Of a stretch of DNA of 64,000 bases, positions 1-64,000 are shown one piece after another. This stretch comes from Saprospirales bacterium (lineage in GTDB: Bacteria; Bacteroidota; Bacteroidia; Chitinophagales; Saprospiraceae): contig REEO01000028.1 of the NCBI GenBank assembly GCA_007695035.1, positions 1 through 64,000 on the forward strand. The letters are read 5' to 3'. Position 1 is the stretch's first letter, and every line of letters starts with the position of its first letter. Below the pieces are notes generated by a model. The model was not told the origin of the DNA. It saw only the letters and a list, made by a program, of their open reading frames with translations, and made no database searches. Both the position numbers and the translations under genes were made by a program.

Positions 1-2
1 CA

Positions 3-83
3 GAAAAAATAACCCAACAGGCAGTCTCATGGCTCCCGTACAACTTGTCAGAAGAGGAGCGAAGCCCAATGCTCGCTGAGTAA
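3..83 (+). CDS. possible 3' end of an upstream gene (partial)
   Basis: An open frame enters from the left edge and ends at a TAA at 81-83. Its 26 codons read like the acidic tail of a protein (it contains WLPYNLSEEE). No family can be recognised from so short a piece, and the other frames are also briefly open, so this is only a candidate. Confidence 0.2.
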   Translation, partial: EKITQQAVSWLPYNLSEEERSPMLAE

Positions 84-403
84 AGCCTACACCGCAGCAG
101 TATATTACGCAAACCTTTTACTTTTTTTATGACTTACCTGTTGCACCAATCTATTCTCAAAGGTGGGGTTGGTTGGGGGGATACAAATGATCAATCTCAT
201 TTACAAAAATGATGAATGTCATATTTTAGATTATTACCTGGTTGTAATATTGCATTGTTAAATATTTATTGTTTTAGGAGCTCAAACAAAATAATACGTA
301 ATTTAAGTTGTAAGTTTTATTATACTATTGTAATTTTTAATGATCAGTAGTCAGTACTAAATGTTTAAATTTTTTAATTCAATAATCAAACAAGAAATAA
401 ATT
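84..403. other. AT-rich non-coding leader of the outer-membrane barrel gene
   Basis: There is no gene in this stretch. It becomes strongly AT-rich towards 404, as expected for a promoter region. A TTG-rich piece near 306-330 (TTGTAAG, then TATACTATTG) could supply promoter elements, but no clean TAnnTTTG box is present. Confidence 0.4.
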
Positions 404-1693
404 ATGAAAAAGATGATTAAATTATTGTTTTCGCTGTCAATCCTTTTCAGTTTTTCACTGACAAGCATTGATGCACAGCAGCCGGAGTACAATCGCAAAG
501 GTTTCGAAGTAGCATCAACAGATGACCTCGCCTTTAAAATTGGCTTGCATTCAGTGGGAAGATTTCAGTATCTGACCCAAAGTGATGTTCGTATTTGGAG
601 TGATGGAGAATGGGTAACTCCAAGCAAAGACCTACATGGTATGCAAACTTCTTTTGCAAATATTGAGTTCATGGTATCTATTGGAGATGGTGACATTGAT
701 TTTTTCTTTGATGGTTTGCTCGCAACCCAACGACATCCTAGTCTTTGGTGGGGTAATAATGGATATATGTATATCCGCCAGATTCCTGGAAATTCCTTCC
801 TGTCTAAAATCAATCCTTTAATGAAGCACATTGATATTAAAGCAGGTAACTTTTTTGCCAACTTTGGAGAACACCAATTTACAAGAACCATTAACGGAGA
901 TGCACACAGAAATCCATTAATTGGTAATCCTGTGGTTGCTCCTTTAGGCAGTGAACCAGGCATGGAAATTTACCACAATGGGAATGGGTATGGCTTGATG
1001 GTTGGTGGTGGTATTGGTACTCCCGAACAAGATTTTCAAGAGGCCAGGAATTACTCTTACCGTGCTAAAGCATGGTTAGATTTAATTGACAATGTTTATT
1101 TGTCAGGATCTTTTTACTCTGTTAATCACGATGCTGGTGTGAACAGAGGAAGCAATTTGTTCCGCCGCTCGAGACATGGCAGTTCTTATGGTGCTGTTTG
1201 GAACTTGAATAATGATAATTCAGGTGCTGGTGAAGGTCCTGGACAAGTTAGACCTGGTGTTGGTCGTGAACTTACTGCATTCGAATTCAATGCTATATTT
1301 ACTTTGTTCGAAGGCAATAAAATTTCTGCCTACTTTGGTATGGCTGAAGACGTAGGTCCTAATCCCAATAATTTTGGTCAATCAGGTGACGAAAAGTGGA
1401 ATTATTACAGTGTAGAAGTACAGCATTATCTTAATGATAACTTTTATTTAGCTGGTAGGTACAGCAATATAAATTACTCTGAATTTTTATCTTCCGATAA
1501 TAAGGGAGATGTTTACAGAATTCAAGCCGGATTTGGTTCATTTATCACGAAAAATATCCTTTTAAAAGCTGAGTATGTTTACCAAGCTGCAAGTGGATTT
1601 AACGAAGGCACAACTGGTGTAGCCAATAGCGTTGACGTGGGAATGGAGCCTAAATTTAGTGGCGTTGTTCTGGAAATTGGAGTAAGTTTCTAA
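404..1693 (+). CDS. outer-membrane beta-barrel protein, porin O/P-like
   Basis: The 429-residue product is predicted to be an outer-membrane barrel. A signal peptide covers residues 1-24 (basic MKKMIK start, hydrophobic core, cut after SIDA). The rest alternates short amphipathic strands with Gly/Asn/Asp-rich turns, and the chain ends in a strand with terminal Phe (EIGVSF), the usual BAM signal. The overall look, with GRFQY near the N-terminus and AGRYSNINYSE strands near the end, resembles phosphate-selective porin (OprO/OprP) family proteins of Bacteroidota. The gene stands alone and has its own strong terminator hairpin at 1717-1748. No TonB box, plug or SusD partner is seen, so a passive porin is more likely than a TonB-dependent receptor. 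Substrate unknown. Confidence 0.7.
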   Translation: MKKMIKLLFSLSILFSFSLTSIDAQQPEYNRKGFEVASTDDLAFKIGLHSVGRFQYLTQSDVRIWSDGEWVTPSKDLHGMQTSFANIEFMVSIGDGDIDFFFDGLLATQRHPSLWWGNNGYMYIRQIPGNSFLSKINPLMKHIDIKAGNFFANFGEHQFTRTINGDAHRNPLIGNPVVAPLGSEPGMEIYHNGNGYGLMVGGGIGTPEQDFQEARNYSYRAKAWLDLIDNVYLSGSFYSVNHDAGVNRGSNLFRRSRHGSSYGAVWNLNNDNSGAGEGPGQVRPGVGRELTAFEFNAIFTLFEGNKISAYFGMAEDVGPNPNNFGQSGDEKWNYYSVEVQHYLNDNFYLAGRYSNINYSEFLSSDNKGDVYRIQAGFGSFITKNILLKAEYVYQAASGFNEGTTGVANSVDVGMEPKFSGVVLEIGVSF

Positions 1694-1716
1694 TTCAATT
1701 TTATTGTTATTATCTG

Positions 1717-1748
1717 GAAAGCCATCTAAATTATTTTAGATGGCTTTC
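1717..1748 (+). terminator. hairpin terminator of the outer-membrane barrel gene
   Basis: A perfect 14-bp stem (GAAAGCCATCTAAA, loop TTAT, exact reverse complement) begins 24 bases after the stop codon. It is followed by TTGG rather than a T-run, because an intron-like sequence begins at about 1755. Confidence 0.85.
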
Positions 1749-1754
1749 TTGGTG

Positions 1755-1910
1755 GTGTGCCATGCATACTATCTACTTATAGGGTTAAAGTCCCAAATGC
1801 GCCCAGTTGACAGGGAAGCATTAGCTGATCGCAAGGGTGTCCACTGTGAGGTGGAATCTGAAGGAAGCGTAAGGCAAAACGGAGATGTGACACAGACGTA
1901 CTCGGGTTGA
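1755..1910 (+). mobile_element. 5' fragment of a group IIC intron (domain I only)
   Basis: The stretch starts with GTGTGCC and contains, in order, blocks typical of the 5' end of bacterial group IIC introns: TATAGGGTTAAAGTCCC, CGCAAGGGTGTCC and GTGGAATCTGAAGGAAGC, then GGCAAAAC. These match, as I remember it, the domain I layout of the Oceanobacillus iheyensis IIC ribozyme. Similarity fades after about 1910. No reverse transcriptase and no domain V/VI follow, because the next gene's 3' end lies at 1999. The fragment sits 6 bases behind a terminator stem, the known insertion preference of class IIC introns. It is a truncated relic, not an active element. The 3' limit is approximate. Confidence 0.75.
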
Positions 1911-1998
1911 CTGCCAATTTCCTGTGAGAAAAAGTCAGCAGAAAATATTAAAGCAAGCAGGATTACTCCCACATTTTGTAGAAGTTTCATGGCATTAC

Positions 1999-3573
1999 TC
2001 AATGAACGATAAAGGGTTCTACGCGCTGCATTTTATCACTGGCCATACGAATGTAATACATTCCAGCATCCAGTACTCCGGTGTGGAGGTGAATTCGTTG
2101 ATGTGGACCCATCGGTATGTTTTTTTCACTGGACATCAACATTTTGCCATCGACGGAGAAGACTTCCATGCGAACATTCTGCACCCCGTATTCATTATTG
2201 ATTATCACAGAGGGGTCGGTCCCGGAGGGCACCGGATTTTGATGGAGTCGCATACTGAATTCTGACTCGCTGATTTCGTTCACAGAAACCCCTACATCGC
2301 TGGTTATGAAGCTGAAAGTTGGACTTCTGTCTGCACAGTAGTAGGTGTCGTTCAGGGGCCTGACTCTCCAGTAATAAAATTCCAGTTCATCCAAATCAGT
2401 AAGGGTGTAAGAGGTCCCGTCCACGAACTTCTCTACCATCATATTTAGGCCGAAAAAAGGGAGTTCTGAAACTTCCAGGTAATAATAGGTAGCATTCTCC
2501 GCTGCTTCCCAAACCAATGTGACCTCATCGTGGAAATCTGACTCCTCTCCATCCGTAGGATTAAGTGCGACAATTTCCCCGGCGTCAATAACACCCGTGG
2601 AAGGTGTGCCAAACCCCTCTCTTAAATGACTGCGTGATGATGACATAAAATCAGCCACCATAACATCGACCTGGGTTGGCGTAAATTCGTAGTCAGGGCA
2701 GTTGAGAAAATACCCCATATAGTTGTTTTGCATGGGTTCGATCAAATCCTCATTACGATCGTACACTTCGATATTAAAGGGACCACAGCCGCCGCCGGCA
2801 CTCCAGCCGAATCCAAAGTTGTAATCTGGTGGCGTATCACAGATTCTGTCAGCGGCACTGGTGCAATTACTGCCATCGACCAGCTCCACTTGATTGAATC
2901 CACCTGGGGCGATAACTTGCATAACGGGATTGCCGTGAATGTCTTCATCCCATGGCTCTTGTTCCCAACCAAAAAACGTGTGCTGCAAACTAAAAAAGTG
3001 ACCGATTTCATGAGCCAATACAAAGGTTGAATTTACCCGGTCATTTCTAACCACTACCCAATCATTAGAAGGGTCGTAATATCCGAGTGTAAACCCTCCG
3101 CCACCTCCGGAGGTGGTATTTTGCGCAAAGAAAACATTAAGGGCCCGGTTATCTCTGGCTCCGGATAATATAGCTGTCGCCAAACTCGCATTGTTGAAGG
3201 CAGCATTATTATTGATGTAATTAATACTCCGGTCCTTCATAAAAAACTGGATGTTGTAGCGGCCAAAAGCCTCGTTTAGGATGCACATTTGGTTTATAAT
3301 ATCGGGCTCGCGCACTCCACCTGTACCATCCAGCCTGTTTATGGAGTGAAACTTAATGGGGACATAAATGGTATTTCCTGATCTCCTGAATTCCAGGTTT
3401 TCAGCCATTCTTAAATTGGTTTCAAGGCGTTCAATTTCTTCCGGTCCAGGGTCATAGCCGCAGTGGTGGTGGTCGTGATCTGCAACCACCTGCCCAAATG
3501 TCAAAGCAGGGCTTATTAATGTCAGGGCAAAAACGGCTATAATTAGCCCAATCCGGGTAAAAAACTTAATCAT
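1999..3573 (-). CDS. secreted M43-type zinc metalloprotease with T9SS sorting domain
   Basis: The 524-residue protein is a pappalysin/cytophagalysin-like (M43) zinc endopeptidase. Residues 1-28 form a signal peptide (ends ALTFGQ). The zinc motif HEIGHFFSLQH lies at 188-198 (ligands His188, His192, His198, catalytic Glu189), and the family's Met-turn appears as NNYMGYFLNCPDYEFTPTQ about 95 residues later. A fibronectin III-like segment (about 340-425) follows. The C-terminus, from about 445, is a type A Por sorting domain with VFSVDGK and AGMYYIR blocks, so export through the type IX secretion system is expected. The role is probably degradation of external protein. The divergent gene is mdh; the -7 candidate TAACTTTA (3599-3606, minus strand) differs from consensus in the last base. 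Confidence 0.85.
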   Translation of the reverse strand: MIKFFTRIGLIIAVFALTLISPALTFGQVVADHDHHHCGYDPGPEEIERLETNLRMAENLEFRRSGNTIYVPIKFHSINRLDGTGGVREPDIINQMCILNEAFGRYNIQFFMKDRSINYINNNAAFNNASLATAILSGARDNRALNVFFAQNTTSGGGGGFTLGYYDPSNDWVVVRNDRVNSTFVLAHEIGHFFSLQHTFFGWEQEPWDEDIHGNPVMQVIAPGGFNQVELVDGSNCTSAADRICDTPPDYNFGFGWSAGGGCGPFNIEVYDRNEDLIEPMQNNYMGYFLNCPDYEFTPTQVDVMVADFMSSSRSHLREGFGTPSTGVIDAGEIVALNPTDGEESDFHDEVTLVWEAAENATYYYLEVSELPFFGLNMMVEKFVDGTSYTLTDLDELEFYYWRVRPLNDTYYCADRSPTFSFITSDVGVSVNEISESEFSMRLHQNPVPSGTDPSVIINNEYGVQNVRMEVFSVDGKMLMSSEKNIPMGPHQRIHLHTGVLDAGMYYIRMASDKMQRVEPFIVH

Positions 3574-3688
3574 TATACTGAATTGTTATTGAAAAATGTA
3601 AAGTTACTTCAAAATAAAGTTTCGACAAAAAATGCCTGAAATACTTTAAACTGTGTTCACATAATTAACTGATTTTTCGGCTTTTCCT

Positions 3689-3696
3689 TACATTTG
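3689..3696 (+). promoter_or_regulatory. Bacteroidota -7 box of mdh
   Basis: TACATTTG matches the phylum's TAnnTTTG -7 element and lies 21 bases before the mdh start codon. No convincing TTG -33 element is visible. Confidence 0.6.
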
Positions 3697-3717
3697 CGGT
3701 TCAAAAAAATCTAAATC

Positions 3718-4656
3718 ATGGCTAAAGTAACAGTAGTAGGCGCCGGTAATGTAGGCGCAACAGTAGCAAATGTTCTATCATTTGGCGATGTCGTAAAGGA
3801 AGTGGTACTTCTCGATATCAAAGGAGATCTCGCCAGGGGAAAAGCGCTCGATACCTGGCAACAGGCCCCCATCAATCACTATAGCACATATTGTGTGGGA
3901 ACCGAGGATTACGCTGAAACCAGGGGCTCTGATATCGTGGTAATTACTGCCGGAATTCCCAGAAAACCAGGAATGTCGAGAGATGATCTCATTTCTACCA
4001 ATGCTAAAATTGTCAATCAGGTCACAACCAATATTTTAAAGTATTCTGACAACCCTATTTTAATTGTAGTTTCCAACCCATTGGATGTGATGACCTATGC
4101 AGCCTACGAGGCGGCAGGGCTGGATGCTTCAAGGGTTTTTGGAATGGCCGGAATTTTGGATACCGCAAGATATCGCGCTTTTCTGGCAACAGAACTCGGT
4201 GTTTCTCCTAAAGATATCCAGGCAGTATTGATGGGTGGCCACGGTGACACCATGGTTCCTCTCCCGAGATATACAACTGTTGCAGGAATCCCAGTGACTG
4301 AACTCATCGAATTGGACAAGCTGGACGCCATCATTGACCGAACAAAAAAGGGAGGTGGTGAACTCGTTAAATTAATGGGAACCTCAGCATGGTATGCACC
4401 CGGTGCTGCCGCAGCGCAAATGGTCGAAACCATCGTTCGGGATGAAAATCGCATTTTCCCCTGTTGTGTTAAACTCACCGGACAATACGGACTTAAGGAT
4501 TTGTTTATTGGTGCGCCCGTTAAATTGGGTAAAGAGGGAATTGCTGAAATCATCGAGCTGGAGCTCAATGAGGGTGAAATGGAACTGCTCAATACTTCAG
4601 CAAAACACGTGAGGGAGGTAATTGACGTGTACAAAAAAATGGACCTGAAGTCTTGA
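3718..4656 (+). CDS. mdh: malate dehydrogenase
   Basis: The enzyme interconverts malate and oxaloacetate with NAD in the TCA cycle, in the cytoplasm. The 312-residue length fits the lactate-dehydrogenase-like MDH group. The NAD Rossmann motif GAGNVG is at residues 8-13, an acidic LLDI turn follows the second strand, and the substrate-binding loop reads GIPRKPGMSRDDL. SNPLDVMTY and the catalytic-His segment GGHGDTMVP are intact. It has its own TACATTTG promoter box and is transcribed divergently from the M43 protease gene. It converges on the prolyl oligopeptidase gene with a shared terminator between them. Confidence 0.95.
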   Translation: MAKVTVVGAGNVGATVANVLSFGDVVKEVVLLDIKGDLARGKALDTWQQAPINHYSTYCVGTEDYAETRGSDIVVITAGIPRKPGMSRDDLISTNAKIVNQVTTNILKYSDNPILIVVSNPLDVMTYAAYEAAGLDASRVFGMAGILDTARYRAFLATELGVSPKDIQAVLMGGHGDTMVPLPRYTTVAGIPVTELIELDKLDAIIDRTKKGGGELVKLMGTSAWYAPGAAAAQMVETIVRDENRIFPCCVKLTGQYGLKDLFIGAPVKLGKEGIAEIIELELNEGEMELLNTSAKHVREVIDVYKKMDLKS

Positions 4657-4814
4657 TTGGCTTTAATTCGGTACTTCCTGCTGCAACAAACCAGAGCATC
4701 TCCGGCAGATGTTAATTTTTTGAAAACCGCAACATTATGAGGCTTGACTGGTTTGTAAGTAAGTAATCGAACTCAAATTTTATTCAAAGATTATTTGAGA
4801 AATGGTTAAGAAAG

Positions 4815-4851
4815 AAAAGGGCGATAGTTGAACTAACTATTGCCCTTTTTT
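4815..4851. terminator. bidirectional terminator between mdh and the S9 peptidase gene
   Basis: A 15-bp stem (AAAAGGGCGATAGTT, loop GAACT, complement with one G-U pair) has an A-run on its left and a T-run on its right. It can therefore end transcription from both sides, as expected between two convergent genes. Confidence 0.85.
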
Positions 4852-4872
4852 CATGACCGACCTATTATTATC

Positions 4873-7020
4873 CTATTCATATTTTATCATTGTCTTTGTG
4901 TTGTAGAAAAAGAAGGACCAAATATCGGTTTGCTCCTCGATTATCTTTGAGGTAGGTTTGCCGGCACCATGGCCGGCATCTGTATCTATTCTTATAAGTG
5001 CAGGTGCTTCACCTCCCTGGTTGCGCTGCAATTCAGCGGCAAACTTAAAGGAGTGTGCCGGCACCACGCGATCATCGTGATCTGCTGTCGTGATGAGAGT
5101 GGCAGGGTATTCTACGTCCTCCTCCACATTGTGCAGGGGTGAGTATTCGTACAAAAACTCAAATTGCTCCGGGTCATCTGCTGACCCGTATTCTGGTATC
5201 CAGCCCTTTCCAACTGTGAATTGGTGATAGCGCAACATGTCCAGTACCCCTACACGTGGAATGGCAACAGCAAATAAATCGGGTCTTTGAAGCATGCATG
5301 CAGCAACGAGTAATCCACCATTTGAACCTCCGATTATGCCGAGCTTTTCAGGTGAAGTATAGCCCTCCTGTACTAGAAACTCTCCGGCGCTTATAAAATC
5401 ATCAAAGACATTCTGTTTGTTTTCCAACATACCTGCTTTGTGCCACTCTTCCCCAAATTCTCCTCCACCGCGTATGTTAGCCATGGCATAAACGCCACCA
5501 TTTTCCAGCAACACCAGATTACTCGCGGAAAATGAAGGGGTCAAGCTGATATTAAATCCGCCGTAACCATAGAGCATCGAAGGGTTCGTTCCATCCAACT
5601 CTAGATCCTTTTTGTGAACCACAAAAATGGGGACTTCGGTGCCGTCTAAACTCTCGTAAAATACCTGTCGCTCCACAAAATCATCGGGGGCAAAAGCCAG
5701 TTCACTCGCAAAAAACGCCTCTGACTCATGACTTTCGGGATCGTATTTGAAAACCGTGGAAGGGTACAGAAAAGAGGCGAAAGAAAAGAACAGTTCCTCC
5801 TGGTCCGGTGTGCCGGAAAAACCCGATGCAGTCCCTGTTCCCGGTAAGGAAATTTCCACCGGATTTTCGCCATGGAGGGTCATTTGAATCACTTTGCTCA
5901 TAGCGTTTTCAAGGTAATGAGCAAAAAGATAACCGCTTCCGGTACTTACAGAACGCAGCAAATTTTCACTCTCGGGAATCACCTCCGCCCAATCATCCGG
6001 GTCATTGTTGTATGGATCAACAGAAATCAGACGGTAATTGGGCGCATCGATGTCTGTTCGTACCAGAAATCGCCCATCTACGTGATCTACCACGGAATTT
6101 TTATTGGAATACCCCTCAAATAAAAGCTGGAATTCCAGATCATCTCTGTTGTTGGGCTTGAAGTAAGTAGCGTATCCATCAGTTCCGGGTGCCGCATGCA
6201 TGATGACGTATTCCCTGTCATCGGTCAGGTAAGTGAAATGGTACATAAAGGGCCGGTCGCGGTCCTCGTGTACCAAAATATCCTCGGATTGTGGCGTGCC
6301 GAGTTTGTGGTAGTAAATGGAGTGGAACTGGTTGTTGGCAGACAGCTCCATGCCCGGTTCGGGCTCGGGATACCTGCTGTAGTAAAAGCCCTCATCGTCC
6401 CAACTCGCTCCTGAAAATTTAACCCATTCGAGCTTGTCTTCCAGCTCTTCGCCGGTTTCTACCTCATATACACCAATGGTCACCCAGTCAGAACCGGCTT
6501 CCTGTCTTGCGTAAGCGATGTGTTTATGGTCGGGTGATGCTCCGAGCAGGTTGATCGAGACAAGGCCCTCCTCACTGATTTCATTGGGATCGATAAATAC
6601 CTCGGGCTCCCCATCCAGACCCTTCTTTCTGTAGATGACCGGTTGGTTTTGGAGACCGTCATTTCTATTGAAAAAATAGTAATCTCCTACCTTCCGTGGA
6701 GCGCTGTGTCTCGGATAATCCATCAACTCCTGCAGTCGGTCGCTGATTTTGTCTCTAAATGGCAAACTCTCCAAATATCCAAAGGTTACCTCATTTTGAA
6801 GGGCAACCCATTCTTTTACCTCGGTTGCAGTATCCACCTCCAGCCAGCGAAATGGGTCTTCAATCATCACCCCGTGGTAATCATCCAACACATCCACGGT
6901 TTTGGTTTCCGGGTATTCTACTGCGATGGGTTCAAAGTCAACTCTTTCGGTCCCTGTCTCACAGGCAAAAAACAAGATGGTTAGACTGCCAAACAGAACT
7001 CCAATAAATATATTCCTCAT
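4873..7020 (-). CDS. prolyl oligopeptidase family (S9A) lipoprotein
   Basis: The 715-residue enzyme should cleave peptides after proline. The N-terminus is a lipoprotein signal (hydrophobic core then LFFAC, Cys at about 20), which puts it on a membrane in the envelope. Residues about 35-430 have the repeated short strands of the S9 N-terminal seven-bladed propeller. The alpha/beta-hydrolase domain follows, with nucleophile GGSNGG (Ser about 566), acid in ADHDDRVVP (about 649-650) and His in AGHGAGKPT (about 684). All catalytic residues are present and the length is normal for prolyl endopeptidases. Upstream, TATATTTA on the minus strand is a near-consensus -7 box. A role in using peptides released by secreted proteases is an inference. 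Confidence 0.9.
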   Translation of the reverse strand: MRNIFIGVLFGSLTILFFACETGTERVDFEPIAVEYPETKTVDVLDDYHGVMIEDPFRWLEVDTATEVKEWVALQNEVTFGYLESLPFRDKISDRLQELMDYPRHSAPRKVGDYYFFNRNDGLQNQPVIYRKKGLDGEPEVFIDPNEISEEGLVSINLLGASPDHKHIAYARQEAGSDWVTIGVYEVETGEELEDKLEWVKFSGASWDDEGFYYSRYPEPEPGMELSANNQFHSIYYHKLGTPQSEDILVHEDRDRPFMYHFTYLTDDREYVIMHAAPGTDGYATYFKPNNRDDLEFQLLFEGYSNKNSVVDHVDGRFLVRTDIDAPNYRLISVDPYNNDPDDWAEVIPESENLLRSVSTGSGYLFAHYLENAMSKVIQMTLHGENPVEISLPGTGTASGFSGTPDQEELFFSFASFLYPSTVFKYDPESHESEAFFASELAFAPDDFVERQVFYESLDGTEVPIFVVHKKDLELDGTNPSMLYGYGGFNISLTPSFSASNLVLLENGGVYAMANIRGGGEFGEEWHKAGMLENKQNVFDDFISAGEFLVQEGYTSPEKLGIIGGSNGGLLVAACMLQRPDLFAVAIPRVGVLDMLRYHQFTVGKGWIPEYGSADDPEQFEFLYEYSPLHNVEEDVEYPATLITTADHDDRVVPAHSFKFAAELQRNQGGEAPALIRIDTDAGHGAGKPTSKIIEEQTDIWSFFFYNTKTMIKYE

Positions 7021-7174
7021 TTCTCTCCGGTTTGTTTCGTTTGTTAAATAACAACGTAAATATAATTATTCTTATGAAACCAATTGAGTGAAATAGTTTC
7101 GAAGGGGCAATTTGGTGAGGAATTGAGTTGAATATTGACGGCTTGGTGCCATTGAACTTATTTCAAAAGGCTAA

Positions 7175-7804
7175 CTATTCACTTCGATATCGCTTTAAAA
7201 AGGTAGAGCTCTCTGGTCCCAGGCAAAATATCAGGTCCAAAATGCCGAGATTGGGCTGGAACCCAAATTTATCCTCAAAGACCTGTGGATAGTGGTTTAC
7301 TATCCGTGATTTTATTAGCAAACCGGGTTTGTAATGACCTCTTTTATCAACGATTTCCGGCTTATCGCTGTAATCCGACTGCCAGGCACTTGTAAATTCA
7401 AGAGAGAGTTTTGGGGCGACGATGTCCCGGCTCATTTTAAGAGATTCCACATTCAGGTCTAACAGAAGTTCTTTCCGGCCGTCGAAAAGTGATTTGATGG
7501 GTGGGAAATAATCCTCGAAAAAGGGGCTTTTGCCGTAGGTGGTCTGGATGCTTCGCAAATGCTGAAGCTCCCAGTTTTCATCCCTGGAAATGCAGACCTC
7601 TGAAATAGGGGTTTTGTCATTTTTCCCTTTTTCCAGTGGGGCAGTCAAACGCACAGGACCATTTGGTCCCGCTATATAGTATCGGTTTCGGTATCCTCCC
7701 TTTTGATAGTTTTCGTGAGTCTCTAGTAGCCAGCCATCACTTTGAACAGCAGCAGCCCAAACAGCCACCGGAGGAAATAACATGGTCTCGGTTAATAATT
7801 GCAT
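7175..7804 (-). CDS. WbqC-like family protein
   Basis: With the start at 7804 the product has 209 residues (MQLLTETMLFPPVAVWAAAV). It belongs to the WbqC-like family, whose members often sit in surface-polysaccharide loci but whose chemistry is not settled. Family-like features are the aromatic N-terminal segment, ENYQKGGYRNRYYIAGPNG, the basic patch PLEKGKNDKTPISEV and YFPPIKSLF in the middle. A longer frame runs 45 codons further upstream, but the -7 box TACCTTTG (minus strand, 7828-7835) lies inside that extension. The extension also looks non-protein-like, so the ATG at 7804 is preferred. No polysaccharide genes are adjacent. Confidence 0.7.
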   Translation of the reverse strand: MQLLTETMLFPPVAVWAAAVQSDGWLLETHENYQKGGYRNRYYIAGPNGPVRLTAPLEKGKNDKTPISEVCISRDENWELQHLRSIQTTYGKSPFFEDYFPPIKSLFDGRKELLLDLNVESLKMSRDIVAPKLSLEFTSAWQSDYSDKPEIVDKRGHYKPGLLIKSRIVNHYPQVFEDKFGFQPNLGILDLIFCLGPESSTFLKRYRSE

Positions 7805-7827
7805 GGAAAAAGGGGTGAATAGATGTA

Positions 7828-7835
7828 CAAAGGTA
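7828..7835 (-). promoter_or_regulatory. -7 box that fixes the start of the WbqC-like gene
   Basis: Read on the minus strand this is TACCTTTG, a full match to TAnnTTTG, 23 bases before the ATG at 7804. It shows that the in-frame codons further upstream are unlikely to be translated. Confidence 0.65.
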
Positions 7836-8021
7836 GTAAATGGAGCAATTGGACGAAAAAAATCACCCGTACATCCATCTTTTCCAAAAAAATATCGTTC
7901 ATTACCATATCTTGCAGTTGAAAAATTCAGGCAGTCCAAAGGATTCCGGTTTTAAGCTCATTTTGAGGATCTTTAGTAGAAACCTGCCATGAATTGAAGA
8001 TTTTTTTGCAAAAAAGAAAGT

Positions 8022-8756
8022 ATGCACGCCTACACTAAAGAAATAATCCGCACCGAAGACATTAAGAAAACTTATCAGATGGGAACCATGGTGGTAAATG
8101 CACTCAATGGGGTGTCCGTCACCATCAATGAGAATGAGTACGTCGCCTTGATGGGCCCTTCCGGTTCGGGAAAATCCACTTTGATGAATGTACTCGGCTG
8201 TTTGGACAGTCCGACCTCGGGAAAATATATTCTCGACAATCAAGATGTGAGCAGGATGTCCGACAGTGAACTGGCCGGAATCCGAAATCGCCAGATCGGC
8301 TTTGTATTTCAAACTTTTAACCTCCTTCCCAGATTAAGTGCTTTGGATAATGTAGCTCTACCACTGGTTTACGGGGGGACTTCAAGGAGTAAGCGGACTG
8401 AGAGGGCCCTGGAAGTCCTAGATCTTGTGGGACTTGGCGATAGAACTCACCACAAACCCAATGAATTGTCAGGTGGTCAGCGTCAGCGCGTAGCCATTGC
8501 CAGAGCGCTTGTTTCGAACCCCAGCATTATCCTGGCCGACGAGCCCACCGGAAACCTGGATACCAAAACCTCCTACGAGATTATGGAGATTTTTGAGAAG
8601 GTCCATCAGGCAGGCAATACTATCATTTTGGTCACGCACGAAATCGACATATCCGAACACGCCCACAGAATCATAAAACTCAGGGACGGAGTAGTTGAAA
8701 CAGATGAGTTGAACCAAGATGTAAAAAAATTATTAGATACGGGAGTAGAAAGTTGA
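8022..8756 (+). CDS. ABC transporter ATP-binding protein, MacB/LolD type
   Basis: This 244-residue ATPase belongs to the MacB/LolD/FtsE branch, which drives MacB-fold permeases in lipoprotein sorting, efflux or cell-division signalling. The Walker A motif GPSGSGKST (about 45-53), Q-loop [18 protein letters not shown], signature [15 protein letters not shown] and Walker [14 protein letters not shown] with the catalytic Glu are all intact, and the switch His is in LVTHEID. No permease gene is next to it: the following gene is a cobalamin adenosyltransferase 418 bases away. Its partner must be encoded elsewhere. The exact substrate cannot be told. Confidence 0.9.
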
Positions 8757-8802
8757 AAGTTTAGAAAGTAAAAAGTTGATAATGGCGGTTAGGGCTTTGG
8801 TT

Positions 8803-8880
8803 CATGAGAGGCAATTAGTAAATTGCGTGTTTTTCTATCTGTTAGATACGCACGGCTGTGCGTATTTGTATTGTCAATAA
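8803..8880. repeat. dispersed palindromic repeat, family B, copy 1
   Basis: This is the best-preserved copy of a family that opens with CATGAGAGG. It has a small hairpin GCAATT-AGTA-AATTGC (8811-8826) and, after TATCTGTTAGA, an 18-base palindrome TACGCAC...GTGCGTA (8847-8864). Related copies lie near 17549, 20822, 49795 and 56129. It is non-coding. Confidence 0.6.
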
Positions 8881-8905
8881 TACCCATGCAAAAGCCATAC
8901 ATCGC

Positions 8906-8924
8906 TAAGAAATTAAATTTCTTA
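8906..8924. repeat. small perfect inverted repeat
   Basis: TAAGAAAT, loop TAA, ATTTCTTA forms an AT-rich 8-bp stem in the gap between the ABC ATPase and cobalamin adenosyltransferase genes. It is too weak and lacks a T-run for a confident terminator call. Confidence 0.4.
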
Positions 8925-8968
8925 AATATGGGTGATCCCCATTTTCAAACCTGCCCCGCTAAATTATT

Positions 8969-9000
8969 CTTGTCCCTAAAACTTTGGGGGGCGGATCAAG
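8969..9000. repeat. dispersed G/C-run repeat, family A, copy 1 (degenerate)
   Basis: CTTGTCC, then an AACTTTGGGGGG core and GGATCAAG. The same CTTGTCC...CTTTGGGG arrangement recurs near 63673. The rest of the 8757-9174 gap holds family B copy 1, a small inverted repeat, and no gene that I can support. Confidence 0.4.
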
Positions 9001-9174
9001 ACAAAAAGTAAGGTGTTAAATATGTGGCAATTGGTTTAATTTAGACCGGGACAATAATTTTGTCAATGAGAGTGAGCAATTGTACAACTTGTCATCAAAA
9101 ATTATTTATAATACCTGGCATGTTGAATAGTAGCATGTGCAACAGGTTTTTACAAATCAAGAAACATATAAACA

Positions 9175-9726
9175 ATGGGATTTAAGATTTATACAAAAAC
9201 CGGAGACAAGGGCATGACCGGCCTTTTCGGTGGTAAGAGGGTCTCTAAGGACCACGTCAGAATTGATGCTTACGGAACGGTCGATGAACTCAATTCTTTC
9301 ACCGGGCTTCTGCGCGACCACCTTGAACAGTCAGAGCTGCGTGAACAACTGAAAAAAATTCAGAATAAACTCTTTGACCTTGGCTCTTATCTTGCAAGCC
9401 CTGATGAGAAAAAAGGTACTGAGGGCGTCGATCAGGCGCATGTAGAATGGCTGGAAAAATGCATAGACAAAATGGAGGAAGATCTGGAGCCTCTGAAAAA
9501 CTTCATTCTTCCGGGTGGCCACCCCAACGTTTCCAGAGCACACATCTGCAGGACTGTATGCCGACGCGCAGAGAGAAGGGTGGTGAGTTTGGCGCATCAG
9601 GATGAAACCGATGACCTCAATGTACAGTACCTCAATCGCCTGTCAGATTACTTCTTCACCCTGGCCAGGTTCCTGACCCACCACTACGAAGTTCCAGAAG
9701 TCAAATGGGAGAAAGGCAGTCAGTGA
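9175..9726 (+). CDS. cob(I)alamin adenosyltransferase, PduO/MMAB type
   Basis: The enzyme transfers the 5'-deoxyadenosyl group of ATP to cob(I)alamin and makes adenosylcobalamin, used for example by methylmalonyl-CoA mutase. The 183-residue length is normal. The N-terminal ATP-binding motif reads YTKTGDKGMTGLFGGKRVSKD, then DAYGTVDELNSF. The C-terminal conserved helix is LPGGHPNVSRAHICRTVCRRAERRV, which carries the Arg and Glu residues typical of the family. The gene is 91 bases ahead of mutS2 on the same strand. No cobalamin biosynthesis gene is nearby, so it may serve salvage. Confidence 0.92.
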   Translation: MGFKIYTKTGDKGMTGLFGGKRVSKDHVRIDAYGTVDELNSFTGLLRDHLEQSELREQLKKIQNKLFDLGSYLASPDEKKGTEGVDQAHVEWLEKCIDKMEEDLEPLKNFILPGGHPNVSRAHICRTVCRRAERRVVSLAHQDETDDLNVQYLNRLSDYFFTLARFLTHHYEVPEVKWEKGSQ

Positions 9727-9817
9727 ATTTCAGGCACTGGCTCTGATTTGATTTACAAAATTTTTAAGCGGTTCATCTGTTAACTACACAGGTAAATCAC
9801 AAAAGATATATATCAGC

Positions 9818-12223
9818 TTGACCACTGAAGAAGTAAAAACGCTACCCACCGGAATTGATAAAATTCTGGAGTTTGATAAGGTCCGGGAAATCATAGCCGG
9901 TTATTGCGCCGGTGAGCCGGGTGTCAGGCATATTGAGCAGTTGCAATTTTCTTCTGACGAAAAATTCATAGCCCGCAGCCTTAATCTCATCGCAGAATGG
10001 GCCCTGCTGTCAAGGCTTTATTCGGATTGCAGAATTCACCCCTATGAAGACATTTCTGCTCTAAAGAAAATTATTCATATAGAGGGTTATGTGTACGATG
10101 TGGAGCATTTTTTACTGGTAAAAACTGCCCTCGAATTTGCAGGTAGAATGACTGCATTGCTTGGAAAAATAGAGGAACCGGAAGAATTTCCGGAAACCAT
10201 CGGCATTTTGCAACAACTGGAAACAAAACCTGATCTGCTTAATAGGTTGTCACGCACCTTTGATGCTGAGGGCAATATTCTACCGGAAGCCTCCGAGAAC
10301 CTCATCAAACTGCACCGGTATTTCAGGTCAAAACAAAGAGAGGCAGATCAGAAGTTCGCATCTATGGTGAGAACTTTTTCCAAAAACGGCTGGCTTACGG
10401 ACAATAAGGAAACCATGCGGAACGGCCGGAGGGTGCTGAGTGTGCCTTCCGAGCACAAGCGAAAGATCAAGGGAATTATTCACGATGAGTCCAGCTCGGG
10501 TAAAACCACCTTCATCGAACCCGAGGAAGTCATAACGTCAAACAACGACCTCTTCGACGCGAGACAGGCCATTCGCAAGGAGGAGTACCAAATCCTCAGT
10601 GAATTAAGTGGTTCCGTGAGAGGGGAATTTCCCGCCATCGTGCACGCGCACCTCACCATGGTAGAATTTGATGCCATTCGCGCGAAGACCCTTTTTTCGC
10701 TGGATATCAATGCTGTGGCCCCGGAAATTCACTCCGGAGAACCGCGTATCGAGTTAAAACAAGCCAGACACCCCCTTTTAATACTTAAATTCCGGGAAGA
10801 AGAAAGGGAAGTGGTGCCTTTTGATCTGACCCTTGACCCATCCAATCACATCCTGGTGGTCAGTGGTCCAAATGCCGGGGGAAAGTCAGTACTTCTCAAA
10901 TCGGTTGGCATCATTCAGTTGATGTTTCAGGCTGGTTTGCCCGTCCCTGCTGAAGATGGAACAAAATTGGGTGTTTTCTCAGGCATATTTGCCGATATGG
11001 GAGATCAGCAGTCGCTGGAGGATGACCTTAGTACCTACAGCTCTCACCTTACCAATATGAAATCTTTCCTCGGCAATGCAGATTCCCAATCACTTGTGTT
11101 GATTGATGAATTTGGCTCGGGTACAGACCCCAAAATTGGAGGGTCTTTGGCCGAAGCGATGATCAGAAGGTTTCGATACCTCAAAACCTTTGGCGTTTTT
11201 ACCACCCATTACGGCAATTTGAAGATATACGCCAACAATGCCTCCGGGCTGGTTAATGGTGCAATGACTTTTGACAAAAACGATATGAGTCCCACCTATG
11301 AGTTTTCGACCGGCATGCCGGGCAGCTCCTTTGGTTTTGAGATCGCTAAAAAAGTGGGCATCCACCCCAGTCTGTTGAAGTACGCGCGCCAGAGAGCAGG
11401 ATCCGGTGTGCAGGCCGTTGACGAAATGTTGGCCGACCTCCAAAAGGAAAAAGCAGAACTGGCTGCGGCCATGAAAAAACTCAAAGGCCGGGAGGAGGAA
11501 TTGCAGCGACTTACCAGGAACTTCGACCATTTGCACAGGGAGATGGAGGTGAGACGGAAAAAAATGAAGCTGCAAAAAAAGCAGATCGAAGCGGCCGCCC
11601 AAACCAGACTGCAGCACGAACTTGAAGGACTCGTACGGGAGGCCAGAAAGGAAAATGACCTCAAAAAGAAAGAGCAAATTCTCCAAAAATTTAAGGAGAA
11701 GTCCCGCAAAATGGTAAGTGAGCAGGAACAAATAAAGCAGGAGTTGCACGAAAAGGAATTTGCCGGAAAGGTGGTATGGCGCGAAGGAATGCACGCCAAA
11801 CTCCGCTCGGGCAGTGAGGTGGGCCAATTGATGAGCTTGTCAGGGAATAAGGCCACGCTACTTTTTGAAAGTGGTTTGAAAATGCAGGTGGCTCTCAGGG
11901 ACCTGGTCCCGGCAAACGACCCCATTAAACGTCGTAAAGAGCGTTCTGTAAAGACTGAAATTTCATACAATGGTACCGGATTTAACAACAAGATCGACAT
12001 TCGTGGCCTCCGATACCGTGAAGCAGTTGACCTCCTCAACGAATACATCGAAAAAGCCATCCTTTCCAATCAAAACCAGGTAGTTATCACTCACGGTAAA
12101 GGGGAAGGCGCACTGAAAAAGGCGGTAATTGAAACCCTGAGAAATTTCCCTCCGAATATTGAGCGCAGTCAACCGCCGGATGATCAGGGTGGGGAAGGGG
12201 TCTCCATACTTCGGTTTGTGTAG
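9818..12223 (+). CDS. mutS2: MutS2 family endonuclease / DNA-binding ATPase
   Basis: The 801-residue protein is MutS2, a MutS paralogue that suppresses recombination and, in some species, acts on collided ribosomes; it is not the mismatch-repair MutS. The MutS core and clamp precede the ATPase, with Walker A GPNAGGKS at about 350, and LVLIDEFGSGTDPKIGGSLAEA as Walker B and signature region. A long charged coiled coil (about 545-640) follows. A C-terminal Smr nuclease domain has the DIRG motif at about 726 (IDIRGLRYREA) and the HGKGEGALKKAV motif. The start codon is TTG (LTTEEVKTLP frame); no ATG in frame precedes it. Confidence 0.93.
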   Translation: MTTEEVKTLPTGIDKILEFDKVREIIAGYCAGEPGVRHIEQLQFSSDEKFIARSLNLIAEWALLSRLYSDCRIHPYEDISALKKIIHIEGYVYDVEHFLLVKTALEFAGRMTALLGKIEEPEEFPETIGILQQLETKPDLLNRLSRTFDAEGNILPEASENLIKLHRYFRSKQREADQKFASMVRTFSKNGWLTDNKETMRNGRRVLSVPSEHKRKIKGIIHDESSSGKTTFIEPEEVITSNNDLFDARQAIRKEEYQILSELSGSVRGEFPAIVHAHLTMVEFDAIRAKTLFSLDINAVAPEIHSGEPRIELKQARHPLLILKFREEEREVVPFDLTLDPSNHILVVSGPNAGGKSVLLKSVGIIQLMFQAGLPVPAEDGTKLGVFSGIFADMGDQQSLEDDLSTYSSHLTNMKSFLGNADSQSLVLIDEFGSGTDPKIGGSLAEAMIRRFRYLKTFGVFTTHYGNLKIYANNASGLVNGAMTFDKNDMSPTYEFSTGMPGSSFGFEIAKKVGIHPSLLKYARQRAGSGVQAVDEMLADLQKEKAELAAAMKKLKGREEELQRLTRNFDHLHREMEVRRKKMKLQKKQIEAAAQTRLQHELEGLVREARKENDLKKKEQILQKFKEKSRKMVSEQEQIKQELHEKEFAGKVVWREGMHAKLRSGSEVGQLMSLSGNKATLLFESGLKMQVALRDLVPANDPIKRRKERSVKTEISYNGTGFNNKIDIRGLRYREAVDLLNEYIEKAILSNQNQVVITHGKGEGALKKAVIETLRNFPPNIERSQPPDDQGGEGVSILRFV

Positions 12224-12372
12224 GTTTGTCAGCAACTTTGTGCACTACTTTATGTAAATATCCTAAAATCGCATCTTCCGCCATTTTGCCTAAAACTGTT
12301 TGTGGCGTTAGATTGTAGCCTGTTTTTAATCTTTTGAGTCTTTCTGCTAACTCCCTGAAAAACAATAAAAAG

Positions 12373-12444
12373 TAGCCCCGCCAGGACTCGAACCTGGATC
12401 TAGAGTTTAGGAAACTCCTATTCTATCCCTTGAACTACGGGGCC
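12373..12444 (-). tRNA. tRNA-Arg (anticodon CCT)
   Basis: The minus strand folds as a full cloverleaf of 72 bases: acceptor GGCCCCG/CGGGGCT (first pair G-U), D arm GTTC...GAAT, anticodon arm GGAGT-TTCCTAA-ACTCT with CCT in the middle, T arm CCAGG-TTCGAGT-CCTGG, discriminator A. The CCA end is not encoded. It reads AGG codons. Confidence 0.95.
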
Positions 12445-12483
12445 TGCAGATTGTCAAAGGTAAATTTAAGGCATTTTGGTCTT

Positions 12484-12603
12484 TCAACCGGTAATAGTAT
12501 CAAAAAATTCCTTTGTTAAATTCTTCCCTTGTTGAGGATTAGGATGCTCCCAGGGCTTATGTTTCTTCCTGATTTTGGAAAATTTTGAGCCGGGTAGGGG
12601 CAT
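12484..12603 (-). CDS. small basic protein downstream of gldC (hypothetical)
   Basis: An ATG starts 4 bases after the gldC stop codon and opens a 39-codon frame with many Lys and Pro residues (MPLPGSKFSKIRKKHKPWEH, ending TITG). The tight spacing suggests translational coupling. I recognise no family, and so short a frame may occur by chance. Confidence 0.35.
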   Translation of the reverse strand: MPLPGSKFSKIRKKHKPWEHPNPQQGKNLTKEFFDTITG

Positions 12604-12607
12604 CGTC

Positions 12608-12982
12608 TTAATTGCCTTCTTTCTTAGGCTTGATGACCTCGGTTTTTTCGCCAAAATAAAGTGCAAACTGCTGCATTTGACCTGCGAGTTCACTGTTGCC
12701 GGTTGCTTTTGCATAGCTTTCTGACAGACCTTTGAGCGTGTGAAATACCATTCGGTCCATTTCCATGACCTGCATTTCTGTGGTCCACAGGTCTATCCTG
12801 AACGTATCGCGCGATTCTTTGTCGAAAAAAGAAACCAACATACCCTTGGATTCCTGCCAGTCTTGAGCTTCGGGATTGTCCTCGGCTCTCCACTTCATCG
12901 AGGTGGGAACCTGATCCTCATTCAGGCCAACCTCTACTTCAATCTTCGACTTCTTAATCACCTTTTTTTTGTCTTCGCTCAT
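12608..12982 (-). CDS. gldC: gliding motility protein GldC
   Basis: The 124-residue soluble protein matches GldC of gliding Bacteroidota: SKIEVEVGLNEDQVPTSMKW near the start, GMLVSFFDKESRDTFRIDLWTTEMQVMEMDRM in the middle (family pattern of a small beta sandwich then the DLWT...M block), and a helical tail with LYFGEKTEV. No signal peptide or lipobox is present, so it acts in the cytoplasm. In Flavobacterium johnsoniae gldC supports gliding and sits by gldB; here gldB is not adjacent. A 39-codon frame follows 4 bases later. Together with the T9SS-tagged protease this supports a T9SS/gliding-type organism, although GldC also occurs in non-gliding relatives. Confidence 0.85.
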   Translation of the reverse strand: MSEDKKKVIKKSKIEVEVGLNEDQVPTSMKWRAEDNPEAQDWQESKGMLVSFFDKESRDTFRIDLWTTEMQVMEMDRMVFHTLKGLSESYAKATGNSELAGQMQQFALYFGEKTEVIKPKKEGN

Positions 12983-13133
12983 ATCCTTTATTTTTTCGGT
13001 TGCAAAAGTGCGGAAAATGCCGTCAAAATTGGTGCTTTTTTAAAGAAATATGTAATGGAATCGCATAACTGAGTTCGGAACAAATTGACCCCCCATTAAT
13101 ACCTGAAGGTGCAAATCGTGTCACACAGCGGTT

Positions 13134-13307
13134 TTATTCCCCTGCAATTTCTTTTCTCTGTTTTGCCGGAAGCCTTCTGAATACGGCCTCATAAGAAGTG
13201 TCCACCATTTCAAAAAACATTTCTCTGTTTTAATCTATACGGTATTCCAGTGTTTTTTGTTCATGTGGTATCCCGGTTGGACGCTTTAGGGGTAAAGTTC
13301 TCTCCAT
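13134..13307 (-). pseudogene. possible small gene interrupted by one in-frame stop
   Basis: Read on the minus strand from the ATG at 13307, the frame gives MERTLPLKRPTGIPHEQ..., meets a TAA at 13232-13230, and then continues in the same frame with NREMFFEMVDTSYEAVFRRL to a TAA at 13136-13134. Both halves look protein-like and share one frame, as in a gene with a single nonsense change. I do not recognise the family. Confidence 0.3.
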
Positions 13308-13403
13308 TCTGTTATCTGCTATGGTGGAGCCTTTAGATTTATGGAGAATTCTTCCTGGCTGAGGTTGGTCAGGGCAAATATTTTTCCTCCCACCCGGAAT
13401 GCC

Positions 13404-13565
13404 AGTGTTAAGTTCAGTGTACTGTGTCGGTTAAGTCGCAGGGATTTACTTCTTTTTCAAGGCGGAAAAACGCAGTATAGCCATAGCTACGTGAGGCTTT
13501 TCCAACAAAGAAAAAGGAGGAAAGACCAAGACTTGGGCTGACTAAAGTATACTTAACTTAACACT
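13404..13565. repeat. 162-base imperfect palindrome, MITE-like
   Basis: The ends are perfect 11-base inverted repeats (AGTGTTAAGTT and AACTTAACACT). The next 60-odd bases of each arm remain alignable with mismatches and one or two indels: GTGTAC/GTATAC, CTTCTTTTTC with its counterpart GAAAAAGGAGG, and GGCGGAAAA with TTTTCCAAC. The arms meet at a centre around CAGTATAGCCATAGCTACG. No transposase is encoded. No clear target duplication flanks it. Confidence 0.7.
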
Positions 13566-13774
13566 AGTAAATGTTCATCGAAGGGCATGTCTTCCGTTTC
13601 GGAAGGTTTTGCAGCCATTCGGAATAGAAATGGGTTTTTGGAAGGGACTCATTCATTGATCCATAAGCCATATCATTAAAAAAAATCGATGATGGTAAAC
13701 TTTTCAACTGAAAGGTACAACCGGGTAATCAAAGTCAAAGTGCTAACTGATCTAAATCATCTGTATGTTATTGG

Positions 13775-13796
13775 TGTACACATACTTTTGTGTACA
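13775..13796 (+). promoter_or_regulatory. -7 box inside a perfect dyad
   Basis: TGTACACA (13775-13782) and TGTGTACA (13789-13796) are exact inverted repeats six bases apart. A consensus -7 box TACTTTTG (13783-13790) fills the spacer and enters the right arm. The gene start is 33 bases downstream of the box. A protein bound to the dyad would block the promoter, so this is a candidate operator. The dyad could also be chance. Confidence 0.55.
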
Positions 13797-13822
13797 TTAT
13801 AATTAATTAAAGAAAATACATC

Positions 13823-14503
13823 ATGACCTTAAAAAATAATATTTTGCTAATTGGTGCAATTACCATGATTGCCATGATAGTTTCTTGTGACATGTGCGAC
13901 GAATCTGAGGATCCTTGTTATTTCGAAGCAAATAGGAAAAACCTGACCGAATCAGGTACATTGGAATTGCCCTCAGCCAGAGTCTCAGTTTGGACTCCTG
14001 ATGCTGACAAAAATTGTCATGCAGTGATGAGTTTAACTATCATTTACCCTAAAATTTTAAGGGTTTATAAAACCGGTAACGAAGAAATCACAACCTTAGA
14101 TTCGCATATGGATATTACCGATTATATCCAGTATGAATTTGGTGTTCCATTCGGTTATTTCCCATCTCATCACAGAGTAGAAGAAAAGCATATATCGGGT
14201 CCCCACGAATCCCTGGTTTTGACTTCCAGAGTGGATCAGGCAGCCAAGAACTTTCCATATGACGACACTCAGTACCGGGTGGAGTTTAATATCGCAGAAA
14301 GTTTTCAGGAATCTGATCTTTATCAAAGATTCTTAGATTACAACCTTACTCAGAATCAGTTCAATGAAAAATTCAATTCACTTCCAGATATGGATGAACC
14401 GGATCTGGACCTTGAGGACGAGGAGAGTTACTTTAAAATATACAAACCCGGAGAGTATGTTATTTCCATAAATTATACTATACCGTTGCATGAAGAAGAA
14501 TAA
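13823..14503 (+). CDS. hypothetical lipoprotein
   Basis: The 226-residue product starts with a lipoprotein signal (MTLKNNILLIGAITMIAMIVSC, Cys at 22). The mature part is soluble, with alternating hydrophobic strands and a very acidic stretch near the end (MDEPDLDLEDEES), and contains an early Cys cluster (SCDMCDESEDPC). I recognise no domain. It stands alone between a gene-poor region and smpB, and its promoter lies within a perfect dyad, so it may be individually regulated. Slightly AT-richer than neighbouring genes. Confidence 0.7.
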   Translation: MTLKNNILLIGAITMIAMIVSCDMCDESEDPCYFEANRKNLTESGTLELPSARVSVWTPDADKNCHAVMSLTIIYPKILRVYKTGNEEITTLDSHMDITDYIQYEFGVPFGYFPSHHRVEEKHISGPHESLVLTSRVDQAAKNFPYDDTQYRVEFNIAESFQESDLYQRFLDYNLTQNQFNEKFNSLPDMDEPDLDLEDEESYFKIYKPGEYVISINYTIPLHEEE

Positions 14504-14814
14504 TTCTCATATCCAAGCTCCACAAATGGAGGTTCTTCATATATTAGAACTGACATCCTAAAATTTCATAATGGTATCTGTTATTTATGTAAATGCTGCT
14601 TGCATCAAAAAAGATTGGAAAAATATTTCTTATGAAGAAAGTAAATAGGTGGGTATTTTAAACATTGAGGCCGCCATTGGTCCATTTTCATGAGATTAGG
14701 TAAAGTAATTCCCACATAGACTATGAAAGATCAAAAAACGTATATTTTGAAGGAGAAGGAAATGACCAACTACAAAAGTCCTGGGGGGCACTTTTGCATT
14801 ATTCAATGGTGCAA
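14504..14814. other. non-coding gap between the lipoprotein gene and smpB
   Basis: No gene is visible. A small stem CTCCA-CAAA-TGGAG lies just after the lipoprotein gene (about 14518-14531), and a loose inverted repeat CAAAAGT...ACTTTTG is near 14773-14797. Either could be a weak terminator, for the lipoprotein gene or for smpB. Confidence 0.3.
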
Positions 14815-15270
14815 CTACAACCTTCTTGCCATCTCCCTCTTCTGATCCTTTTCCTTAATGCTCTGGCGTTTGTCAAAGGATTTTTTACCGCGGGCCAGGG
14901 CAATTTCCAGTTTGACAAGTCCTCTTTTCTCGCCTATGTACAATCGGTAGGGGATAATAGAATACCCTTTTTCCCTGACCTTTTTCTCCAGTTTCCTGAG
15001 TTCGGTTTTCTTCAGCAGCAATTTTCTGGGGCGTCTGGTTTCGTGGTTGTTCTGATTGGCGAATTTGTACTCAGCTATGTACATACTTTTTACGTACAAT
15101 TCCCCTTTGTGAAAATAGCAGTAAGCATCATTTAGGTTTGCTGCTCCACGCCGTACGGATTTAACTTCCGTACCCTGTAAACGGATACCCGCTTCAAACA
15201 TCTCATCCAGAAAATATTGGTAGGATGCCTTCCGGTTCACAATTTCAACCAGTAGTTTTTCTTCCTGCAT
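14815..15270 (-). CDS. smpB: SsrA-binding protein SmpB
   Basis: SmpB binds tmRNA and brings it to stalled ribosomes for trans-translation. The 151-residue length is normal. Recognisable family segments are IVNRKASYQYFLDEMFEAGI, LQGTEVKSVRRGAANL and DAYCYFHKGELYV at the N-terminal OB-fold, then GLVKLEIALARGKKSFDKRQ and a basic Lys/Arg-rich tail that enters the mRNA channel. The gene lies 6 bases behind the DPP IV gene on the same strand and is probably co-transcribed with it. The tmRNA gene itself is not in the window. Confidence 0.95.
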   Translation of the reverse strand: MQEEKLLVEIVNRKASYQYFLDEMFEAGIRLQGTEVKSVRRGAANLNDAYCYFHKGELYVKSMYIAEYKFANQNNHETRRPRKLLLKKTELRKLEKKVREKGYSIIPYRLYIGEKRGLVKLEIALARGKKSFDKRQSIKEKDQKREMARRL

Positions 15271-15276
15271 AGTTAT

Positions 15277-17442
15277 TTAGAGAGATTCATTTAGGAAATT
15301 GGTCATTTTGTTGTAGAGGTGATAGCGCGCATTTCGGTAAATGATGCTGTGGTTGTTGTTGGGATAAATGTAAAGGTCATAGTCTTTGTCTTCCAAATTC
15401 AAAGCCCTCACCATTTCAGCGGTGTGTTGAAAATGTACATTGTCATCTGCCAATCCGTGAACCAACAAATAAGCTCCCTCGAGTTTGTGGGCAAAGTGTA
15501 TGGGTGAATTGCCAGTAAAGCCCGCCCTGTTTTCCTCAAAAGTCCGCATGTAACGCTCCGTGTAGATGGTATCGTACCAGCGCCAATCAGTTACGGGGGC
15601 CACCGCAATTCCGGCAGCAAAAACATCTGCTCCCTTTAAGAGGGCCAGGGTGGAGATGTACCCACCGTAACTCCATCCAAAAATCGCGATCCGGTCCTGA
15701 TCAACCCAGGTTTTGTCGGCCAAATACCTTGCCGTTTCTATCTGATCTTTGGTTTCGTACTTGCCCAGTTCCAAATAGGTCAACTTTCGAAACTCTTCGC
15801 CTCTTCCGCCGGTTCCGCGTCCATCCACGCACACAATGACATAATCATCCCGTGCAAGCATTTGAAACCACCAATAATTCAATCCCCGCCAGCTGTTAAC
15901 CGCCCGTTGTGAATTGGGGCCTGAATACTGATACATAAGGACGGGGTATTCGCGATTTTCATCGAAGTCAGGTGGAAGAATTTTGTAGCCATTGAGAAGG
16001 ACATCCTCAGATGTTTTGAATTCAAAAAACTCAACCGGCGAGAGTTCCAGGTCATTTTGGACTTTTGTCAGGTCCTCGTTATTTTCAATCAGTCTTATTT
16101 TTTCACCATCTACCCGAAAAACTGTGTGCCGGGGTGGTTGATTAGCCGTTGAATGGTTCAGGATATAGTAGTCAAAAGTGCTGCTGAAGCCGGCAGAATT
16201 AAATCCTTTTTCCCCTGCGAGGAGGTCCGGTTCGCCCCCCTGCAAAGAAACAGAATACACCTCACGGTTCAATGGGTCATTTGCCGCTGCCTGAAAAAAT
16301 ACTTTTTCTCTGACCGGGTCGTATCCGTAAAAAGCGGTGACATCGTAATCCCCACTGGTGAGTTGACGGACCTCTTCTCCATCCATATTGTATAGATAAA
16401 TGTGGTTGAAACCGTCCTTCTCACTCGTCCAGATAAAATAATCTCCATTCTCCGTAAAAGTCAGGTTGTCGTGTAAATTGATGTAAAAGGGGTTGGTCTC
16501 GGTCATCAATTCTCGTTTGGCTCCGGTTTCCGGGTCGGCCAACCACAGACTGAGCTCATTTTGATGCCTGTTCATGGTGTAAATTACCAATTCCCCGTCC
16601 GGTGTCCAGTAAATTCTAGGAACGTAAAAATCTTCAAAGGGAAGGGGTACCTCGATCAGGGATTGGTCCTCTGTGTGGTGGATCCAAACGGTGAGAACCG
16701 AATTATCCTCACCTACTTTGGGATACTTGAAAGTGGTGTATTCCGGATAAGTACCACCGTTGTAATCGGTCATGGTGAACTCCATAACATCGCTTTCATC
16801 AAACCTCAAAAACGCCAGGTATTCCCCGTCCGGAGACCATTCAAAGGTTCTGGTGATGTAAAACTCTTCCTCGTAAACCCAGTCCGATGCTCCATTAATG
16901 ATGTGATTTATTTTTCCATCTTCGGTTACCCTGGTCAACTCTCCGGTGGCGTTATTGCGGTAGTAAAGGTCGTTTTCAAAAACGAATCCGGTGAGCTCAC
17001 CACCCTTGCTCATGTGACCATTCATCTGTCCCGGTTCCTCACCTATCTCCAGAAGCTCTTCGGTTTCTCTGTTCCAGAGGTAGTAATCTGCAAAAAAGGA
17101 GCGACGGTATTGTTGTACGCGGTTGGTGTAGAACAAAATGAATTTCTCATCTTCGCTGAATTCATAACCACTGACACTGAGGTCATCGCCCAGTTGTTCG
17201 GAGGAGAGAATATCCTTAACGAACTCCCCGGATTCGATGTCAAACATTTTAATGTCGTTATTTACCAGTCTGGTAAAGTGCCTGCCGTCGTTCATAAACC
17301 GGAATCCCTCAACGCGCTCGGTACTGAACATATGGTATTTCCAGATTCCCTCCAGTGTTATATCCGATTGAGCCTGCGTGGAAATAGAAGTGCTCAGAAG
17401 GAAGAAAAAGGACAGCATTATGCCCGTGAAAAGATTATACAT
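15277..17442 (-). CDS. dipeptidyl-peptidase IV-like S9B peptidase
   Basis: The 721-residue exopeptidase should release Xaa-Pro or similar dipeptides from peptide N-termini. A signal peptide covers about residues 1-24 (ends STQAQS), so it acts in the periplasm or outside. The first two thirds form the DPP IV N-terminal propeller with the YEEEF double-Glu motif (DWVYEEEFYITR) that binds the substrate amino group. The hydrolase domain has the nucleophile motif GWSYGG, the acid in HGLADDNVHFQH and the His in NNNHSI. All three catalytic residues are present. It probably works with the S9A peptidase at 4873 and the transporters downstream in peptide use; that link is inferred. Confidence 0.92.
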   Translation of the reverse strand: MYNLFTGIMLSFFFLLSTSISTQAQSDITLEGIWKYHMFSTERVEGFRFMNDGRHFTRLVNNDIKMFDIESGEFVKDILSSEQLGDDLSVSGYEFSEDEKFILFYTNRVQQYRRSFFADYYLWNRETEELLEIGEEPGQMNGHMSKGGELTGFVFENDLYYRNNATGELTRVTEDGKINHIINGASDWVYEEEFYITRTFEWSPDGEYLAFLRFDESDVMEFTMTDYNGGTYPEYTTFKYPKVGEDNSVLTVWIHHTEDQSLIEVPLPFEDFYVPRIYWTPDGELVIYTMNRHQNELSLWLADPETGAKRELMTETNPFYINLHDNLTFTENGDYFIWTSEKDGFNHIYLYNMDGEEVRQLTSGDYDVTAFYGYDPVREKVFFQAAANDPLNREVYSVSLQGGEPDLLAGEKGFNSAGFSSTFDYYILNHSTANQPPRHTVFRVDGEKIRLIENNEDLTKVQNDLELSPVEFFEFKTSEDVLLNGYKILPPDFDENREYPVLMYQYSGPNSQRAVNSWRGLNYWWFQMLARDDYVIVCVDGRGTGGRGEEFRKLTYLELGKYETKDQIETARYLADKTWVDQDRIAIFGWSYGGYISTLALLKGADVFAAGIAVAPVTDWRWYDTIYTERYMRTFEENRAGFTGNSPIHFAHKLEGAYLLVHGLADDNVHFQHTAEMVRALNLEDKDYDLYIYPNNNHSIIYRNARYHLYNKMTNFLNESL

Positions 17443-17863
17443 TATATGATATATTTTAATGATACGCGAAAATACGTTTTTTGATGAGAAAAAGGGTAAT
17501 AATGCCGGGGATCGTGTTCAATTGAAAATGGGATTGCGGGGCCTGAGCCATGAGAGGGAATTATTTAAGTGGCACCCTATCTAAAGGTACGCGCGGTCGT
17601 GCATATTTTATTTCCCATCAACCACAAATACCAAAATCCGTAAATAAGCACAACCCTGGACCCGTAAATAACGCTGCGTTATAACAATTTTGTCTCCATA
17701 ATCCTGAGATTCCGGCGCAAGCATTTATCTTAGCCTCTGAAAGTGCCATTATTTTGAACAAATTCATTTGATTTCAGTCCGGGAGTGATGCGCTGTAATT
17801 GTTGTGTCCGCTTGTTTATGCCTTGCTGGTGGCGCCTGGATTTTGACCGAAAAAAATACGCCG
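17443..17863. other. non-coding gap with a family B repeat
   Basis: No gene is supported here. The only recognisable content is a family B repeat copy (17549-17620). An in-frame extension of the downstream transporter from 17804 is considered untranslated. Confidence 0.4.
17549..17620. repeat. dispersed palindromic repeat, family B, copy 2
   Basis: CATGAGAGGGAATTATTTAA, then a CTATCTAAAGG joint and a worn palindrome TACGCGCGGTCGTGCATA (17588-17605). Order and spacing match copy 1 near 8803. Confidence 0.55.
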
Positions 17864-19240
17864 ATGAAATTTAAGATGCCACATACACTTGCCCTGCTTT
17901 TTTTCCTAATGGCTATTGCCATGGTTGCCACCTGGATCGTACCACAGGGATCTTTTGAGACCCAGATAACCGATGAGGGGATGGAAGTGGTGGTGCCAGG
18001 ATCATTCCAGACGGTTGAGGAGCGCGAATTCATGAGTCCTGTAGATCTTTTTACAGCCATTCCACGTGCTTTTGGCGATGCGCAGGGAATCATTTTCTTC
18101 CTTTTTATAATTGGTGGTGTGCTGGCTATTATCCGACAGACAGGAACTATCGATGCATTGTTGGGTAGGATGTTGGAAAATCTGGGTGACAAACCTGCCG
18201 TACTGATTTTTACAGTGGTGTTTGTATTTGCCCTGGCCTCCAGTGCGATGGGAGCATCCGGGGAGTACATCCCCTTTGTACTGATACTGGTGGCCCTGTG
18301 CAGGGCAATGAATCTGGATAGTATGACCGCGGTGGGGGTAATTGTGGCTGGTTACGGTGTGGGTTACGGTACTGCGGCCTTTAATCAATACACCGTAGTG
18401 GTAGCCAATCCCATAGCCGGACTGGACGCTTATGATGGCTGGTGGCTCAGACTTGGATTACTATTGCCCTTTGCAGGAATTGCCGCCCATCATATTTGGA
18501 GTTACGCCCGAAAAGTTCAAAAGGACCCGAGTGCCAGTTTGGTTTACGGAGAGGAACCACCGGCGGGCGGGGAGCCCCCCAAATCTTATCCCGATTTGAA
18601 GTGGAGCCACATCGCCATTTTGGTTGCATTTGTAACGGCGCTTGGGGTGGCTGTTTGGGGTATTGCCACCAGAGGTTGGTATCTCACAGAGTTGGGTGCC
18701 GCCTTTTTGATTCTCGGGATTTTTACAGCCTTCGTGGGGAAAATCGGACCCACTTTGGCATCAGAAAGGTTTGTGGAGGGTGCAAAAGACCTGGCTGAAA
18801 CCGCCCTTCTCGTTGGTATTGCACGCGGAATTGCCCTGGTTATGGAAGATGGGCAAATTCTTCACACCATCGTACATGCCCTCTCCATTCCTTTATCCAC
18901 CGTAGGTCCTGAAATAGCAGGGGTGGGGATGATGATCATGCAGACTATTTTGAATCTCTTTATACCCTCTGGAAGTGGACAGGCATTTGTCACTATGCCT
19001 CTAATGGCCCCACTGGGTGACCTGGTTGGTGTGGGAAGACCCGTTGCCGTCCTGGCATTTTTATTTGGAGATGGGTTTGCCAATATGTTGGTTCCCACCA
19101 ATGCCGTGCTTATGGGAATCCTCGGTATGGCTGGAATCCCCTTTGATAAATGGTTTAGGTTTTGCCTCCCGCTCGTCCTGAAGTTGCTGGGGGCCGGAGC
19201 GGTGGTGATATTCCTTGCGGTTTTGCTGGGTTACGGATAG
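17864..19240 (+). CDS. YfcC/DcuC-family membrane transporter
   Basis: The 458-residue protein has about 11-12 membrane segments and belongs to the DcuC-like/YfcC family (PF03606), seen in the start KFKMPHTLALLFFLMAIAMVATWIVPQGSF and in FNLFIPSGSGQA-type and LVPTNAVLMGILG-type loops near the C-terminus. Family members are proposed carriers of dicarboxylates, basic amino acids or related compounds; the substrate is not known here. An upstream GTG/ATG extension of 20 residues exists from 17804, but family proteins begin at the KFKMPHT block, so the ATG at 17864 is chosen. A sodium:solute symporter gene follows after 51 bases in the same direction. Confidence 0.85.
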   Translation: MKFKMPHTLALLFFLMAIAMVATWIVPQGSFETQITDEGMEVVVPGSFQTVEEREFMSPVDLFTAIPRAFGDAQGIIFFLFIIGGVLAIIRQTGTIDALLGRMLENLGDKPAVLIFTVVFVFALASSAMGASGEYIPFVLILVALCRAMNLDSMTAVGVIVAGYGVGYGTAAFNQYTVVVANPIAGLDAYDGWWLRLGLLLPFAGIAAHHIWSYARKVQKDPSASLVYGEEPPAGGEPPKSYPDLKWSHIAILVAFVTALGVAVWGIATRGWYLTELGAAFLILGIFTAFVGKIGPTLASERFVEGAKDLAETALLVGIARGIALVMEDGQILHTIVHALSIPLSTVGPEIAGVGMMIMQTILNLFIPSGSGQAFVTMPLMAPLGDLVGVGRPVAVLAFLFGDGFANMLVPTNAVLMGILGMAGIPFDKWFRFCLPLVLKLLGAGAVVIFLAVLLGYG

Positions 19241-19291
19241 TAGCCGGATAAAGCAACTGTTGATTTTTTCAAATAATACCACAGGCCAAGC

Positions 19292-20755
19292 ATGTCCATC
19301 TTCTTCATAATCGTAATTCTGTACTTAGGACTTTTGATGGGAATATCCATTTACAAAAGCAGGCTGGTTAAAGGACAGGAGGATTTTATGGTTGCGGGAC
19401 GCTCAGTACCCACTTACAAATTGGTTGGAACACTTCTCTGTACCTGGATTGGCTCAGGGAGTCTGCTGGCAGGGGCCGGTTTTGCGACTCAGGTTGGTTT
19501 GGCTGAACTTTGGATGGCAGCAGGAGCCTGGGTAGGTATTGTCGTTGTGTTTTTTTTGGCTTCAAAAGTCAGACGAATTGCCCAATATACCGTGCCCGAT
19601 ATACTTGAACTCAGATACAACAAGTGGGCCCGGGTGCTCGGCACCATCTCAATTGTGGTCGCCTACACGACCATCGTCGGATATCAATTTAGAGGTGGAG
19701 GCTTTGTCCTTAACCTTGTAGCTGATATACCGGAGTGGCAGGGGGTAATTTTAACGGCCGGGTTTATCATTGCCTTTACTGCCTTTGCCGGAATGCTTTC
19801 TATCGTATCGGTGGATATTATCAACGGTGCGATTATTACCCTTGCTATAATCGGCGCACTCCCGCTGGTTTTTTCCAATCTCGGAGGTAGTGAGTTTGTT
19901 GCGGCCAATATTGACCCTGAATTTTTGACTCCCCTTGGAGGCCACGACTGGATTTGGGTTATGGGTATATTTTTTCCCACCTTTTTACTCCTGCTGGGCG
20001 AGTCGAATATGTATCAAAAGTTTTTTTCCGCAAAAAATGAGAAAGCTGCAAAAACAGCCGTCGTATGGTGGGTGTCCGGGACCATTGTTATTGAGACCGC
20101 CATTGCATCACTGGCCATTCTCGCCTTTGCACATTTCAATTCCCCCGATGTATCCGAAGCCGTATTTCTCGCTGCCGAAGATGCGGAGCGTATTATCCTC
20201 CACACTGCGAGGTATGGAACCGAGGTGGGCCTGCCGCTGGTGGGTGGTTTGCTTTTGATCTGTGCGGCTGTGGCTATCATCACCTCCACCGGCAACAGTT
20301 TCCTCCTGGCGCCGTCCACCAACCTGACCAGAGATATCTACCAGCGTTTTATCAATCCCACTGCTTCCGAGCAAAAAATTGTACAGTTTCAGCGGCTGAT
20401 GGTAATTCTGCTTGGGATTATGGCGTATCTGCTGCTCACTCAATTCCGGACCATACTGGACATGGCTTTCACGGCCTACACCATGGTGGGCGCTGCACTG
20501 ACCCCGGCTCTTTTGGCTGCGTTTTTGTGGAAGCGGGTTACCACTACCGGGGGTGTGGCATCGATCGCTTCAGGAATGGGGGTTACGGTTTTAATAACCA
20601 TTATCAATTTTGCCCGTGGAGAAAATCCTCTTATTGAATCGTCTTACATTATTCTTCCCTCTGCTGGGGTCTCTATTTTGGTATTAATTGTGGTTTCTCT
20701 ACTCACAGAAAAGGAAGGACCGGAAAAGTGGGGGAAGTTTTATAGCAATTCTTGA
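19292..20755 (+). CDS. sodium:solute symporter (SSS) family protein
   Basis: The 487-residue protein has about 12-13 membrane segments and the SSS fold. Supporting motifs are GQEDFMVAGRSVPTYKLVGTLL followed by WIGSGSLLAGAG near the N-terminus, the GYQFRGGGFVLN segment in the fourth or fifth helix, and LLLICAAVAIITSTGNSFLLAPSTNLTRDIYQRF, the conserved SSS core stretch. Such proteins import sugars, amino acids or organic acids with sodium. It follows the YfcC-type gene by 51 bases, so the two are probably co-expressed. The substrate is unknown. Confidence 0.88.
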   Translation: MSIFFIIVILYLGLLMGISIYKSRLVKGQEDFMVAGRSVPTYKLVGTLLCTWIGSGSLLAGAGFATQVGLAELWMAAGAWVGIVVVFFLASKVRRIAQYTVPDILELRYNKWARVLGTISIVVAYTTIVGYQFRGGGFVLNLVADIPEWQGVILTAGFIIAFTAFAGMLSIVSVDIINGAIITLAIIGALPLVFSNLGGSEFVAANIDPEFLTPLGGHDWIWVMGIFFPTFLLLLGESNMYQKFFSAKNEKAAKTAVVWWVSGTIVIETAIASLAILAFAHFNSPDVSEAVFLAAEDAERIILHTARYGTEVGLPLVGGLLLICAAVAIITSTGNSFLLAPSTNLTRDIYQRFINPTASEQKIVQFQRLMVILLGIMAYLLLTQFRTILDMAFTAYTMVGAALTPALLAAFLWKRVTTTGGVASIASGMGVTVLITIINFARGENPLIESSYIILPSAGVSILVLIVVSLLTEKEGPEKWGKFYSNS

Positions 20756-20821
20756 GAAGAAATATTCATTTGTTCAATTGCAATTCAGGGTCTCAAGTTT
20801 CGCAGTTTTCTTTCGTGGAAA

Positions 20822-20866
20822 TTATGAGGGCCTTGTATATTGTGAAGCAATTAGTGAATTGCGAGA
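20822..20866. repeat. dispersed palindromic repeat, family B, copy 3 (left half)
   Basis: ATTATGAGGGCC leads into the hairpin GCAATT-AGTG-AATTGC (20847-20862), nearly identical to the small hairpin of copy 1. The TACGCAC palindrome half is absent. An IS3 remnant begins shortly after. Confidence 0.5.
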
Positions 20867-20947
20867 TTGGTGGGGTTGAGTGGATTGAGAAAGTGTCTTA
20901 TCCTAAAATAGGTTTACACATTTTGTAACTCAAAAGCGTGTATGACC

Positions 20948-21367
20948 ATGAAGAAAAGTAAAGTTATTTTAGGACAAAAGCCACCGAGCAAATTTAAGCT
21001 TGAAGAGCGAAAAATGATTGTAGAAGAATACCTGTGTCCGGGCTGTACGAAGTAGGATATTTGGAAAAAATATACTGGGAAACCGGAAGAGAAAGGCCAT
21101 TTTTTGCATTGGATTCGCCAACTAGGTTATGATATGCCGCCAAAATGGGGTAAATTGGTGCATCAAAATTCATCTATAATGTCGAAATCTATAGCTGAAG
21201 GGTCAAAAGAAGTAGCCCAACTGAAAGATAGGGTAGAGCAGTTGGAGAAGGCCTTGGTTAAATCGGAGCTGAGAGCAACAGCATTGGAAACCATGATAGA
21301 GGTGGCAGAAAAGGAGTTGAAAATTAACATCAAAAAAAAGTCCTACACCAACCAATCTTCAAAATGA
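20948..21367 (+). pseudogene. IS3-family transposase OrfA, nonsense-mutated
   Basis: From the ATG at 20948 the frame encodes MKKSKVILGQKPPSKFKLEE and continues as a helix-turn-helix OrfA of the kind found in Bacteroidota IS3 elements. A TAG at 21053-21055 breaks the frame within LCPGCTK(stop)DIWKKYTGKPEEK. Beyond it the frame is intact: HWIRQLGYDMPPKWG, a leucine-zipper-like coiled coil, and TALETMIEVAEKELKINIKKKS, a typical OrfA tail. The family signature continues straight through the stop, so a single base change in an ordinary sense codon is likely. Its stop overlaps the orfB start by ATGA. Confidence 0.8.
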
Positions 21368-21420
21368 AGGAGCGCAATTCGTATATAGGATTAGCCACAA
21401 TATGCCGCTTGTTTCACATA
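21364..21420 (+). pseudogene. IS3-family transposase OrfB, 5' fragment only
   Basis: The ATG overlaps the orfA stop (ATGA). The first 19 codons read MKERNSYIGLATICRLFHI, like OrfB starts that lead into RQAYY, but the similarity ends there and a stop follows at 21448-21450. The integrase catalytic domain is missing, so the element is dead. Confidence 0.6.
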
Positions 21421-21552
21421 GAGTGCGCGGAGGTTGGATTCTGTAATTAGCGAAATCCCATAAAGAATGAGATTCGAGGACTGATCAACTGGCATAGGAT
21501 TTTACGCTGAGACCGCAGAAGTTTGGAGTGAATTGAAAGTGGAATAAGTTTT

Positions 21553-22428
21553 TTAGAAACTGCGCCTTATCGCATCCATCGTTCTTCCGACATAGGTCCT
21601 GCCGAAGAGATTTACATGCACGAGCAGATAGTACAATTGATACATGGGCAGCCTGGATTCAAATCCGGCTTCGATGGGCCATACTTCATTGTAGGCTGAA
21701 TAAAAATTCTGACTGAACCCCCCAAATAGTCTGGTCATCGCCAGGTCCATTTCGCGGTGGGAATAACTCACTGCGGGGTCAATCATCCAGGGAGCTCCAT
21801 CGGTGTCAGCAATCATATTGCCAGCCCACAGGTCCCCGTGAATAAGGCAGGCGGGCTCGTTTGGACAGTTTGATTCGATGGTCTGCGGCCAGCTCTTTGA
21901 TTGTTTTAATAAATCACCTGACATCAAACCGTCGTTCACCGCCATTTCCAACTGTGGCAAAAGGCGTCGATGGTAGTAGAATTCACCCCAGCTTTGAAAG
22001 TTGCCATTGGGTTGATCCAGGGAGCCGATGAAATTATCGATTGGATAGCCGTATTTACTCCTCGAAGTTTCCCGGTGCAACTTTGCCAGACTGTGACCAA
22101 AAACCCGCATGGCACCATTCCGCCCCATAGAACTTTCGCTAATAAAGTCCATGGCCAAAACGGCAATGTCGCGATAACTGCAGTCGATGACTACTTCGGG
22201 TGTAGAGGCTATGTTTTTGAAGCGCAATGCATTGAGTCCATCCGCTTCGGCTTTCACCTGATCGAATCGGGCGGAGTCGTATTTTTTGATAAAAAGCTCC
22301 CTGTTGGGGTCTTTTAGGTGGAATAATTCACAGCCCTTTCCTGCCGACAGGTACGTTAACTTGCCGCATGAGGTATCGAAACCCCTGGACTGCAGCAGTT
22401 CTTCCAGCGTTTGGTGATTCAAAATCAA
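21553..22428 (-). CDS. fructosamine kinase-like phosphotransferase
   Basis: The 291-residue protein belongs to the fructosamine/ketosamine-3-kinase family, which phosphorylates sugar-amine adducts on proteins or small molecules so that they fall apart (deglycation). Seen here: ATP-binding Lys in LFIKKYD (about 48-50), catalytic loop HGDLWAGN (His197, Asp199, Asn204), and the metal-binding DPAVSYSHREMDLAM (Asp217 onward), which is the family's distinctive DP-x-x-x-GHRE-type motif. Length is normal for bacterial members (about 290). Its start overlaps the stop of the LytTR response regulator by ATGA, so it is the last gene of the sensor-regulator operon. Confidence 0.9.
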   Translation of the reverse strand: MILNHQTLEELLQSRGFDTSCGKLTYLSAGKGCELFHLKDPNRELFIKKYDSARFDQVKAEADGLNALRFKNIASTPEVVIDCSYRDIAVLAMDFISESSMGRNGAMRVFGHSLAKLHRETSRSKYGYPIDNFIGSLDQPNGNFQSWGEFYYHRRLLPQLEMAVNDGLMSGDLLKQSKSWPQTIESNCPNEPACLIHGDLWAGNMIADTDGAPWMIDPAVSYSHREMDLAMTRLFGGFSQNFYSAYNEVWPIEAGFESRLPMYQLYYLLVHVNLFGRTYVGRTMDAIRRSF

Positions 22429-23153
22429 AGTCTTTTTTCTTCGATGATCTTAACCAGATCATCCTTATAATTCTTGCCGACGGGGATCATTTTCAGCTTT
22501 CCCTCCTCGGTAATTTCCACTGTGTTCCCAACTACCGCATCGATAAAATTGATGTTGATGATGTAGGAGCGGTGAACCCGGATGAAGGAATCTGCAGGCA
22601 GTTTTTTCTCCAGACTTTTCATAGTCTGTAAGGCGATGACTCGACCGTCCCTGGTCCTGATTATGACGTAATCTTTCAGTCCCTCGATGTACTGAATGTC
22701 GGCGTAGTGAATGCGGATGAACTTTTTGTCTGACTTGACGAAAATATAGTCCTCGGCATTGTTATCCTGTCCGCTATTTGCTGTGCCGGCTTTGGTCTTG
22801 AGCTTTTCCCTTATTTTGTTGACCGACTTCATGAATCGCTCCAGGGAAATGGGTTTGAGCATATAGTCCAACACATTGAGTTCAAATCCCTCGACCGCGT
22901 AATTCGGGTAGGCTGTGGTGATGACAATGTAGGGAGGATCGCTGAGTATTTTGAGAAACTCCAGACCTCCGAGTTTGGGCATCTCAATGTCCAAAAACAT
23001 GAGATCCACGTCGTCGTTCCTGGTGAGATATTCGTTTGCTTCAAGAGCATTGTTGCACCGCTTTACCAATTCAAGGTCCGGAATCTGCTCAATGTATGTC
23101 TCTAAAACATCCAAAGCCAGAGGCTCATCATCCACAATAATTGTTTTGATCAT
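22425..23153 (-). CDS. LytTR-family response regulator
   Basis: The 242-residue protein is a two-component regulator. The receiver domain (1-120) has the acidic pair at DDE (8-10), phospho-acceptor Asp55 in FLDIEMP, and Lys at about 106 in MLKPIS. A LytTR DNA-binding domain fills about 135-240 (IFVKSDKKFIRIHYADIQYIEGLKDYV, RVHRSYIININFIDAV). It starts 2 bases behind the histidine kinase gene and overlaps the fructosamine-kinase-like gene. It is the expected partner of that kinase; the target genes are unknown, perhaps including its own operon. Confidence 0.94.
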   Translation of the reverse strand: MIKTIIVDDEPLALDVLETYIEQIPDLELVKRCNNALEANEYLTRNDDVDLMFLDIEMPKLGGLEFLKILSDPPYIVITTAYPNYAVEGFELNVLDYMLKPISLERFMKSVNKIREKLKTKAGTANSGQDNNAEDYIFVKSDKKFIRIHYADIQYIEGLKDYVIIRTRDGRVIALQTMKSLEKKLPADSFIRVHRSYIININFIDAVVGNTVEITEEGKLKMIPVGKNYKDDLVKIIEEKRL

Positions 23154-23155
23154 AT

Positions 23156-24220
23156 CTAATTGTTTAAAAACAGGGTTAAATTTACGATATATTCTTCCTT
23201 CTCCTCTCGAATCTCCAGGTTGTGTCTGCCCGGATAGAGTAATTTTAGTCGCCTACGGGCATTTACAAGGCCGATGCCACCCACCATTTCGTCCTCATCC
23301 CCGGGAACCAGGTCTGTGGGTATGCTGTTGCGCAAATGAATCCTGATGAGGTCCTTTTCAAGCTTTATTTTGAGGTAAACATACGATTTTTGAAGGGACT
23401 TATTGACTCCGTGCTTGAAGCAATTTTCAATAAATGGCAGAAAGAGGAGGGGAGTGATCTTTTGGTCCTCAACTTCGCCCTTTAGTTCAAAATCGATTTC
23501 CACATTGGGTCCGTGTCTTAGCTTTTCCAGGTCCAGGTAGTTTTCGATGTACTTGATTTCACGCTTTAATTCCACCTGCGGTTCATTGCTTTCGTACAAC
23601 ATATAACGCATCATTTCAGACAGTTTTAATACAATGGCAGGTGCCCGCTCGTCTTTTTTCAAGGTCAGGGCGTAAAGGCTGTTAAGGGTGTTGAATAAAA
23701 AGTGGGGATTGACCTGGGATCGCAAAAAATCGAGCTCTGATTGCATGTTTTGGGTGATCAACTTGTTCATTTTTCTCTGCTGGCGCAACCAGTCAGAGAT
23801 TATCTTCAAGACAGTGGATAGAGAGACTATTAAAAAAGAGGCGATGTACTGCTCCGGTTGGTTGTTGGTAATCTCCATCTGAAGCTCGGGGTAAGGATTG
23901 AATTTGAGGTAGAATAAAAGCGTCCTGATGGGAGTGGCAATCAATAATGCCAGCAGCAACAGCAGAAAGTACCTGAAAATTTTCTTTTGCGAGAGGTACT
24001 CAGGTATGAGATAGAGCAGGTTAAAATATACCAAGCCCATATAAAAAACGACCAATAGCAGGGCATTGGACACCCTGAATCCCATGCTGTAACCCTCGGG
24101 TTCAAATAAAAGGATAATTACAAATAGGATTAACCACCAAACGAAATGGGTGAAAACCCTGCTCGTGAGGACATCGAACAGCCCCCCCAATATCCGGTGG
24201 ATTAATTTTTCTTTGACCAT
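23156..24220 (-). CDS. LytS/YehU-type sensor histidine kinase
   Basis: The 354-residue protein has four membrane segments in the first 145 residues with little outside sequence, then a His_kinase (PF06580) module. The phospho-acceptor is His173 in RSQVNPHFLFNTLNSLYAL, and a GHKL ATPase domain follows (LPFIENCFKHGVNKS as N-box, GGIGLVNARRRLKLLYPG as G-box). With so little periplasmic sequence it may sense the membrane itself or a small molecule within it. The next gene on the minus strand, 2 bases on, is its LytTR regulator. Confidence 0.93.
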   Translation of the reverse strand: MVKEKLIHRILGGLFDVLTSRVFTHFVWWLILFVIILLFEPEGYSMGFRVSNALLLVVFYMGLVYFNLLYLIPEYLSQKKIFRYFLLLLLALLIATPIRTLLFYLKFNPYPELQMEITNNQPEQYIASFLIVSLSTVLKIISDWLRQQRKMNKLITQNMQSELDFLRSQVNPHFLFNTLNSLYALTLKKDERAPAIVLKLSEMMRYMLYESNEPQVELKREIKYIENYLDLEKLRHGPNVEIDFELKGEVEDQKITPLLFLPFIENCFKHGVNKSLQKSYVYLKIKLEKDLIRIHLRNSIPTDLVPGDEDEMVGGIGLVNARRRLKLLYPGRHNLEIREEKEEYIVNLTLFLNN

Positions 24221-24394
24221 GGCACTAAATTAACCAATTTTTTTAAACCGGATGGGGAAGGTCTGAGAGACCAAAAGTGCGATGGATGCCTTTTCAAGGT
24301 GATAAAGAAAGGTAGTCAAAGACAGAAGCCCCAACCATTAAACGTACACTTGATATAAACAGGACCCTTGATAAAATCAATTGGGCAACTTTGA

Positions 24395-24402
24395 TATCTT
24401 TG
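24395..24402 (+). promoter_or_regulatory. -7 box of the folE operon
   Basis: TATCTTTG is a full TAnnTTTG match. A TTG at 24368-24370 is 24 bases upstream, slightly long for a -33 element. The leader to folE would be about 155 bases. Confidence 0.6.
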
Positions 24403-24435
24403 CAAAATCGTTTGACTGGAAAAGGTGTCGGCAAG

Positions 24436-24537
24436 ATGATTTACGTTGAACCTTCCGGTGGGGATTGGAATTTTAAAGGTGTCTTTCCGGAAAACCTGCC
24501 TTTATCTTTATTACAAAGGCGAGGTATTGTGGGATGA
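24436..24537 (+). CDS. possible 33-codon leader ORF ahead of folE
   Basis: Within the folE leader, an ATG at 24436 opens a frame of 33 codons (MIYVEPSGGDWNFKGVFPEN and on to RRGIVG) that stops 27 bases before folE. The composition looks protein-like and the distance fits a leader peptide or a small upstream gene. No family is recognised. Confidence 0.35.
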   Translation: MIYVEPSGGDWNFKGVFPENLPLSLLQRRGIVG

Positions 24538-24564
24538 CTCATTTTTTAACCCAACACAAACTCA

Positions 24565-25176
24565 ATGAACAACAACGAACATATTGAAAAATTGATGGCT
24601 GCTGATAAGCCCGGAGAAGTAAAGAAACTAGCAGAGGCCTACTCCAAATTGTTGGATGCAGTTGGCGAAGATCCCGACCGGGATGGATTGCTTAAGACAC
24701 CCGAAAGAGCCGCGAAGGCCATGCTCTATTTTTGCAGAGGATATGAACAAGATCCGGCCGAAATTTTAAAATCTGCTCTTTTTGAGGAGAATTACAGCGA
24801 AATGGTGATTGTAAAGGACATCGAATTGTACTCCCTTTGCGAACATCACCTGGTTCCATTTTTTGGCAAAGCGCATATCGGATACATACCCAAGGGCAAA
24901 ATTGTAGGGCTGAGTAAAATTGCCCGGATTGTTGATGCCTACGCAAGAAGGTTGCAAGTGCAAGAGCGATTGACCCACGAAATTCTGCACTGCTTACAGG
25001 ATTCACTTAATCCCTACGGTGCTGCCGTTGTCATTGAAGCGCGACATATGTGTATGATGATGCGAGGTGTGCAAAAACAAAATTCCATAACCACCACCTC
25101 GGCCTTTACAGGAATTTTCAAGCACGTAGAAACCAGAAACGAATTTTTGAAACTGATAGAAGCCAATTTGGCGTAA
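24565..25176 (+). CDS. folE: GTP cyclohydrolase I
   Basis: FolE opens the guanine ring of GTP to make dihydroneopterin triphosphate, the first step of tetrahydrofolate (and other pterin) synthesis. The 203-residue length is standard. Zinc and catalytic residues are visible in [21 protein letters not shown] (Cys92, His94, His95) and in [16 protein letters not shown], which holds the second zinc Cys. The [13 protein letters not shown] segment near residue 42 is also typical. The gene heads a same-strand run with fabD (35-base gap), yqgE and an ABC-F gene. folP, a later step of the same pathway, is at 50046. Confidence 0.97.
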
Positions 25177-25211
25177 TCAAACTTTTGTAACTCAAACAAG
25201 TCAAATAATCG

Positions 25212-26084
25212 ATGAAAACTGCATTTGTATTTCCCGGACAAGGTTCCCAGTACAAGGGAATGGGCAGCGATTTGTACAAATCCAATGCCAAAGCGAGAAA
25301 GCTTTTTGATCAGGCCAACGAAATACTGGACTATCCCATCACGGAAATTATGTTTGAAGGTGATGAAGGGGAACTAAAAACCACCAGAGTAACCCAACCC
25401 GCTGTGTTTATCAACGGCTATATAAAATACGCGGTGGGCAATTACAACACACCCGATGCGGTAGCTGGCCATTCGCTGGGTGAATTTACAGCTCTCGCAG
25501 CTTGTGGTGCACTCTCTTTTGAAGACGCCCTGTTGCTGGTTTACGACCGGGCAATGGCGATGCAGGATGCCTGCGATATGGAGGATGGAACGATGGCTGC
25601 CATCATGGGCCTGGACGATAAAAAAGTCGAGGATATCTGTTCAGGTATTGACAGCCTTGTGGTTCCGGCAAACTACAACTGCCCGGGGCAGCTCGTCATC
25701 TCCGGTTCGGTGGAAGGGATTGAAAAAGCTATCGAAAAAGCCAAAGAAAACGGTGCAAAGCGCGCACTAAAACTCATGGTTGGCGGTGCCTTTCACTCGC
25801 CCCTTATGGAGCCGGCGCAAACCAAACTTGGCCAGAGCATTGAAGAAACGGAAATCGCTAAACCTCTTTGCCCCATTTATCAAAATTTCACCGGCAAAGC
25901 CCACGATAACCCGGACACAATTAAGGACAATCTCCTGAAACAACTAACTGCTCCTGTGCGTTGGACTCAATCAATAGAACAAATGGTCAATGACCAGATT
26001 GGCAAAATCGTCGAGGTAGATGGCAGAGTCCTCATTGGTATGGTCAGAAGAATCGATAGAAACCTGGTTACTGAAACCGTTTAA
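25212..26084 (+). CDS. fabD: malonyl-CoA:ACP transacylase
   Basis: FabD moves the malonyl group from CoA to acyl carrier protein for fatty-acid synthesis. GQGSQ at 9-13, the nucleophile motif GHSLGE (Ser88) and the catalytic His in GGAFHSPLM (about 195) are all present; length (290) is normal. It lies between folE (35 bases) and yqgE (12 bases). Other fab genes are not in the window. Confidence 0.96.
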   Translation: MKTAFVFPGQGSQYKGMGSDLYKSNAKARKLFDQANEILDYPITEIMFEGDEGELKTTRVTQPAVFINGYIKYAVGNYNTPDAVAGHSLGEFTALAACGALSFEDALLLVYDRAMAMQDACDMEDGTMAAIMGLDDKKVEDICSGIDSLVVPANYNCPGQLVISGSVEGIEKAIEKAKENGAKRALKLMVGGAFHSPLMEPAQTKLGQSIEETEIAKPLCPIYQNFTGKAHDNPDTIKDNLLKQLTAPVRWTQSIEQMVNDQIGKIVEVDGRVLIGMVRRIDRNLVTETV

Positions 26085-26096
26085 AACCCGAATGCT

Positions 26097-26657
26097 TTGA
26101 GTGAATCCGTAGAGATAACCAAGGGAAAATTACTTCTTGCAGAACCCTTTATGCTCGACCCCAATTTTAAAAGGGCCGTGGTATTCCTGTGCGACCATCA
26201 GGAAGAGGGTAGCCTGGGATTTATTCTCAACAAACCCCTGAAGATCAAAGTGGATGAACTCATTACGGATTTTCCCGAATTTGATTCCAATGTGTACTAC
26301 GGAGGCCCCGTTGCAACCGATACCATTCACTATCTGCATCGTTTAGGTGATTTAATTGAAGACAGCGTCCCTGCTGGCAACAATGTTTACTGGGGTGGTA
26401 ACTTTGAAAAGCTAAAGTTTCTAATATCGAGCGGAGTGGTCAAACCTGGATCTATTAAGTTTTTTGCAGGTTACTCCGGTTGGTCTCCTGGCCAATTGAA
26501 TGATGAGATGTTTATCGGAAGTTGGATAGCCGCCGATATGGATCCCAACTACCTGTTTTCTGTCCGGCCCCGTGAACTCTGGTCAAAAGTCCTCCGCATA
26601 AAAGGGGATATTTACTCGGTTCTGGCAGGCATGCCTGAAAATATTTCCTGGAATTGA
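26097..26657 (+). CDS. YqgE/AlgH family protein
   Basis: The 186-residue protein is a member of the YqgE/AlgH (DUF179) family, with the family's opening GKLLLAEPFMLDPNFKRAVVFLCDHQEEGSLGFILNKP-type block and FFAGYSGWSPGQLNDE in the middle. The biochemical function of the family is not established. The start codon is TTG at 26097, 12 bases after fabD; the only nearby ATG (26092) is in another frame and stops at once. Confidence 0.9.
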   Translation: MSESVEITKGKLLLAEPFMLDPNFKRAVVFLCDHQEEGSLGFILNKPLKIKVDELITDFPEFDSNVYYGGPVATDTIHYLHRLGDLIEDSVPAGNNVYWGGNFEKLKFLISSGVVKPGSIKFFAGYSGWSPGQLNDEMFIGSWIAADMDPNYLFSVRPRELWSKVLRIKGDIYSVLAGMPENISWN

Positions 26658-26670
26658 TAACTCAACCGAC

Positions 26671-28599
26671 TTGATAAATCTCAACGACATATCGGTCATA
26701 TACGGTGACCACTTTGTGCTGGACGGTATCACACTTAGCATACCGCAAGGTGATAAGGTCGGAGTCGTTGGAAAAAACGGCTGTGGAAAATCCACCTTAC
26801 TTAATATTATCGCGGGCAACATCATCCCCGACGAGGGAAATCTGCATTTGCCCTCAGAAACAAGTATCGGTTTTTTGCACCAGGACATTGAGATCGATCT
26901 TGAACCTTCTGTGATTCAGGCTGCAAAAAAAAGCCTGGAAGAACTTGCGAAAATAGAGCAGGAGCTGAATCGCTTAAAAAAACAGGCAGAGAAAACCGGT
27001 CAACTTACCGAAGATGAAGGGTTTAAAATGACTGAGCTGGAGGAGCGGTTCCGGTTGTTGGGTGGATATTCTCAAGAAGCAGAGGCTGAAAAAATCCTAA
27101 AGGGACTCGGTTTTTCCAGACAGGATATGGAGAAAAAAGTGGGCGAACTCAGCGGTGGATGGCGCATGAGGGTCGAACTCGCTAAAATCCTGCTAGCCAA
27201 TCCTGATATTCTGTTGCTGGATGAGCCGAACAACCACCTGGATATGGAATCTATCATCTGGCTGGAAAAGTGGCTGACCAACTGCGATGCCACTGTACTC
27301 ACGGTAAGCCACGATGCCGAATTTATTGAAAATGCCTCTTCTTCCGTCCTGGAAATGTCCAATGGGAAAGCACACTACTTCAAGGGGTCTTTTGCAGATT
27401 ATCATACCAATAAAGAGCTTCGTAGAGAAAACGAATTGAGGACCTATCAGAACCAGCAAAAAGAGCTGGCGGAAAAGCAGCGCACCATTGATCGCTTCCG
27501 GGCTAAAGCCACCAAGGCTAAAATGGCCAAATCCATGGAGAAACAACTGAACAAAATGGAGTTGGTCGATGTGCCTGAAGAGGACACTGCAACCATCAAT
27601 TTCCGGTTCCAGCCTCCCCCTCGCAGCGGTGATATGGTGATAAAGGTAAATGGTCTATCAAAGTCATATGGCCCCCAGTCTGTTCTGGAAGATGTCGATT
27701 TTGAAATAAGAAGAGGGGAGAAAGTGAGTCTGGTTGGAAAAAACGGAGAGGGAAAATCGACATTTGTAAAAGTACTGACAGGAGATACAGAAAAAAATAG
27801 TGGGGAAGTGGTCTATGGGCACAATTTGAGCATTGGCTATTTTGCCCAGGATCAGGACAAGCTGTTAGATGGAAATCTCACCTTGCTCCAATTCATGGAA
27901 CAGGACTGTCCTCCCGACCTCAGGCCTAAATTGCGAGGCATCCTCGGGAGTTTTCTCTTTTCAAACGACGATGTAGAGAAAAAAATAAAGGTGCTTTCAG
28001 GTGGTGAGCGATCCAGACTGGCTATGGCAAAAATGCTCCTCAAGCCCTTCAACCTCCTCATTCTCGATGAGCCTACCAATCACCTGGATATCCCCTCAAA
28101 AGAGATTCTGAAGCAGACTATTGATGCATTTGAAGGGACCGTCATTATAGTTTCGCACGACAGGCATTTTCTAAGAGGGCTCTCAGAGCGGACCTGTGAA
28201 TTTACCAACCGGAATATGGTGAACTACCTGGGGGATATTGATTATTTCCTCGATAAAAAGGGCAAATCGGACATCAGGGATTTTGAAAAAAGGACGGAGA
28301 AGAAGGTGCATGAAGGGGGTAATAAGGTTAAAAAAGTCAAAAGCCCGGAACAGAAAAAGGAAGAATTTGAACTACGTAAAGAACTCAACAAAACTATCCG
28401 CTACTGCGAGCGAAATATCGACAGACTTGAAAACGATATCACCCGGATCGAACAGTCGATGTCAGACCCGTCCTTTTTTGAAAGAGACGATGCTGTGGAC
28501 GTTTCTAAGAAACTGGATAGCTTAAAATCCCATTTGGAAGAAGAAAACGAGAAGTGGGAAGTTGCTGTTGAAAAGCTGAGCGAATTGGAAGCGGAATAG
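26671..28599 (+). CDS. ABC-F family ATPase (ribosome-associated type)
   Basis: The 642-residue protein has two ABC ATPase domains and no membrane segment, as in the ABC-F group that acts on ribosomes. Walker A motifs are GKNGCGKST (about 33) and GKNGEGKST (about 355); signatures LSGGWRMR and LSGGERSR; Walker B LLLDEPNNHLD and LILDEPTNHLD. A charged linker (about 245-310) and a basic coiled-coil C-terminus follow the Uup/YheS pattern. The C-terminal extension suggests an Uup-like member rather than EttA. The start is TTG at 26671, 13 bases after yqgE. Such proteins tune translation; antibiotic resistance cannot be inferred. Confidence 0.92.
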   Translation: MINLNDISVIYGDHFVLDGITLSIPQGDKVGVVGKNGCGKSTLLNIIAGNIIPDEGNLHLPSETSIGFLHQDIEIDLEPSVIQAAKKSLEELAKIEQELNRLKKQAEKTGQLTEDEGFKMTELEERFRLLGGYSQEAEAEKILKGLGFSRQDMEKKVGELSGGWRMRVELAKILLANPDILLLDEPNNHLDMESIIWLEKWLTNCDATVLTVSHDAEFIENASSSVLEMSNGKAHYFKGSFADYHTNKELRRENELRTYQNQQKELAEKQRTIDRFRAKATKAKMAKSMEKQLNKMELVDVPEEDTATINFRFQPPPRSGDMVIKVNGLSKSYGPQSVLEDVDFEIRRGEKVSLVGKNGEGKSTFVKVLTGDTEKNSGEVVYGHNLSIGYFAQDQDKLLDGNLTLLQFMEQDCPPDLRPKLRGILGSFLFSNDDVEKKIKVLSGGERSRLAMAKMLLKPFNLLILDEPTNHLDIPSKEILKQTIDAFEGTVIIVSHDRHFLRGLSERTCEFTNRNMVNYLGDIDYFLDKKGKSDIRDFEKRTEKKVHEGGNKVKKVKSPEQKKEEFELRKELNKTIRYCERNIDRLENDITRIEQSMSDPSFFERDDAVDVSKKLDSLKSHLEEENEKWEVAVEKLSELEAE

Positions 28600-28840
28600 T
28601 ACATATAGGCTCAGATGGCATCTTAGCTGAAATTACCACTTAAGAATATCTTCGCATTCCAGTCCATGATTCTACTTTTTCAAAAAACAATAAAAACCTT
28701 ATGTGACGTTTATTGTTTCCGAGGATGATCAAATTTCCATACTGTTATTTGGCTCTGTGATTACGGGATGTTGAATTGGCAAGGATTTTGTTGTATTAGA
28801 AAAAATAAGCATTAAAAATTTTTATAATATATAAAAGTTA

Positions 28841-28848
28841 TACCTTTG
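28841..28848 (+). promoter_or_regulatory. distal -7 box upstream of the MltD-like gene
   Basis: TACCTTTG is a full match to the TAnnTTTG element, 78 bases before the ATG at 28927. An AT-rich tract (TATAATATATAAAAG) precedes it. Confidence 0.5.
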
Positions 28849-28903
28849 CGCCCGGTTTAGGGAAATATGATTAAAAATTGTTAGGTGTGGAGATAGTTTG
28901 ATG

Positions 28904-28911
28904 TATCTTTG
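28904..28911 (+). promoter_or_regulatory. proximal -7 box of the MltD-like gene
   Basis: TATCTTTG, with a TTG at 28878-28880 spaced 23 bases upstream. Its transcript would start about 10 bases before the ATG at 28927, giving a very short leader. The box overlaps a possible TTG start at 28909, which makes that start unlikely. Confidence 0.6.
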
Positions 28912-28926
28912 CGCTTCGAATTTACC

Positions 28927-30363
28927 ATGAACATGATACGAAAATTCGCACTAAGGGGAGCGGTGTGTGCGCTCGCCGGACCATTTTTGTTTTCAATGAG
29001 CTTGAAAAACCAGGCTGATGCTGCCACCGTACTGGAGGATGGCGACAAGCCGGATTTTTCCATTGAGACTATTGAGAACCGCTTATACGAGATGAACTTG
29101 CCCTTCGAGGCTACAGTGGATCCTATATTTCACCGTCGTGTCAAAGCCTATATGCACGACGGACGGAACTATTCGGATCGAATGCTCCTTCGAATGGCTA
29201 TGTATTTTCCTTATATAGAGCAGCAGTTAGAAAAGCGCGATTTACCTCGTGAGTTAAAGTACCTCACTGTCACCGAAAGTGCGGTTAACCCCAATGCGAG
29301 ATCAAGAGCAGGGGCTGTGGGACTTTGGCAGATTATGCTCGGTACCGCCAGACATCTCGGTCTCCGCGTAAACAGCGTGGTTGATGAAAGGCGGGATCCA
29401 AGGGGTTCCACAGAGGCCGCGCTGGATTATTTGGAGGAATTGTTCGATCGATATGACGACTGGAAGCTTGCCCTGGCAGCCTACAATTGTGGACCGGGTA
29501 GAGTGGACCAGGCAATTCGCCGGTCAGGCAGCAGGAATTTTGATGAGTTGAAGCGTTTTCTCCCCTTTGAGACGAGACAGTACATACCGTCTTTCATGGC
29601 TGCCACTTATTTTGGCACCTATTACGCAGATCACGGCATTGTGCCGGTACCTGACGATTACGACCTGATTTTGACGGGTACAGTAAAAATATATGAGAAT
29701 ATCAATTTCACCAATCTGTCTAAAAAAACAGGTGTGCCAAGAAGTACGCTGGTAAAACTCAATCCCGCTTTTCGCGCTGGTTATATCCCCACAAATACAC
29801 AGGGATATGATATTATCATGCCACTTAGAGCCGCTATGGTTATTGAGGGTAAAAAAGACGATCAAAAATCAGCTAGTCAGATTCAAAGGGAATTTGCAGG
29901 TTATGTGGAATCTGTTTATGTGACAGAGGAAGCACTGACATGGAGAGACCTCGCAGATGTCCTCCACATGGATCCTTTCCACCTAAAGTATCTCAATACC
30001 CACCTCGGAAGTAACAATCAGTTGTCTAAAGGAACCAAAGTGAGGTTCGTGATACCTAAATTCAACAGGTACTTGATTGACGATCAGGGGGAAGAACCCA
30101 TTGTATATGAACTGGGTCCATTGGAAACAATACCTATGTTAAGGCTCTCCGGCATAAAGCGGGCCAGTGCGCCCAACTTTCCCCAACGCAAAGAAAAGGT
30201 CATTACTAACGCCGAAGCCCAGCTTAGCGGTACCAGAATCCGCAGAATTTACGCCAATAAAATGGTGCCAGGCCGTGGTCAATCTCTTTCGGATGCTGAG
30301 CGTATGGAGGATTTCCATACCAATCGCTCACAGCAGTGGAAGGCCGCATTTGCTGCAGAGTAA
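28927..30363 (+). CDS. membrane-bound lytic transglycosylase, MltD-like
   Basis: The enzyme cuts peptidoglycan strands between MurNAc and GlcNAc in the periplasm. From the ATG at 28927 it has 478 residues: a signal sequence (about 1-34), a goose-lysozyme-type SLT domain with catalytic Glu in LTVTESAVNPNARSRAGAVG (about 117) and the family's LALAAYNCGPGRV, then two weak LysM-like modules (KIYENINFTNLSKKTGV and LTWRDLADVLHMDPF). The 6-codon extension to a TTG at 28909 is rejected because a promoter box overlaps it. The next gene encodes a NamZ-type muramidase; both act on wall turnover. Confidence 0.88.
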   Translation: MNMIRKFALRGAVCALAGPFLFSMSLKNQADAATVLEDGDKPDFSIETIENRLYEMNLPFEATVDPIFHRRVKAYMHDGRNYSDRMLLRMAMYFPYIEQQLEKRDLPRELKYLTVTESAVNPNARSRAGAVGLWQIMLGTARHLGLRVNSVVDERRDPRGSTEAALDYLEELFDRYDDWKLALAAYNCGPGRVDQAIRRSGSRNFDELKRFLPFETRQYIPSFMAATYFGTYYADHGIVPVPDDYDLILTGTVKIYENINFTNLSKKTGVPRSTLVKLNPAFRAGYIPTNTQGYDIIMPLRAAMVIEGKKDDQKSASQIQREFAGYVESVYVTEEALTWRDLADVLHMDPFHLKYLNTHLGSNNQLSKGTKVRFVIPKFNRYLIDDQGEEPIVYELGPLETIPMLRLSGIKRASAPNFPQRKEKVITNAEAQLSGTRIRRIYANKMVPGRGQSLSDAERMEDFHTNRSQQWKAAFAAE

Positions 30364-30407
30364 ATTCCTTAATACCCAATACCGTGAATCCTCTAGCCAC
30401 TGGGGGA

Positions 30408-30455
30408 TTCAATTGACAATGGACAATTGACCCACTAAAGCTTTGTGGGCAAGTA
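30408..30455. repeat. dispersed repeat, family A, copy 2
   Basis: TTCAATTGACAATGGACAATTGA leads into a 19-base palindrome CCCACTAAAGCTTTGTGGG (30431-30449). The same lead-in and a G/C-run palindrome recur near 43344, 49854, 56039 and 63513. It lies between the MltD-like and NamZ-like genes. Confidence 0.6.
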
Positions 30456-30588
30456 GATGGTGTGCGGGAACAGTAGGGGATTTAGATACGGAATACCTTG
30501 AGTATCCTGGGATCCCCCCTAAAAATCAAGTGATAAATACAACCATAACCCCAATCAGTATAACCAATATTAATATGTAAAAAAATCA

Positions 30589-30596
30589 TATATTTG
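30589..30596 (+). promoter_or_regulatory. -7 box of the NamZ-like gene
   Basis: TATATTTG matches TAnnTTTG, 24 bases before the ATG at 30621. It overlaps a TTG at 30594 that would extend the frame, so the ATG is the preferred start. Confidence 0.55.
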
Positions 30597-30620
30597 CTCC
30601 CACATATATGTTCTCTTTTC

Positions 30621-31871
30621 ATGAAAGCACTTTCATTTATTTGTTTTGCGACGGCATTTTGGATGCTGTCAGGGGTAGTCTCTTGCAGGGTTTCCATCAA
30701 AGCCCCGAATTCTAACATTGCAGATCACAGTGAATCTCCATCGGGGATTAAACTGGCAGAAGATGTGATGGTGGGCGCGGAGCGCATGGATTTGCTCGTA
30801 CCTAAGCTCGCCGGAAAAAGGATAGGCCTCGTGGTCAATCACAGCTCCCTGGTGGGCGAAACGCATCTTTTAGACAGCATTCTTAGTCTTGAAAAAAATG
30901 TAGTGAAAATATTTGCCCTGGAGCACGGCATCAGGGGTGATGCGGATGCCGGTGAATTGATCGACGACAGCCGCGATGCTCGAACCGGTTTGCCGATAAT
31001 TTCTCTCTACGGAACTGAGAAGAAGCCAACGAATGCCCACATGAGCGATTTGGATGTAGTGCTTTTTGACATTCAGGATGTGGGAGTCAGGTTTTACACC
31101 TACATCAGTTCTCTTCATTACATCATGGAAGCAGCCGCGGAAAACGGGGTAGCCATAGTGGTCACAGATAGGCCCAATCCCAATGGCTTTTACGTCGATG
31201 GGCCCGTCCTTCAACCCGGATTTGAGTCCTTTGTGGGAATGCATCCCGTTCCGGTTGTGCACGGTATGACTGTGGGCGAGTATGCGAAAATGATCAAGGG
31301 CGAGGGGTGGATCAAAAGCTCGGAGGATCTCGAATTAATGGTAGTACCTTGCCTGAATTACGACCACAGCATGACCTATGATCTCCCGGTGCCTCCATCA
31401 CCCAATTTACCCAATCTGCGTGCAGTGCTTCTCTATCCGTCTCTGTGTTTTTTTGAGGGAACGGAGGTCAGTGTCGGAAGGGGGACCAATCTTCAGTTTC
31501 AATTGATCGGCAGTCCATTTATCTCCTCGGGGGACACTATTTTTATTCCTGAGAGCAAGCCGGGTGCTACCAATCCCCCTTTTTTAGGGAAAAAATGTCA
31601 CGGCTACTCGTTCACCCATCTTCACTGGTCTGAAATTGCCCAAAAAGGTCAATTGGATCTCCAACCACTTATTCAAATGTTTAGTGAGTTTCCCACCGAA
31701 CAGTCCTTTTTTCTAAGGAATAATTTCTTCGACAGGCTGGCCGGGACTGAACGCTTGCGCAAACAAATAAGTGATGGGTGGACCGAAGAGCAAATCAGGG
31801 CCGAGTGGCAGAGAGACCTACATCACTTTTTAGAAATCAGAGAAAATTATTTGTTGTACGATGATTTTTAA
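30621..31871 (+). CDS. DUF1343/NamZ-like exo-beta-N-acetylmuramidase lipoprotein
   Basis: The 416-residue protein belongs to the DUF1343 (PF07075) family, for which NamZ of Bacillus subtilis and Tannerella forsythia was shown to release MurNAc from wall fragments. Visible family segments: GKRIGLVVNHSSLV, FALEHGIRGDADAG with the conserved Glu-His, LDVVLFDIQDVGVRFYTYI, VTDRPNPNG and LYPSLCFFEGTEVSVGRGT. A lipoprotein signal (SGVVSC, Cys about 22) anchors it in the envelope. The start ATG follows a TATATTTG promoter box by 24 bases. Together with the upstream lytic transglycosylase it could support wall recycling or attack on other bacteria's wall; this is inferred. Confidence 0.88.
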   Translation: MKALSFICFATAFWMLSGVVSCRVSIKAPNSNIADHSESPSGIKLAEDVMVGAERMDLLVPKLAGKRIGLVVNHSSLVGETHLLDSILSLEKNVVKIFALEHGIRGDADAGELIDDSRDARTGLPIISLYGTEKKPTNAHMSDLDVVLFDIQDVGVRFYTYISSLHYIMEAAAENGVAIVVTDRPNPNGFYVDGPVLQPGFESFVGMHPVPVVHGMTVGEYAKMIKGEGWIKSSEDLELMVVPCLNYDHSMTYDLPVPPSPNLPNLRAVLLYPSLCFFEGTEVSVGRGTNLQFQLIGSPFISSGDTIFIPESKPGATNPPFLGKKCHGYSFTHLHWSEIAQKGQLDLQPLIQMFSEFPTEQSFFLRNNFFDRLAGTERLRKQISDGWTEEQIRAEWQRDLHHFLEIRENYLLYDDF

Positions 31872-31913
31872 TCTGCTAACTTTTACTTTTTTCTCTTAAG
31901 ACCTTCTGGTACC

Positions 31914-33146
31914 ATGACCATCGTACACGATCAATATTCTGTCGATTGGATTAAGAGGCTGCCCTTGTGGGACAACCCGTTTTTTGTTACCATTCCTTGC
32001 TATTCAGAACCCGATGTAAAAACCACCTTATTGAGCCTCGATAAGGCCGCCGGATATTCTGATAATGACATTGTGACGATACTCCTGATAAACTCCTCAG
32101 TAGGGGATGACCGTGATGTGTTGTTGAAGAATAAAAACGCGCTAGAAACAGCCATTTCCATAGAGCCCCGTAACTACTACCTGGTTCCCCTATGGGTTCG
32201 GGATATTCCCGATAGATTATCCGGTGTGGGATATGCGCGTAGGTTGGCCATGGATGCTGCCTGTTTTTACTGTAAAAAGTATGGCTTCCCGGAGAATCCC
32301 GTCCTCTGCCTGGATGCCGACTCCACTGTGGCCGAAAATTACTTTATTGAAACGACCCGGTTTTTCAACCATCATCCGGAATTAGATGCTGCTTCCATTT
32401 ACTTTGAGCACCCGGTTCAAGAGGTGGAAGATTCCAGATTGAAAAGTGGAATAATCGACTACGAGAACCATTTGAGGTACTTTATTCTGGCGCAAAAATG
32501 GAGTGGTCACCCTCACGCATTTCACACGGTGGGTTCTTCCATGGCTGTCAGGGCTGCAGCTTACAGTAGGGAAGGCGGAATGAACAAGCGAAAAGCAGGT
32601 GAGGATTTTTATTTTCTTCACAAATTTTCCAAGAATGGAACGCTCGGCATTTGTAATGAAACCGCAGTTTTGCCGGCATCCAGGATATCTGACCGGGTGC
32701 CTTTTGGCACAGGCAGGGCAATGTTGGATATAAAAGCAGGGAAAAGTTGGACTACCTATGCTCCCGAAACTTTTTTTGATCTGAAAAGGATTAATGATGG
32801 CCTGAGGTCCGGTTACCAAAAGTCCGAAAATGAGGTATGGGCAGAATTGCCGGTGAGCTTTCAAAAATTCATAGATTTGGGGACTTTTGAAGGGAAATTC
32901 AAACAGGTTTGCAAGCACTCAGCCTCATCAGAGAGTTATACCAAGCGACTCTTCCAGTGGTGGGATGCTTTCATGGTGTTTAAATACGCCCACTTCTGTC
33001 GCGACCATTTTTATCCCAATCTCCCTGTGGATAAGGCCGTTTACGAATTTTTTGATACAATCGGACAACAGACACCAAACGACCCGGAAGAGCAATTGGA
33101 AATGTTGAGAAGATTAGACAGGTCCAGGGGGTCAAAAGGGGAGTGA
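31914..33146 (+). CDS. glycosyltransferase family 2-like protein
   Basis: The 410-residue protein has a GT-A type fold at the N-terminus: VTIPCYSEPDVKTTLLSL as the first strand and nucleotide-binding loop, and LCLDADSTVAENY as the DxD-type metal site (about 138). GGMNKRKAGEDFYFLHKF resembles the ED acceptor-base motif (AGEDFY). The C-terminal part is helical with no clear membrane span, so it may act in the cytoplasm. Donor and acceptor are unknown. No polysaccharide cluster adjoins it; it follows the NamZ-like gene by 42 bases and ends 2 bases from the convergent stress-protein gene. Confidence 0.8.
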   Translation: MTIVHDQYSVDWIKRLPLWDNPFFVTIPCYSEPDVKTTLLSLDKAAGYSDNDIVTILLINSSVGDDRDVLLKNKNALETAISIEPRNYYLVPLWVRDIPDRLSGVGYARRLAMDAACFYCKKYGFPENPVLCLDADSTVAENYFIETTRFFNHHPELDAASIYFEHPVQEVEDSRLKSGIIDYENHLRYFILAQKWSGHPHAFHTVGSSMAVRAAAYSREGGMNKRKAGEDFYFLHKFSKNGTLGICNETAVLPASRISDRVPFGTGRAMLDIKAGKSWTTYAPETFFDLKRINDGLRSGYQKSENEVWAELPVSFQKFIDLGTFEGKFKQVCKHSASSESYTKRLFQWWDAFMVFKYAHFCRDHFYPNLPVDKAVYEFFDTIGQQTPNDPEEQLEMLRRLDRSRGSKGE

Positions 33147-33148
33147 AG

Positions 33149-33973
33149 TCAATTGAATTTTAGCGCCAAAACCGGGATTTGGGTGTGGAGTACCAATTTT
33201 TCCGTGTAAGAACGCTCGAACAGGCGGTCGATGAGTTTGTAGTTTTTACTGAGAAGTACGATCAGGTCCGTGGGATTTAGATCGGTGAATTTCAGAATAC
33301 CACTTACCACGTCAATAGCATTCACTAATGAAAATTTAAGGCCGGGGTAGTGGGCCAGCTTGTTTTTAATCTCGGCCATTTTATCCTCCATGAGAGGATT
33401 ATTGGCAATGTTCACGTCGAATAGGTGGATATTTGGGCTGAGTACTGAGATAAGTTCGTGGATTTCTTCAAAGCGCCTTTGGTCGAAGTACAGGAAATCA
33501 ACTCCGAGAGCTATTTTTTCCGGGCTTTCCGCAGTCCAGTTTTTTGGAACTGCCAGCACGTGTATGGTCGATTCTTCCAGCACTTTTTGGGTAGTGCTTC
33601 CAAATACGACTTTGCGCAGGGTATTTTGCCCCTCTGTTCCCATGCAGATTAGGTCAAATTGCCCTTCTTTGGCGGTTTGATTGATTAGTGAAGAAACGCG
33701 TTTTTTTGAATTGATTGACTTAAAGGTGAAGGAGCGCGAATATCCGGTTTTCTTTCTTGCGAGTGAAATGGCCTTTTCCAGGGCTTTGTCAAAGTTGGCC
33801 GTGGATAGTAATTGAAAAAACTCATTGCTGTATGCCCCGGAGGTGACTTTTTCGCCGTGCACAGTAATCAATTGTATTTCATCTACCTGGTATTTTTCTC
33901 CGATTACACAGGCTGCTTGGAGTGCATTGATTGAGGTAACAGAAAAATCCAGCGGGCACAGTATTTTTTTCAT
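33149..33973 (-). CDS. universal stress protein (tandem UspA domains)
   Basis: The 274-residue protein contains two UspA-like domains. The first (1-148) starts MKKILCPLDFSVTSINAL and carries CMGTEGQNTLRKVVFGSTTQKVL, the ATP-type loop pattern G-x2-G-x9-G-S/T. The second (about 155-273) is more divergent and lacks a clear ATP loop. Such proteins help survival under stress; a precise role is not known. A near-consensus TAACTTTA lies just before the start. It is convergent with the glycosyltransferase gene, 2 bases apart, with no room for a separate terminator. Confidence 0.9.
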   Translation of the reverse strand: MKKILCPLDFSVTSINALQAACVIGEKYQVDEIQLITVHGEKVTSGAYSNEFFQLLSTANFDKALEKAISLARKKTGYSRSFTFKSINSKKRVSSLINQTAKEGQFDLICMGTEGQNTLRKVVFGSTTQKVLEESTIHVLAVPKNWTAESPEKIALGVDFLYFDQRRFEEIHELISVLSPNIHLFDVNIANNPLMEDKMAEIKNKLAHYPGLKFSLVNAIDVVSGILKFTDLNPTDLIVLLSKNYKLIDRLFERSYTEKLVLHTQIPVLALKFN

Positions 33974-34035
33974 GCTTGTAAAGTTACCGGGTAAAATGGA
34001 TAATTTTCCTTAGAGGCCACATAATTTTCCTGAAT

Positions 34036-34983
34036 TTACGCAACCACTCTTATTATATAAACGAGTGCAATGCTAATAAAAAGTCCCAATGTTACCTTCC
34101 CGAGGTCGAGGAACACATTTTTCCAGGCATTGGAATCCAGTTTGCCCAACCTCCATCGAACGGCCAATTCCCTACCGGCCAGCAAACCGATAAAGACCCA
34201 GGTCGTGCTCATGGGGACGTTGTTTAATTCCTTAAAGTAGTACAAAATAATTCCGTAAGTAAGGTCAATGATGGTTGCTGAGCGGATATCCGTTGTGTTG
34301 GTCTTAACCTTGACTATTTCCTGAATTTTTCCTCCGCGTGCGCTGAAAATTATTCCCAGCATGGTAAGAATAATGACCAGTGAAATGATCAATTCAGTAA
34401 GTGAGAGATCTCGCGGTAAATAGACGTATATATTGGCAAAATCCTGTATCAGCCACATGGACCACAAAAACCCGGTGGACAAAACCTGAAACACGGACCA
34501 CACTGTTTTATTCAGTCCCTTAAGGGGTCTTTCCATGAATTTCTTTTCCAGAAGGTTGGTCACCAATAGGTATATTATAATCGCTGCAATAAGAGCCACG
34601 AAATAACCCGATACCGACTTGAACATCATGGATGCGAGGTTTTCGGGATTGAAAAAGGTGAGCACCATAAAGGAAGTACTCACCGGAATTCCCAGGCGCG
34701 TGATGCTCAGCAGTACCAATGGTGGCAATAAGTAATACCAGGAGAGGGGGTCCGGGAATGGGTAGCGCTCCAATCTGGCATAAGATACATCGCCCTGATT
34801 TACGGTCCAACCATACACCAATGTGAAGGTAAGTACAACCGATGCAAAAAGCCAGAGAATGTACCAGGGCCGCTTCTCGTTGGAGCTGATAAATGTCCCG
34901 AGTGTCTGAATGGCGTCATTCCCTACCACCGCGTAAGATGCGAGTATAAACCCGCCCCACATTACCAATAATTCAATACTCAT
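34036..34983 (-). CDS. PiT-like inorganic phosphate permease family membrane protein
   Basis: The 315-residue protein has about 8-9 membrane helices. It carries two copies of PiT-type signatures: VVGNDAIQTLGT in the first helices (compare GANDVANA-type motifs) and NNVPMSTTWVFIGLLAGRELA in the second half (compare the P-x-S-T-T-H motif, here Trp in place of His). The length is short for PitA. A phosphate or other anion permease of this superfamily is likely, but the changed signature residues leave the substrate open. No PhoU-like regulator is next to it. Confidence 0.7.
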   Translation of the reverse strand: MSIELLVMWGGFILASYAVVGNDAIQTLGTFISSNEKRPWYILWLFASVVLTFTLVYGWTVNQGDVSYARLERYPFPDPLSWYYLLPPLVLLSITRLGIPVSTSFMVLTFFNPENLASMMFKSVSGYFVALIAAIIIYLLVTNLLEKKFMERPLKGLNKTVWSVFQVLSTGFLWSMWLIQDFANIYVYLPRDLSLTELIISLVIILTMLGIIFSARGGKIQEIVKVKTNTTDIRSATIIDLTYGIILYYFKELNNVPMSTTWVFIGLLAGRELAVRWRLGKLDSNAWKNVFLDLGKVTLGLFISIALVYIIRVVA

Positions 34984-37041
<2,058 letters not shown>

Positions 37042-37044
37042 GTG

Positions 37045-37052
37045 TATTTTTG
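37045..37052 (+). promoter_or_regulatory. -7 box of the DASS transporter gene
   Basis: TATTTTTG fits TAnnTTTG and lies right after the pyrG stop codon, 62 bases before the next ATG. It may let the transporter gene be expressed apart from pyrG. Confidence 0.45.
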
Positions 37053-37114
37053 CCGCATTGCCCGTTTGATCATTCAATCGAGCTAATTGAATTAAATTAC
37101 ATCCTTCCGCGAGT

Positions 37115-38533
37115 ATGTTTGACAATGATTCGAGGCGCGCCGCATCCAAATGGTATAAGCGACTGAGGCTCAACTGGGTCTTCACCACCTCCACCTTTAC
37201 GGGCAACTTCCTGCTGGCATTTATAATCACCTGGTTTTTTCAGGGGCTCGGACACGGGGAGGCTGTAAATTACGTCTTTTTCCTCACCATTTTATCCATT
37301 GGCCTGTGGGTGACTGAGGCAATTCCACCTTTTGCCGTGGGAATATTTCTCATCGCCATGCTTTCCTTTGGTTTTGGAACGGACTTTATTCTGACTGAAA
37401 GCGCTCCCGTAGAGCGTTATCTCGGAGCCTGGACCAGTAACGTTATTTGGCTCTTGCTCGGAGGTTTTTTCCTTGCAAAGGGCATGAGTATTGTAAATCT
37501 CGATAACGCCCTCTTCCGCTTTACAATCCGACGCTTTGGGGATAAGCCGGAAAGACTGCTGCTCGGTTTGATGATGACCACAGCCCTCGGAAGTATGATA
37601 ATGTCCAATACCGCCACCACGGCAATGATGGTTTCCAGCATTGTTCCGCTGGTTCTCACACTGGGAAAGACCGCTAAATACTCGAAGGCGCTGCTGATTG
37701 GTATTCCTGCTGCCGCATCGGTGGGTGGAATCGGCACCATTATCGGCAGTACGCCCAATGCCATTGCGGTAGGTGCGCTTCAAGAGGTGGGGATCAATAT
37801 CACCTTTGTGGAGTGGATGATGGTTGGATTTCCCACAGGACTTTTTCTGGTTTATATCTTTTGGCGCTACCTCATCAAGCATTACAAACTGCGCGGAATA
37901 GAAATTGACCTCAGCGCACTAAAAACCAAGGAAGTGAAGACGGACCTGTTCAAAAAAAGGGCGGTGATATTTACATTGTTTGCAACCATAACCCTTTGGC
38001 TTACCGAACCCGTACACGGAATTCCGGTTGCAGCCACTTCAGCGGTTCCCATGGTGCTGCTCACCCTGACTCAGGTCATAACCGCTGAACATGTGAGGTC
38101 CTTGCCCTGGGATACCCTGATGTTGGTGGCAGGGGGATTGGCCATGGGAATTGCCATAGTGGATGTGGGGCTGGCGCGAATTATTATGGATGCCATTTAT
38201 CAATTGCCCTTTCCGGTTTTCGTCCTACCGGCTATTTTTGCACTTGTAGGGGTGCTGCTTTCCAATGTCATGAGCAATACCGCTGCCAGCTCTATTTTGG
38301 TTCCTCTGGCCGTGGCCCTTCCGCTGCCCTTTGGGTTTGCCGCTCCGGTTATTGTGGCCATTGCTTGCAGCTGTAGCCTACTGCTTCCCGTGAGCACTCC
38401 TTCCAATGCTATCTCATACGGAACCGGCCTGATTGAGCAAAATGAATTCAGGACGGGAGGCTACTTCTTCATTATCGCGGGTCCGTTGGCAGCAATTATT
38501 TCCGTGTTGATCTGGGTTGTCTTTTATGTATAG
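37115..38533 (+). CDS. SLC13/DASS-family sodium-coupled carboxylate transporter
   Basis: The 472-residue membrane protein has about 11-12 helices and the two internally repeated DASS motifs, SNTATTAMMVSSIVPL in the first half and SNVMSNTAASSILVPLA in the second, which hold the sodium and carboxylate sites. GGIGTIIGSTPNAIAVG and SCSLLLPVSTPSNAI are also family blocks. It probably imports C4-dicarboxylates or related acids with sodium. It stands between pyrG and a DUF4271 gene, with no functional neighbour. Confidence 0.9.
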   Translation: MFDNDSRRAASKWYKRLRLNWVFTTSTFTGNFLLAFIITWFFQGLGHGEAVNYVFFLTILSIGLWVTEAIPPFAVGIFLIAMLSFGFGTDFILTESAPVERYLGAWTSNVIWLLLGGFFLAKGMSIVNLDNALFRFTIRRFGDKPERLLLGLMMTTALGSMIMSNTATTAMMVSSIVPLVLTLGKTAKYSKALLIGIPAAASVGGIGTIIGSTPNAIAVGALQEVGINITFVEWMMVGFPTGLFLVYIFWRYLIKHYKLRGIEIDLSALKTKEVKTDLFKKRAVIFTLFATITLWLTEPVHGIPVAATSAVPMVLLTLTQVITAEHVRSLPWDTLMLVAGGLAMGIAIVDVGLARIIMDAIYQLPFPVFVLPAIFALVGVLLSNVMSNTAASSILVPLAVALPLPFGFAAPVIVAIACSCSLLLPVSTPSNAISYGTGLIEQNEFRTGGYFFIIAGPLAAIISVLIWVVFYV

Positions 38534-38622
38534 TGTATTGCTCACAAGCTTTGTATCCCATTGGAATGAATGAGTTTTTATTCCTGTTTTTTGCTGACTC
38601 ATCCGAATATATAAAAATGTCA

Positions 38623-38630
38623 TATATTTG
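38623..38630 (+). promoter_or_regulatory. -7 box of the DUF4271 gene
   Basis: TATATTTG, full TAnnTTTG match, 23 bases before the ATG at 38654. Confidence 0.55.
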
Positions 38631-38653
38631 ATTTCCCAATAGATGATGCAGTG

Positions 38654-39658
38654 ATGCGATTTTTTACTTATCACATGTTGGTTTTCTGGTTTTTGGTATT
38701 TGCCTGGGGTTCAGCAGATGCACAAAATCCCTTTGATCTGCAACACAGGTTGGACGCAGATACTGTTGTCGAACACATCCTGGAGGATGAGGTTGAAGAG
38801 CAGGAGATTGAAATCGACAGTCAGGCAGTTCCCGATCCTGACACCATGCTCCTTGAGAGAGAAGTAGAAATTCCGGTGGAAGAAGATTTGGCCCCTCATG
38901 TGGAGGACACCCTGACTCCGTTAGATATAGAGGAAATTGAAGAAGAGGAAATTTTAGAGGAACAGGACGAGGAGGTAAAGGATGTGAGGGATAAGATAAC
39001 AAAGCCGGATGAAATGAAAGACAGGAGCAATTTACTGTTGCTCATTTTTTTACTGGTCTCTATTGTTTTGGCGTTTGTCATTGCCATTGAAAGATCCGTA
39101 ATGGATAAAATATACCGCTCCATTGCCAACGAAAATTTCCTGAATTACTTTTTGCGTGAACAAAAGGGTGCCGTCACCGTACAACTTCTCTTCCTCTACT
39201 TTATATTTCTGGTAAATGCCGGCTTGTTTTTGCTCTTGTTTTTGGAAAAAATAGTCCAGTGGGATGTTGATGTAAAACTATGGCAGACTGTGGTTTTTGT
39301 GGCCGGAGTTTACCTTGCCAGATACTTGTGTTTTGAGTACCTGAAACTCTTTGCTCATGCGCGTAAGGAACTCAACCGGTTTTATTTCACCATCTATATT
39401 TTTAACATTTTTATCGGCCTGGTACTCTTGCCTTTGAATGCCTTTGCCGCTTTTGCTCCTGAACCCCTTTCCATTGCCGCGCTTTACTTCTCACTTGCAT
39501 TCTTCATTCTGATGTATTTATTCAGGCAGTTGAGAGGACTCTTTATCGGAAGTAAATTTTTGATAGCGAATCAGTTCCATTTTTTTATTTATCTTTGCAC
39601 CGTCGAAATAGCCCCTTTACTGATTTTGGGGCGGTATTTTGTATCCGTAAGTAGTTGA
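38654..39658 (+). CDS. DUF4271 membrane protein
   Basis: The 334-residue protein has a signal-like N-terminus ending in GSADAQ, a long acidic stretch (about 35-115, rich in Glu and Asp with repeated EEEI-like pieces), and then about 7 membrane helices that form the DUF4271 domain. The function is unknown. In Bacteroidota this gene commonly sits just before hemD, as here. A GTG at 38651 would add one residue; the ATG at 38654 is chosen. The promoter for hemD lies inside its 3' end. Confidence 0.8.
   Translation: MRFFTYHMLVFWFLVFAWGSADAQNPFDLQHRLDADTVVEHILEDEVEEQEIEIDSQAVPDPDTMLLEREVEIPVEEDLAPHVEDTLTPLDIEEIEEEEILEEQDEEVKDVRDKITKPDEMKDRSNLLLLIFLLVSIVLAFVIAIERSVMDKIYRSIANENFLNYFLREQKGAVTVQLLFLYFIFLVNAGLFLLLFLEKIVQWDVDVKLWQTVVFVAGVYLARYLCFEYLKLFAHARKELNRFYFTIYIFNIFIGLVLLPLNAFAAFAPEPLSIAALYFSLAFFILMYLFRQLRGLFIGSKFLIANQFHFFIYLCTVEIAPLLILGRYFVSVSS
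39590..39597 (+). promoter_or_regulatory. -7 box for hemD inside the DUF4271 gene
   Basis: TATCTTTG, a full match followed by CAC, sits 90 bases before the hemD start, within the last codons of the upstream gene. It could give hemD separate transcription. Confidence 0.5.
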
Positions 39659-39686
39659 AAAACAGGATAATAAACACGTATTTTGC

Positions 39687-40460
39687 ATGGTAGCAAACGC
39701 TAAAACCGAGGAAAACTACAAAAGGGTAGAAAGCATTTTGGTATCCCAGCCAAAACCCACCCGCTCCCCTTATTTTGAGCTGGAAGAAAAATTCGGGATA
39801 AAGATTGACTTCAGGCAGTTTATTCACGTAGAGCCGGTACCGGAAAAGGAGTTTAGGAGAAACCGCATAAGACCGGATGAGTTCGATTGCGTTGTTTTTA
39901 CCAGCCTGAATTCCATCGAGCATTTTTTCAGAATGTGCGAGGACATGAGAATTAAAATGTCCCAGGAAACCAAGTACTTCTGCCTCACTGAAGCCATAGC
40001 CAATTACCTGCAGAAATTCATTCTTTACAGAAAGCGGAAGGTGTTTTTTGGAAAAAGGGTTATGCAGGACATGCACAATGCCCTGATGAAACACCGAAAG
40101 GGTAATCGCTTTATCGTACCTTGCTCCAATCTTGGAAGCATTCCGGTGGTCAATTATCTCAAAGATAAAAAATTTGACTTCCAGGAGGCCATGATGTATC
40201 AGACGGTCAGCAGCGATCTCTCTGATCTCTCTGACATCACCTACGATGTATTGGTGTTTTTCAGCCCGCTCGGCATAAAATCCCTTTACGAGAACTTCCC
40301 TGATTTCAAACAAAATGAAACGCGCATTGCAGTTTTTGGTAAAAGTACGATGAAGGCAGTTGAGGACAAGGGTTTGAAAATTAATATACAGGCTCCCACC
40401 AAGGAGTTTCCCTCCATGACCATGGCCCTGAAGAATTACCTGAATATGTCAAATAAGTAA
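39687..40460 (+). CDS. hemD: uroporphyrinogen-III synthase
   Basis: HemD closes hydroxymethylbilane into uroporphyrinogen III in heme synthesis. The 257-residue protein has the two-domain HemD pattern: ILVSQPKPTRSPYFELEEKF at the start, DCVVFTSLNSIEHFF as the conserved FTS block, and DVLVFFSPLGIKSLYENFPDF with FGKSTMKAVEDKGLK and PTKEFPSMTMAL in the second half. The family is poorly conserved, but the block order and the DUF4271 neighbour support the call. No other heme genes are in the window. Confidence 0.88.
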   Translation: MVANAKTEENYKRVESILVSQPKPTRSPYFELEEKFGIKIDFRQFIHVEPVPEKEFRRNRIRPDEFDCVVFTSLNSIEHFFRMCEDMRIKMSQETKYFCLTEAIANYLQKFILYRKRKVFFGKRVMQDMHNALMKHRKGNRFIVPCSNLGSIPVVNYLKDKKFDFQEAMMYQTVSSDLSDLSDITYDVLVFFSPLGIKSLYENFPDFKQNETRIAVFGKSTMKAVEDKGLKINIQAPTKEFPSMTMALKNYLNMSNK

Positions 40461-40470
40461 TTTTTGAAAA

Positions 40471-41496
40471 ATGGTCGGCCGGGCACTGAATCTGTTTATT
40501 GGATTTTTCCAAAGGCCTAAATTTTTCGCGCCTACCTTGCTTCTGACGAATGCATGCCTGTTTTTTACCCTCAACCTCTGGTCTTTTTCCCCTCAGGAAA
40601 ATCCCAATTTTGCGCAGTCAGAAAATTCATTTAGTGCCCATTGGGACTCACTCATTCTAAAATCGGGTATCTGGGACTGGTACGCTCCGGAAAAAGAATC
40701 CTTTCCAGCTCTTTTGGTGCTCGGTGGTTCAGAAGGAGGAAATGCCTACGGTAGAAATTGGGGCCCTTACCTTACACAGGAATTGGGCATCGGGGTACTC
40801 GCTCTGTCTTATCACGGTGTCGATGGACTTCCCGACAAACTGGAATCTATCCCTTTAGAGTATTTTTTGTACGCCTGGGAATTTATAAAAAAACAACCTG
40901 GTGTTGACAGTGCTTCCATGGGAATTATGGGAGTGTCCAAGGGCGGTGAACTCGCTTTGTTGCTCGGATCCGGTTTTTTGGAAACTTCAGCGGTCATTGC
41001 TGCAGTCCCTTCCAATGTGGTTTGGCAGGGAATCAACTTTGGCAACTGGTTGGAACAAAATTCCAGTTGGTCCTTTGAGGGTAAGGACCTCCCATATCAG
41101 CCCTATGATATGAGCAGAGGTTTCGGTAAAATTCTCAATTTTTATTTGGCCGGAGCAGAGAACCCTGAAAGTGAGGAGGTCATTATTCCCGTCGAGGATA
41201 TCAATGCGCCCTTGCTTTTGTTTTCCGGCAGCCGGGATTTGATCTGGCCGTCGGAAATAATGTCCACCAATATCATGCTGAGACTCGAGGAAAACGAATA
41301 CGACTATCCCCACTATCACTACAATTTCGAAGAAGTAGGTCATTATTTTCACCATCCACCGGACCACTCCCGTGAAGAAGAGAGATTGAAAAACACCCTG
41401 TCATCTCTCGGAGGCAGTCTTGAGGGATACCGAGAAGCTCATCGGAATTCTTTGGAAAAGACCTTGCAGTTTTTGAGAGACTATCTGTTGAGGTAG
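40471..41496 (+). CDS. BAAT/acyl-CoA thioester hydrolase-like alpha/beta hydrolase
   Basis: The 341-residue protein resembles the C-terminal catalytic domain of acyl-CoA thioesterase/bile acid-CoA:amino acid acyltransferase proteins. The nucleophile is in MGVSKGGELALLLGS (Ser156; family members often have Cys or Ser here), the acid in FSGSRDLIWPS (Asp256) and the His in EEVGHYFHHPP (His291). LGGSEGG is the oxyanion loop. The N-terminal region is hydrophobic (about 20-38), perhaps a membrane anchor. The N-terminal BAAT domain is replaced by a short lead. It is 10 bases after hemD and 90 bases before a FadD-type ligase, so a role in acyl-CoA balance is plausible. Confidence 0.82.
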   Translation: MVGRALNLFIGFFQRPKFFAPTLLLTNACLFFTLNLWSFSPQENPNFAQSENSFSAHWDSLILKSGIWDWYAPEKESFPALLVLGGSEGGNAYGRNWGPYLTQELGIGVLALSYHGVDGLPDKLESIPLEYFLYAWEFIKKQPGVDSASMGIMGVSKGGELALLLGSGFLETSAVIAAVPSNVVWQGINFGNWLEQNSSWSFEGKDLPYQPYDMSRGFGKILNFYLAGAENPESEEVIIPVEDINAPLLLFSGSRDLIWPSEIMSTNIMLRLEENEYDYPHYHYNFEEVGHYFHHPPDHSREEERLKNTLSSLGGSLEGYREAHRNSLEKTLQFLRDYLLR

Positions 41497-41586
41497 GCTG
41501 ATATGGATGCTTTAGCAAAAGATTTTGCGGTTGGGAATTTGTCATATTTCTCCGGTTTGCTATATTTACCCAAAATAATAGTGGAT

Positions 41587-43266
41587 ATGGAAGACAACAA
41601 CAGACCCTGGCTGGCGAAATACCCGGATGGTGTACCCGCCAATATCAATGTGGATGAATATCCCTCCTTACTCGCCTTATTGGAGAGTTGTGCGGCCAAG
41701 TATAAGTCCAAGCCGGCTTTCACCTGCATGGGTAAAACAATCACCTTTAAGGATTTGCGTGAGAAATCCATGCGAATGGCAGCTTATTTGCAATCCCGCG
41801 GTCTCGAACCCGGGGATCGCATCGCCCTCATGATGCCCAATACCCTTCAGTATCCAATTTCGCTTTACGGCTCCCTTTTGGCCGGCCTGGTGGTGGTAAA
41901 TACCAACCCACTCTACACCCCGAGGGAAATGAAGCACCAGTTTACCGACTCGGGAGCCAGGGCCGTAATCATCGCTGAGATGTTTGCTGCCAATCTGGAA
42001 AAAATAATTGACGAAACCGATATCCGCGTGGTTATTAAAACCAGCATCGGTGAACTACTCGGTTCTGTAAAAGGGACATTGGTGAACTTTGCGGTCAGAC
42101 ACATAAAGCGAATGGTTCCGAAACACAATATTCCCAATTCTGTATCCTTCAAGCACGCCCTTTCCGAAGGTAAAAAGTTTAAGGTCAAACCTACAGAGGA
42201 ATCTCCTGACCGTACAATTTTACTGCAATACACAGGTGGAACAACCGGGGTCTCCAAAGGAACCATGCTCACCAACCGCAACCTGGTAGCGAATGCACTG
42301 CAGATCAGGTCATTGATGGTGCCCTATCTCAAGGAGGGGGAAGAGGTGGCGCTCTGCCCATTGCCGCTTTATCATATTTTTGCCTTTACGGTGAATTTAG
42401 TTGCCATGATTACTTTTGGCGCGCACTCAGTACTGGTCGTAAATGCCAGGGATATTCCCGCCCTGACCAAAGAGTTTAAAAAATATCCCGTTTCGTTGGC
42501 AACCGGTGTCAACACCCTCTTCAACGCTCTACTCAACAATGAAAAATTCCGCAAACTCAACTTCGAACACCTCAAAGTGGTCGTCGGCGGCGGTATGGCG
42601 GTTCAGCGTTCTGTTGCCGAGGAGTGGCAAAAAGTGACAGGCTGTTATCTGAATGAGGGCTACGGACTAACCGAATCTTCTCCTCTGGCCTCTGTAAATC
42701 CCCTGGATGGATCCGGCAAACTCGGTTCCATCGGAATTCCAGCTCCCTCAACCCAGATGAGGATAGTGGATGAAGAGGGAAAACCGATGCCCATTGGTGA
42801 AATCGGAGAAATTCAAATCAAGGGGCCTCAAATAATGAAGGGCTATTACAATCGGCCCGATGAAACTGAGAAAAGCCTCGTGGACGGTTGGCTCAATACG
42901 GGAGATATTGGCCAGATGGATAAAGACGGCTATTTTAAGATTGTCGATAGGAAAAAGGACATGATCAATGTCTCCGGCTTCAATGTATTCCCTAATGAAA
43001 TTGAGGACGTCATCGCTGCCCACCCAAAGGTTCTGGAGGTAGCTGCAATTGGCGTTCCTCATGAAAAATCGGGCGAGTGCGTCAAGGTCTTTGTAGTCAA
43101 AAAGGACAAATCCCTCACCGAAAAGGAGGTCATCAACTATAGCAGGGAAAATCTTACGGGCTACAAAATACCCAAAAAAGTCGAATTCCGGGACGACCTT
43201 CCGAAGACCAATGTGGGGAAAATACTGAGGCGAGAACTCAGGGAGGAGGAACAGGAGAAGGAGTGA
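41587..43266 (+). CDS. long-chain acyl-CoA synthetase, FadD type
   Basis: From the ATG at 41587 the protein has 559 residues, like E. coli FadD (561). It joins fatty acids to CoA via an acyl-AMP. The AMP-binding P-loop is LLQYTGGTTGVSKGTMLTN, the second motif NEGYGLTESSP and the third WLNTGDIGQMDKDGYFKIVDRKKDMI; the C-terminal Lys is in DDLPKTNVGKILRRELR. A frame extension from 41503 adds 28 residues that do not fit the family, so it is not used. It follows the BAAT-type hydrolase gene. A 3-hydroxybutyryl-CoA dehydrogenase gene is 5.5 kb away. Confidence 0.94.
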   Translation: MEDNNRPWLAKYPDGVPANINVDEYPSLLALLESCAAKYKSKPAFTCMGKTITFKDLREKSMRMAAYLQSRGLEPGDRIALMMPNTLQYPISLYGSLLAGLVVVNTNPLYTPREMKHQFTDSGARAVIIAEMFAANLEKIIDETDIRVVIKTSIGELLGSVKGTLVNFAVRHIKRMVPKHNIPNSVSFKHALSEGKKFKVKPTEESPDRTILLQYTGGTTGVSKGTMLTNRNLVANALQIRSLMVPYLKEGEEVALCPLPLYHIFAFTVNLVAMITFGAHSVLVVNARDIPALTKEFKKYPVSLATGVNTLFNALLNNEKFRKLNFEHLKVVVGGGMAVQRSVAEEWQKVTGCYLNEGYGLTESSPLASVNPLDGSGKLGSIGIPAPSTQMRIVDEEGKPMPIGEIGEIQIKGPQIMKGYYNRPDETEKSLVDGWLNTGDIGQMDKDGYFKIVDRKKDMINVSGFNVFPNEIEDVIAAHPKVLEVAAIGVPHEKSGECVKVFVVKKDKSLTEKEVINYSRENLTGYKIPKKVEFRDDLPKTNVGKILRRELREEEQEKE

Positions 43267-43303
43267 ATGTTGGGGTTCTTCGCATTGGGAAATAAGAAAA
43301 ATT

Positions 43304-43331
43304 AATCAACAAAGAATCTAAAGTGTTGATT
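43304..43331 (+). terminator. possible weak terminator after the FadD-type gene
   Basis: AATCAACA and TGTTGATT form an 8-bp stem with a 12-base loop, 37 bases after the stop codon. There is no T-run, so termination is uncertain. Confidence 0.35.
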
Positions 43332-43343
43332 GATAGGAGATTA

Positions 43344-43380
43344 AATTGACGGTTGCCCCCCCAATACTTTGGGGCCATCA
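43344..43380. repeat. dispersed repeat, family A, copy 3
   Basis: AAATTGACGGTTG leads into CCCCCCCAATACTTTGGGG, an imperfect G/C-run palindrome, in the gap between the FadD-type gene and the next secreted protein gene. Confidence 0.5.
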
Positions 43381-43519
43381 GCCTATAAACCATCTACCAT
43401 CTGCCAATCAGGTCACAGCAGCACGCTCCAACTCACAACTCAAAACTGGCCAACAACCCACCTCCATTATAACATTATCCCCCGCCATCCCGTTTTATCC
43501 GGGTTAATCATGCCTGTTT

Positions 43520-44074
43520 ATGCAAAATGGTTCATCCCTTCTCATTGTGTTGTTCGCCCTGTCTTACTTTCCCGCTTTCGGTCAGGATTGGGACAGGCAT
43601 GTTTCTGCAAAGGGGAATTTCAGTGTGATGATCAACGGCGATTTTAGAGAGAATAGCCGGGTGGTTGAAGATCCGGTTTTTGGTAAACTGGAATTGAACC
43701 AATACGCCCATGCTGATTCAACCGACATGGGTGTGATGCTGTACACCATATTTTACACCGACTATCCGCAAGATCTGGTTCATCAGGATTCCACTGACTT
43801 GCTGGAGGAGTTTTTCCTTGCTACCGCTGAATCCGCGGCCTATTCTGTGGCCGGTAATTTGATTTACTCGGATGAGATTCACAACTTCGCCTGTCCCGGT
43901 TACACCTGGAGAATCCATTACAATGTCGGCGATGCGGTCATACGCTCACGGGCCTATCTGTGTTGCTCCAGATTGTATATTCTCTCAGTGGCCAATCTGG
44001 CCGAGGGTGTATCCACGGAGAATATCTTCAAGTTTTTCGATTCTTTCAGTCTCATTAGTCCCTGCGTAAATTAG
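43520..44074 (+). CDS. hypothetical secreted protein
   Basis: The 184-residue protein has a signal peptide (about 1-21, ends YFPAFG). The mature part begins DWDRHVSAKGNFSVMINGDF, like proteins with a PsbP/MOG1-like fold in which a charged segment and an NFSV-type strand start the domain, but no family can be assigned. Three Cys near the end (RAYLCCSRLYI, ISPCVN) may form disulphides. It is convergent with the DUF547 gene. Confidence 0.65.
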   Translation: MQNGSSLLIVLFALSYFPAFGQDWDRHVSAKGNFSVMINGDFRENSRVVEDPVFGKLELNQYAHADSTDMGVMLYTIFYTDYPQDLVHQDSTDLLEEFFLATAESAAYSVAGNLIYSDEIHNFACPGYTWRIHYNVGDAVIRSRAYLCCSRLYILSVANLAEGVSTENIFKFFDSFSLISPCVN

Positions 44075-44139
44075 GCAGGGGTGAAAAGGGGTGTGCCGAT
44101 TTTGGAATCCTCGCTAATTCCCATTATGCATTTTGGAGG

Positions 44140-44928
44140 TCAATTATTTAAACTCCAGTCGTAATCTATATAGCGAATTCTTGCATTGGAATTTAACTTG
44201 ACATCGCTGTATCGGTTGATATAGTCCACCACATTTTGTCCATCCACCTTAAAGTCGCCACTGTACCAGCGAAAAAGCCTTGATATTTTGGCCTCTTCAG
44301 GTGAATTAATGATGTTGAATCGCTCGTCATTCATGAACCTTACTGTTTGCCGCTCTAATTGTTCCTCCAGTTTGTCGGCTTCGTAAGCTTCGTTTAGCAG
44401 GATGGGGCAGGAGTAGGAGGCGCAGTTGACGGCAAAATGAATCCTGGGCTCGTCAAATTCCACCCTGATTATGGCGTGCTCTACGGCATTGAGATGGATT
44501 TTCTTCCCTCCGATATCCACGAATTTAATATCCCAGGGACTGTTAACAAATGGGATGTTTATCCTGCCGCCGATGTCTTTTATACTTTCTACGGGATAAT
44601 GGTCAATGATTAACTTCACGGTGAAGGCATTGTAAACATTGATCCAATAGGCCAATTGCTCAGCATCAGTCCATTTGTCTTTGTCCGGTGGATTGGTGGA
44701 GAGTTTGTTCAGGTACTGGTTGAGTTTGACTCTGTCTCTGATAAAACCGCGGTAGTTAACGACGCCTTCATTATCTACATGTTTTTGCAAAAGTTCAGTC
44801 CAGATTTCGTGACTGGGCGGTGTGGGGGAGGAGGTTGGAAATTCCTTTTGCCCCCAACAGGTCGGTATGAATAAAAAGACCGCAAGTACGATGGCCGGAG
44901 TAAAAATTTGTGAACTGGATCTTGTCAT
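44140..44928 (-). CDS. DUF547 secreted protein
   Basis: The 262-residue protein has a signal peptide (about 1-26, cut near CWGQ) and a DUF547 domain (PF04784). Family blocks visible are QLAYWINVYNAFTVKLIIDHYPVESIKDIGG, DIKFVDIGGKKIHLNAVEHAIIR and DEPRIHFAVNCASYSCPIL, with the conserved Asn, His and Cys residues that make a papain-like or transglutaminase-like site plausible. No substrate is known. In the periplasm or at the surface. It stands 109 bases from tilS in the same direction. Confidence 0.88.
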   Translation of the reverse strand: MTRSSSQIFTPAIVLAVFLFIPTCWGQKEFPTSSPTPPSHEIWTELLQKHVDNEGVVNYRGFIRDRVKLNQYLNKLSTNPPDKDKWTDAEQLAYWINVYNAFTVKLIIDHYPVESIKDIGGRINIPFVNSPWDIKFVDIGGKKIHLNAVEHAIIRVEFDEPRIHFAVNCASYSCPILLNEAYEADKLEEQLERQTVRFMNDERFNIINSPEEAKISRLFRWYSGDFKVDGQNVVDYINRYSDVKLNSNARIRYIDYDWSLNN

Positions 44929-45037
44929 AATCTATCTGGATTTTTGTCCTGGTATTGAAAACGAAAGGGGCTTAAAAAGCTTTCAATCTAAAATAGGGAA
45001 CAATTGGAGGTGCTTTTGTTCAATGGGCCGGATTGGA

Positions 45038-46369
45038 TCATTCAGTGGTCTCCCATCGCAAATAAATACAATCGGCCCTTTTGTCGGAATCCCGTGCAGC
45101 GAATCGCTCGTCCACCCGGTGGCCCACTACCCAGCAAATATCACCCTCTGACAACAAAACCGGGACCTTTTCCTTCTTGCGCTTACCCAATTTCAGGTCT
45201 GTGAGAAACTTTTTTACCTTTTTTCGCTTGCCTTTCATTCCGCTCGGGCAAAAACTGTCGCCCGCTTTCCACAGCCGGAGTTGTAAGGGGAATCTCAGTT
45301 TTTCCATTGCCAAAACAGCCACCTCCGGGCTTTTGGAGCCTGAGTGCTCCCTGCCGGATTCTAAAATCAGCGCACCAAACGGAGTTTTAAGCTCGGTATC
45401 CGTCCTCTCAATTTTAACCACCGGAAAACCTTCAGGAGTTAATTTCTCAATCGACAGAATACCACCGGGCTCAGTTAGTAATCGAATTGTTTTGTCGGCA
45501 TTGTACCACTCCCGTCCCGCCGTGGAAGACTGAAGAATTTCAACCAGGACCTCTGTCTGAACACCTGTATCCTTCAGCATTTCCCTCAGCAGGGTTACGG
45601 GCGCAAGGGAGGCTTGAACCTCATTTAAATCAATGAGTAGGAGGTTTTCGGTTTCTTGTTTTCTGACTTTGTCTTTCTCTCTGTCCAACCAATCCCTGAC
45701 AATAAGATGGGATTCTCCCTGGATTTCTGCGTTACGCAGCAGTGTTTTACGCAGACCGGGCCAGTGTTTTTCTACCTGGGGGAGGATGGTGTTCCGCAAA
45801 AAGTTTCTCTGGTAAGTATTCTCTCTGTTTGTTTGGTCTTCTCGCCAGCGGATGCCTTTTACTTTAGCATAATTCATAATTTCCTCTCTCGTGCATGAGA
45901 GCAAAGGTCTTCTTATTTTTCCTCTGGAATGTGGAATGCCCTTAAGTCCCTCCGGTCCGCTTCCCCGAAAAAAATTCAGGAGTACTGTTTCTATTGAATC
46001 GTCGGCGTGGTGAGCCGTGAGTATGTGCGAAAGTGAATGGCGATCTGCAATTTTCTCCAGCCAGTCGTAGCGAATGGATCTGGCTTCTTCTTGCAGGGAA
46101 CTGCCTTTTTGGTTCGGGGGACCGCAATTCAGGAGGTGGAGTTTTAATCCGTGCTCTCCAGCCAGCTTTTTCACAAACTCCTCGTCCTTTACAGATTCTT
46201 CCCCTCGGAGATTGTAATTGACATGGGCCAGTAGGATGCGGTAATTTAAGTTGAGCAAGATGTGGGTGAGAACCACTGAATCCAAACCACCACTAATGGC
46301 AACCAGCAAGTGATCATCCCTGCTAAACAGGTGATTCCTTGAAATAAAGCCGGTGATTTTGTTTTCCAT
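45038..46369 (-). CDS. tilS: tRNA(Ile)-lysidine synthase
   Basis: TilS changes C34 of the tRNA-Ile CAT anticodon to lysidine so that it reads AUA. The 443-residue protein has the PP-loop SGGLDS at 26-31, then AHVNYNLRGEES and TAHHADDSIETVLLNFFRGSGPEGLKGI, the core N-type PP-ATPase blocks. The C-terminal TilS substrate-binding domain (about 360-430) has GDSFCPSGMKGKRKKVKKFLTDLK. It starts 14 bases behind mltG and is probably co-transcribed with it. Confidence 0.95.
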   Translation of the reverse strand: MENKITGFISRNHLFSRDDHLLVAISGGLDSVVLTHILLNLNYRILLAHVNYNLRGEESVKDEEFVKKLAGEHGLKLHLLNCGPPNQKGSSLQEEARSIRYDWLEKIADRHSLSHILTAHHADDSIETVLLNFFRGSGPEGLKGIPHSRGKIRRPLLSCTREEIMNYAKVKGIRWREDQTNRENTYQRNFLRNTILPQVEKHWPGLRKTLLRNAEIQGESHLIVRDWLDREKDKVRKQETENLLLIDLNEVQASLAPVTLLREMLKDTGVQTEVLVEILQSSTAGREWYNADKTIRLLTEPGGILSIEKLTPEGFPVVKIERTDTELKTPFGALILESGREHSGSKSPEVAVLAMEKLRFPLQLRLWKAGDSFCPSGMKGKRKKVKKFLTDLKLGKRKKEKVPVLLSEGDICWVVGHRVDERFAARDSDKRADCIYLRWETTE

Positions 46370-46383
46370 CAGGCCTGTGTTTA

Positions 46384-47424
46384 TCAGCGCATAATCCGCT
46401 GTTGATTGAGCCAGTTTTGAAACTTCCGGGCGTTTCGCAGGTGTTCATTCAAAGTTCTGGAAAAAGCGTGCTGACGGCTGTTGCCGGGCTTGGCGCAAAA
46501 GTAATAGTAATTGTGCTCTTCCGGGTTTAAAACGGCGTCAATGGCGGCGATGGGAGGAATGGAAATGGGCCCCGGTGGCAGTCCGGTGTGCTTGTAAGTG
46601 TTGTAGGGGGAGTCAACCTCCAGGTCCCTGTTCAGCACCCTGCGCACTTCTGGGTTTCCGAGAGCAAATACAACTGTGGGGTCTGCTTGTAGGGGCCAGT
46701 TGGATTCCAGTCTATTGAGATAGACCCCGGCGATTTTTGGCATTTCCGGCACGTAATTGGTCTCCCGATCGACAATACTGGCCAATATGATGACCTCTTC
46801 GCGGCTTAGCCCCAGCTTTTCTGCTTTCTGCTCCCGATCATTTTGGTTCCAAAACTGCTCGTACTCCCTGAGCAGCCTCGATATCAGAGCCTTAGGGTCA
46901 GAGTTCCACCACATTTTGTAGGTGTTGGGGATGATTCGGTTTTTCAATCCCGTCGGATCGATCCCAAAGTCCTCAATAAGGGCTTGCGAAAAGATGTATT
47001 GAGAGATGGCCTGGGAGTCCGCTTCTATATTGGTGGCCGCACGTTTAGTTACCAGTCCGAGGTCCCTGGCTGAAGGAATTACCACATTGACAGCATCCTG
47101 CTCGCCAGACCTGAGTTTTTGGACGATTTGACGGTTGGTCAACCCCTCACGGATAATATAGCGACCTGGAATGATTCTGCTGCCCGTATAGTTCATGCGA
47201 TCTGCCACCCATTCAAATCCGGTAAGGTTGTTGAGGCAACCGGCTTCCTCAAATTCCTTTTTGATGTCCTGAAATTCAGCCTCTGTATGTATGAAAATTT
47301 CACACTCTGCCACTGAATTGGGTGAGTAGATATATTTGTAGTACCTGAGTGCAAATACTGATGCAGTAGTCAGCACCGCAAGCAAAATAATGCCGGCAAT
47401 TATGTATATTTTTCTGAACTTCAT
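46384..47424 (-). CDS. mltG: endolytic transglycosylase MltG
   Basis: MltG cuts newly made glycan strands and ends peptidoglycan polymerisation at the cytoplasmic membrane. The 346-residue protein has one N-terminal membrane span (about 7-27), a LysM-like part (PGRYIIREGLTNRQIVQKLRSG) and the YceG domain, with catalytic Glu221 in LASIVDRETNYVPEMPKIAGVYLNRL and WPLQADPTVVFALG further on. All family hallmarks are intact. The operon runs mltG to tilS. Confidence 0.95.
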   Translation of the reverse strand: MKFRKIYIIAGIILLAVLTTASVFALRYYKYIYSPNSVAECEIFIHTEAEFQDIKKEFEEAGCLNNLTGFEWVADRMNYTGSRIIPGRYIIREGLTNRQIVQKLRSGEQDAVNVVIPSARDLGLVTKRAATNIEADSQAISQYIFSQALIEDFGIDPTGLKNRIIPNTYKMWWNSDPKALISRLLREYEQFWNQNDREQKAEKLGLSREEVIILASIVDRETNYVPEMPKIAGVYLNRLESNWPLQADPTVVFALGNPEVRRVLNRDLEVDSPYNTYKHTGLPPGPISIPPIAAIDAVLNPEEHNYYYFCAKPGNSRQHAFSRTLNEHLRNARKFQNWLNQQRIMR

Positions 47425-47545
47425 TGTTGATTATTATCCAAAGTAATATCGTTGCAGCGGTTCACTATCATCATTCTCCGGCTTGCTTCGATTTTACTAT
47501 TTCCAACAACTGTTAATCATTTTCATTAAAAGCACCGACTCTGGG

Positions 47546-48361
47546 TCAGTAACTCTCTTTTTCATTGGGGAAATCTGTGCTTCTCACATCTTTAACGTAG
47601 CGCTGCACGGCATCTTTCATGTCGTCGTACAACTGGAGGTAACGCCTCAAAAATCGAGGGTGAAATTCAGCAGTTATCCCCATCATGTCGTGGGTGACCA
47701 AAACCTGACCGTCCGTATCGGGTCCGGCTCCAATTCCGATGGTGGGAATATCTATGGATTCGCTCACTTCTTTTGCCAGGTCAGCGGGTATTTTTTCCAA
47801 AACCAGGCTGAAGCAACCCGTTTCGGTCAGCAATTTTGCATCGTCTATAAGTTTGCGCGCTTCCGCATCTTGCTTGGCCCGCACTGTATAGGTTCCGAAT
47901 TTGTATATGGATTGGGGCATAAGTCCGAGGTGTCCCATCACGGGGACTCCGGCAGACAGTATCCGCTTAACCGACTCTATGACCTCGCTGCCGCCTTCCA
48001 ATTTGACTCCGTGGGCCCCGGATTCTTTCATTATGCGGATGGCCGAGGCGAGTGCCAGACTTGAATTCCCCTGGTAGGTTCCAAAGGGAAGGTCCACCAC
48101 CACAAAAGACCGCTTTACGCCCCTGACCACGGAGGATGCGTGGTATATCATCTGATCCAGTGTGATGGGTAGTGTAGTTTCGTGTCCCGCCATTACATTG
48201 GAGGCCGAGTCGCCAACCAGGATTACGTCGATTCCGGCATCGTCAATGATTCTGGCCATGGAATAGTCGTAGGCAGTGAGCATGGCAATTTTCTCACCGG
48301 CCACCTTCATTTCGTACAGCGTGCGGGTAGTAACCCTTTTCACATTTTTTATTACAGACAT
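47546..48361 (-). CDS. panB: 3-methyl-2-oxobutanoate hydroxymethyltransferase
   Basis: PanB makes ketopantoate from alpha-ketoisovalerate and methylenetetrahydrofolate, the first step to pantothenate. The 271-residue protein has [49 protein letters not shown] with metal-binding Asp residues, [16 protein letters not shown] and [10 protein letters not shown], and the closing [21 protein letters not shown]. The folate donor links it to folE and folP elsewhere in the window, and the product route leads to coaX substrate pantothenate. It follows cutA after 26 bases. Confidence 0.96.
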
Positions 48362-48387
48362 TAAAGCGGTTTTATTTCAGCGCAAAA

Positions 48388-48708
48388 TTAAAGCTTTATA
48401 TTGGATTCTACCCATCCCCGATAGGCGGCATTTGCACGCACTGTCCAACTCAATATACAGGGCACATCGTAGGGGTGTATTTTTTCCATTTCAGCCCTGA
48501 AACGGTCTTCCAGTTCAGGCAGGGTTTTGAACAGGGCTGTGAATTCACCTTCCTTTTCAAATCGCCCCTCCCAAATGAAACAACTTTTAATCGGCATTAC
48601 ATTGACACATGCTGCGTGACCTGCCTCCACCAACTGGCTACCGGTGTCCAGTGCGGATTTCTCATCGGCAAAGGTGACGTAGAATATCAGAACATCATTA
48701 TTTTTCAT
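48388..48708 (-). CDS. cutA: CutA1 divalent-ion tolerance protein
   Basis: The 106-residue protein has the ferredoxin-like CutA1 fold pattern: VLIFYVTFADEKSALDTGSQLVEAGHAACVNVMPIKSCFIWEGRFEKEGEFTALFKT, then HPYDVPCILSW and the end ANAAYRGWVESNI. It forms trimers in known cases. The name comes from copper tolerance in E. coli, but the actual role is unclear. It is the first gene of a probable cutA-panB unit. Confidence 0.94.
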   Translation of the reverse strand: MKNNDVLIFYVTFADEKSALDTGSQLVEAGHAACVNVMPIKSCFIWEGRFEKEGEFTALFKTLPELEDRFRAEMEKIHPYDVPCILSWTVRANAAYRGWVESNIKL

Positions 48709-48762
48709 ACCAACTCCTCAGCTTCTTTGCCGCAAAGTAAACAAGCATTGGGGGATAAACAT

Positions 48763-48770
48763 TACATTTG
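48763..48770 (+). promoter_or_regulatory. -7 box of the 3-hydroxybutyryl-CoA dehydrogenase gene
   Basis: TACATTTG followed by CG, same as the mdh box, 32 bases before the start codon. Confidence 0.55.
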
Positions 48771-48802
48771 CGTAACTATTTCAAACAAAAATTACAATTA
48801 AA

Positions 48803-49690
48803 ATGCAGGATGTAGCTGTTATTGGAGCAGGAACGATGGGCAACGGCATAGCCCATGTTTTTGCCATGAAAAACTTTAATGTAGTGCTGATCGATATCAA
48901 TCAGGATGCTTTGGATAAGGCGATTGCCACCATTGATAAAAACCTGGAGCGGATGGTTTCTAAGGAGAAAATCACTGCCGACCAGAAAAGTGCCGCCCTG
49001 AAAAATATTTCTACCCAGACCGACATGAAGAGCGGTGTTCAAAAGGCAGACCTGGTAGTTGAAGCTGCTACAGAAAATATTGGACTGAAGTTTAAGATTT
49101 TTGAGGAACTGGATAAACATGCTCCGGAATCCTGTTTACTCGCTACCAATACTTCCTCCATCTCCATAACCAAAATCGCGGCTGTTACTAACAGGGCGGA
49201 TAAGGTGATCGGAATGCACTTTATGAACCCTGTGCCAATTATGAAACTGGTGGAGGTAATTCGAGGATATTCCACATCTGATGAAGTGACCAATGCCGTG
49301 ACGGAAATTAGTAAAAAACTCGGTAAAATTCCCGTAGAGGTGAACGACTACCCGGGCTTTGTAGCCAACAGAATTCTTATGCCGATGATCAACGAGGCCA
49401 TCATTTCCCTACACGAAGGTGTAGCCGGTGTTGAAGAAATTGACTCGGTCATGAAACTCGGAATGGCCCATCCTATGGGACCGCTTCAACTGGCGGATTT
49501 CATCGGGCTGGATGTCTGCCACTCTATCCTCAATGTGATGTACGAAGGTTTTGGAAATCCAAAATATGCCCCCTCTCCACTATTGGTCAATATGGTAGAA
49601 GCCGGAAACCTCGGAATCAAGTCGGGAGTCGGGTTTTACGACTACAGCAACGGCCCTCGGAATGCTGTTGTAGCGGACAATTTTAAGTGA
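48803..49690 (+). CDS. 3-hydroxybutyryl-CoA dehydrogenase
   Basis: The enzyme interconverts acetoacetyl-CoA and 3-hydroxybutyryl-CoA with NAD(P), in butyrate-type or beta-oxidation metabolism. The 295-residue length fits single-function enzymes of the HbdA/FadB2 group. The Rossmann motif GAGTMGNGIAH is at 8-18, and the catalytic His lies in GMHFMNPVPIMKLVEVI with Glu in the same segment; the C-terminal domain begins PGFVANRILMPMINEAI. It is divergent from cutA. Which pathway it serves is unknown; the FadD-type gene is 5.5 kb upstream. Confidence 0.93.
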   Translation: MQDVAVIGAGTMGNGIAHVFAMKNFNVVLIDINQDALDKAIATIDKNLERMVSKEKITADQKSAALKNISTQTDMKSGVQKADLVVEAATENIGLKFKIFEELDKHAPESCLLATNTSSISITKIAAVTNRADKVIGMHFMNPVPIMKLVEVIRGYSTSDEVTNAVTEISKKLGKIPVEVNDYPGFVANRILMPMINEAIISLHEGVAGVEEIDSVMKLGMAHPMGPLQLADFIGLDVCHSILNVMYEGFGNPKYAPSPLLVNMVEAGNLGIKSGVGFYDYSNGPRNAVVADNFK

Positions 49691-49738
49691 GAAGTTGTCA
49701 GGAATCCTGCTGATAGTAGTATGAACAATGGGTGATTT

Positions 49739-49763
49739 AATTACGAATTACGAATTACGAATT
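49739..49763. repeat. short tandem repeat ATTACGAA x3
   Basis: Three contiguous 8-base ATTACGAA units. Such a repeat can change copy number by slippage. Its setting is non-coding. Confidence 0.7.
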
Positions 49764-49794
49764 GGGGGTTTGGGCGATAATTCTGAAATTTTGG

Positions 49795-49830
49795 CATGAG
49801 GGAGGAATCCCGGGAAATTCCTCAGCGTGG
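49795..49830. repeat. dispersed palindromic repeat, family B, copy 4 (worn)
   Basis: CATGAGG, then hairpin GAGGAAT...ATTCCTC (49802-49823) with loop CCCGGGAA. It keeps the CATGAG start and position of the first hairpin in the family but has other bases in the stem. Confidence 0.4.
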
Positions 49831-49853
49831 ATTTTTGGCGAATTCCGGTGTTT

Positions 49854-49910
49854 TAATTGACAGTTGACCCCCAAAGTATAGGGGGGCAGGCTAGTTGACA
49901 ATGGACAGTT
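49854..49910. repeat. dispersed repeat, family A, copy 4
   Basis: TAATTGACAGTTGA, hairpin core ACCCCCAAAGTATAGGGGGG, then CAGGCTAGTTGACAATGGACAG. The tail CAGGCTAGTTGACAAT is identical to that of the copies near 63536. Confidence 0.6.
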
Positions 49911-50031
49911 TATAATTATTCAGAGACTTCTCAAAATACCATTCATTTTGTCAACAATTAATCATCGCAGGGTAGTATTACTCAGCTTACATTATGTGAT
50001 ATTATCGAAAAACATAATGGATATTATATTA

Positions 50032-50045
50032 TTTAGGAGCTGTAT
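50032..50045 (+). promoter_or_regulatory. unusual Shine-Dalgarno sequence before folP
   Basis: TAGGAGCTGTAT precedes the ATG at 50046, so AGGAG stands 6-7 bases from the start. Most genes in the window lack such a site, which is normal for this phylum. Confidence 0.5.
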
Positions 50046-50927
50046 ATGACATTTGAAACCAAATTAAAGATGTCGGAAGGAATAAGGCCGGTTCAAACTA
50101 CCCTCAATTGCAGGGGCAGGTTGTTGGATTTAAAGCGCCCGGTGGTTATGGCAATCATCAATCTCAGTCCTGATTCTTTTTACCACAGCCTGGATTTCAA
50201 GCGAACGGATGAAGTGTTGAAACACGCGGAAAAAGCAGTGAAGGAGGGGGCTGCAATACTAGATCTGGGCGGACTATCAACGCGACCCGGTAGTCGTCAG
50301 ATACCTGTTGAGGAAGAGTGGAACAGGCTGGAAGAACCACTTCGGGCCATTGGAAGGGAATACGGGGCGGATATTTTTATCTCTGTAGATACCTACAGGG
50401 CCGAGGTGGCGAAAAGGGCAATTCATTGCGGGGCCGATGTTGTCAATGATATAAGCGGGGGGCTCTTTGATCCACTAATTTGGGAGGTGGTTTCTGAGGA
50501 AAGAGTCCCTTATGTATTGATGCACAACAAAGCCAAACCCGAAGTGATGGTCCGACACGCCCATTACGATGACCTGATGGCCGAGGTTTATGCGTTTTTT
50601 ACGAACCGCCTCCATTTGTTAAGGGAAAAGGGGGTGAAGGACATTGTCATCGATCCGGGATTTGGTTTTTCGAAAACCATACAGCACAATTTTGAATTGC
50701 TCAAGAAGGTTGAGACTTTTTTAACGCTCAACTGCCCAATGATGGTTGGTATTTCTCGCAAGACGTTTATGTACAAAACGCTGGGTGCCGAGCCGGAGGA
50801 TGTCCTGGCGGTCAACACAGCCCTTCATTTTAAGGCACTTGAATCCGGTGCATCGATTTTGAGGGTGCACGATGTAAAGGAAGCTGTCCAGTGTATAAGG
50901 ATTTTTGAGGCTTATCAAAATGCTTGA
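50046..50927 (+). CDS. folP: dihydropteroate synthase
   Basis: FolP joins p-aminobenzoate to the pterin in folate synthesis and is the sulfonamide target. The 293-residue protein has PVVMAIINLSPDSFYHS (variant of the NxTPDSF motif: NLSPDSF), GAAILDLGGLSTRPGS, ISVDTYRAEVA, ADVVNDISGG, VLMHNKA, KDIVIDPGFGFSKT and MVGISRKTF. The NLSPDSF variant is a Ser in place of Thr, common in Bacteroidota. The start is set by an AGGAG site. Folate genes folE and panB (a folate user) are elsewhere in the window. Confidence 0.96.
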   Translation: MTFETKLKMSEGIRPVQTTLNCRGRLLDLKRPVVMAIINLSPDSFYHSLDFKRTDEVLKHAEKAVKEGAAILDLGGLSTRPGSRQIPVEEEWNRLEEPLRAIGREYGADIFISVDTYRAEVAKRAIHCGADVVNDISGGLFDPLIWEVVSEERVPYVLMHNKAKPEVMVRHAHYDDLMAEVYAFFTNRLHLLREKGVKDIVIDPGFGFSKTIQHNFELLKKVETFLTLNCPMMVGISRKTFMYKTLGAEPEDVLAVNTALHFKALESGASILRVHDVKEAVQCIRIFEAYQNA

Positions 50928-51136
50928 AACGGTCGAAGTTTTTCTATAAAAAAAGTCCCTTTAGATTGAGAAAATAAATTGGTTGCCCGGAATTATTTCA
51001 GTGGAATGTCTAAAGCAAGGGTGTAACATTTACTGTAGTATTTCGTACCAATTGTGGTGCATCGTCAATAGAATCGGTAAAATGACCGCCTGATTGAATT
51101 TATTGATGCTGCATTCGTTGTATATTTTGAGAAGCA

Positions 51137-54100
51137 ATGTCAAAAAACACCAGCAAAGAAAAGCAGCTTCCCATCAACGGGAGGAGAGTGCCCAGGTGGT
51201 TGAAAATCACCGGCCTGGCATTGCTATTGCTGGTTTTGGTAGTAGTTTCGCTTCGTATGCCCTTTGTGCAGCAGCCACTAGCTTCATGGGTGGCCAATTC
51301 AATGGCAAAAGACCTCGGTCTTGAGGTGACCGTCGGAAAAGTCAATTTCAACTTCATCAACCGACTCGAAATTGAGGATTTTTTAGTGCATTACCACGAT
51401 GGGGATACACTCCTTTACGCTGAAAAAATGTACGGTACAACCAAAAGGCCACTCACTTCGCTTTTCAGAAGAACGCTGGAGATAAATGATATTCGTTTGG
51501 ATGGAACACAACTCAATATAGTCACCGGACCCGACAGACCGGATAATATTTTTCAATACGCCGCAAAGCGAACCAGGGATAAAATACCCCTTCAGAGGGA
51601 GACCGAGCAATCGCGCATAGCATTCTCAATTGATGGGATTTCCGCATACAACACCAAAGTCTCTGTGGAAGATCAGTTTCAGGGAACCAGACAGCGGATA
51701 TCCTCCGAGAAGCTCTTTATTGCTTTGAATGAGGTCAATCCTGCAGAGCAGCGTTTTTCGCTGAGTTCCGTGATTGCAGATGGGATCGATTTTGAGCTGT
51801 TGACTCCAGAGCCGGATTTTGAAAAAGACATACCGGAGGAGTTGGTACTGCGGTGGGAGAAACCTTTCCAAATATCCCAGGATATTGACCTTTCCGTGGA
51901 TTATTTTGAACTGCGAAACGGAAATTTTAGGGTGCGGAATAAATCTATCCCTGTTCTTCCAGCCAGTGACAAGCCCCGGTTCAATAGTCAAAAAATGGAT
52001 GTTACCGGCATTGAGCTTCAACTGACGGATCTCTCTCTGGACAGTACGGGGATTCACACTGTTCCAAATTTACTGGTTTTCAATATTGAGGACCAAATAA
52101 AGGTAATGGACTTTAATGCAGAGAGCCTTGCCCTTACTGATCAAAAAATGGAGCTTAGGGGATTGAGATTGCTCACCGAAAAGTCATTTATTGATGAGGA
52201 TATCCTCCTTGAGTATGCCAGTTTTGAGAGTTTTGGTGATTTTGCGGATGAAGTGCAGTTGAATACTAATTTTAATAGGACCGAGATACAATTATCTGAA
52301 GTACTGTACTTTATTCCCGACCTTGCCAATAATGAATTTTTCAAGAAAAACAGCCACAAATTATTCAGCCTGACCGGTAAATTTTCAGGAAATATCAATC
52401 AATTGCGGGGTGATGACATTCATATAGAAATTGGTGAATCCTTTGTGCTGGACGGCAATTTCTCTTCCCGTGACCTCACTCATTCGGGCAGTGAATTGTT
52501 GAGATTGCAGATTAGCGAGTTGAAAACCAGCATGGAGGGTTTAAGAGATATGGTGCCCGGGTTTGATGCCCCTGATAATTTTTACAAACTTGGAAACCTC
52601 GAATTCACGGGCCGGTTTGACGGTTATTTCAGAGACTTTGTGGCGGAGGGTTTGCTAAAAACAGACCTCGGCTTGCTCAGGACCGACATGCGGCTGGACG
52701 TTTTGAATGGTGTAGAAAATGCGCTATACAGCGGAGTGATAGAGATAAAAGATTTCGACCTGGCCACCTGGACCGGCAACGCGGATTTCGGGCCCATGAC
52801 TTTGAACGCGGAAGTGGATGAGGGTATGGGCCTTACAAAGGACTATATCTATGCAGATCTGCGTGCTCAGATCGAGAATTTTTCTTTCCGCGGCTACGAC
52901 TACGCTAACCTGGTTATGGACGGATACATCACCAATACCTTTTTTGATGGATTCTTCAGCACAGAGGACCCTAATTTGGACTTCGAGTTGATCGGAGCTG
53001 TTTTTTATGGAGGCGATCGCTTCAGGATCAATGCCGATATCGATCTGCATAAGATGAATACCAAAGAACTGTATTTGACCGAACGGGAGTTTGAGTTGAG
53101 CGGTGCGTTTTCTGCTGACATAACCCAATTGAATCTGAAATACCCCGAGGGTTCTTTATTTGTTAATGATTTTGCCATCACAGTACCGGACAGCATGCAC
53201 ACCGAAATAAATGAATTGTCCGCGGTAGCGACTGTGACAGCTGACAGCCTGAAAAACTTTAATGTTGAATCAGATATACTGAACCTGGAGTTGGACGGTA
53301 TCTATTTTCTCGAGGACTTTAATGCATTGTTTAGAAATTACGCACTTAAAAATTTCAGCTATGCACCCCTTTTATTTGGATCAGATACCATAGAGCGAGT
53401 AACGAATGCAAATTTTACCTATGAGTTTGAAATTGTGGATTCCAGGGCCTTGACCTGGCTTTTTGCTCCTGAGTTGGATACTTTAAGAGACAGCAGAATA
53501 TGGGGGGAAGTAAACTCTGGTGAAGAATTGTACCGATTAGAGTTTTCTTTACCTGAGGTCCGGTTGGGTGATTCCGGTGCAGAGACATTTTACGGATTGG
53601 TTGATTTTAACGGCCCCATTGGAAATGCAGTGATAACTTCCGAAAAACTTGATCTTGGCAATATTAGAGAAATTAACCCCACCACCTTTTTTCTTGATTT
53701 TGGACCCGATACCATTGGATTTGCCTTAAATACTTCTGAATACGGAACAGTTGTTGATCGAATGCAAATAGAAGGCAGGAGTTTTATGCTTAATGATTAC
53801 TGGGCCTTTAGGTTTTCCGATAGCCAACTAACTCTTTTTGGTGACGATTGGAGTGTACAGGATCGAAATCAGTTGATAGTGGGTCAGGAGTTTTTCCAAA
53901 CGCAAAACCTCGCTTTTTCAAGTGAGGAGAAAAGACTGGAAATAAAAAGTATCAATGACCGGGGGGTAAACTTGAGTGTCAGTGGTGTAAATATTGACCT
54001 GGTAAACGATTTGATCGATGATTCCCGATACCTGCTGAGCGGTGACCTCAATGCAGAATTGGAGGTGGCGAATATTTTTGACGTAGATGCACTGGCAGCA

Positions 54101-56035
54101 GATTTGTTGGTTAGCGACCTGATTTTTCAGGGCATAGAATACGGAGACCTGAATTTAACCGCCGGTTTGCAAACCGGACCACATCCACTCAAACTGGATT
54201 TTGAAACCTCACATCCTGATCGAAGGCTCAGCGGTGGAGGAGCTGTATTTTTGAACCAGGATGAGGTGCCTGAAGACAGCTATCTTGTGGACCTAAACCT
54301 CGGGATTGAGTCCTTCCCAATGATGATCTTTCAAAATATTATCGAAGATGGTGTGAGCGGTACTACCGGCACATTTGATGGAGAGTTATCAATTACGGGC
54401 AACAATCTCAGCCACCTCAATACCGACGGCCACGCCTACATTTTCAATTCATCCACCAGGGTCGAAATACTGGGGGTGACTTTCAATATAAACAATCAAC
54501 GAGTCAATATAACCGGGGATATGATTGATATGACCGGTGTTGAATTAACCGACCGCATGGGAAATAATGCCAGAATAAACGGGGGATTAATGCATAGAAA
54601 TTTCGGTGATATGGTCCTAAATACTGAAATAACCTCCGACCGAATTCTCGGACTTGATACAAGGCGGGAAGACAGTGACCTCTATTACGGGACTATTTTG
54701 GGACAGTTGGACGCTTCCTTCAGAGGGAGTTTTCAAAGACCGGAAATCAGAGTGACTGCGGTTAATGGCCCGGGAACGAAATTCAATATTCTAGTTGGGG
54801 AACATATAGAATCAGGCGAGCTTGATTTTATCAGTTTTGAAGAGGACCTGGTGGCGGAAGAGCGCTCCTTTTTCCGCGATGTGACAGGTGTGAACTTTCA
54901 GTTGGACATGACGGTCAATGAAGAAGCAGAAGTACAAATCATTTTTAATGAACAGACCGGAGATATTCTGCAGGGTAGGGGCAATGGTAATTTCCAGGTA
55001 AGTTTGACTAGAAACGGAGATTTCAACATCTTTGGAGACTATGACATCAGGGAGGGTAAATACCTCTTCGCGAATACTTTCGCTCTTTTGCAGATCAATA
55101 AGCCCTTCGATGTGCTCAGTGGCGGAAATATTCAATGGACGGGCGATCCCTTTGATGCGATAATCGATATAGAAGCCACTTATTCGGGCTTGAATGCTGC
55201 ACCATATGCTTTTATAGAGGATTATTTGCAAGGTGGATCTGTAAGTGCCGAAGTATTGGGAGAAGCCAGACAATCTACACCTGTGGACCTCAATATGTTG
55301 CTGCAGGGATACCTCAATAACCCCGAGATTAACTTCACCATCAACTTCCCCAACCTAACCGGTCAATTGCGCACCCTGACCGATCGAAAAATACTCGATC
55401 TGGAGGACAACCCCGACGAGATGAACCGTCAGGTTTTTGCCCTGGTGGTCATCGGTGGATTTTTGCCCTCCTCCTTCAACATAGAAACCTCCGTAGCGGC
55501 CATTACCAATACGGTTAACGAATGGCTAAGTACGCAGTTATCTCTCTATTTGTCCGATCTGCTCTCCAATGCCTTTGAGGATGTTGGATTTATCTCCGGG
55601 ATTGAAATGGACGTGGGATACGTTTTGCCCACAGGGGAGTTTGTTGAAGCAGGGCGGATCGACACAAGACAGAGCGAGGTGCGGGTTGGATTGCGACCCT
55701 CACTATTTGATGACCGTATTCAGTTGGATGTGGGTGGTAATTACGTCCGTGAGAGCTTCTTCTCCAACGAACCCTTCCTCGCACCTTACGGAACGGTGGA
55801 ATATTTTATCACCCCGGACCGCCGTTGGCGTCTTCGTATGACTACCAATTACGACTACGTGGCCGAGGGCAGGAGAAATCGACACAGCCTGGGTATCTCC
55901 TTCAGACGAGAGTTTGATACCATCGAGGAATTCATGCAGGGCATTCGCCTTTTTGGGAAAAGGGATCATGAGGAGCGAGCGACCAGAACCCCGGATGCCG
56001 GCAGAGAGGAGGAAGGACCCCTGTTGGAGGAATAA
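51137..56035 (+). CDS. TamB-like translocation/assembly module protein
   Basis: At 1632 residues this is the largest gene. A short basic N-terminus and one membrane span (about 21-40, WLKITGLALLLLVLVVVSLR) anchor it in the inner membrane. The long middle is made of repeated short strands (AsmA/TamB-type, many LxLxI-like pieces), which form a hydrophobic taco-like channel in known homologues. The C-terminal TamB (DUF490) domain, about 1160-1560, includes FLPSSFNIETSVAAITNTVNEWLSTQLSLYLSDLL. It bridges the periplasm and helps phospholipid transport or barrel-protein assembly. No TamA/Omp85 gene adjoins it. It is intact and well preserved. Confidence 0.92.
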   Translation: MSKNTSKEKQLPINGRRVPRWLKITGLALLLLVLVVVSLRMPFVQQPLASWVANSMAKDLGLEVTVGKVNFNFINRLEIEDFLVHYHDGDTLLYAEKMYGTTKRPLTSLFRRTLEINDIRLDGTQLNIVTGPDRPDNIFQYAAKRTRDKIPLQRETEQSRIAFSIDGISAYNTKVSVEDQFQGTRQRISSEKLFIALNEVNPAEQRFSLSSVIADGIDFELLTPEPDFEKDIPEELVLRWEKPFQISQDIDLSVDYFELRNGNFRVRNKSIPVLPASDKPRFNSQKMDVTGIELQLTDLSLDSTGIHTVPNLLVFNIEDQIKVMDFNAESLALTDQKMELRGLRLLTEKSFIDEDILLEYASFESFGDFADEVQLNTNFNRTEIQLSEVLYFIPDLANNEFFKKNSHKLFSLTGKFSGNINQLRGDDIHIEIGESFVLDGNFSSRDLTHSGSELLRLQISELKTSMEGLRDMVPGFDAPDNFYKLGNLEFTGRFDGYFRDFVAEGLLKTDLGLLRTDMRLDVLNGVENALYSGVIEIKDFDLATWTGNADFGPMTLNAEVDEGMGLTKDYIYADLRAQIENFSFRGYDYANLVMDGYITNTFFDGFFSTEDPNLDFELIGAVFYGGDRFRINADIDLHKMNTKELYLTEREFELSGAFSADITQLNLKYPEGSLFVNDFAITVPDSMHTEINELSAVATVTADSLKNFNVESDILNLELDGIYFLEDFNALFRNYALKNFSYAPLLFGSDTIERVTNANFTYEFEIVDSRALTWLFAPELDTLRDSRIWGEVNSGEELYRLEFSLPEVRLGDSGAETFYGLVDFNGPIGNAVITSEKLDLGNIREINPTTFFLDFGPDTIGFALNTSEYGTVVDRMQIEGRSFMLNDYWAFRFSDSQLTLFGDDWSVQDRNQLIVGQEFFQTQNLAFSSEEKRLEIKSINDRGVNLSVSGVNIDLVNDLIDDSRYLLSGDLNAELEVANIFDVDALAADLLVSDLIFQGIEYGDLNLTAGLQTGPHPLKLDFETSHPDRRLSGGGAVFLNQDEVPEDSYLVDLNLGIESFPMMIFQNIIEDGVSGTTGTFDGELSITGNNLSHLNTDGHAYIFNSSTRVEILGVTFNINNQRVNITGDMIDMTGVELTDRMGNNARINGGLMHRNFGDMVLNTEITSDRILGLDTRREDSDLYYGTILGQLDASFRGSFQRPEIRVTAVNGPGTKFNILVGEHIESGELDFISFEEDLVAEERSFFRDVTGVNFQLDMTVNEEAEVQIIFNEQTGDILQGRGNGNFQVSLTRNGDFNIFGDYDIREGKYLFANTFALLQINKPFDVLSGGNIQWTGDPFDAIIDIEATYSGLNAAPYAFIEDYLQGGSVSAEVLGEARQSTPVDLNMLLQGYLNNPEINFTINFPNLTGQLRTLTDRKILDLEDNPDEMNRQVFALVVIGGFLPSSFNIETSVAAITNTVNEWLSTQLSLYLSDLLSNAFEDVGFISGIEMDVGYVLPTGEFVEAGRIDTRQSEVRVGLRPSLFDDRIQLDVGGNYVRESFFSNEPFLAPYGTVEYFITPDRRWRLRMTTNYDYVAEGRRNRHSLGISFRREFDTIEEFMQGIRLFGKRDHEERATRTPDAGREEEGPLLEE

Positions 56036-56038
56036 TCA

Positions 56039-56124
56039 TTCAATTGACAATTGACAGTGGACCCCCAAAACTTTGGTGGAGGGACGAAGCCGCAAAGCAT
56101 TCAATTGACATCTGACAATGGGGG
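56039..56124. repeat. dispersed repeat, family A, copy 5
   Basis: TTCAATTGACAATTGACAGT, then ACCCCCAAAACTTTGGTGG, then GACGAAGCCGCAAAGCATTCAATTGACA and CTGACAATGGGGG. GCCGCAAAG also follows copy 6 near 63710. Confidence 0.55.
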
Positions 56125-56128
56125 AAAT

Positions 56129-56175
56129 ATCTGCAGATACGGACGGCTATGAGTATTTGTCCTACCCATAATCCC
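56129..56175. repeat. dispersed palindromic repeat, family B, copy 5 (right half)
   Basis: TATCTGCAGATACGGACGGCTATGAGTATTTGTCC and ACCCATAATCCC match the right half of copy 1 (TATCTGTTAGATACGCACGGCTG...). The first hairpin is missing. Confidence 0.5.
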
Positions 56176-56271
56176 ACCACCAAAATTCATTTCAATAACC
56201 GGTGGTGATCTGTTGGCGATTTTAAAATTTTAAACAATTATAAAATATTGGTTAACAATCTTTTGGGTTTG

Positions 56272-56307
56272 TCACAGAGGAACGGAGGGCACGGAGGGCA
56301 CGGAGGT
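56272..56307. repeat. GCACGGAGG tandem repeat
   Basis: CACAGAGGAACGGAGGGCACGGAGGGCACGGAGG: 2-3 units of 9 bases in a row. Such tracts recur in intergenic DNA of many Bacteroidota. Confidence 0.55.
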
Positions 56308-56324
56308 TCTAATACATCCTCAGA

Positions 56325-56350
56325 AATCAATAATCCTTCCGTATGGATAT
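56325..56350 (+). repeat. direct repeat, left unit
   Basis: AAATCAATAATCCTTCCG followed by TATGGATA; a near copy (AAATCAACAATCCTTCCG followed by AATTGATA) lies at 56641-56666. The pair may mark a local duplication. Confidence 0.4.
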
Positions 56351-56640
56351 AGTGCCACTACATCGAGATTGCGCCCTGGAAACAACTCACCCACTCACAG
56401 ACTCACCCCTTCGGCAGGCTCACGGCAAAGCAATTCACAACTGAAGAACCGTCTGCGTTCTCAGCGTAGTGTCCTATGCAAGATTAGAAACCCTTCGATT
56501 CTCAAAATTAACGGAGATTCATAGATTTATTGAATACAGCCTCTTTTTTCTCTGCGTGAAACCCCTCCCCATAAGGTCGGGCGGGAAAGAATACCGCCGA
56601 GGTTACAAAGAAAAAGTATGGGCCAGACTAAAATCCTGGA

Positions 56641-56666
56641 AAATCAACAATCCTTCCGAATTGATA
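56641..56666 (+). repeat. direct repeat, right unit
   Basis: Near copy of the unit at 56325-56350, about 316 bases apart, with few differences. Confidence 0.4.
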
Positions 56667-56811
56667 TACTTCTAGATTATGAAGGTTACGCCGCAAGCAG
56701 CCTTCAGCCATCCGCCAAAAATCATCAACCGCCCCAGGCCTTCAACACAAAATCACCTCCCACTCCACCCAATTAAACCGTCCGTTTTTCTGAAAAATCA
56801 GATTATCCGAC

Positions 56812-56819
56812 TACTTTTG
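56812..56819 (+). promoter_or_regulatory. -7 box of purH
   Basis: TACTTTTG, a full TAnnTTTG match, followed by CAGC; 33 bases before the purH ATG. Confidence 0.6.
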
Positions 56820-56852
56820 CAGCAAAATTAACAGCGATCTAAAAGCTTTTGC

Positions 56853-58379
56853 ATGGGTAATAAGAAAATCCGGTCCGCCCTCATTTCTGTCTATGACAAA
56901 AATGGGCTGGAACCTGTTCTGGAAGTCCTTCACGGAGAGGGAGTCAAGTTGATCAGTACCGGGGGGACAGCGAAATATATCAATGATTTGGGATACCCGG
57001 TACAAAAGGTGGAGGATATTACCGGTTATCCGTCCATACTGGGTGGACGCGTAAAAACCCTTCATCCGTCTGTTTTTGGTGGGATTCTAGCCAAAAGGGA
57101 GTCCGATCACCTCGATACTTTGAAGGAGTACGACATTCCGCCCATCGACTGCGTGGTGGTTGATCTCTATCCTTTTAAGGAGACGGTAAAAGAGGGAGCC
57201 TCGGAGGATGAAATCATTGAGAAAATTGACATTGGAGGGGTATCGCTCATTCGCGCAGCAGCCAAAAACTTCCGGGATGTGGTAGTGGTGCCGTCCAAAG
57301 CGCATTACACCCATTTTTTGAACATTGCAAAGCACTCAGATTGTACAACCACCCTGGATCAGCGCAGGGCATTTGCAGGTAAAGCATTCGCGCTGACCTC
57401 TCATTATGATTCTGCCATTCAAAAGTATGTGCGGGGAGAGGAACAAACAGATCAGCTGACCCTGGCTCATCTGGAGGCGACTTCGCTCAGATATGGAGAA
57501 AATCCGCACCAAAGGGCTTCTTTTTACGGAGATCCGAGGGAATGTATCCGCCAAATTCACGGCAAGCCGCTTTCCTACAACAATTTGCTGGATATTGATG
57601 CCGCTGTGTTTACCATGGCTGAATTTGCGGACGAACCACCCACTGTGGCCGTATTCAAGCACAACAACAGTTGCGGTTTGGCAACCAGGTCCAATCTCCC
57701 GGAAGCCTGGAAAATGGCTCTGGCAGGGGACCCGCTGTCTGCCTTTGGAGGGGTGATCTGTTCCAATGTGGAAATGGATGAGAAAACGGCCCTGGAAATC
57801 GACAAGATTTTTTACGAAGTGCTCATCGCGCCGTCATTCTCTAAAGCTGCCCTTGAAGTCTTGCAAAAGCGGAAAAAGAGGATTTTAGTTCAGTTAAATA
57901 AATACCCCGAAGGCCAAAAAACCATTAGATCGACCATCAATGGATTCCTTGTGCAGGATCGGGACAATTATCAACACGAAGCAGAAAACTGGATACAGTC
58001 CACTGAGGCAAAAGCCAATGAGCGCGAATTCCGGGACCTCCAGTTTGCCAACAAAGTGGTTAAACAGCTGAAATCAAATGCCATTGCACTGATAAATAAC
58101 AAAATGATCATAGGCATTGGGGCAGGGCAGACCTCAAGGGTGGATGCATTGAAGGGAGCCATTGAAAAAGCAGGGGAGAACAATTTGCCTCTCAAAGGAG
58201 CTGTGATGGCATCGGATGCTTTTTTCCCCTTCAAGGACTGTGTAGAGATTGCACACCAGGCGGGTATAAATTCAGTGGTGCAGCCGGGAGGATCTGTCAA
58301 AGACAAGGATAGCATTGATTTTTGCGATAAAAACGGGATGAGCATGTACCTGACGGGAATCAGGCACTTCAAACACTGA
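56853..58379 (+). CDS. purH: bifunctional AICAR formyltransferase / IMP cyclohydrolase
   Basis: PurH performs the last two steps of IMP synthesis. The 508-residue protein starts with the MGS-like cyclohydrolase domain (1 to about 150: IRSALISVYDKNGLEPVLEVLHGEGVKLISTGGTAKYI, VKTLHPSVFGGIL, DIGGVSLIRAAAKN). The transformylase domain follows with LRYGENPHQRASFY, VFKHNNSCGLAT, DPLSAFGGVI and GIGAGQTSRVDA, and the chain ends with a full C-terminus at the GGSVKDKDSI block. Lys and His residues of the KHNNSCG site are intact. coaX starts 1 base after its stop. Confidence 0.97.
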   Translation: MGNKKIRSALISVYDKNGLEPVLEVLHGEGVKLISTGGTAKYINDLGYPVQKVEDITGYPSILGGRVKTLHPSVFGGILAKRESDHLDTLKEYDIPPIDCVVVDLYPFKETVKEGASEDEIIEKIDIGGVSLIRAAAKNFRDVVVVPSKAHYTHFLNIAKHSDCTTTLDQRRAFAGKAFALTSHYDSAIQKYVRGEEQTDQLTLAHLEATSLRYGENPHQRASFYGDPRECIRQIHGKPLSYNNLLDIDAAVFTMAEFADEPPTVAVFKHNNSCGLATRSNLPEAWKMALAGDPLSAFGGVICSNVEMDEKTALEIDKIFYEVLIAPSFSKAALEVLQKRKKRILVQLNKYPEGQKTIRSTINGFLVQDRDNYQHEAENWIQSTEAKANEREFRDLQFANKVVKQLKSNAIALINNKMIIGIGAGQTSRVDALKGAIEKAGENNLPLKGAVMASDAFFPFKDCVEIAHQAGINSVVQPGGSVKDKDSIDFCDKNGMSMYLTGIRHFKH

Positions 58380-58380
58380 T

Positions 58381-59097
58381 ATGGGAATAAAGCTGACGCT
58401 GGATATTGGAAATACGAGAGTGAAGTGGGGAGCCTTTTCCGAGGGTCTGTTGCAAGACAAAGGCACGGGCCATTTGGCCAACTTTGAATTGCCGGGGGAT
58501 ATTCTCGCACAGACTACCCATGCCATCATATCTGCCACCGGCAGTTATAAGCTTCCCTTTGACTTTTTCCCCGGAGAGGTAAAGCCGATTCTGTTGAGTG
58601 CTGATTTGGACCTCCCTGTAAAAAGCGATTATCAAACTCCGGAGACCATCGGTTCGGATCGAATAGCTGCCTATCATGGTGCTGCCGCTTTGTATTCCGG
58701 CAATACATTGAGTATCGATATAGGTACCTGTATTACCTATGATTTGGTCGAAAAAGGCAGGGTACATCGCGGGGGGATGATCAGTCCGGGTCTTAAAATG
58801 AGACTGCGGGCAATGAATGAATTTACCTACGCACTGCCCCTGGCAGAAATACCTCCAAATGCAGCACCACTGGCCCTCAGCACTTCCGATGCACTCGGTC
58901 AGGGGGCACTTTTTGGTGCAGCGCGTGAAGTGGAGGGTATAATAGGATATTTTAGGGACCGTTTTAAGGGCATTATAATTTTATTAACCGGTGGAGATGC
59001 CGGCCTGCTGGCTGAGAACATTCACACTGAAGTAGTATTAGAGCCCGATCTGGTTTTGATTGGATTACACGAAATTTTAACACATCATGTCAATTAA
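58381..59097 (+). CDS. coaX: type III pantothenate kinase
   Basis: CoaX phosphorylates pantothenate, the first step of coenzyme A synthesis from pantothenate. The 238-residue protein has the ASKHA P-loop DIGNTRVKWG at 8-17, the active-site GSDRIAAYHGA, DIGTCITYDLV and GGMISPGLKMRLRAMNEFTYALP. It is standard for bacteria that lack CoaA. panB at 47546 supplies the pathway upstream. It sits 1 base after purH and overlaps the next gene by 11 bases, so it is co-transcribed with both. Confidence 0.96.
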   Translation: MGIKLTLDIGNTRVKWGAFSEGLLQDKGTGHLANFELPGDILAQTTHAIISATGSYKLPFDFFPGEVKPILLSADLDLPVKSDYQTPETIGSDRIAAYHGAAALYSGNTLSIDIGTCITYDLVEKGRVHRGGMISPGLKMRLRAMNEFTYALPLAEIPPNAAPLALSTSDALGQGALFGAAREVEGIIGYFRDRFKGIIILLTGGDAGLLAENIHTEVVLEPDLVLIGLHEILTHHVN

Positions 59098-60436
59098 GAC
59101 AAACAAGATCATTGCCGTTGTATGCACCTTTTTTCTCGCAGCAGCGGTTTACGTGGAAGCGCAAAATACCGTTGTATCGCCCTATTCCAGAATAGGACTC
59201 GGGGAGTTGCAGCATTCCAATATGCCCCACATTCGGGCCAAGGGAGGGCTGGGAGCGACTGATTGGTCATATCGGAACCTGAATACCACGAACCCTGCTT
59301 CTTACGCCTTTTTGAGGTCGGCTTCCATGAATGCCGGTTTCAACATTCAGTACAACCGTCTCTCTGACCAGGATACCGATGTCGATATATGGGGTGGAGG
59401 AATGAATTCACTCCTCGTGGGATTCCCCCTTATCAATACCATCAATGAGATGCTGGAGGAGACCTATTCCGACTGGAGGTACGGTACTGTGATCGGTCTT
59501 CAGCCCTATTCTACGGTCGGTTACGAAATTGAGTCAACGAACATAGATCCTGAGCTGGGGGAAATCAGAAGGAGTTTTGAGGGCGGTGGTGGCTCCCAAA
59601 TGCTCTTTGCAGGTCAGGCTATTCGATACAAAAACACCTCCATTGGTTTCAATGCCGGATATCTTTTTGGCTCCCTGGAACAAAACAGGCGCATGGGCTT
59701 CCCCGATATCAGAGTGCACTATGCCAACGAATTTGAGGACGAGATCAAAATGCGTTCCTTTTACTGGAAAGCCGGATTCTTGCACAACATTATTCTCAAT
59801 CGCAACGAGGACAACCCCTACCATGACAACAGAGGGAAGCCGATAGATTACCTTACCATCGGAGCGCACGGAAAGACAGCTACTAGCTTTACAAATACTT
59901 CAAACAGTCTTCATCTCGGCCGTCATATCTTTGCCAATGAGCTTGTGGACACCTTGTTCAGTGCGGATAATTTGCGGTCCAGTGGACAACTTCCACCAGA
60001 ATTTGGTTTTGGAGCATCTTATGTAAGACACGAGCGCTATGAGATAGGGTTTGACGTAGAAGTTGGACTTTGGAGCCAATATGAAAATGAGGCCAAAAGG
60101 GAGGAATTAAAGAATTCTTTCCGCCTTGGGATAGGGGGATCATTTACACCCGACCACCAGTCCATTACGAGCTTTTTTGAGCGGGTTACCTACAGAGGTG
60201 GTCTGTATTATTTCCGGGACCCACGGGTGTCATCCGGCTCTCAGCTCACAGAGTATGGACTTAATTTTGGGGCCAGTTTCCCCTTTGTCGTTCAGCGACA
60301 GGTATCCAGCCTTCACACCAATTTTCAGATTGGCAGAAGGGGAGTCGATACTGCTTTGGAAGAATTTTTTATAAATTTGAGCTTCGGTTTTACGGTCAAT
60401 GACAACACCTGGTTTATAAAGCGCCGTTACGATTAA
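59087..60436 (+). CDS. outer-membrane barrel protein encoded after coaX
   Basis: The 449-residue protein has a signal peptide (about 1-25, ends YVEAQ) and then a barrel-like pattern: NTVVSPYSRIGLGE start, NTTNPASYAFLRSASMNAGF, many short strands with aromatic girdles, and the end FFINLSFGFTVNDNTWFIKRRYD. The start resembles the FadL/OmpP1-like outer-membrane proteins often encoded after coaX in Bacteroidota. Cargo unknown. It overlaps coaX by 11 bases in another frame (ATG inside the last codons) and is followed by two TPR paralogues. Confidence 0.78.
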   Translation: MSIKTNKIIAVVCTFFLAAAVYVEAQNTVVSPYSRIGLGELQHSNMPHIRAKGGLGATDWSYRNLNTTNPASYAFLRSASMNAGFNIQYNRLSDQDTDVDIWGGGMNSLLVGFPLINTINEMLEETYSDWRYGTVIGLQPYSTVGYEIESTNIDPELGEIRRSFEGGGGSQMLFAGQAIRYKNTSIGFNAGYLFGSLEQNRRMGFPDIRVHYANEFEDEIKMRSFYWKAGFLHNIILNRNEDNPYHDNRGKPIDYLTIGAHGKTATSFTNTSNSLHLGRHIFANELVDTLFSADNLRSSGQLPPEFGFGASYVRHERYEIGFDVEVGLWSQYENEAKREELKNSFRLGIGGSFTPDHQSITSFFERVTYRGGLYYFRDPRVSSGSQLTEYGLNFGASFPFVVQRQVSSLHTNFQIGRRGVDTALEEFFINLSFGFTVNDNTWFIKRRYD

Positions 60437-60476
60437 AACTGGTAACTCATTACCCTAACTTGATTAACTTAAGAAA

Positions 60477-61907
60477 ATGCTTTTGAAAACTGAGTTTATA
60501 ATTTTTCTGGCCTTACTTTTTGGTGGACTCACTTTTATGAGTGACCTGACAGCCCAATGTGAAACCTGGACGGATAAACCGAACCGGGATGACATTATAA
60601 GTGCGCATTCGGTCTATCGCCAGGCGCTTCGGGTTGGTGATATGGAGATCGCTTATGAACACTGGAAATTCGCATATGAAAATGCTCCTGCTGCGGACGG
60701 TCAGCGGGATTTTCACTTTACGGATGGTATTACCATTTACAAGTTTCTGATAGAGGAAACCGATGATGCGGAACTCATCGAGAAATACCAACAAAAGGTC
60801 ATAGATTTATACGAACAGGCAGCCGAGTGCATCAAGGCCGGTACCATTCATATTAGAAATTGCGAGAGCCAGGCCTGTTACGACAGAAGGGCGGGTGTCC
60901 TGCTGGGGAGACTTGCATACGACCTTTTTTATGAATTCAACGCCTCCACGGAGGATGTTTTCGATGTGGCAACACGGGCGATGACTCTGGCTAAACTGGA
61001 ATCTGAGTACACCGTATTAATTCCCGCCGCTGCCGCCACTTCAAGGATGTTTCAGGGTGGGCAGATCGACGATGAAAGGGCCAGAGAATTGCACAGCCAA
61101 ATTGATGAAATACTGGATTACAATATTGAGAACAACGAGCGCTTTATTGAGCAATTCAAGGCGGTGAAAACTTCCGTTGACCGCCATTTTGCCCGAATTG
61201 AGGTGGATCTTTACGACTGCGATTACTTCAAAGAGCAGCTTTTGCCGGAGTTTGAGGAGGCTCCGCACGATGGGGAATTGGCCCGAAGAGTTTTCAGCCA
61301 GCTGATAAACCGCGGTTGCGATGAAGAAGATCCCGATTTGCAGGAACTCAGAGAGCGCAATATTGCCTACGTGGACAGTATCAATGCAGCGCTGCAGTTA
61401 GACCTGGAAGCCAGAAATCCCGCTGTAGCTGCAAGACGCTATTTTGAGGAGGGCGATTACGAAGAAGCCGTTGCCAGGTTTCAAAAAGCCATTGACATGG
61501 AAGAAGACGATCTGCGTAAAGCCGATTTTTACTTCAGGATGGCCTCCATTCAGGGGCGACAATTAAATCAGTACTCAACCGCAAGAAGGAATGCACTTCG
61601 AGCAGCAGAATTACGCGATAACTGGGGTGCGCCCTATATGCTCATCGGTGATCTCTATGCCCAAACGCTCAGTAACTGCGGTAGTGATTGGAATCAACGC
61701 CTCGCCGTATTGGCCGTCATTGATAAGTATCGAACTGCAGCCAGAATCGATCCCGAAGTGGCCGAAGATGCCAACCGCCGCGCTGCAGGTTATTACTCCT
61801 CGAAGCCTGATCAGGACGAAGCTTTTATGAGAGGACTTTCAGCCGGTGACCGAGTGACCGTGGAATGTTGGTTCAACGAAACCGTAACCCTTAGATTCAG
61901 GAACTAA
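60477..61907 (+). CDS. secreted TPR-type protein (paralogue 1)
   Basis: The 476-residue protein has a signal peptide (about 1-27, ends MSDLTAQ) and no lipobox. Its first third matches that of the next gene (CETW, then YRQALRVGDMEIAYEHWKFAYENAPAADG). The middle is helical, and the TPR part near 320-400 has AARRYFEEGDYEEAVARFQKAI and NALRAAELRDNWGAPYMLIGDLY. The end (MRGLSAGDRVTVECWFNETVTLRFRN) also matches the paralogue. Six or more Cys residues suggest disulphides. It lies 40 bases after the barrel gene. The function is unknown; a periplasmic partner of envelope assembly is one guess. Confidence 0.75.
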   Translation: MLLKTEFIIFLALLFGGLTFMSDLTAQCETWTDKPNRDDIISAHSVYRQALRVGDMEIAYEHWKFAYENAPAADGQRDFHFTDGITIYKFLIEETDDAELIEKYQQKVIDLYEQAAECIKAGTIHIRNCESQACYDRRAGVLLGRLAYDLFYEFNASTEDVFDVATRAMTLAKLESEYTVLIPAAAATSRMFQGGQIDDERARELHSQIDEILDYNIENNERFIEQFKAVKTSVDRHFARIEVDLYDCDYFKEQLLPEFEEAPHDGELARRVFSQLINRGCDEEDPDLQELRERNIAYVDSINAALQLDLEARNPAVAARRYFEEGDYEEAVARFQKAIDMEEDDLRKADFYFRMASIQGRQLNQYSTARRNALRAAELRDNWGAPYMLIGDLYAQTLSNCGSDWNQRLAVLAVIDKYRTAARIDPEVAEDANRRAAGYYSSKPDQDEAFMRGLSAGDRVTVECWFNETVTLRFRN

Positions 61908-62036
61908 TTGGTCTTGTTTGCAACTTTGCAGGCTCGTATTCCTTGTTAAAAAATAGTCAACTTTTCAAGTATTACTGTTATACGGCAGGTGTCGCAAAGC
62001 AGGTTTATGTGTTTTTCGAAAATTTTGATCCGTACC
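61908..62036. other. short gap between the two TPR genes
   Basis: No strong promoter or terminator is seen. A GTG at 61989 would extend the second gene by 16 codons, but the ATG at 62037 begins the lipoprotein signal directly. Confidence 0.35.
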
Positions 62037-63497
62037 ATGAAAAAAATACTCTTCCTCTCCGCATTGTTTTATGCAGCTCTTCTTTTGTTTGCAATGGCAG
62101 CTTGCTCTCCCGGCCCCGGGCAAACAGTAACTGAGCCTCCTGCACAGGAGGAAAGCGAAGTGGTCTCAACCCAAACTGAGCCGGCAGATACCATTCCTGC
62201 CGGATGCGAAACCTTTGAGTCTGCGAGAAGGGGTCAACAGGCACTCGACCATTACGTTATTTACCGCGGCTTTTTAAGAGAGGGGGATTTTGAGGATGCC
62301 TTTGAAAACTGGAAAATAGTGTATGAAATAGCACCTGCTGCCGACGGACGAAGGTGGACTGTTTTTAACGACGGGGTCTATTTTTACGAGACTCTGTTGA
62401 GGGATGAAAAAGACCCTGAATTAAGAGATAATTACATAAGGACAATTCTGGGTTTTTACGATCAGATCGGGCTTTGTTACCCGGAGCAAAAAGCCTCCGC
62501 CAGGGCAAGGAAAGCTTTTGACCTTTATTACAGCTACCGGGATTACGCTACCACTCAAGAGATTTTTGACCTGTTTGTGGAGACTATTGATTATTTTGGT
62601 GAGGATACCCCTGCCTTTGTGGTCAACCCATTCACTGCACTTTTGGTCAGCAAGACCTTTAATGAAAATATCGACCAGCAACGCGCCAGGGAATACGCTC
62701 AATTTATTTCAGACCTGGTAAAGGCCAATGTCGATGGGGATGATGAAGCATGGAACAGGGTGGGGAATTTCACCCCTCAACGGTTAATGGACCTCGAGCG
62801 CATAAGGGGCTTCTACGATTGTCAGTACTACATTAATACCTACTACGAACTCTATTCGGAAAATCCCGAAGACTGTGAGGCCATTCAGATGGCCCTGGGT
62901 AAAATGCAGTGGGGTGAGTGCCCTGAGGACCTGGATGTGGTGGTGGAGTTGAAGGAAGCCGCTTCAGTCCACTGCGCAGTACCCGAAGATGCCTCTAGCC
63001 TGGTACGTCAGGCCTATGCGGCCTTGCGCGAAGCTGATTTTAAGGAAGCAATCAATTTCTTTGAGCGTGCCATTGATGAAGAAGAGGATGCTGATAAAAA
63101 AGCCAATTACGCTCTCATCATTGGAAAAATTTACTACAGCCACTTGCGTGATTTCCCCAGATCCAGGGAGTTCGCACAAAGGGCCAGTTCCTATAGACCC
63201 AACTGGGGCGAGCCCCACATTCTCATCGGTAAACTCTACGCTTCAAGTGGCCCTCTGTGCGGCCCGGGAACGGGTTGGGACAGTCAGGTCGTAACCTGGG
63301 TAGCCATCGATGAGTGGGAAAAAGCCAGGTCAAAAGATCCCGAATCCAGAAGGGAAGCCACCGAGCTCATCAATTCCTACAGGCAATATATGCCGGCCAT
63401 TGAGGAAATTTTCCAAAGAGGCCTCAGCGAGGGGGACTCCTATTTCGTGGAGTGCTGGATCCAACGCGAAACAACGATCAGGCGAGCGGGATCTTGA
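62037..63497 (+). CDS. TPR-type lipoprotein (paralogue 2)
   Basis: From the ATG at 62037 the product has 486 residues: a lipoprotein signal MKKILFLSALFYAALLLFAMAAC (lipobox AMAAC), then a Pro/Glu/Thr linker with PGQTVTEPPAQEESE, and the body. It shares with paralogue 1 the block GDFEDAFENWKIVYEIAPAADGRR, the TPR part AYAALREADFKEAINFFERAI with RASSYRPNWGEPHILIGKLYASSGPLCG, and the closing FQRGLSEGDSYFVECWIQRETT. The main difference is anchoring: lipid here, free in the paralogue. The pair arose by tandem duplication. The role is unknown. Confidence 0.8.
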   Translation: MKKILFLSALFYAALLLFAMAACSPGPGQTVTEPPAQEESEVVSTQTEPADTIPAGCETFESARRGQQALDHYVIYRGFLREGDFEDAFENWKIVYEIAPAADGRRWTVFNDGVYFYETLLRDEKDPELRDNYIRTILGFYDQIGLCYPEQKASARARKAFDLYYSYRDYATTQEIFDLFVETIDYFGEDTPAFVVNPFTALLVSKTFNENIDQQRAREYAQFISDLVKANVDGDDEAWNRVGNFTPQRLMDLERIRGFYDCQYYINTYYELYSENPEDCEAIQMALGKMQWGECPEDLDVVVELKEAASVHCAVPEDASSLVRQAYAALREADFKEAINFFERAIDEEEDADKKANYALIIGKIYYSHLRDFPRSREFAQRASSYRPNWGEPHILIGKLYASSGPLCGPGTGWDSQVVTWVAIDEWEKARSKDPESRREATELINSYRQYMPAIEEIFQRGLSEGDSYFVECWIQRETTIRRAGS

Positions 63498-63834
63498 TTA
63501 GGTTGACTTTTTTAATTGATAATTGACAATTGACAGTTGACAATGGACCCACCAAAGTGTTGGGGGCAGGCTAGTTGACAATTGACCCACCAAAGTGTTG
63601 GGGGCAGGCTAGTTGACAATTGACAGTTGACTTTTTTAATTGACAATGGACAATTGACCCACCTCAATTTTTCTTGTCCTTTACGCTTTGGGGAGGGTGC
63701 AGAAGAGGCCGCAAAGAAGTCTAAAAAAAGTGACACACTTAATTAAACAATCCCCGATGTGTTAGGGACGCAATTGCCTTCGTCCATATTACTCACCAAC
63801 TCACAGAATCACCAATACACCACCGGAACTGCCA
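63498..63834. other. repeat-rich gap before riboflavin synthase
   Basis: No gene. The gap is mostly family A repeats (63513-63716). The piece nearest the ribE end is ordinary sequence. Confidence 0.5.
63513..63716. repeat. dispersed repeat, family A, copy 6 (array)
   Basis: A run of TTGACAATTGACA-type pieces with three G/C-run cores. Two 38-base units (63536-63573 and 63574-63611) stand in direct tandem, differing at one base, each GTTGACAATxGACCCACCAA then AGTGTTGGGGGCAGGCTA. A further ATTGACAATGGACAATTGACCCACC and a CTTGTCC...CTTTGGGG piece follow, as in copy 1. Confidence 0.7.
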
Positions 63835-64000
63835 TCAGGCATCAACCGCTGCGCCCATTTGTCGCTGTACATACTTCCCTATTACATCGTACTCCAGGTT
63901 GACCAGTTGTCCTTCCTCCAGGTCCTTGAAGCCAGTGTTTTCATAGGTGTAGGGTATGATGGCGACGGTGAAGGTGTCTTCCTTTAGATCTGCTATGGTG
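63835..64000 (-). CDS. ribE: riboflavin synthase alpha chain (3' end only)
   Basis: The last 54 codons of a minus-strand gene run off the right edge. They read FTVAIIPYTYENTGFKDLEEG, then LVNLEYDVIGKYVQRQ and a short tail to the TGA at 63837-63835. This is the C-terminal lumazine-binding repeat of riboflavin synthase, which makes riboflavin from two dimethylribityllumazine molecules. The visible part is intact. The N-terminal half is outside the window. Confidence 0.88.
   Translation of the reverse strand, partial: TIADLKEDTFTVAIIPYTYENTGFKDLEEGQLVNLEYDVIGKYVQRQMGAAVDA

Follow-up and report, generated by a model that had tools for sequence, protein, structure and literature searches.

We report that the terminator of a porin-like gene in the window (the whole 64,000-nucleotide stretch of DNA that was analysed) is followed directly by the 5’ end of a group IIC intron, comprising the start of domain I (1755–1891, + strand), and that this sequence breaks off at the 5’ remnant of a second, oppositely oriented gene. 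The arrangement very probably arose by insertion of a IIC intron behind the porin-like gene’s terminator, followed by an illegitimate join to a second secreted-protease-like gene. The relic is an ordinary genomic fossil, one more inactive fragment of a group II intron, and judging by its sequence it appears to lack the parts required for splicing and mobility. The evidence supports the original prediction of a terminator-associated IIC intron relic. Neither of the outcomes named beforehand as refuting it occurred: domain I gives a significant match, and the orthologous terminator of G007, the one sister genome in which it was found, has no intron.

The gene upstream (404–1693, + strand) is an open reading frame of 429 codons that we read as encoding a porin-like or outer-membrane-like protein, and it has no Pfam or NCBIfam match. 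It is present in two of the ten genomes searched, its own (G000) and, among the nine others, G007 alone (contig C10, 79% DNA identity); DNA searches found no orthologue in G002 or G003. It is followed by an intrinsic terminator hairpin (1717–1748, + strand) with a TTAT loop, in which the perfect 14-bp stem described beforehand is confirmed, positions 1717–1730 pairing with 1735–1748. The segment 1711–1756 has a predicted folding energy of −24.6 kcal/mol (z −7.1 relative to shuffled sequences). The GTGTGCC start is also where it was said to be, six bases past the stem at position 1755, and the intervening TTGGTG (1749–1754, + strand) corresponds by analogy to a putative IBS1 position. In G007 the same terminator follows the porin-like gene with no intron behind it, and the next gene is different.

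The covariance-model search that had been proposed for domain I gave a significant match, with RF02001 (group-II-D1D4-3) aligning to positions 1840–1992 at 40.6 bits (gathering score 32; E 8.5e-5, computed for the 64-kb window). It is the one intron match in the window at Rfam gathering scores, the other match being a tRNA, and the same model scores 131.1 and 112.9 bits in the sister copies L027 and L026 respectively. The alignment overruns the end of the intron, its right part lying on protease-gene sequence, and RF02001 indicates a group II intron only, so that the IIC class rests on other evidence. The domain V model RF00029, which is weak for this intron family, has no match up to E 1 in 1650–2100. 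Both of the 5’ end blocks named in the original prediction, CGCAAGGGTGTCC and GTGGAATCTGAAGGAAGC, are seen in the relic.

A DNA search with window positions 1756–1998 has matches in nine of 60 genomes (the window’s own included), eight of which include the intron part; the match in G057 covers 32 bases of the later part only. Within the genus, represented by eight genomes (G000–G007), the intron 5’ sequence is present in five, and with the intact intron described below as the query the family is present in six, a 3’ end in G004 being added. Over its first 136 nt the relic shares 96%, 94% and 91% identity with the three other genus copies that span this part fully, and G006:C128 is 84% identical over 118 nt. 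Shorter matches within the genus lie between 84 and 96%, and the copies in G010 are 75–76% identical.

The closest of these with a complete structure is an intact intron (L026, in G001:C75; L085 is a record of the same copy) in a sister species that the genome listing places in one genus with the window’s genome, and positions 1755–1891 are 96% identical to it. Together with the covariance-model match, this identity establishes the sequence as a group II intron 5’ end. L026 is about 1916 nt long (~1.9 kb) and by our reading of its ends extends from GTGTGCC to CTACTCGAT. It contains a reverse transcriptase (RT) open reading frame of 451 aa that scores 361.5 bits against TIGR04416 (cut-off 300), has the Pfam domains RVT_1 (RT) and GIIM (maturase) only, and is 100% identical at the protein level to one in SLKL01000084.1, a Saprospiraceae metagenome-assembled genome. 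Among PDB entries its best match is the GsI-IIC RT (354 bits), followed by 7uim (297), 6me0 (128) and LtrA (122), the last three of which we take to be IIC, IIB and IIA representatives respectively. By its best PDB match and its Pfam domains it fits a class C RT without an endonuclease; no RT is present in the relic. The domain V/VI region of L026 folds with a z of −6.7, and its domain V scores 28 bits, under the Rfam gathering score of 40, even though the copy is intact.

Insertion behind terminators is described as a habit of class C introns (PMC8919778, PMC4424553), and it holds at all the sites of this family that were counted. Among 15 independent 5’ ends from eight genomes, a set that includes the window and more distant relatives, a hairpin whose stem has 7 bp or more lies directly upstream in all 15, and one with 10 bp or more in 14; at random positions of the window, taken on both strands with genes included, the corresponding frequencies are 1059 and 179 of 10,000. 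For this count G-U pairs and a single mismatch were tolerated, the 3’ arm had to end 0–12 bases before the intron, and hairpins qualified with or without a T run. The weakest site counted, G003:C247, has a stem of only 7 bp and folds poorly. Of the 21 rows listed, those left out of the count were G006:C128, which has the same flank as C180, and the distant relatives L086–L090; of these five relatives, L086, L087 and L090 have a hairpin, and in L088 and L089 it is absent or weak, at a poor best motif match. G007:C70, which has no 5’ end, is in neither site list, and L091 and L092 are likewise left out. Because a hairpin is found upstream at all 15 sites and the RT of the intact sister copy is closest to the GsI-IIC RT, we assign the intron to class IIC, and insertion site and class agree, as had been proposed.

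The 3’ edge of the relic differs from its original description, in which it extended to 1910. Intron sequence stops at about 1884–1893. Resemblance to the second gene begins at about 1884, and resemblance to the intron continues up to about 1891–1893; since these limits overlap, the break falls within roughly 8–10 nt of shared letters, a breakpoint zone (1884–1893, delimited by eye) that resembles both the intron and the gene. Beyond it, positions 1894–1990 (− strand) are the 5’ remnant of the second secreted-protease-like gene, consisting of its signal-peptide region, with the body missing. The gene is intact in G003:C73 and has an intact orthologue in G002:C7, and in the window its first ~100 bases alone remain; when the G000 assembly was searched at the DNA level for the gene, nothing else of it turned up. 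Identity between the window and G003:C73 is 95% over 1594 bases (1903–3496) and 92% over 3368 bases from 1903, and in G003:C73 the second gene continues as a frame of 505 aa (− strand, L028:1718–3235), listed from a TTG; we read its start as the ATG matching window position 1990. Calling its product a protease is a weak call, the M43 match being below its cut-off and the T9SS tail above the NCBIfam cut-off. The adjacent secreted metalloprotease-like gene (1999–3573, − strand) is an intact open reading frame with weak M43 and reprolysin matches just above their cut-offs and a T9SS tail below cut-off, and its stop at 1999 agrees with the earlier statement that the next gene ends within 90 bases.

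Because the relic is followed by a truncated gene, its 3’ edge is a breakpoint and not just a product of decay, a point that the original description missed. The estimate that the 3’ two thirds are gone is right as to the loss but understates it: if the parent resembled L026, 137 of about 1916 nt remain and ~93% is absent. If instead the parent was an ORF-less copy of ~650 nt, as in G006, about four fifths would have been lost, and the loss at the relic need not have included an RT. Domain V, domain VI and a 3’ splice site, all expected of a functional intron, are absent, the sequence past ~1893 being gene remnant. Positions 1892–1998 were considered as further intron, a reading hinted at by RF02001 aligning as far as 1992 and by the occurrence of a GTCAGCAGAA string in L026 as well, and this was rejected since 1903–1996 match the protease locus of G003 at 94% identity.

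None of the genomes searched has the two flanks of the junction together and intact. Either the locus has been rearranged or DNA carrying the porin-like gene has come in as a segment; in both cases the join lies in the intron. In G002 and G003, the second protease-like gene is followed by what we read as an FAD oxidoreductase gene, and in G000 this FAD oxidoreductase block is on another contig (C80:2512–4182), adjoining an IS66 element. As no orthologue of the porin-like gene was found in G002 and G003, we place a chromosomal breakpoint at the end of the relic. G007 (74% complete) has no match to the second protease-like gene, and upstream of its porin-like gene is a transposase frame resembling the IS66 transposase of C80. 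The IS66-type element of C80 (L083:148–2512) has GTAAGCACCCAACCAACCCCC ends and sits where the FAD-oxidoreductase-like gene ends, in the place of the second protease-like gene in the sister species. At the start of the window’s contig, positions 1–182 resemble the last part of an IS66 transposase frame with an IS66-like terminal repeat behind it.

We infer from this arrangement the mode of entry, the kind of rearrangement and the order of events. A group IIC intron would have entered by retrohoming behind the porin-like gene’s terminator, as across the genus. A later illegitimate join at roughly 8–10 nt of microhomology, either a deletion or the far edge of an imported segment, would have brought intron position ~137 up against the initial ~100 bases of the second protease-like gene, with loss of the rest of the intron (domains V–VI and any RT) and of the second gene’s body. 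The join was probably microhomology-mediated. Incomplete reverse transcription is expected to truncate the 5’ end of an intron and not the 3’ end, and it was set aside as a cause, the relic lacking its 3’ end rather than its 5’ end.

Other pieces of the family are present in the window’s own genome. A second 5’ end (C103:1–50) lies behind a different hairpin, and there are intron 3’ ends at C36:1–57 and C74:54445–54499. All three are at contig ends, a position that repeated copies breaking the assembly would explain, and this suggests further, unassembled copies. No intact copy is assembled elsewhere in the genome, where a search for one had been proposed, and the relic’s parent is deduced from the sister species and these contig-end pieces. 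The assembly contains no group II intron RT, its one sub-cut-off match, at C23, being a Drt2-like RT, and domain V (RF00029) had no match among the 150 of 188 candidates scored. The C23 protein, which also matches NF038233, a retron model, was rejected as an intron RT, being a Drt2-like antiviral RT. Its gene adjoins BrxL and PglZ genes at a contig end (L006, G000:C23:1–6000).

These contig ends also raise the question of whether a repeated intron end was misjoined to the protease locus during assembly, in which case the junction would be absent from the organism. The genome is a draft of 107 contigs, three other intron ends sit at contig ends, and the junction flanks occur together in no other genome searched; but the joined sequences, the interior of the intron and that of a unique gene, resemble each other over only ~10 nt, which seems short for an assembly join, the relic and the other 5’ end in this genome differ (46 of 49 positions identical), and the second gene’s body is not elsewhere in the assembly, as expected of a real loss. 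We regard such a chimera as improbable and favour insertion followed by an illegitimate join.

The junction also creates a chimeric open frame of 77 aa (1769–2002, − strand), in which a protease-like signal peptide is fused to antisense intron sequence. The broader proposal that IIC introns behind terminators are recurrent breakpoints in the genus, at which unrelated loci become fused, and that an in-frame 77-aa secreted chimeric protein was created here is very unlikely. Less credible still is that the fragment has been kept as a new small secreted protein: the frame is open, and the antisense intron frame is open in L026 too, but since it is already open in the intact intron alone its openness says little, and the 77-aa frame is probably due to chance. 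There is next to no likelihood that the relic, although only the intron’s first part is left, is a conserved non-intron RNA or a terminator extension merely resembling domain I, as the same blocks occur in an intact RT-bearing intron, follow unrelated terminators, and are absent from the orthologous G007 terminator, the only one found.

As in the class C introns of PMC4424553 and PMC8919778, the relic lies directly behind a hairpin, and its sister copy has an RT closest to the GsI-IIC RT and an intact size of ~1.9 kb; unlike those introns, the window copy consists of the first ~137 nt only. Bacterial group II introns that have lost their 3’ terminus are described in PMC4496777, and like the fragmented introns there the relic retains its 5’ part, has lost its 3’ part and is inactive; it differs in that the sequence across the break can be recognised, as a second truncated gene. 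According to PMC4424553 truncation or inactivation has affected most bacterial group II intron copies, and fragments have been counted in Enterobacteriales (PMC3522654). The evidence on the relic does not exceed this published picture, and by itself the relic matters little; it is a case for which one can name the insertion site, an intron-free site, an intact sister copy and the breakpoint partner, and it reveals a IIC family that is spreading and fragmenting in what is probably a Saprospiraceae genus.

ORF-less copies of the family may merit more attention than the relic. A ~654-nt copy in G006:C180 (L027:3474–4127, − strand) has both ends and domains V/VI with almost no RT frame, sits behind a terminator, and is possibly mobilised in trans. 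A second ORF-less copy, in another species (G007:C70, L011:1501–1853), is missing its first ~29 bases and has a changed 3’ end. The copy at G006:C128:147–1061 (L029) shares the upstream flank of the C180 copy and has a deletion from domain I to the middle of the RT, which is either strain variation or an assembly effect.
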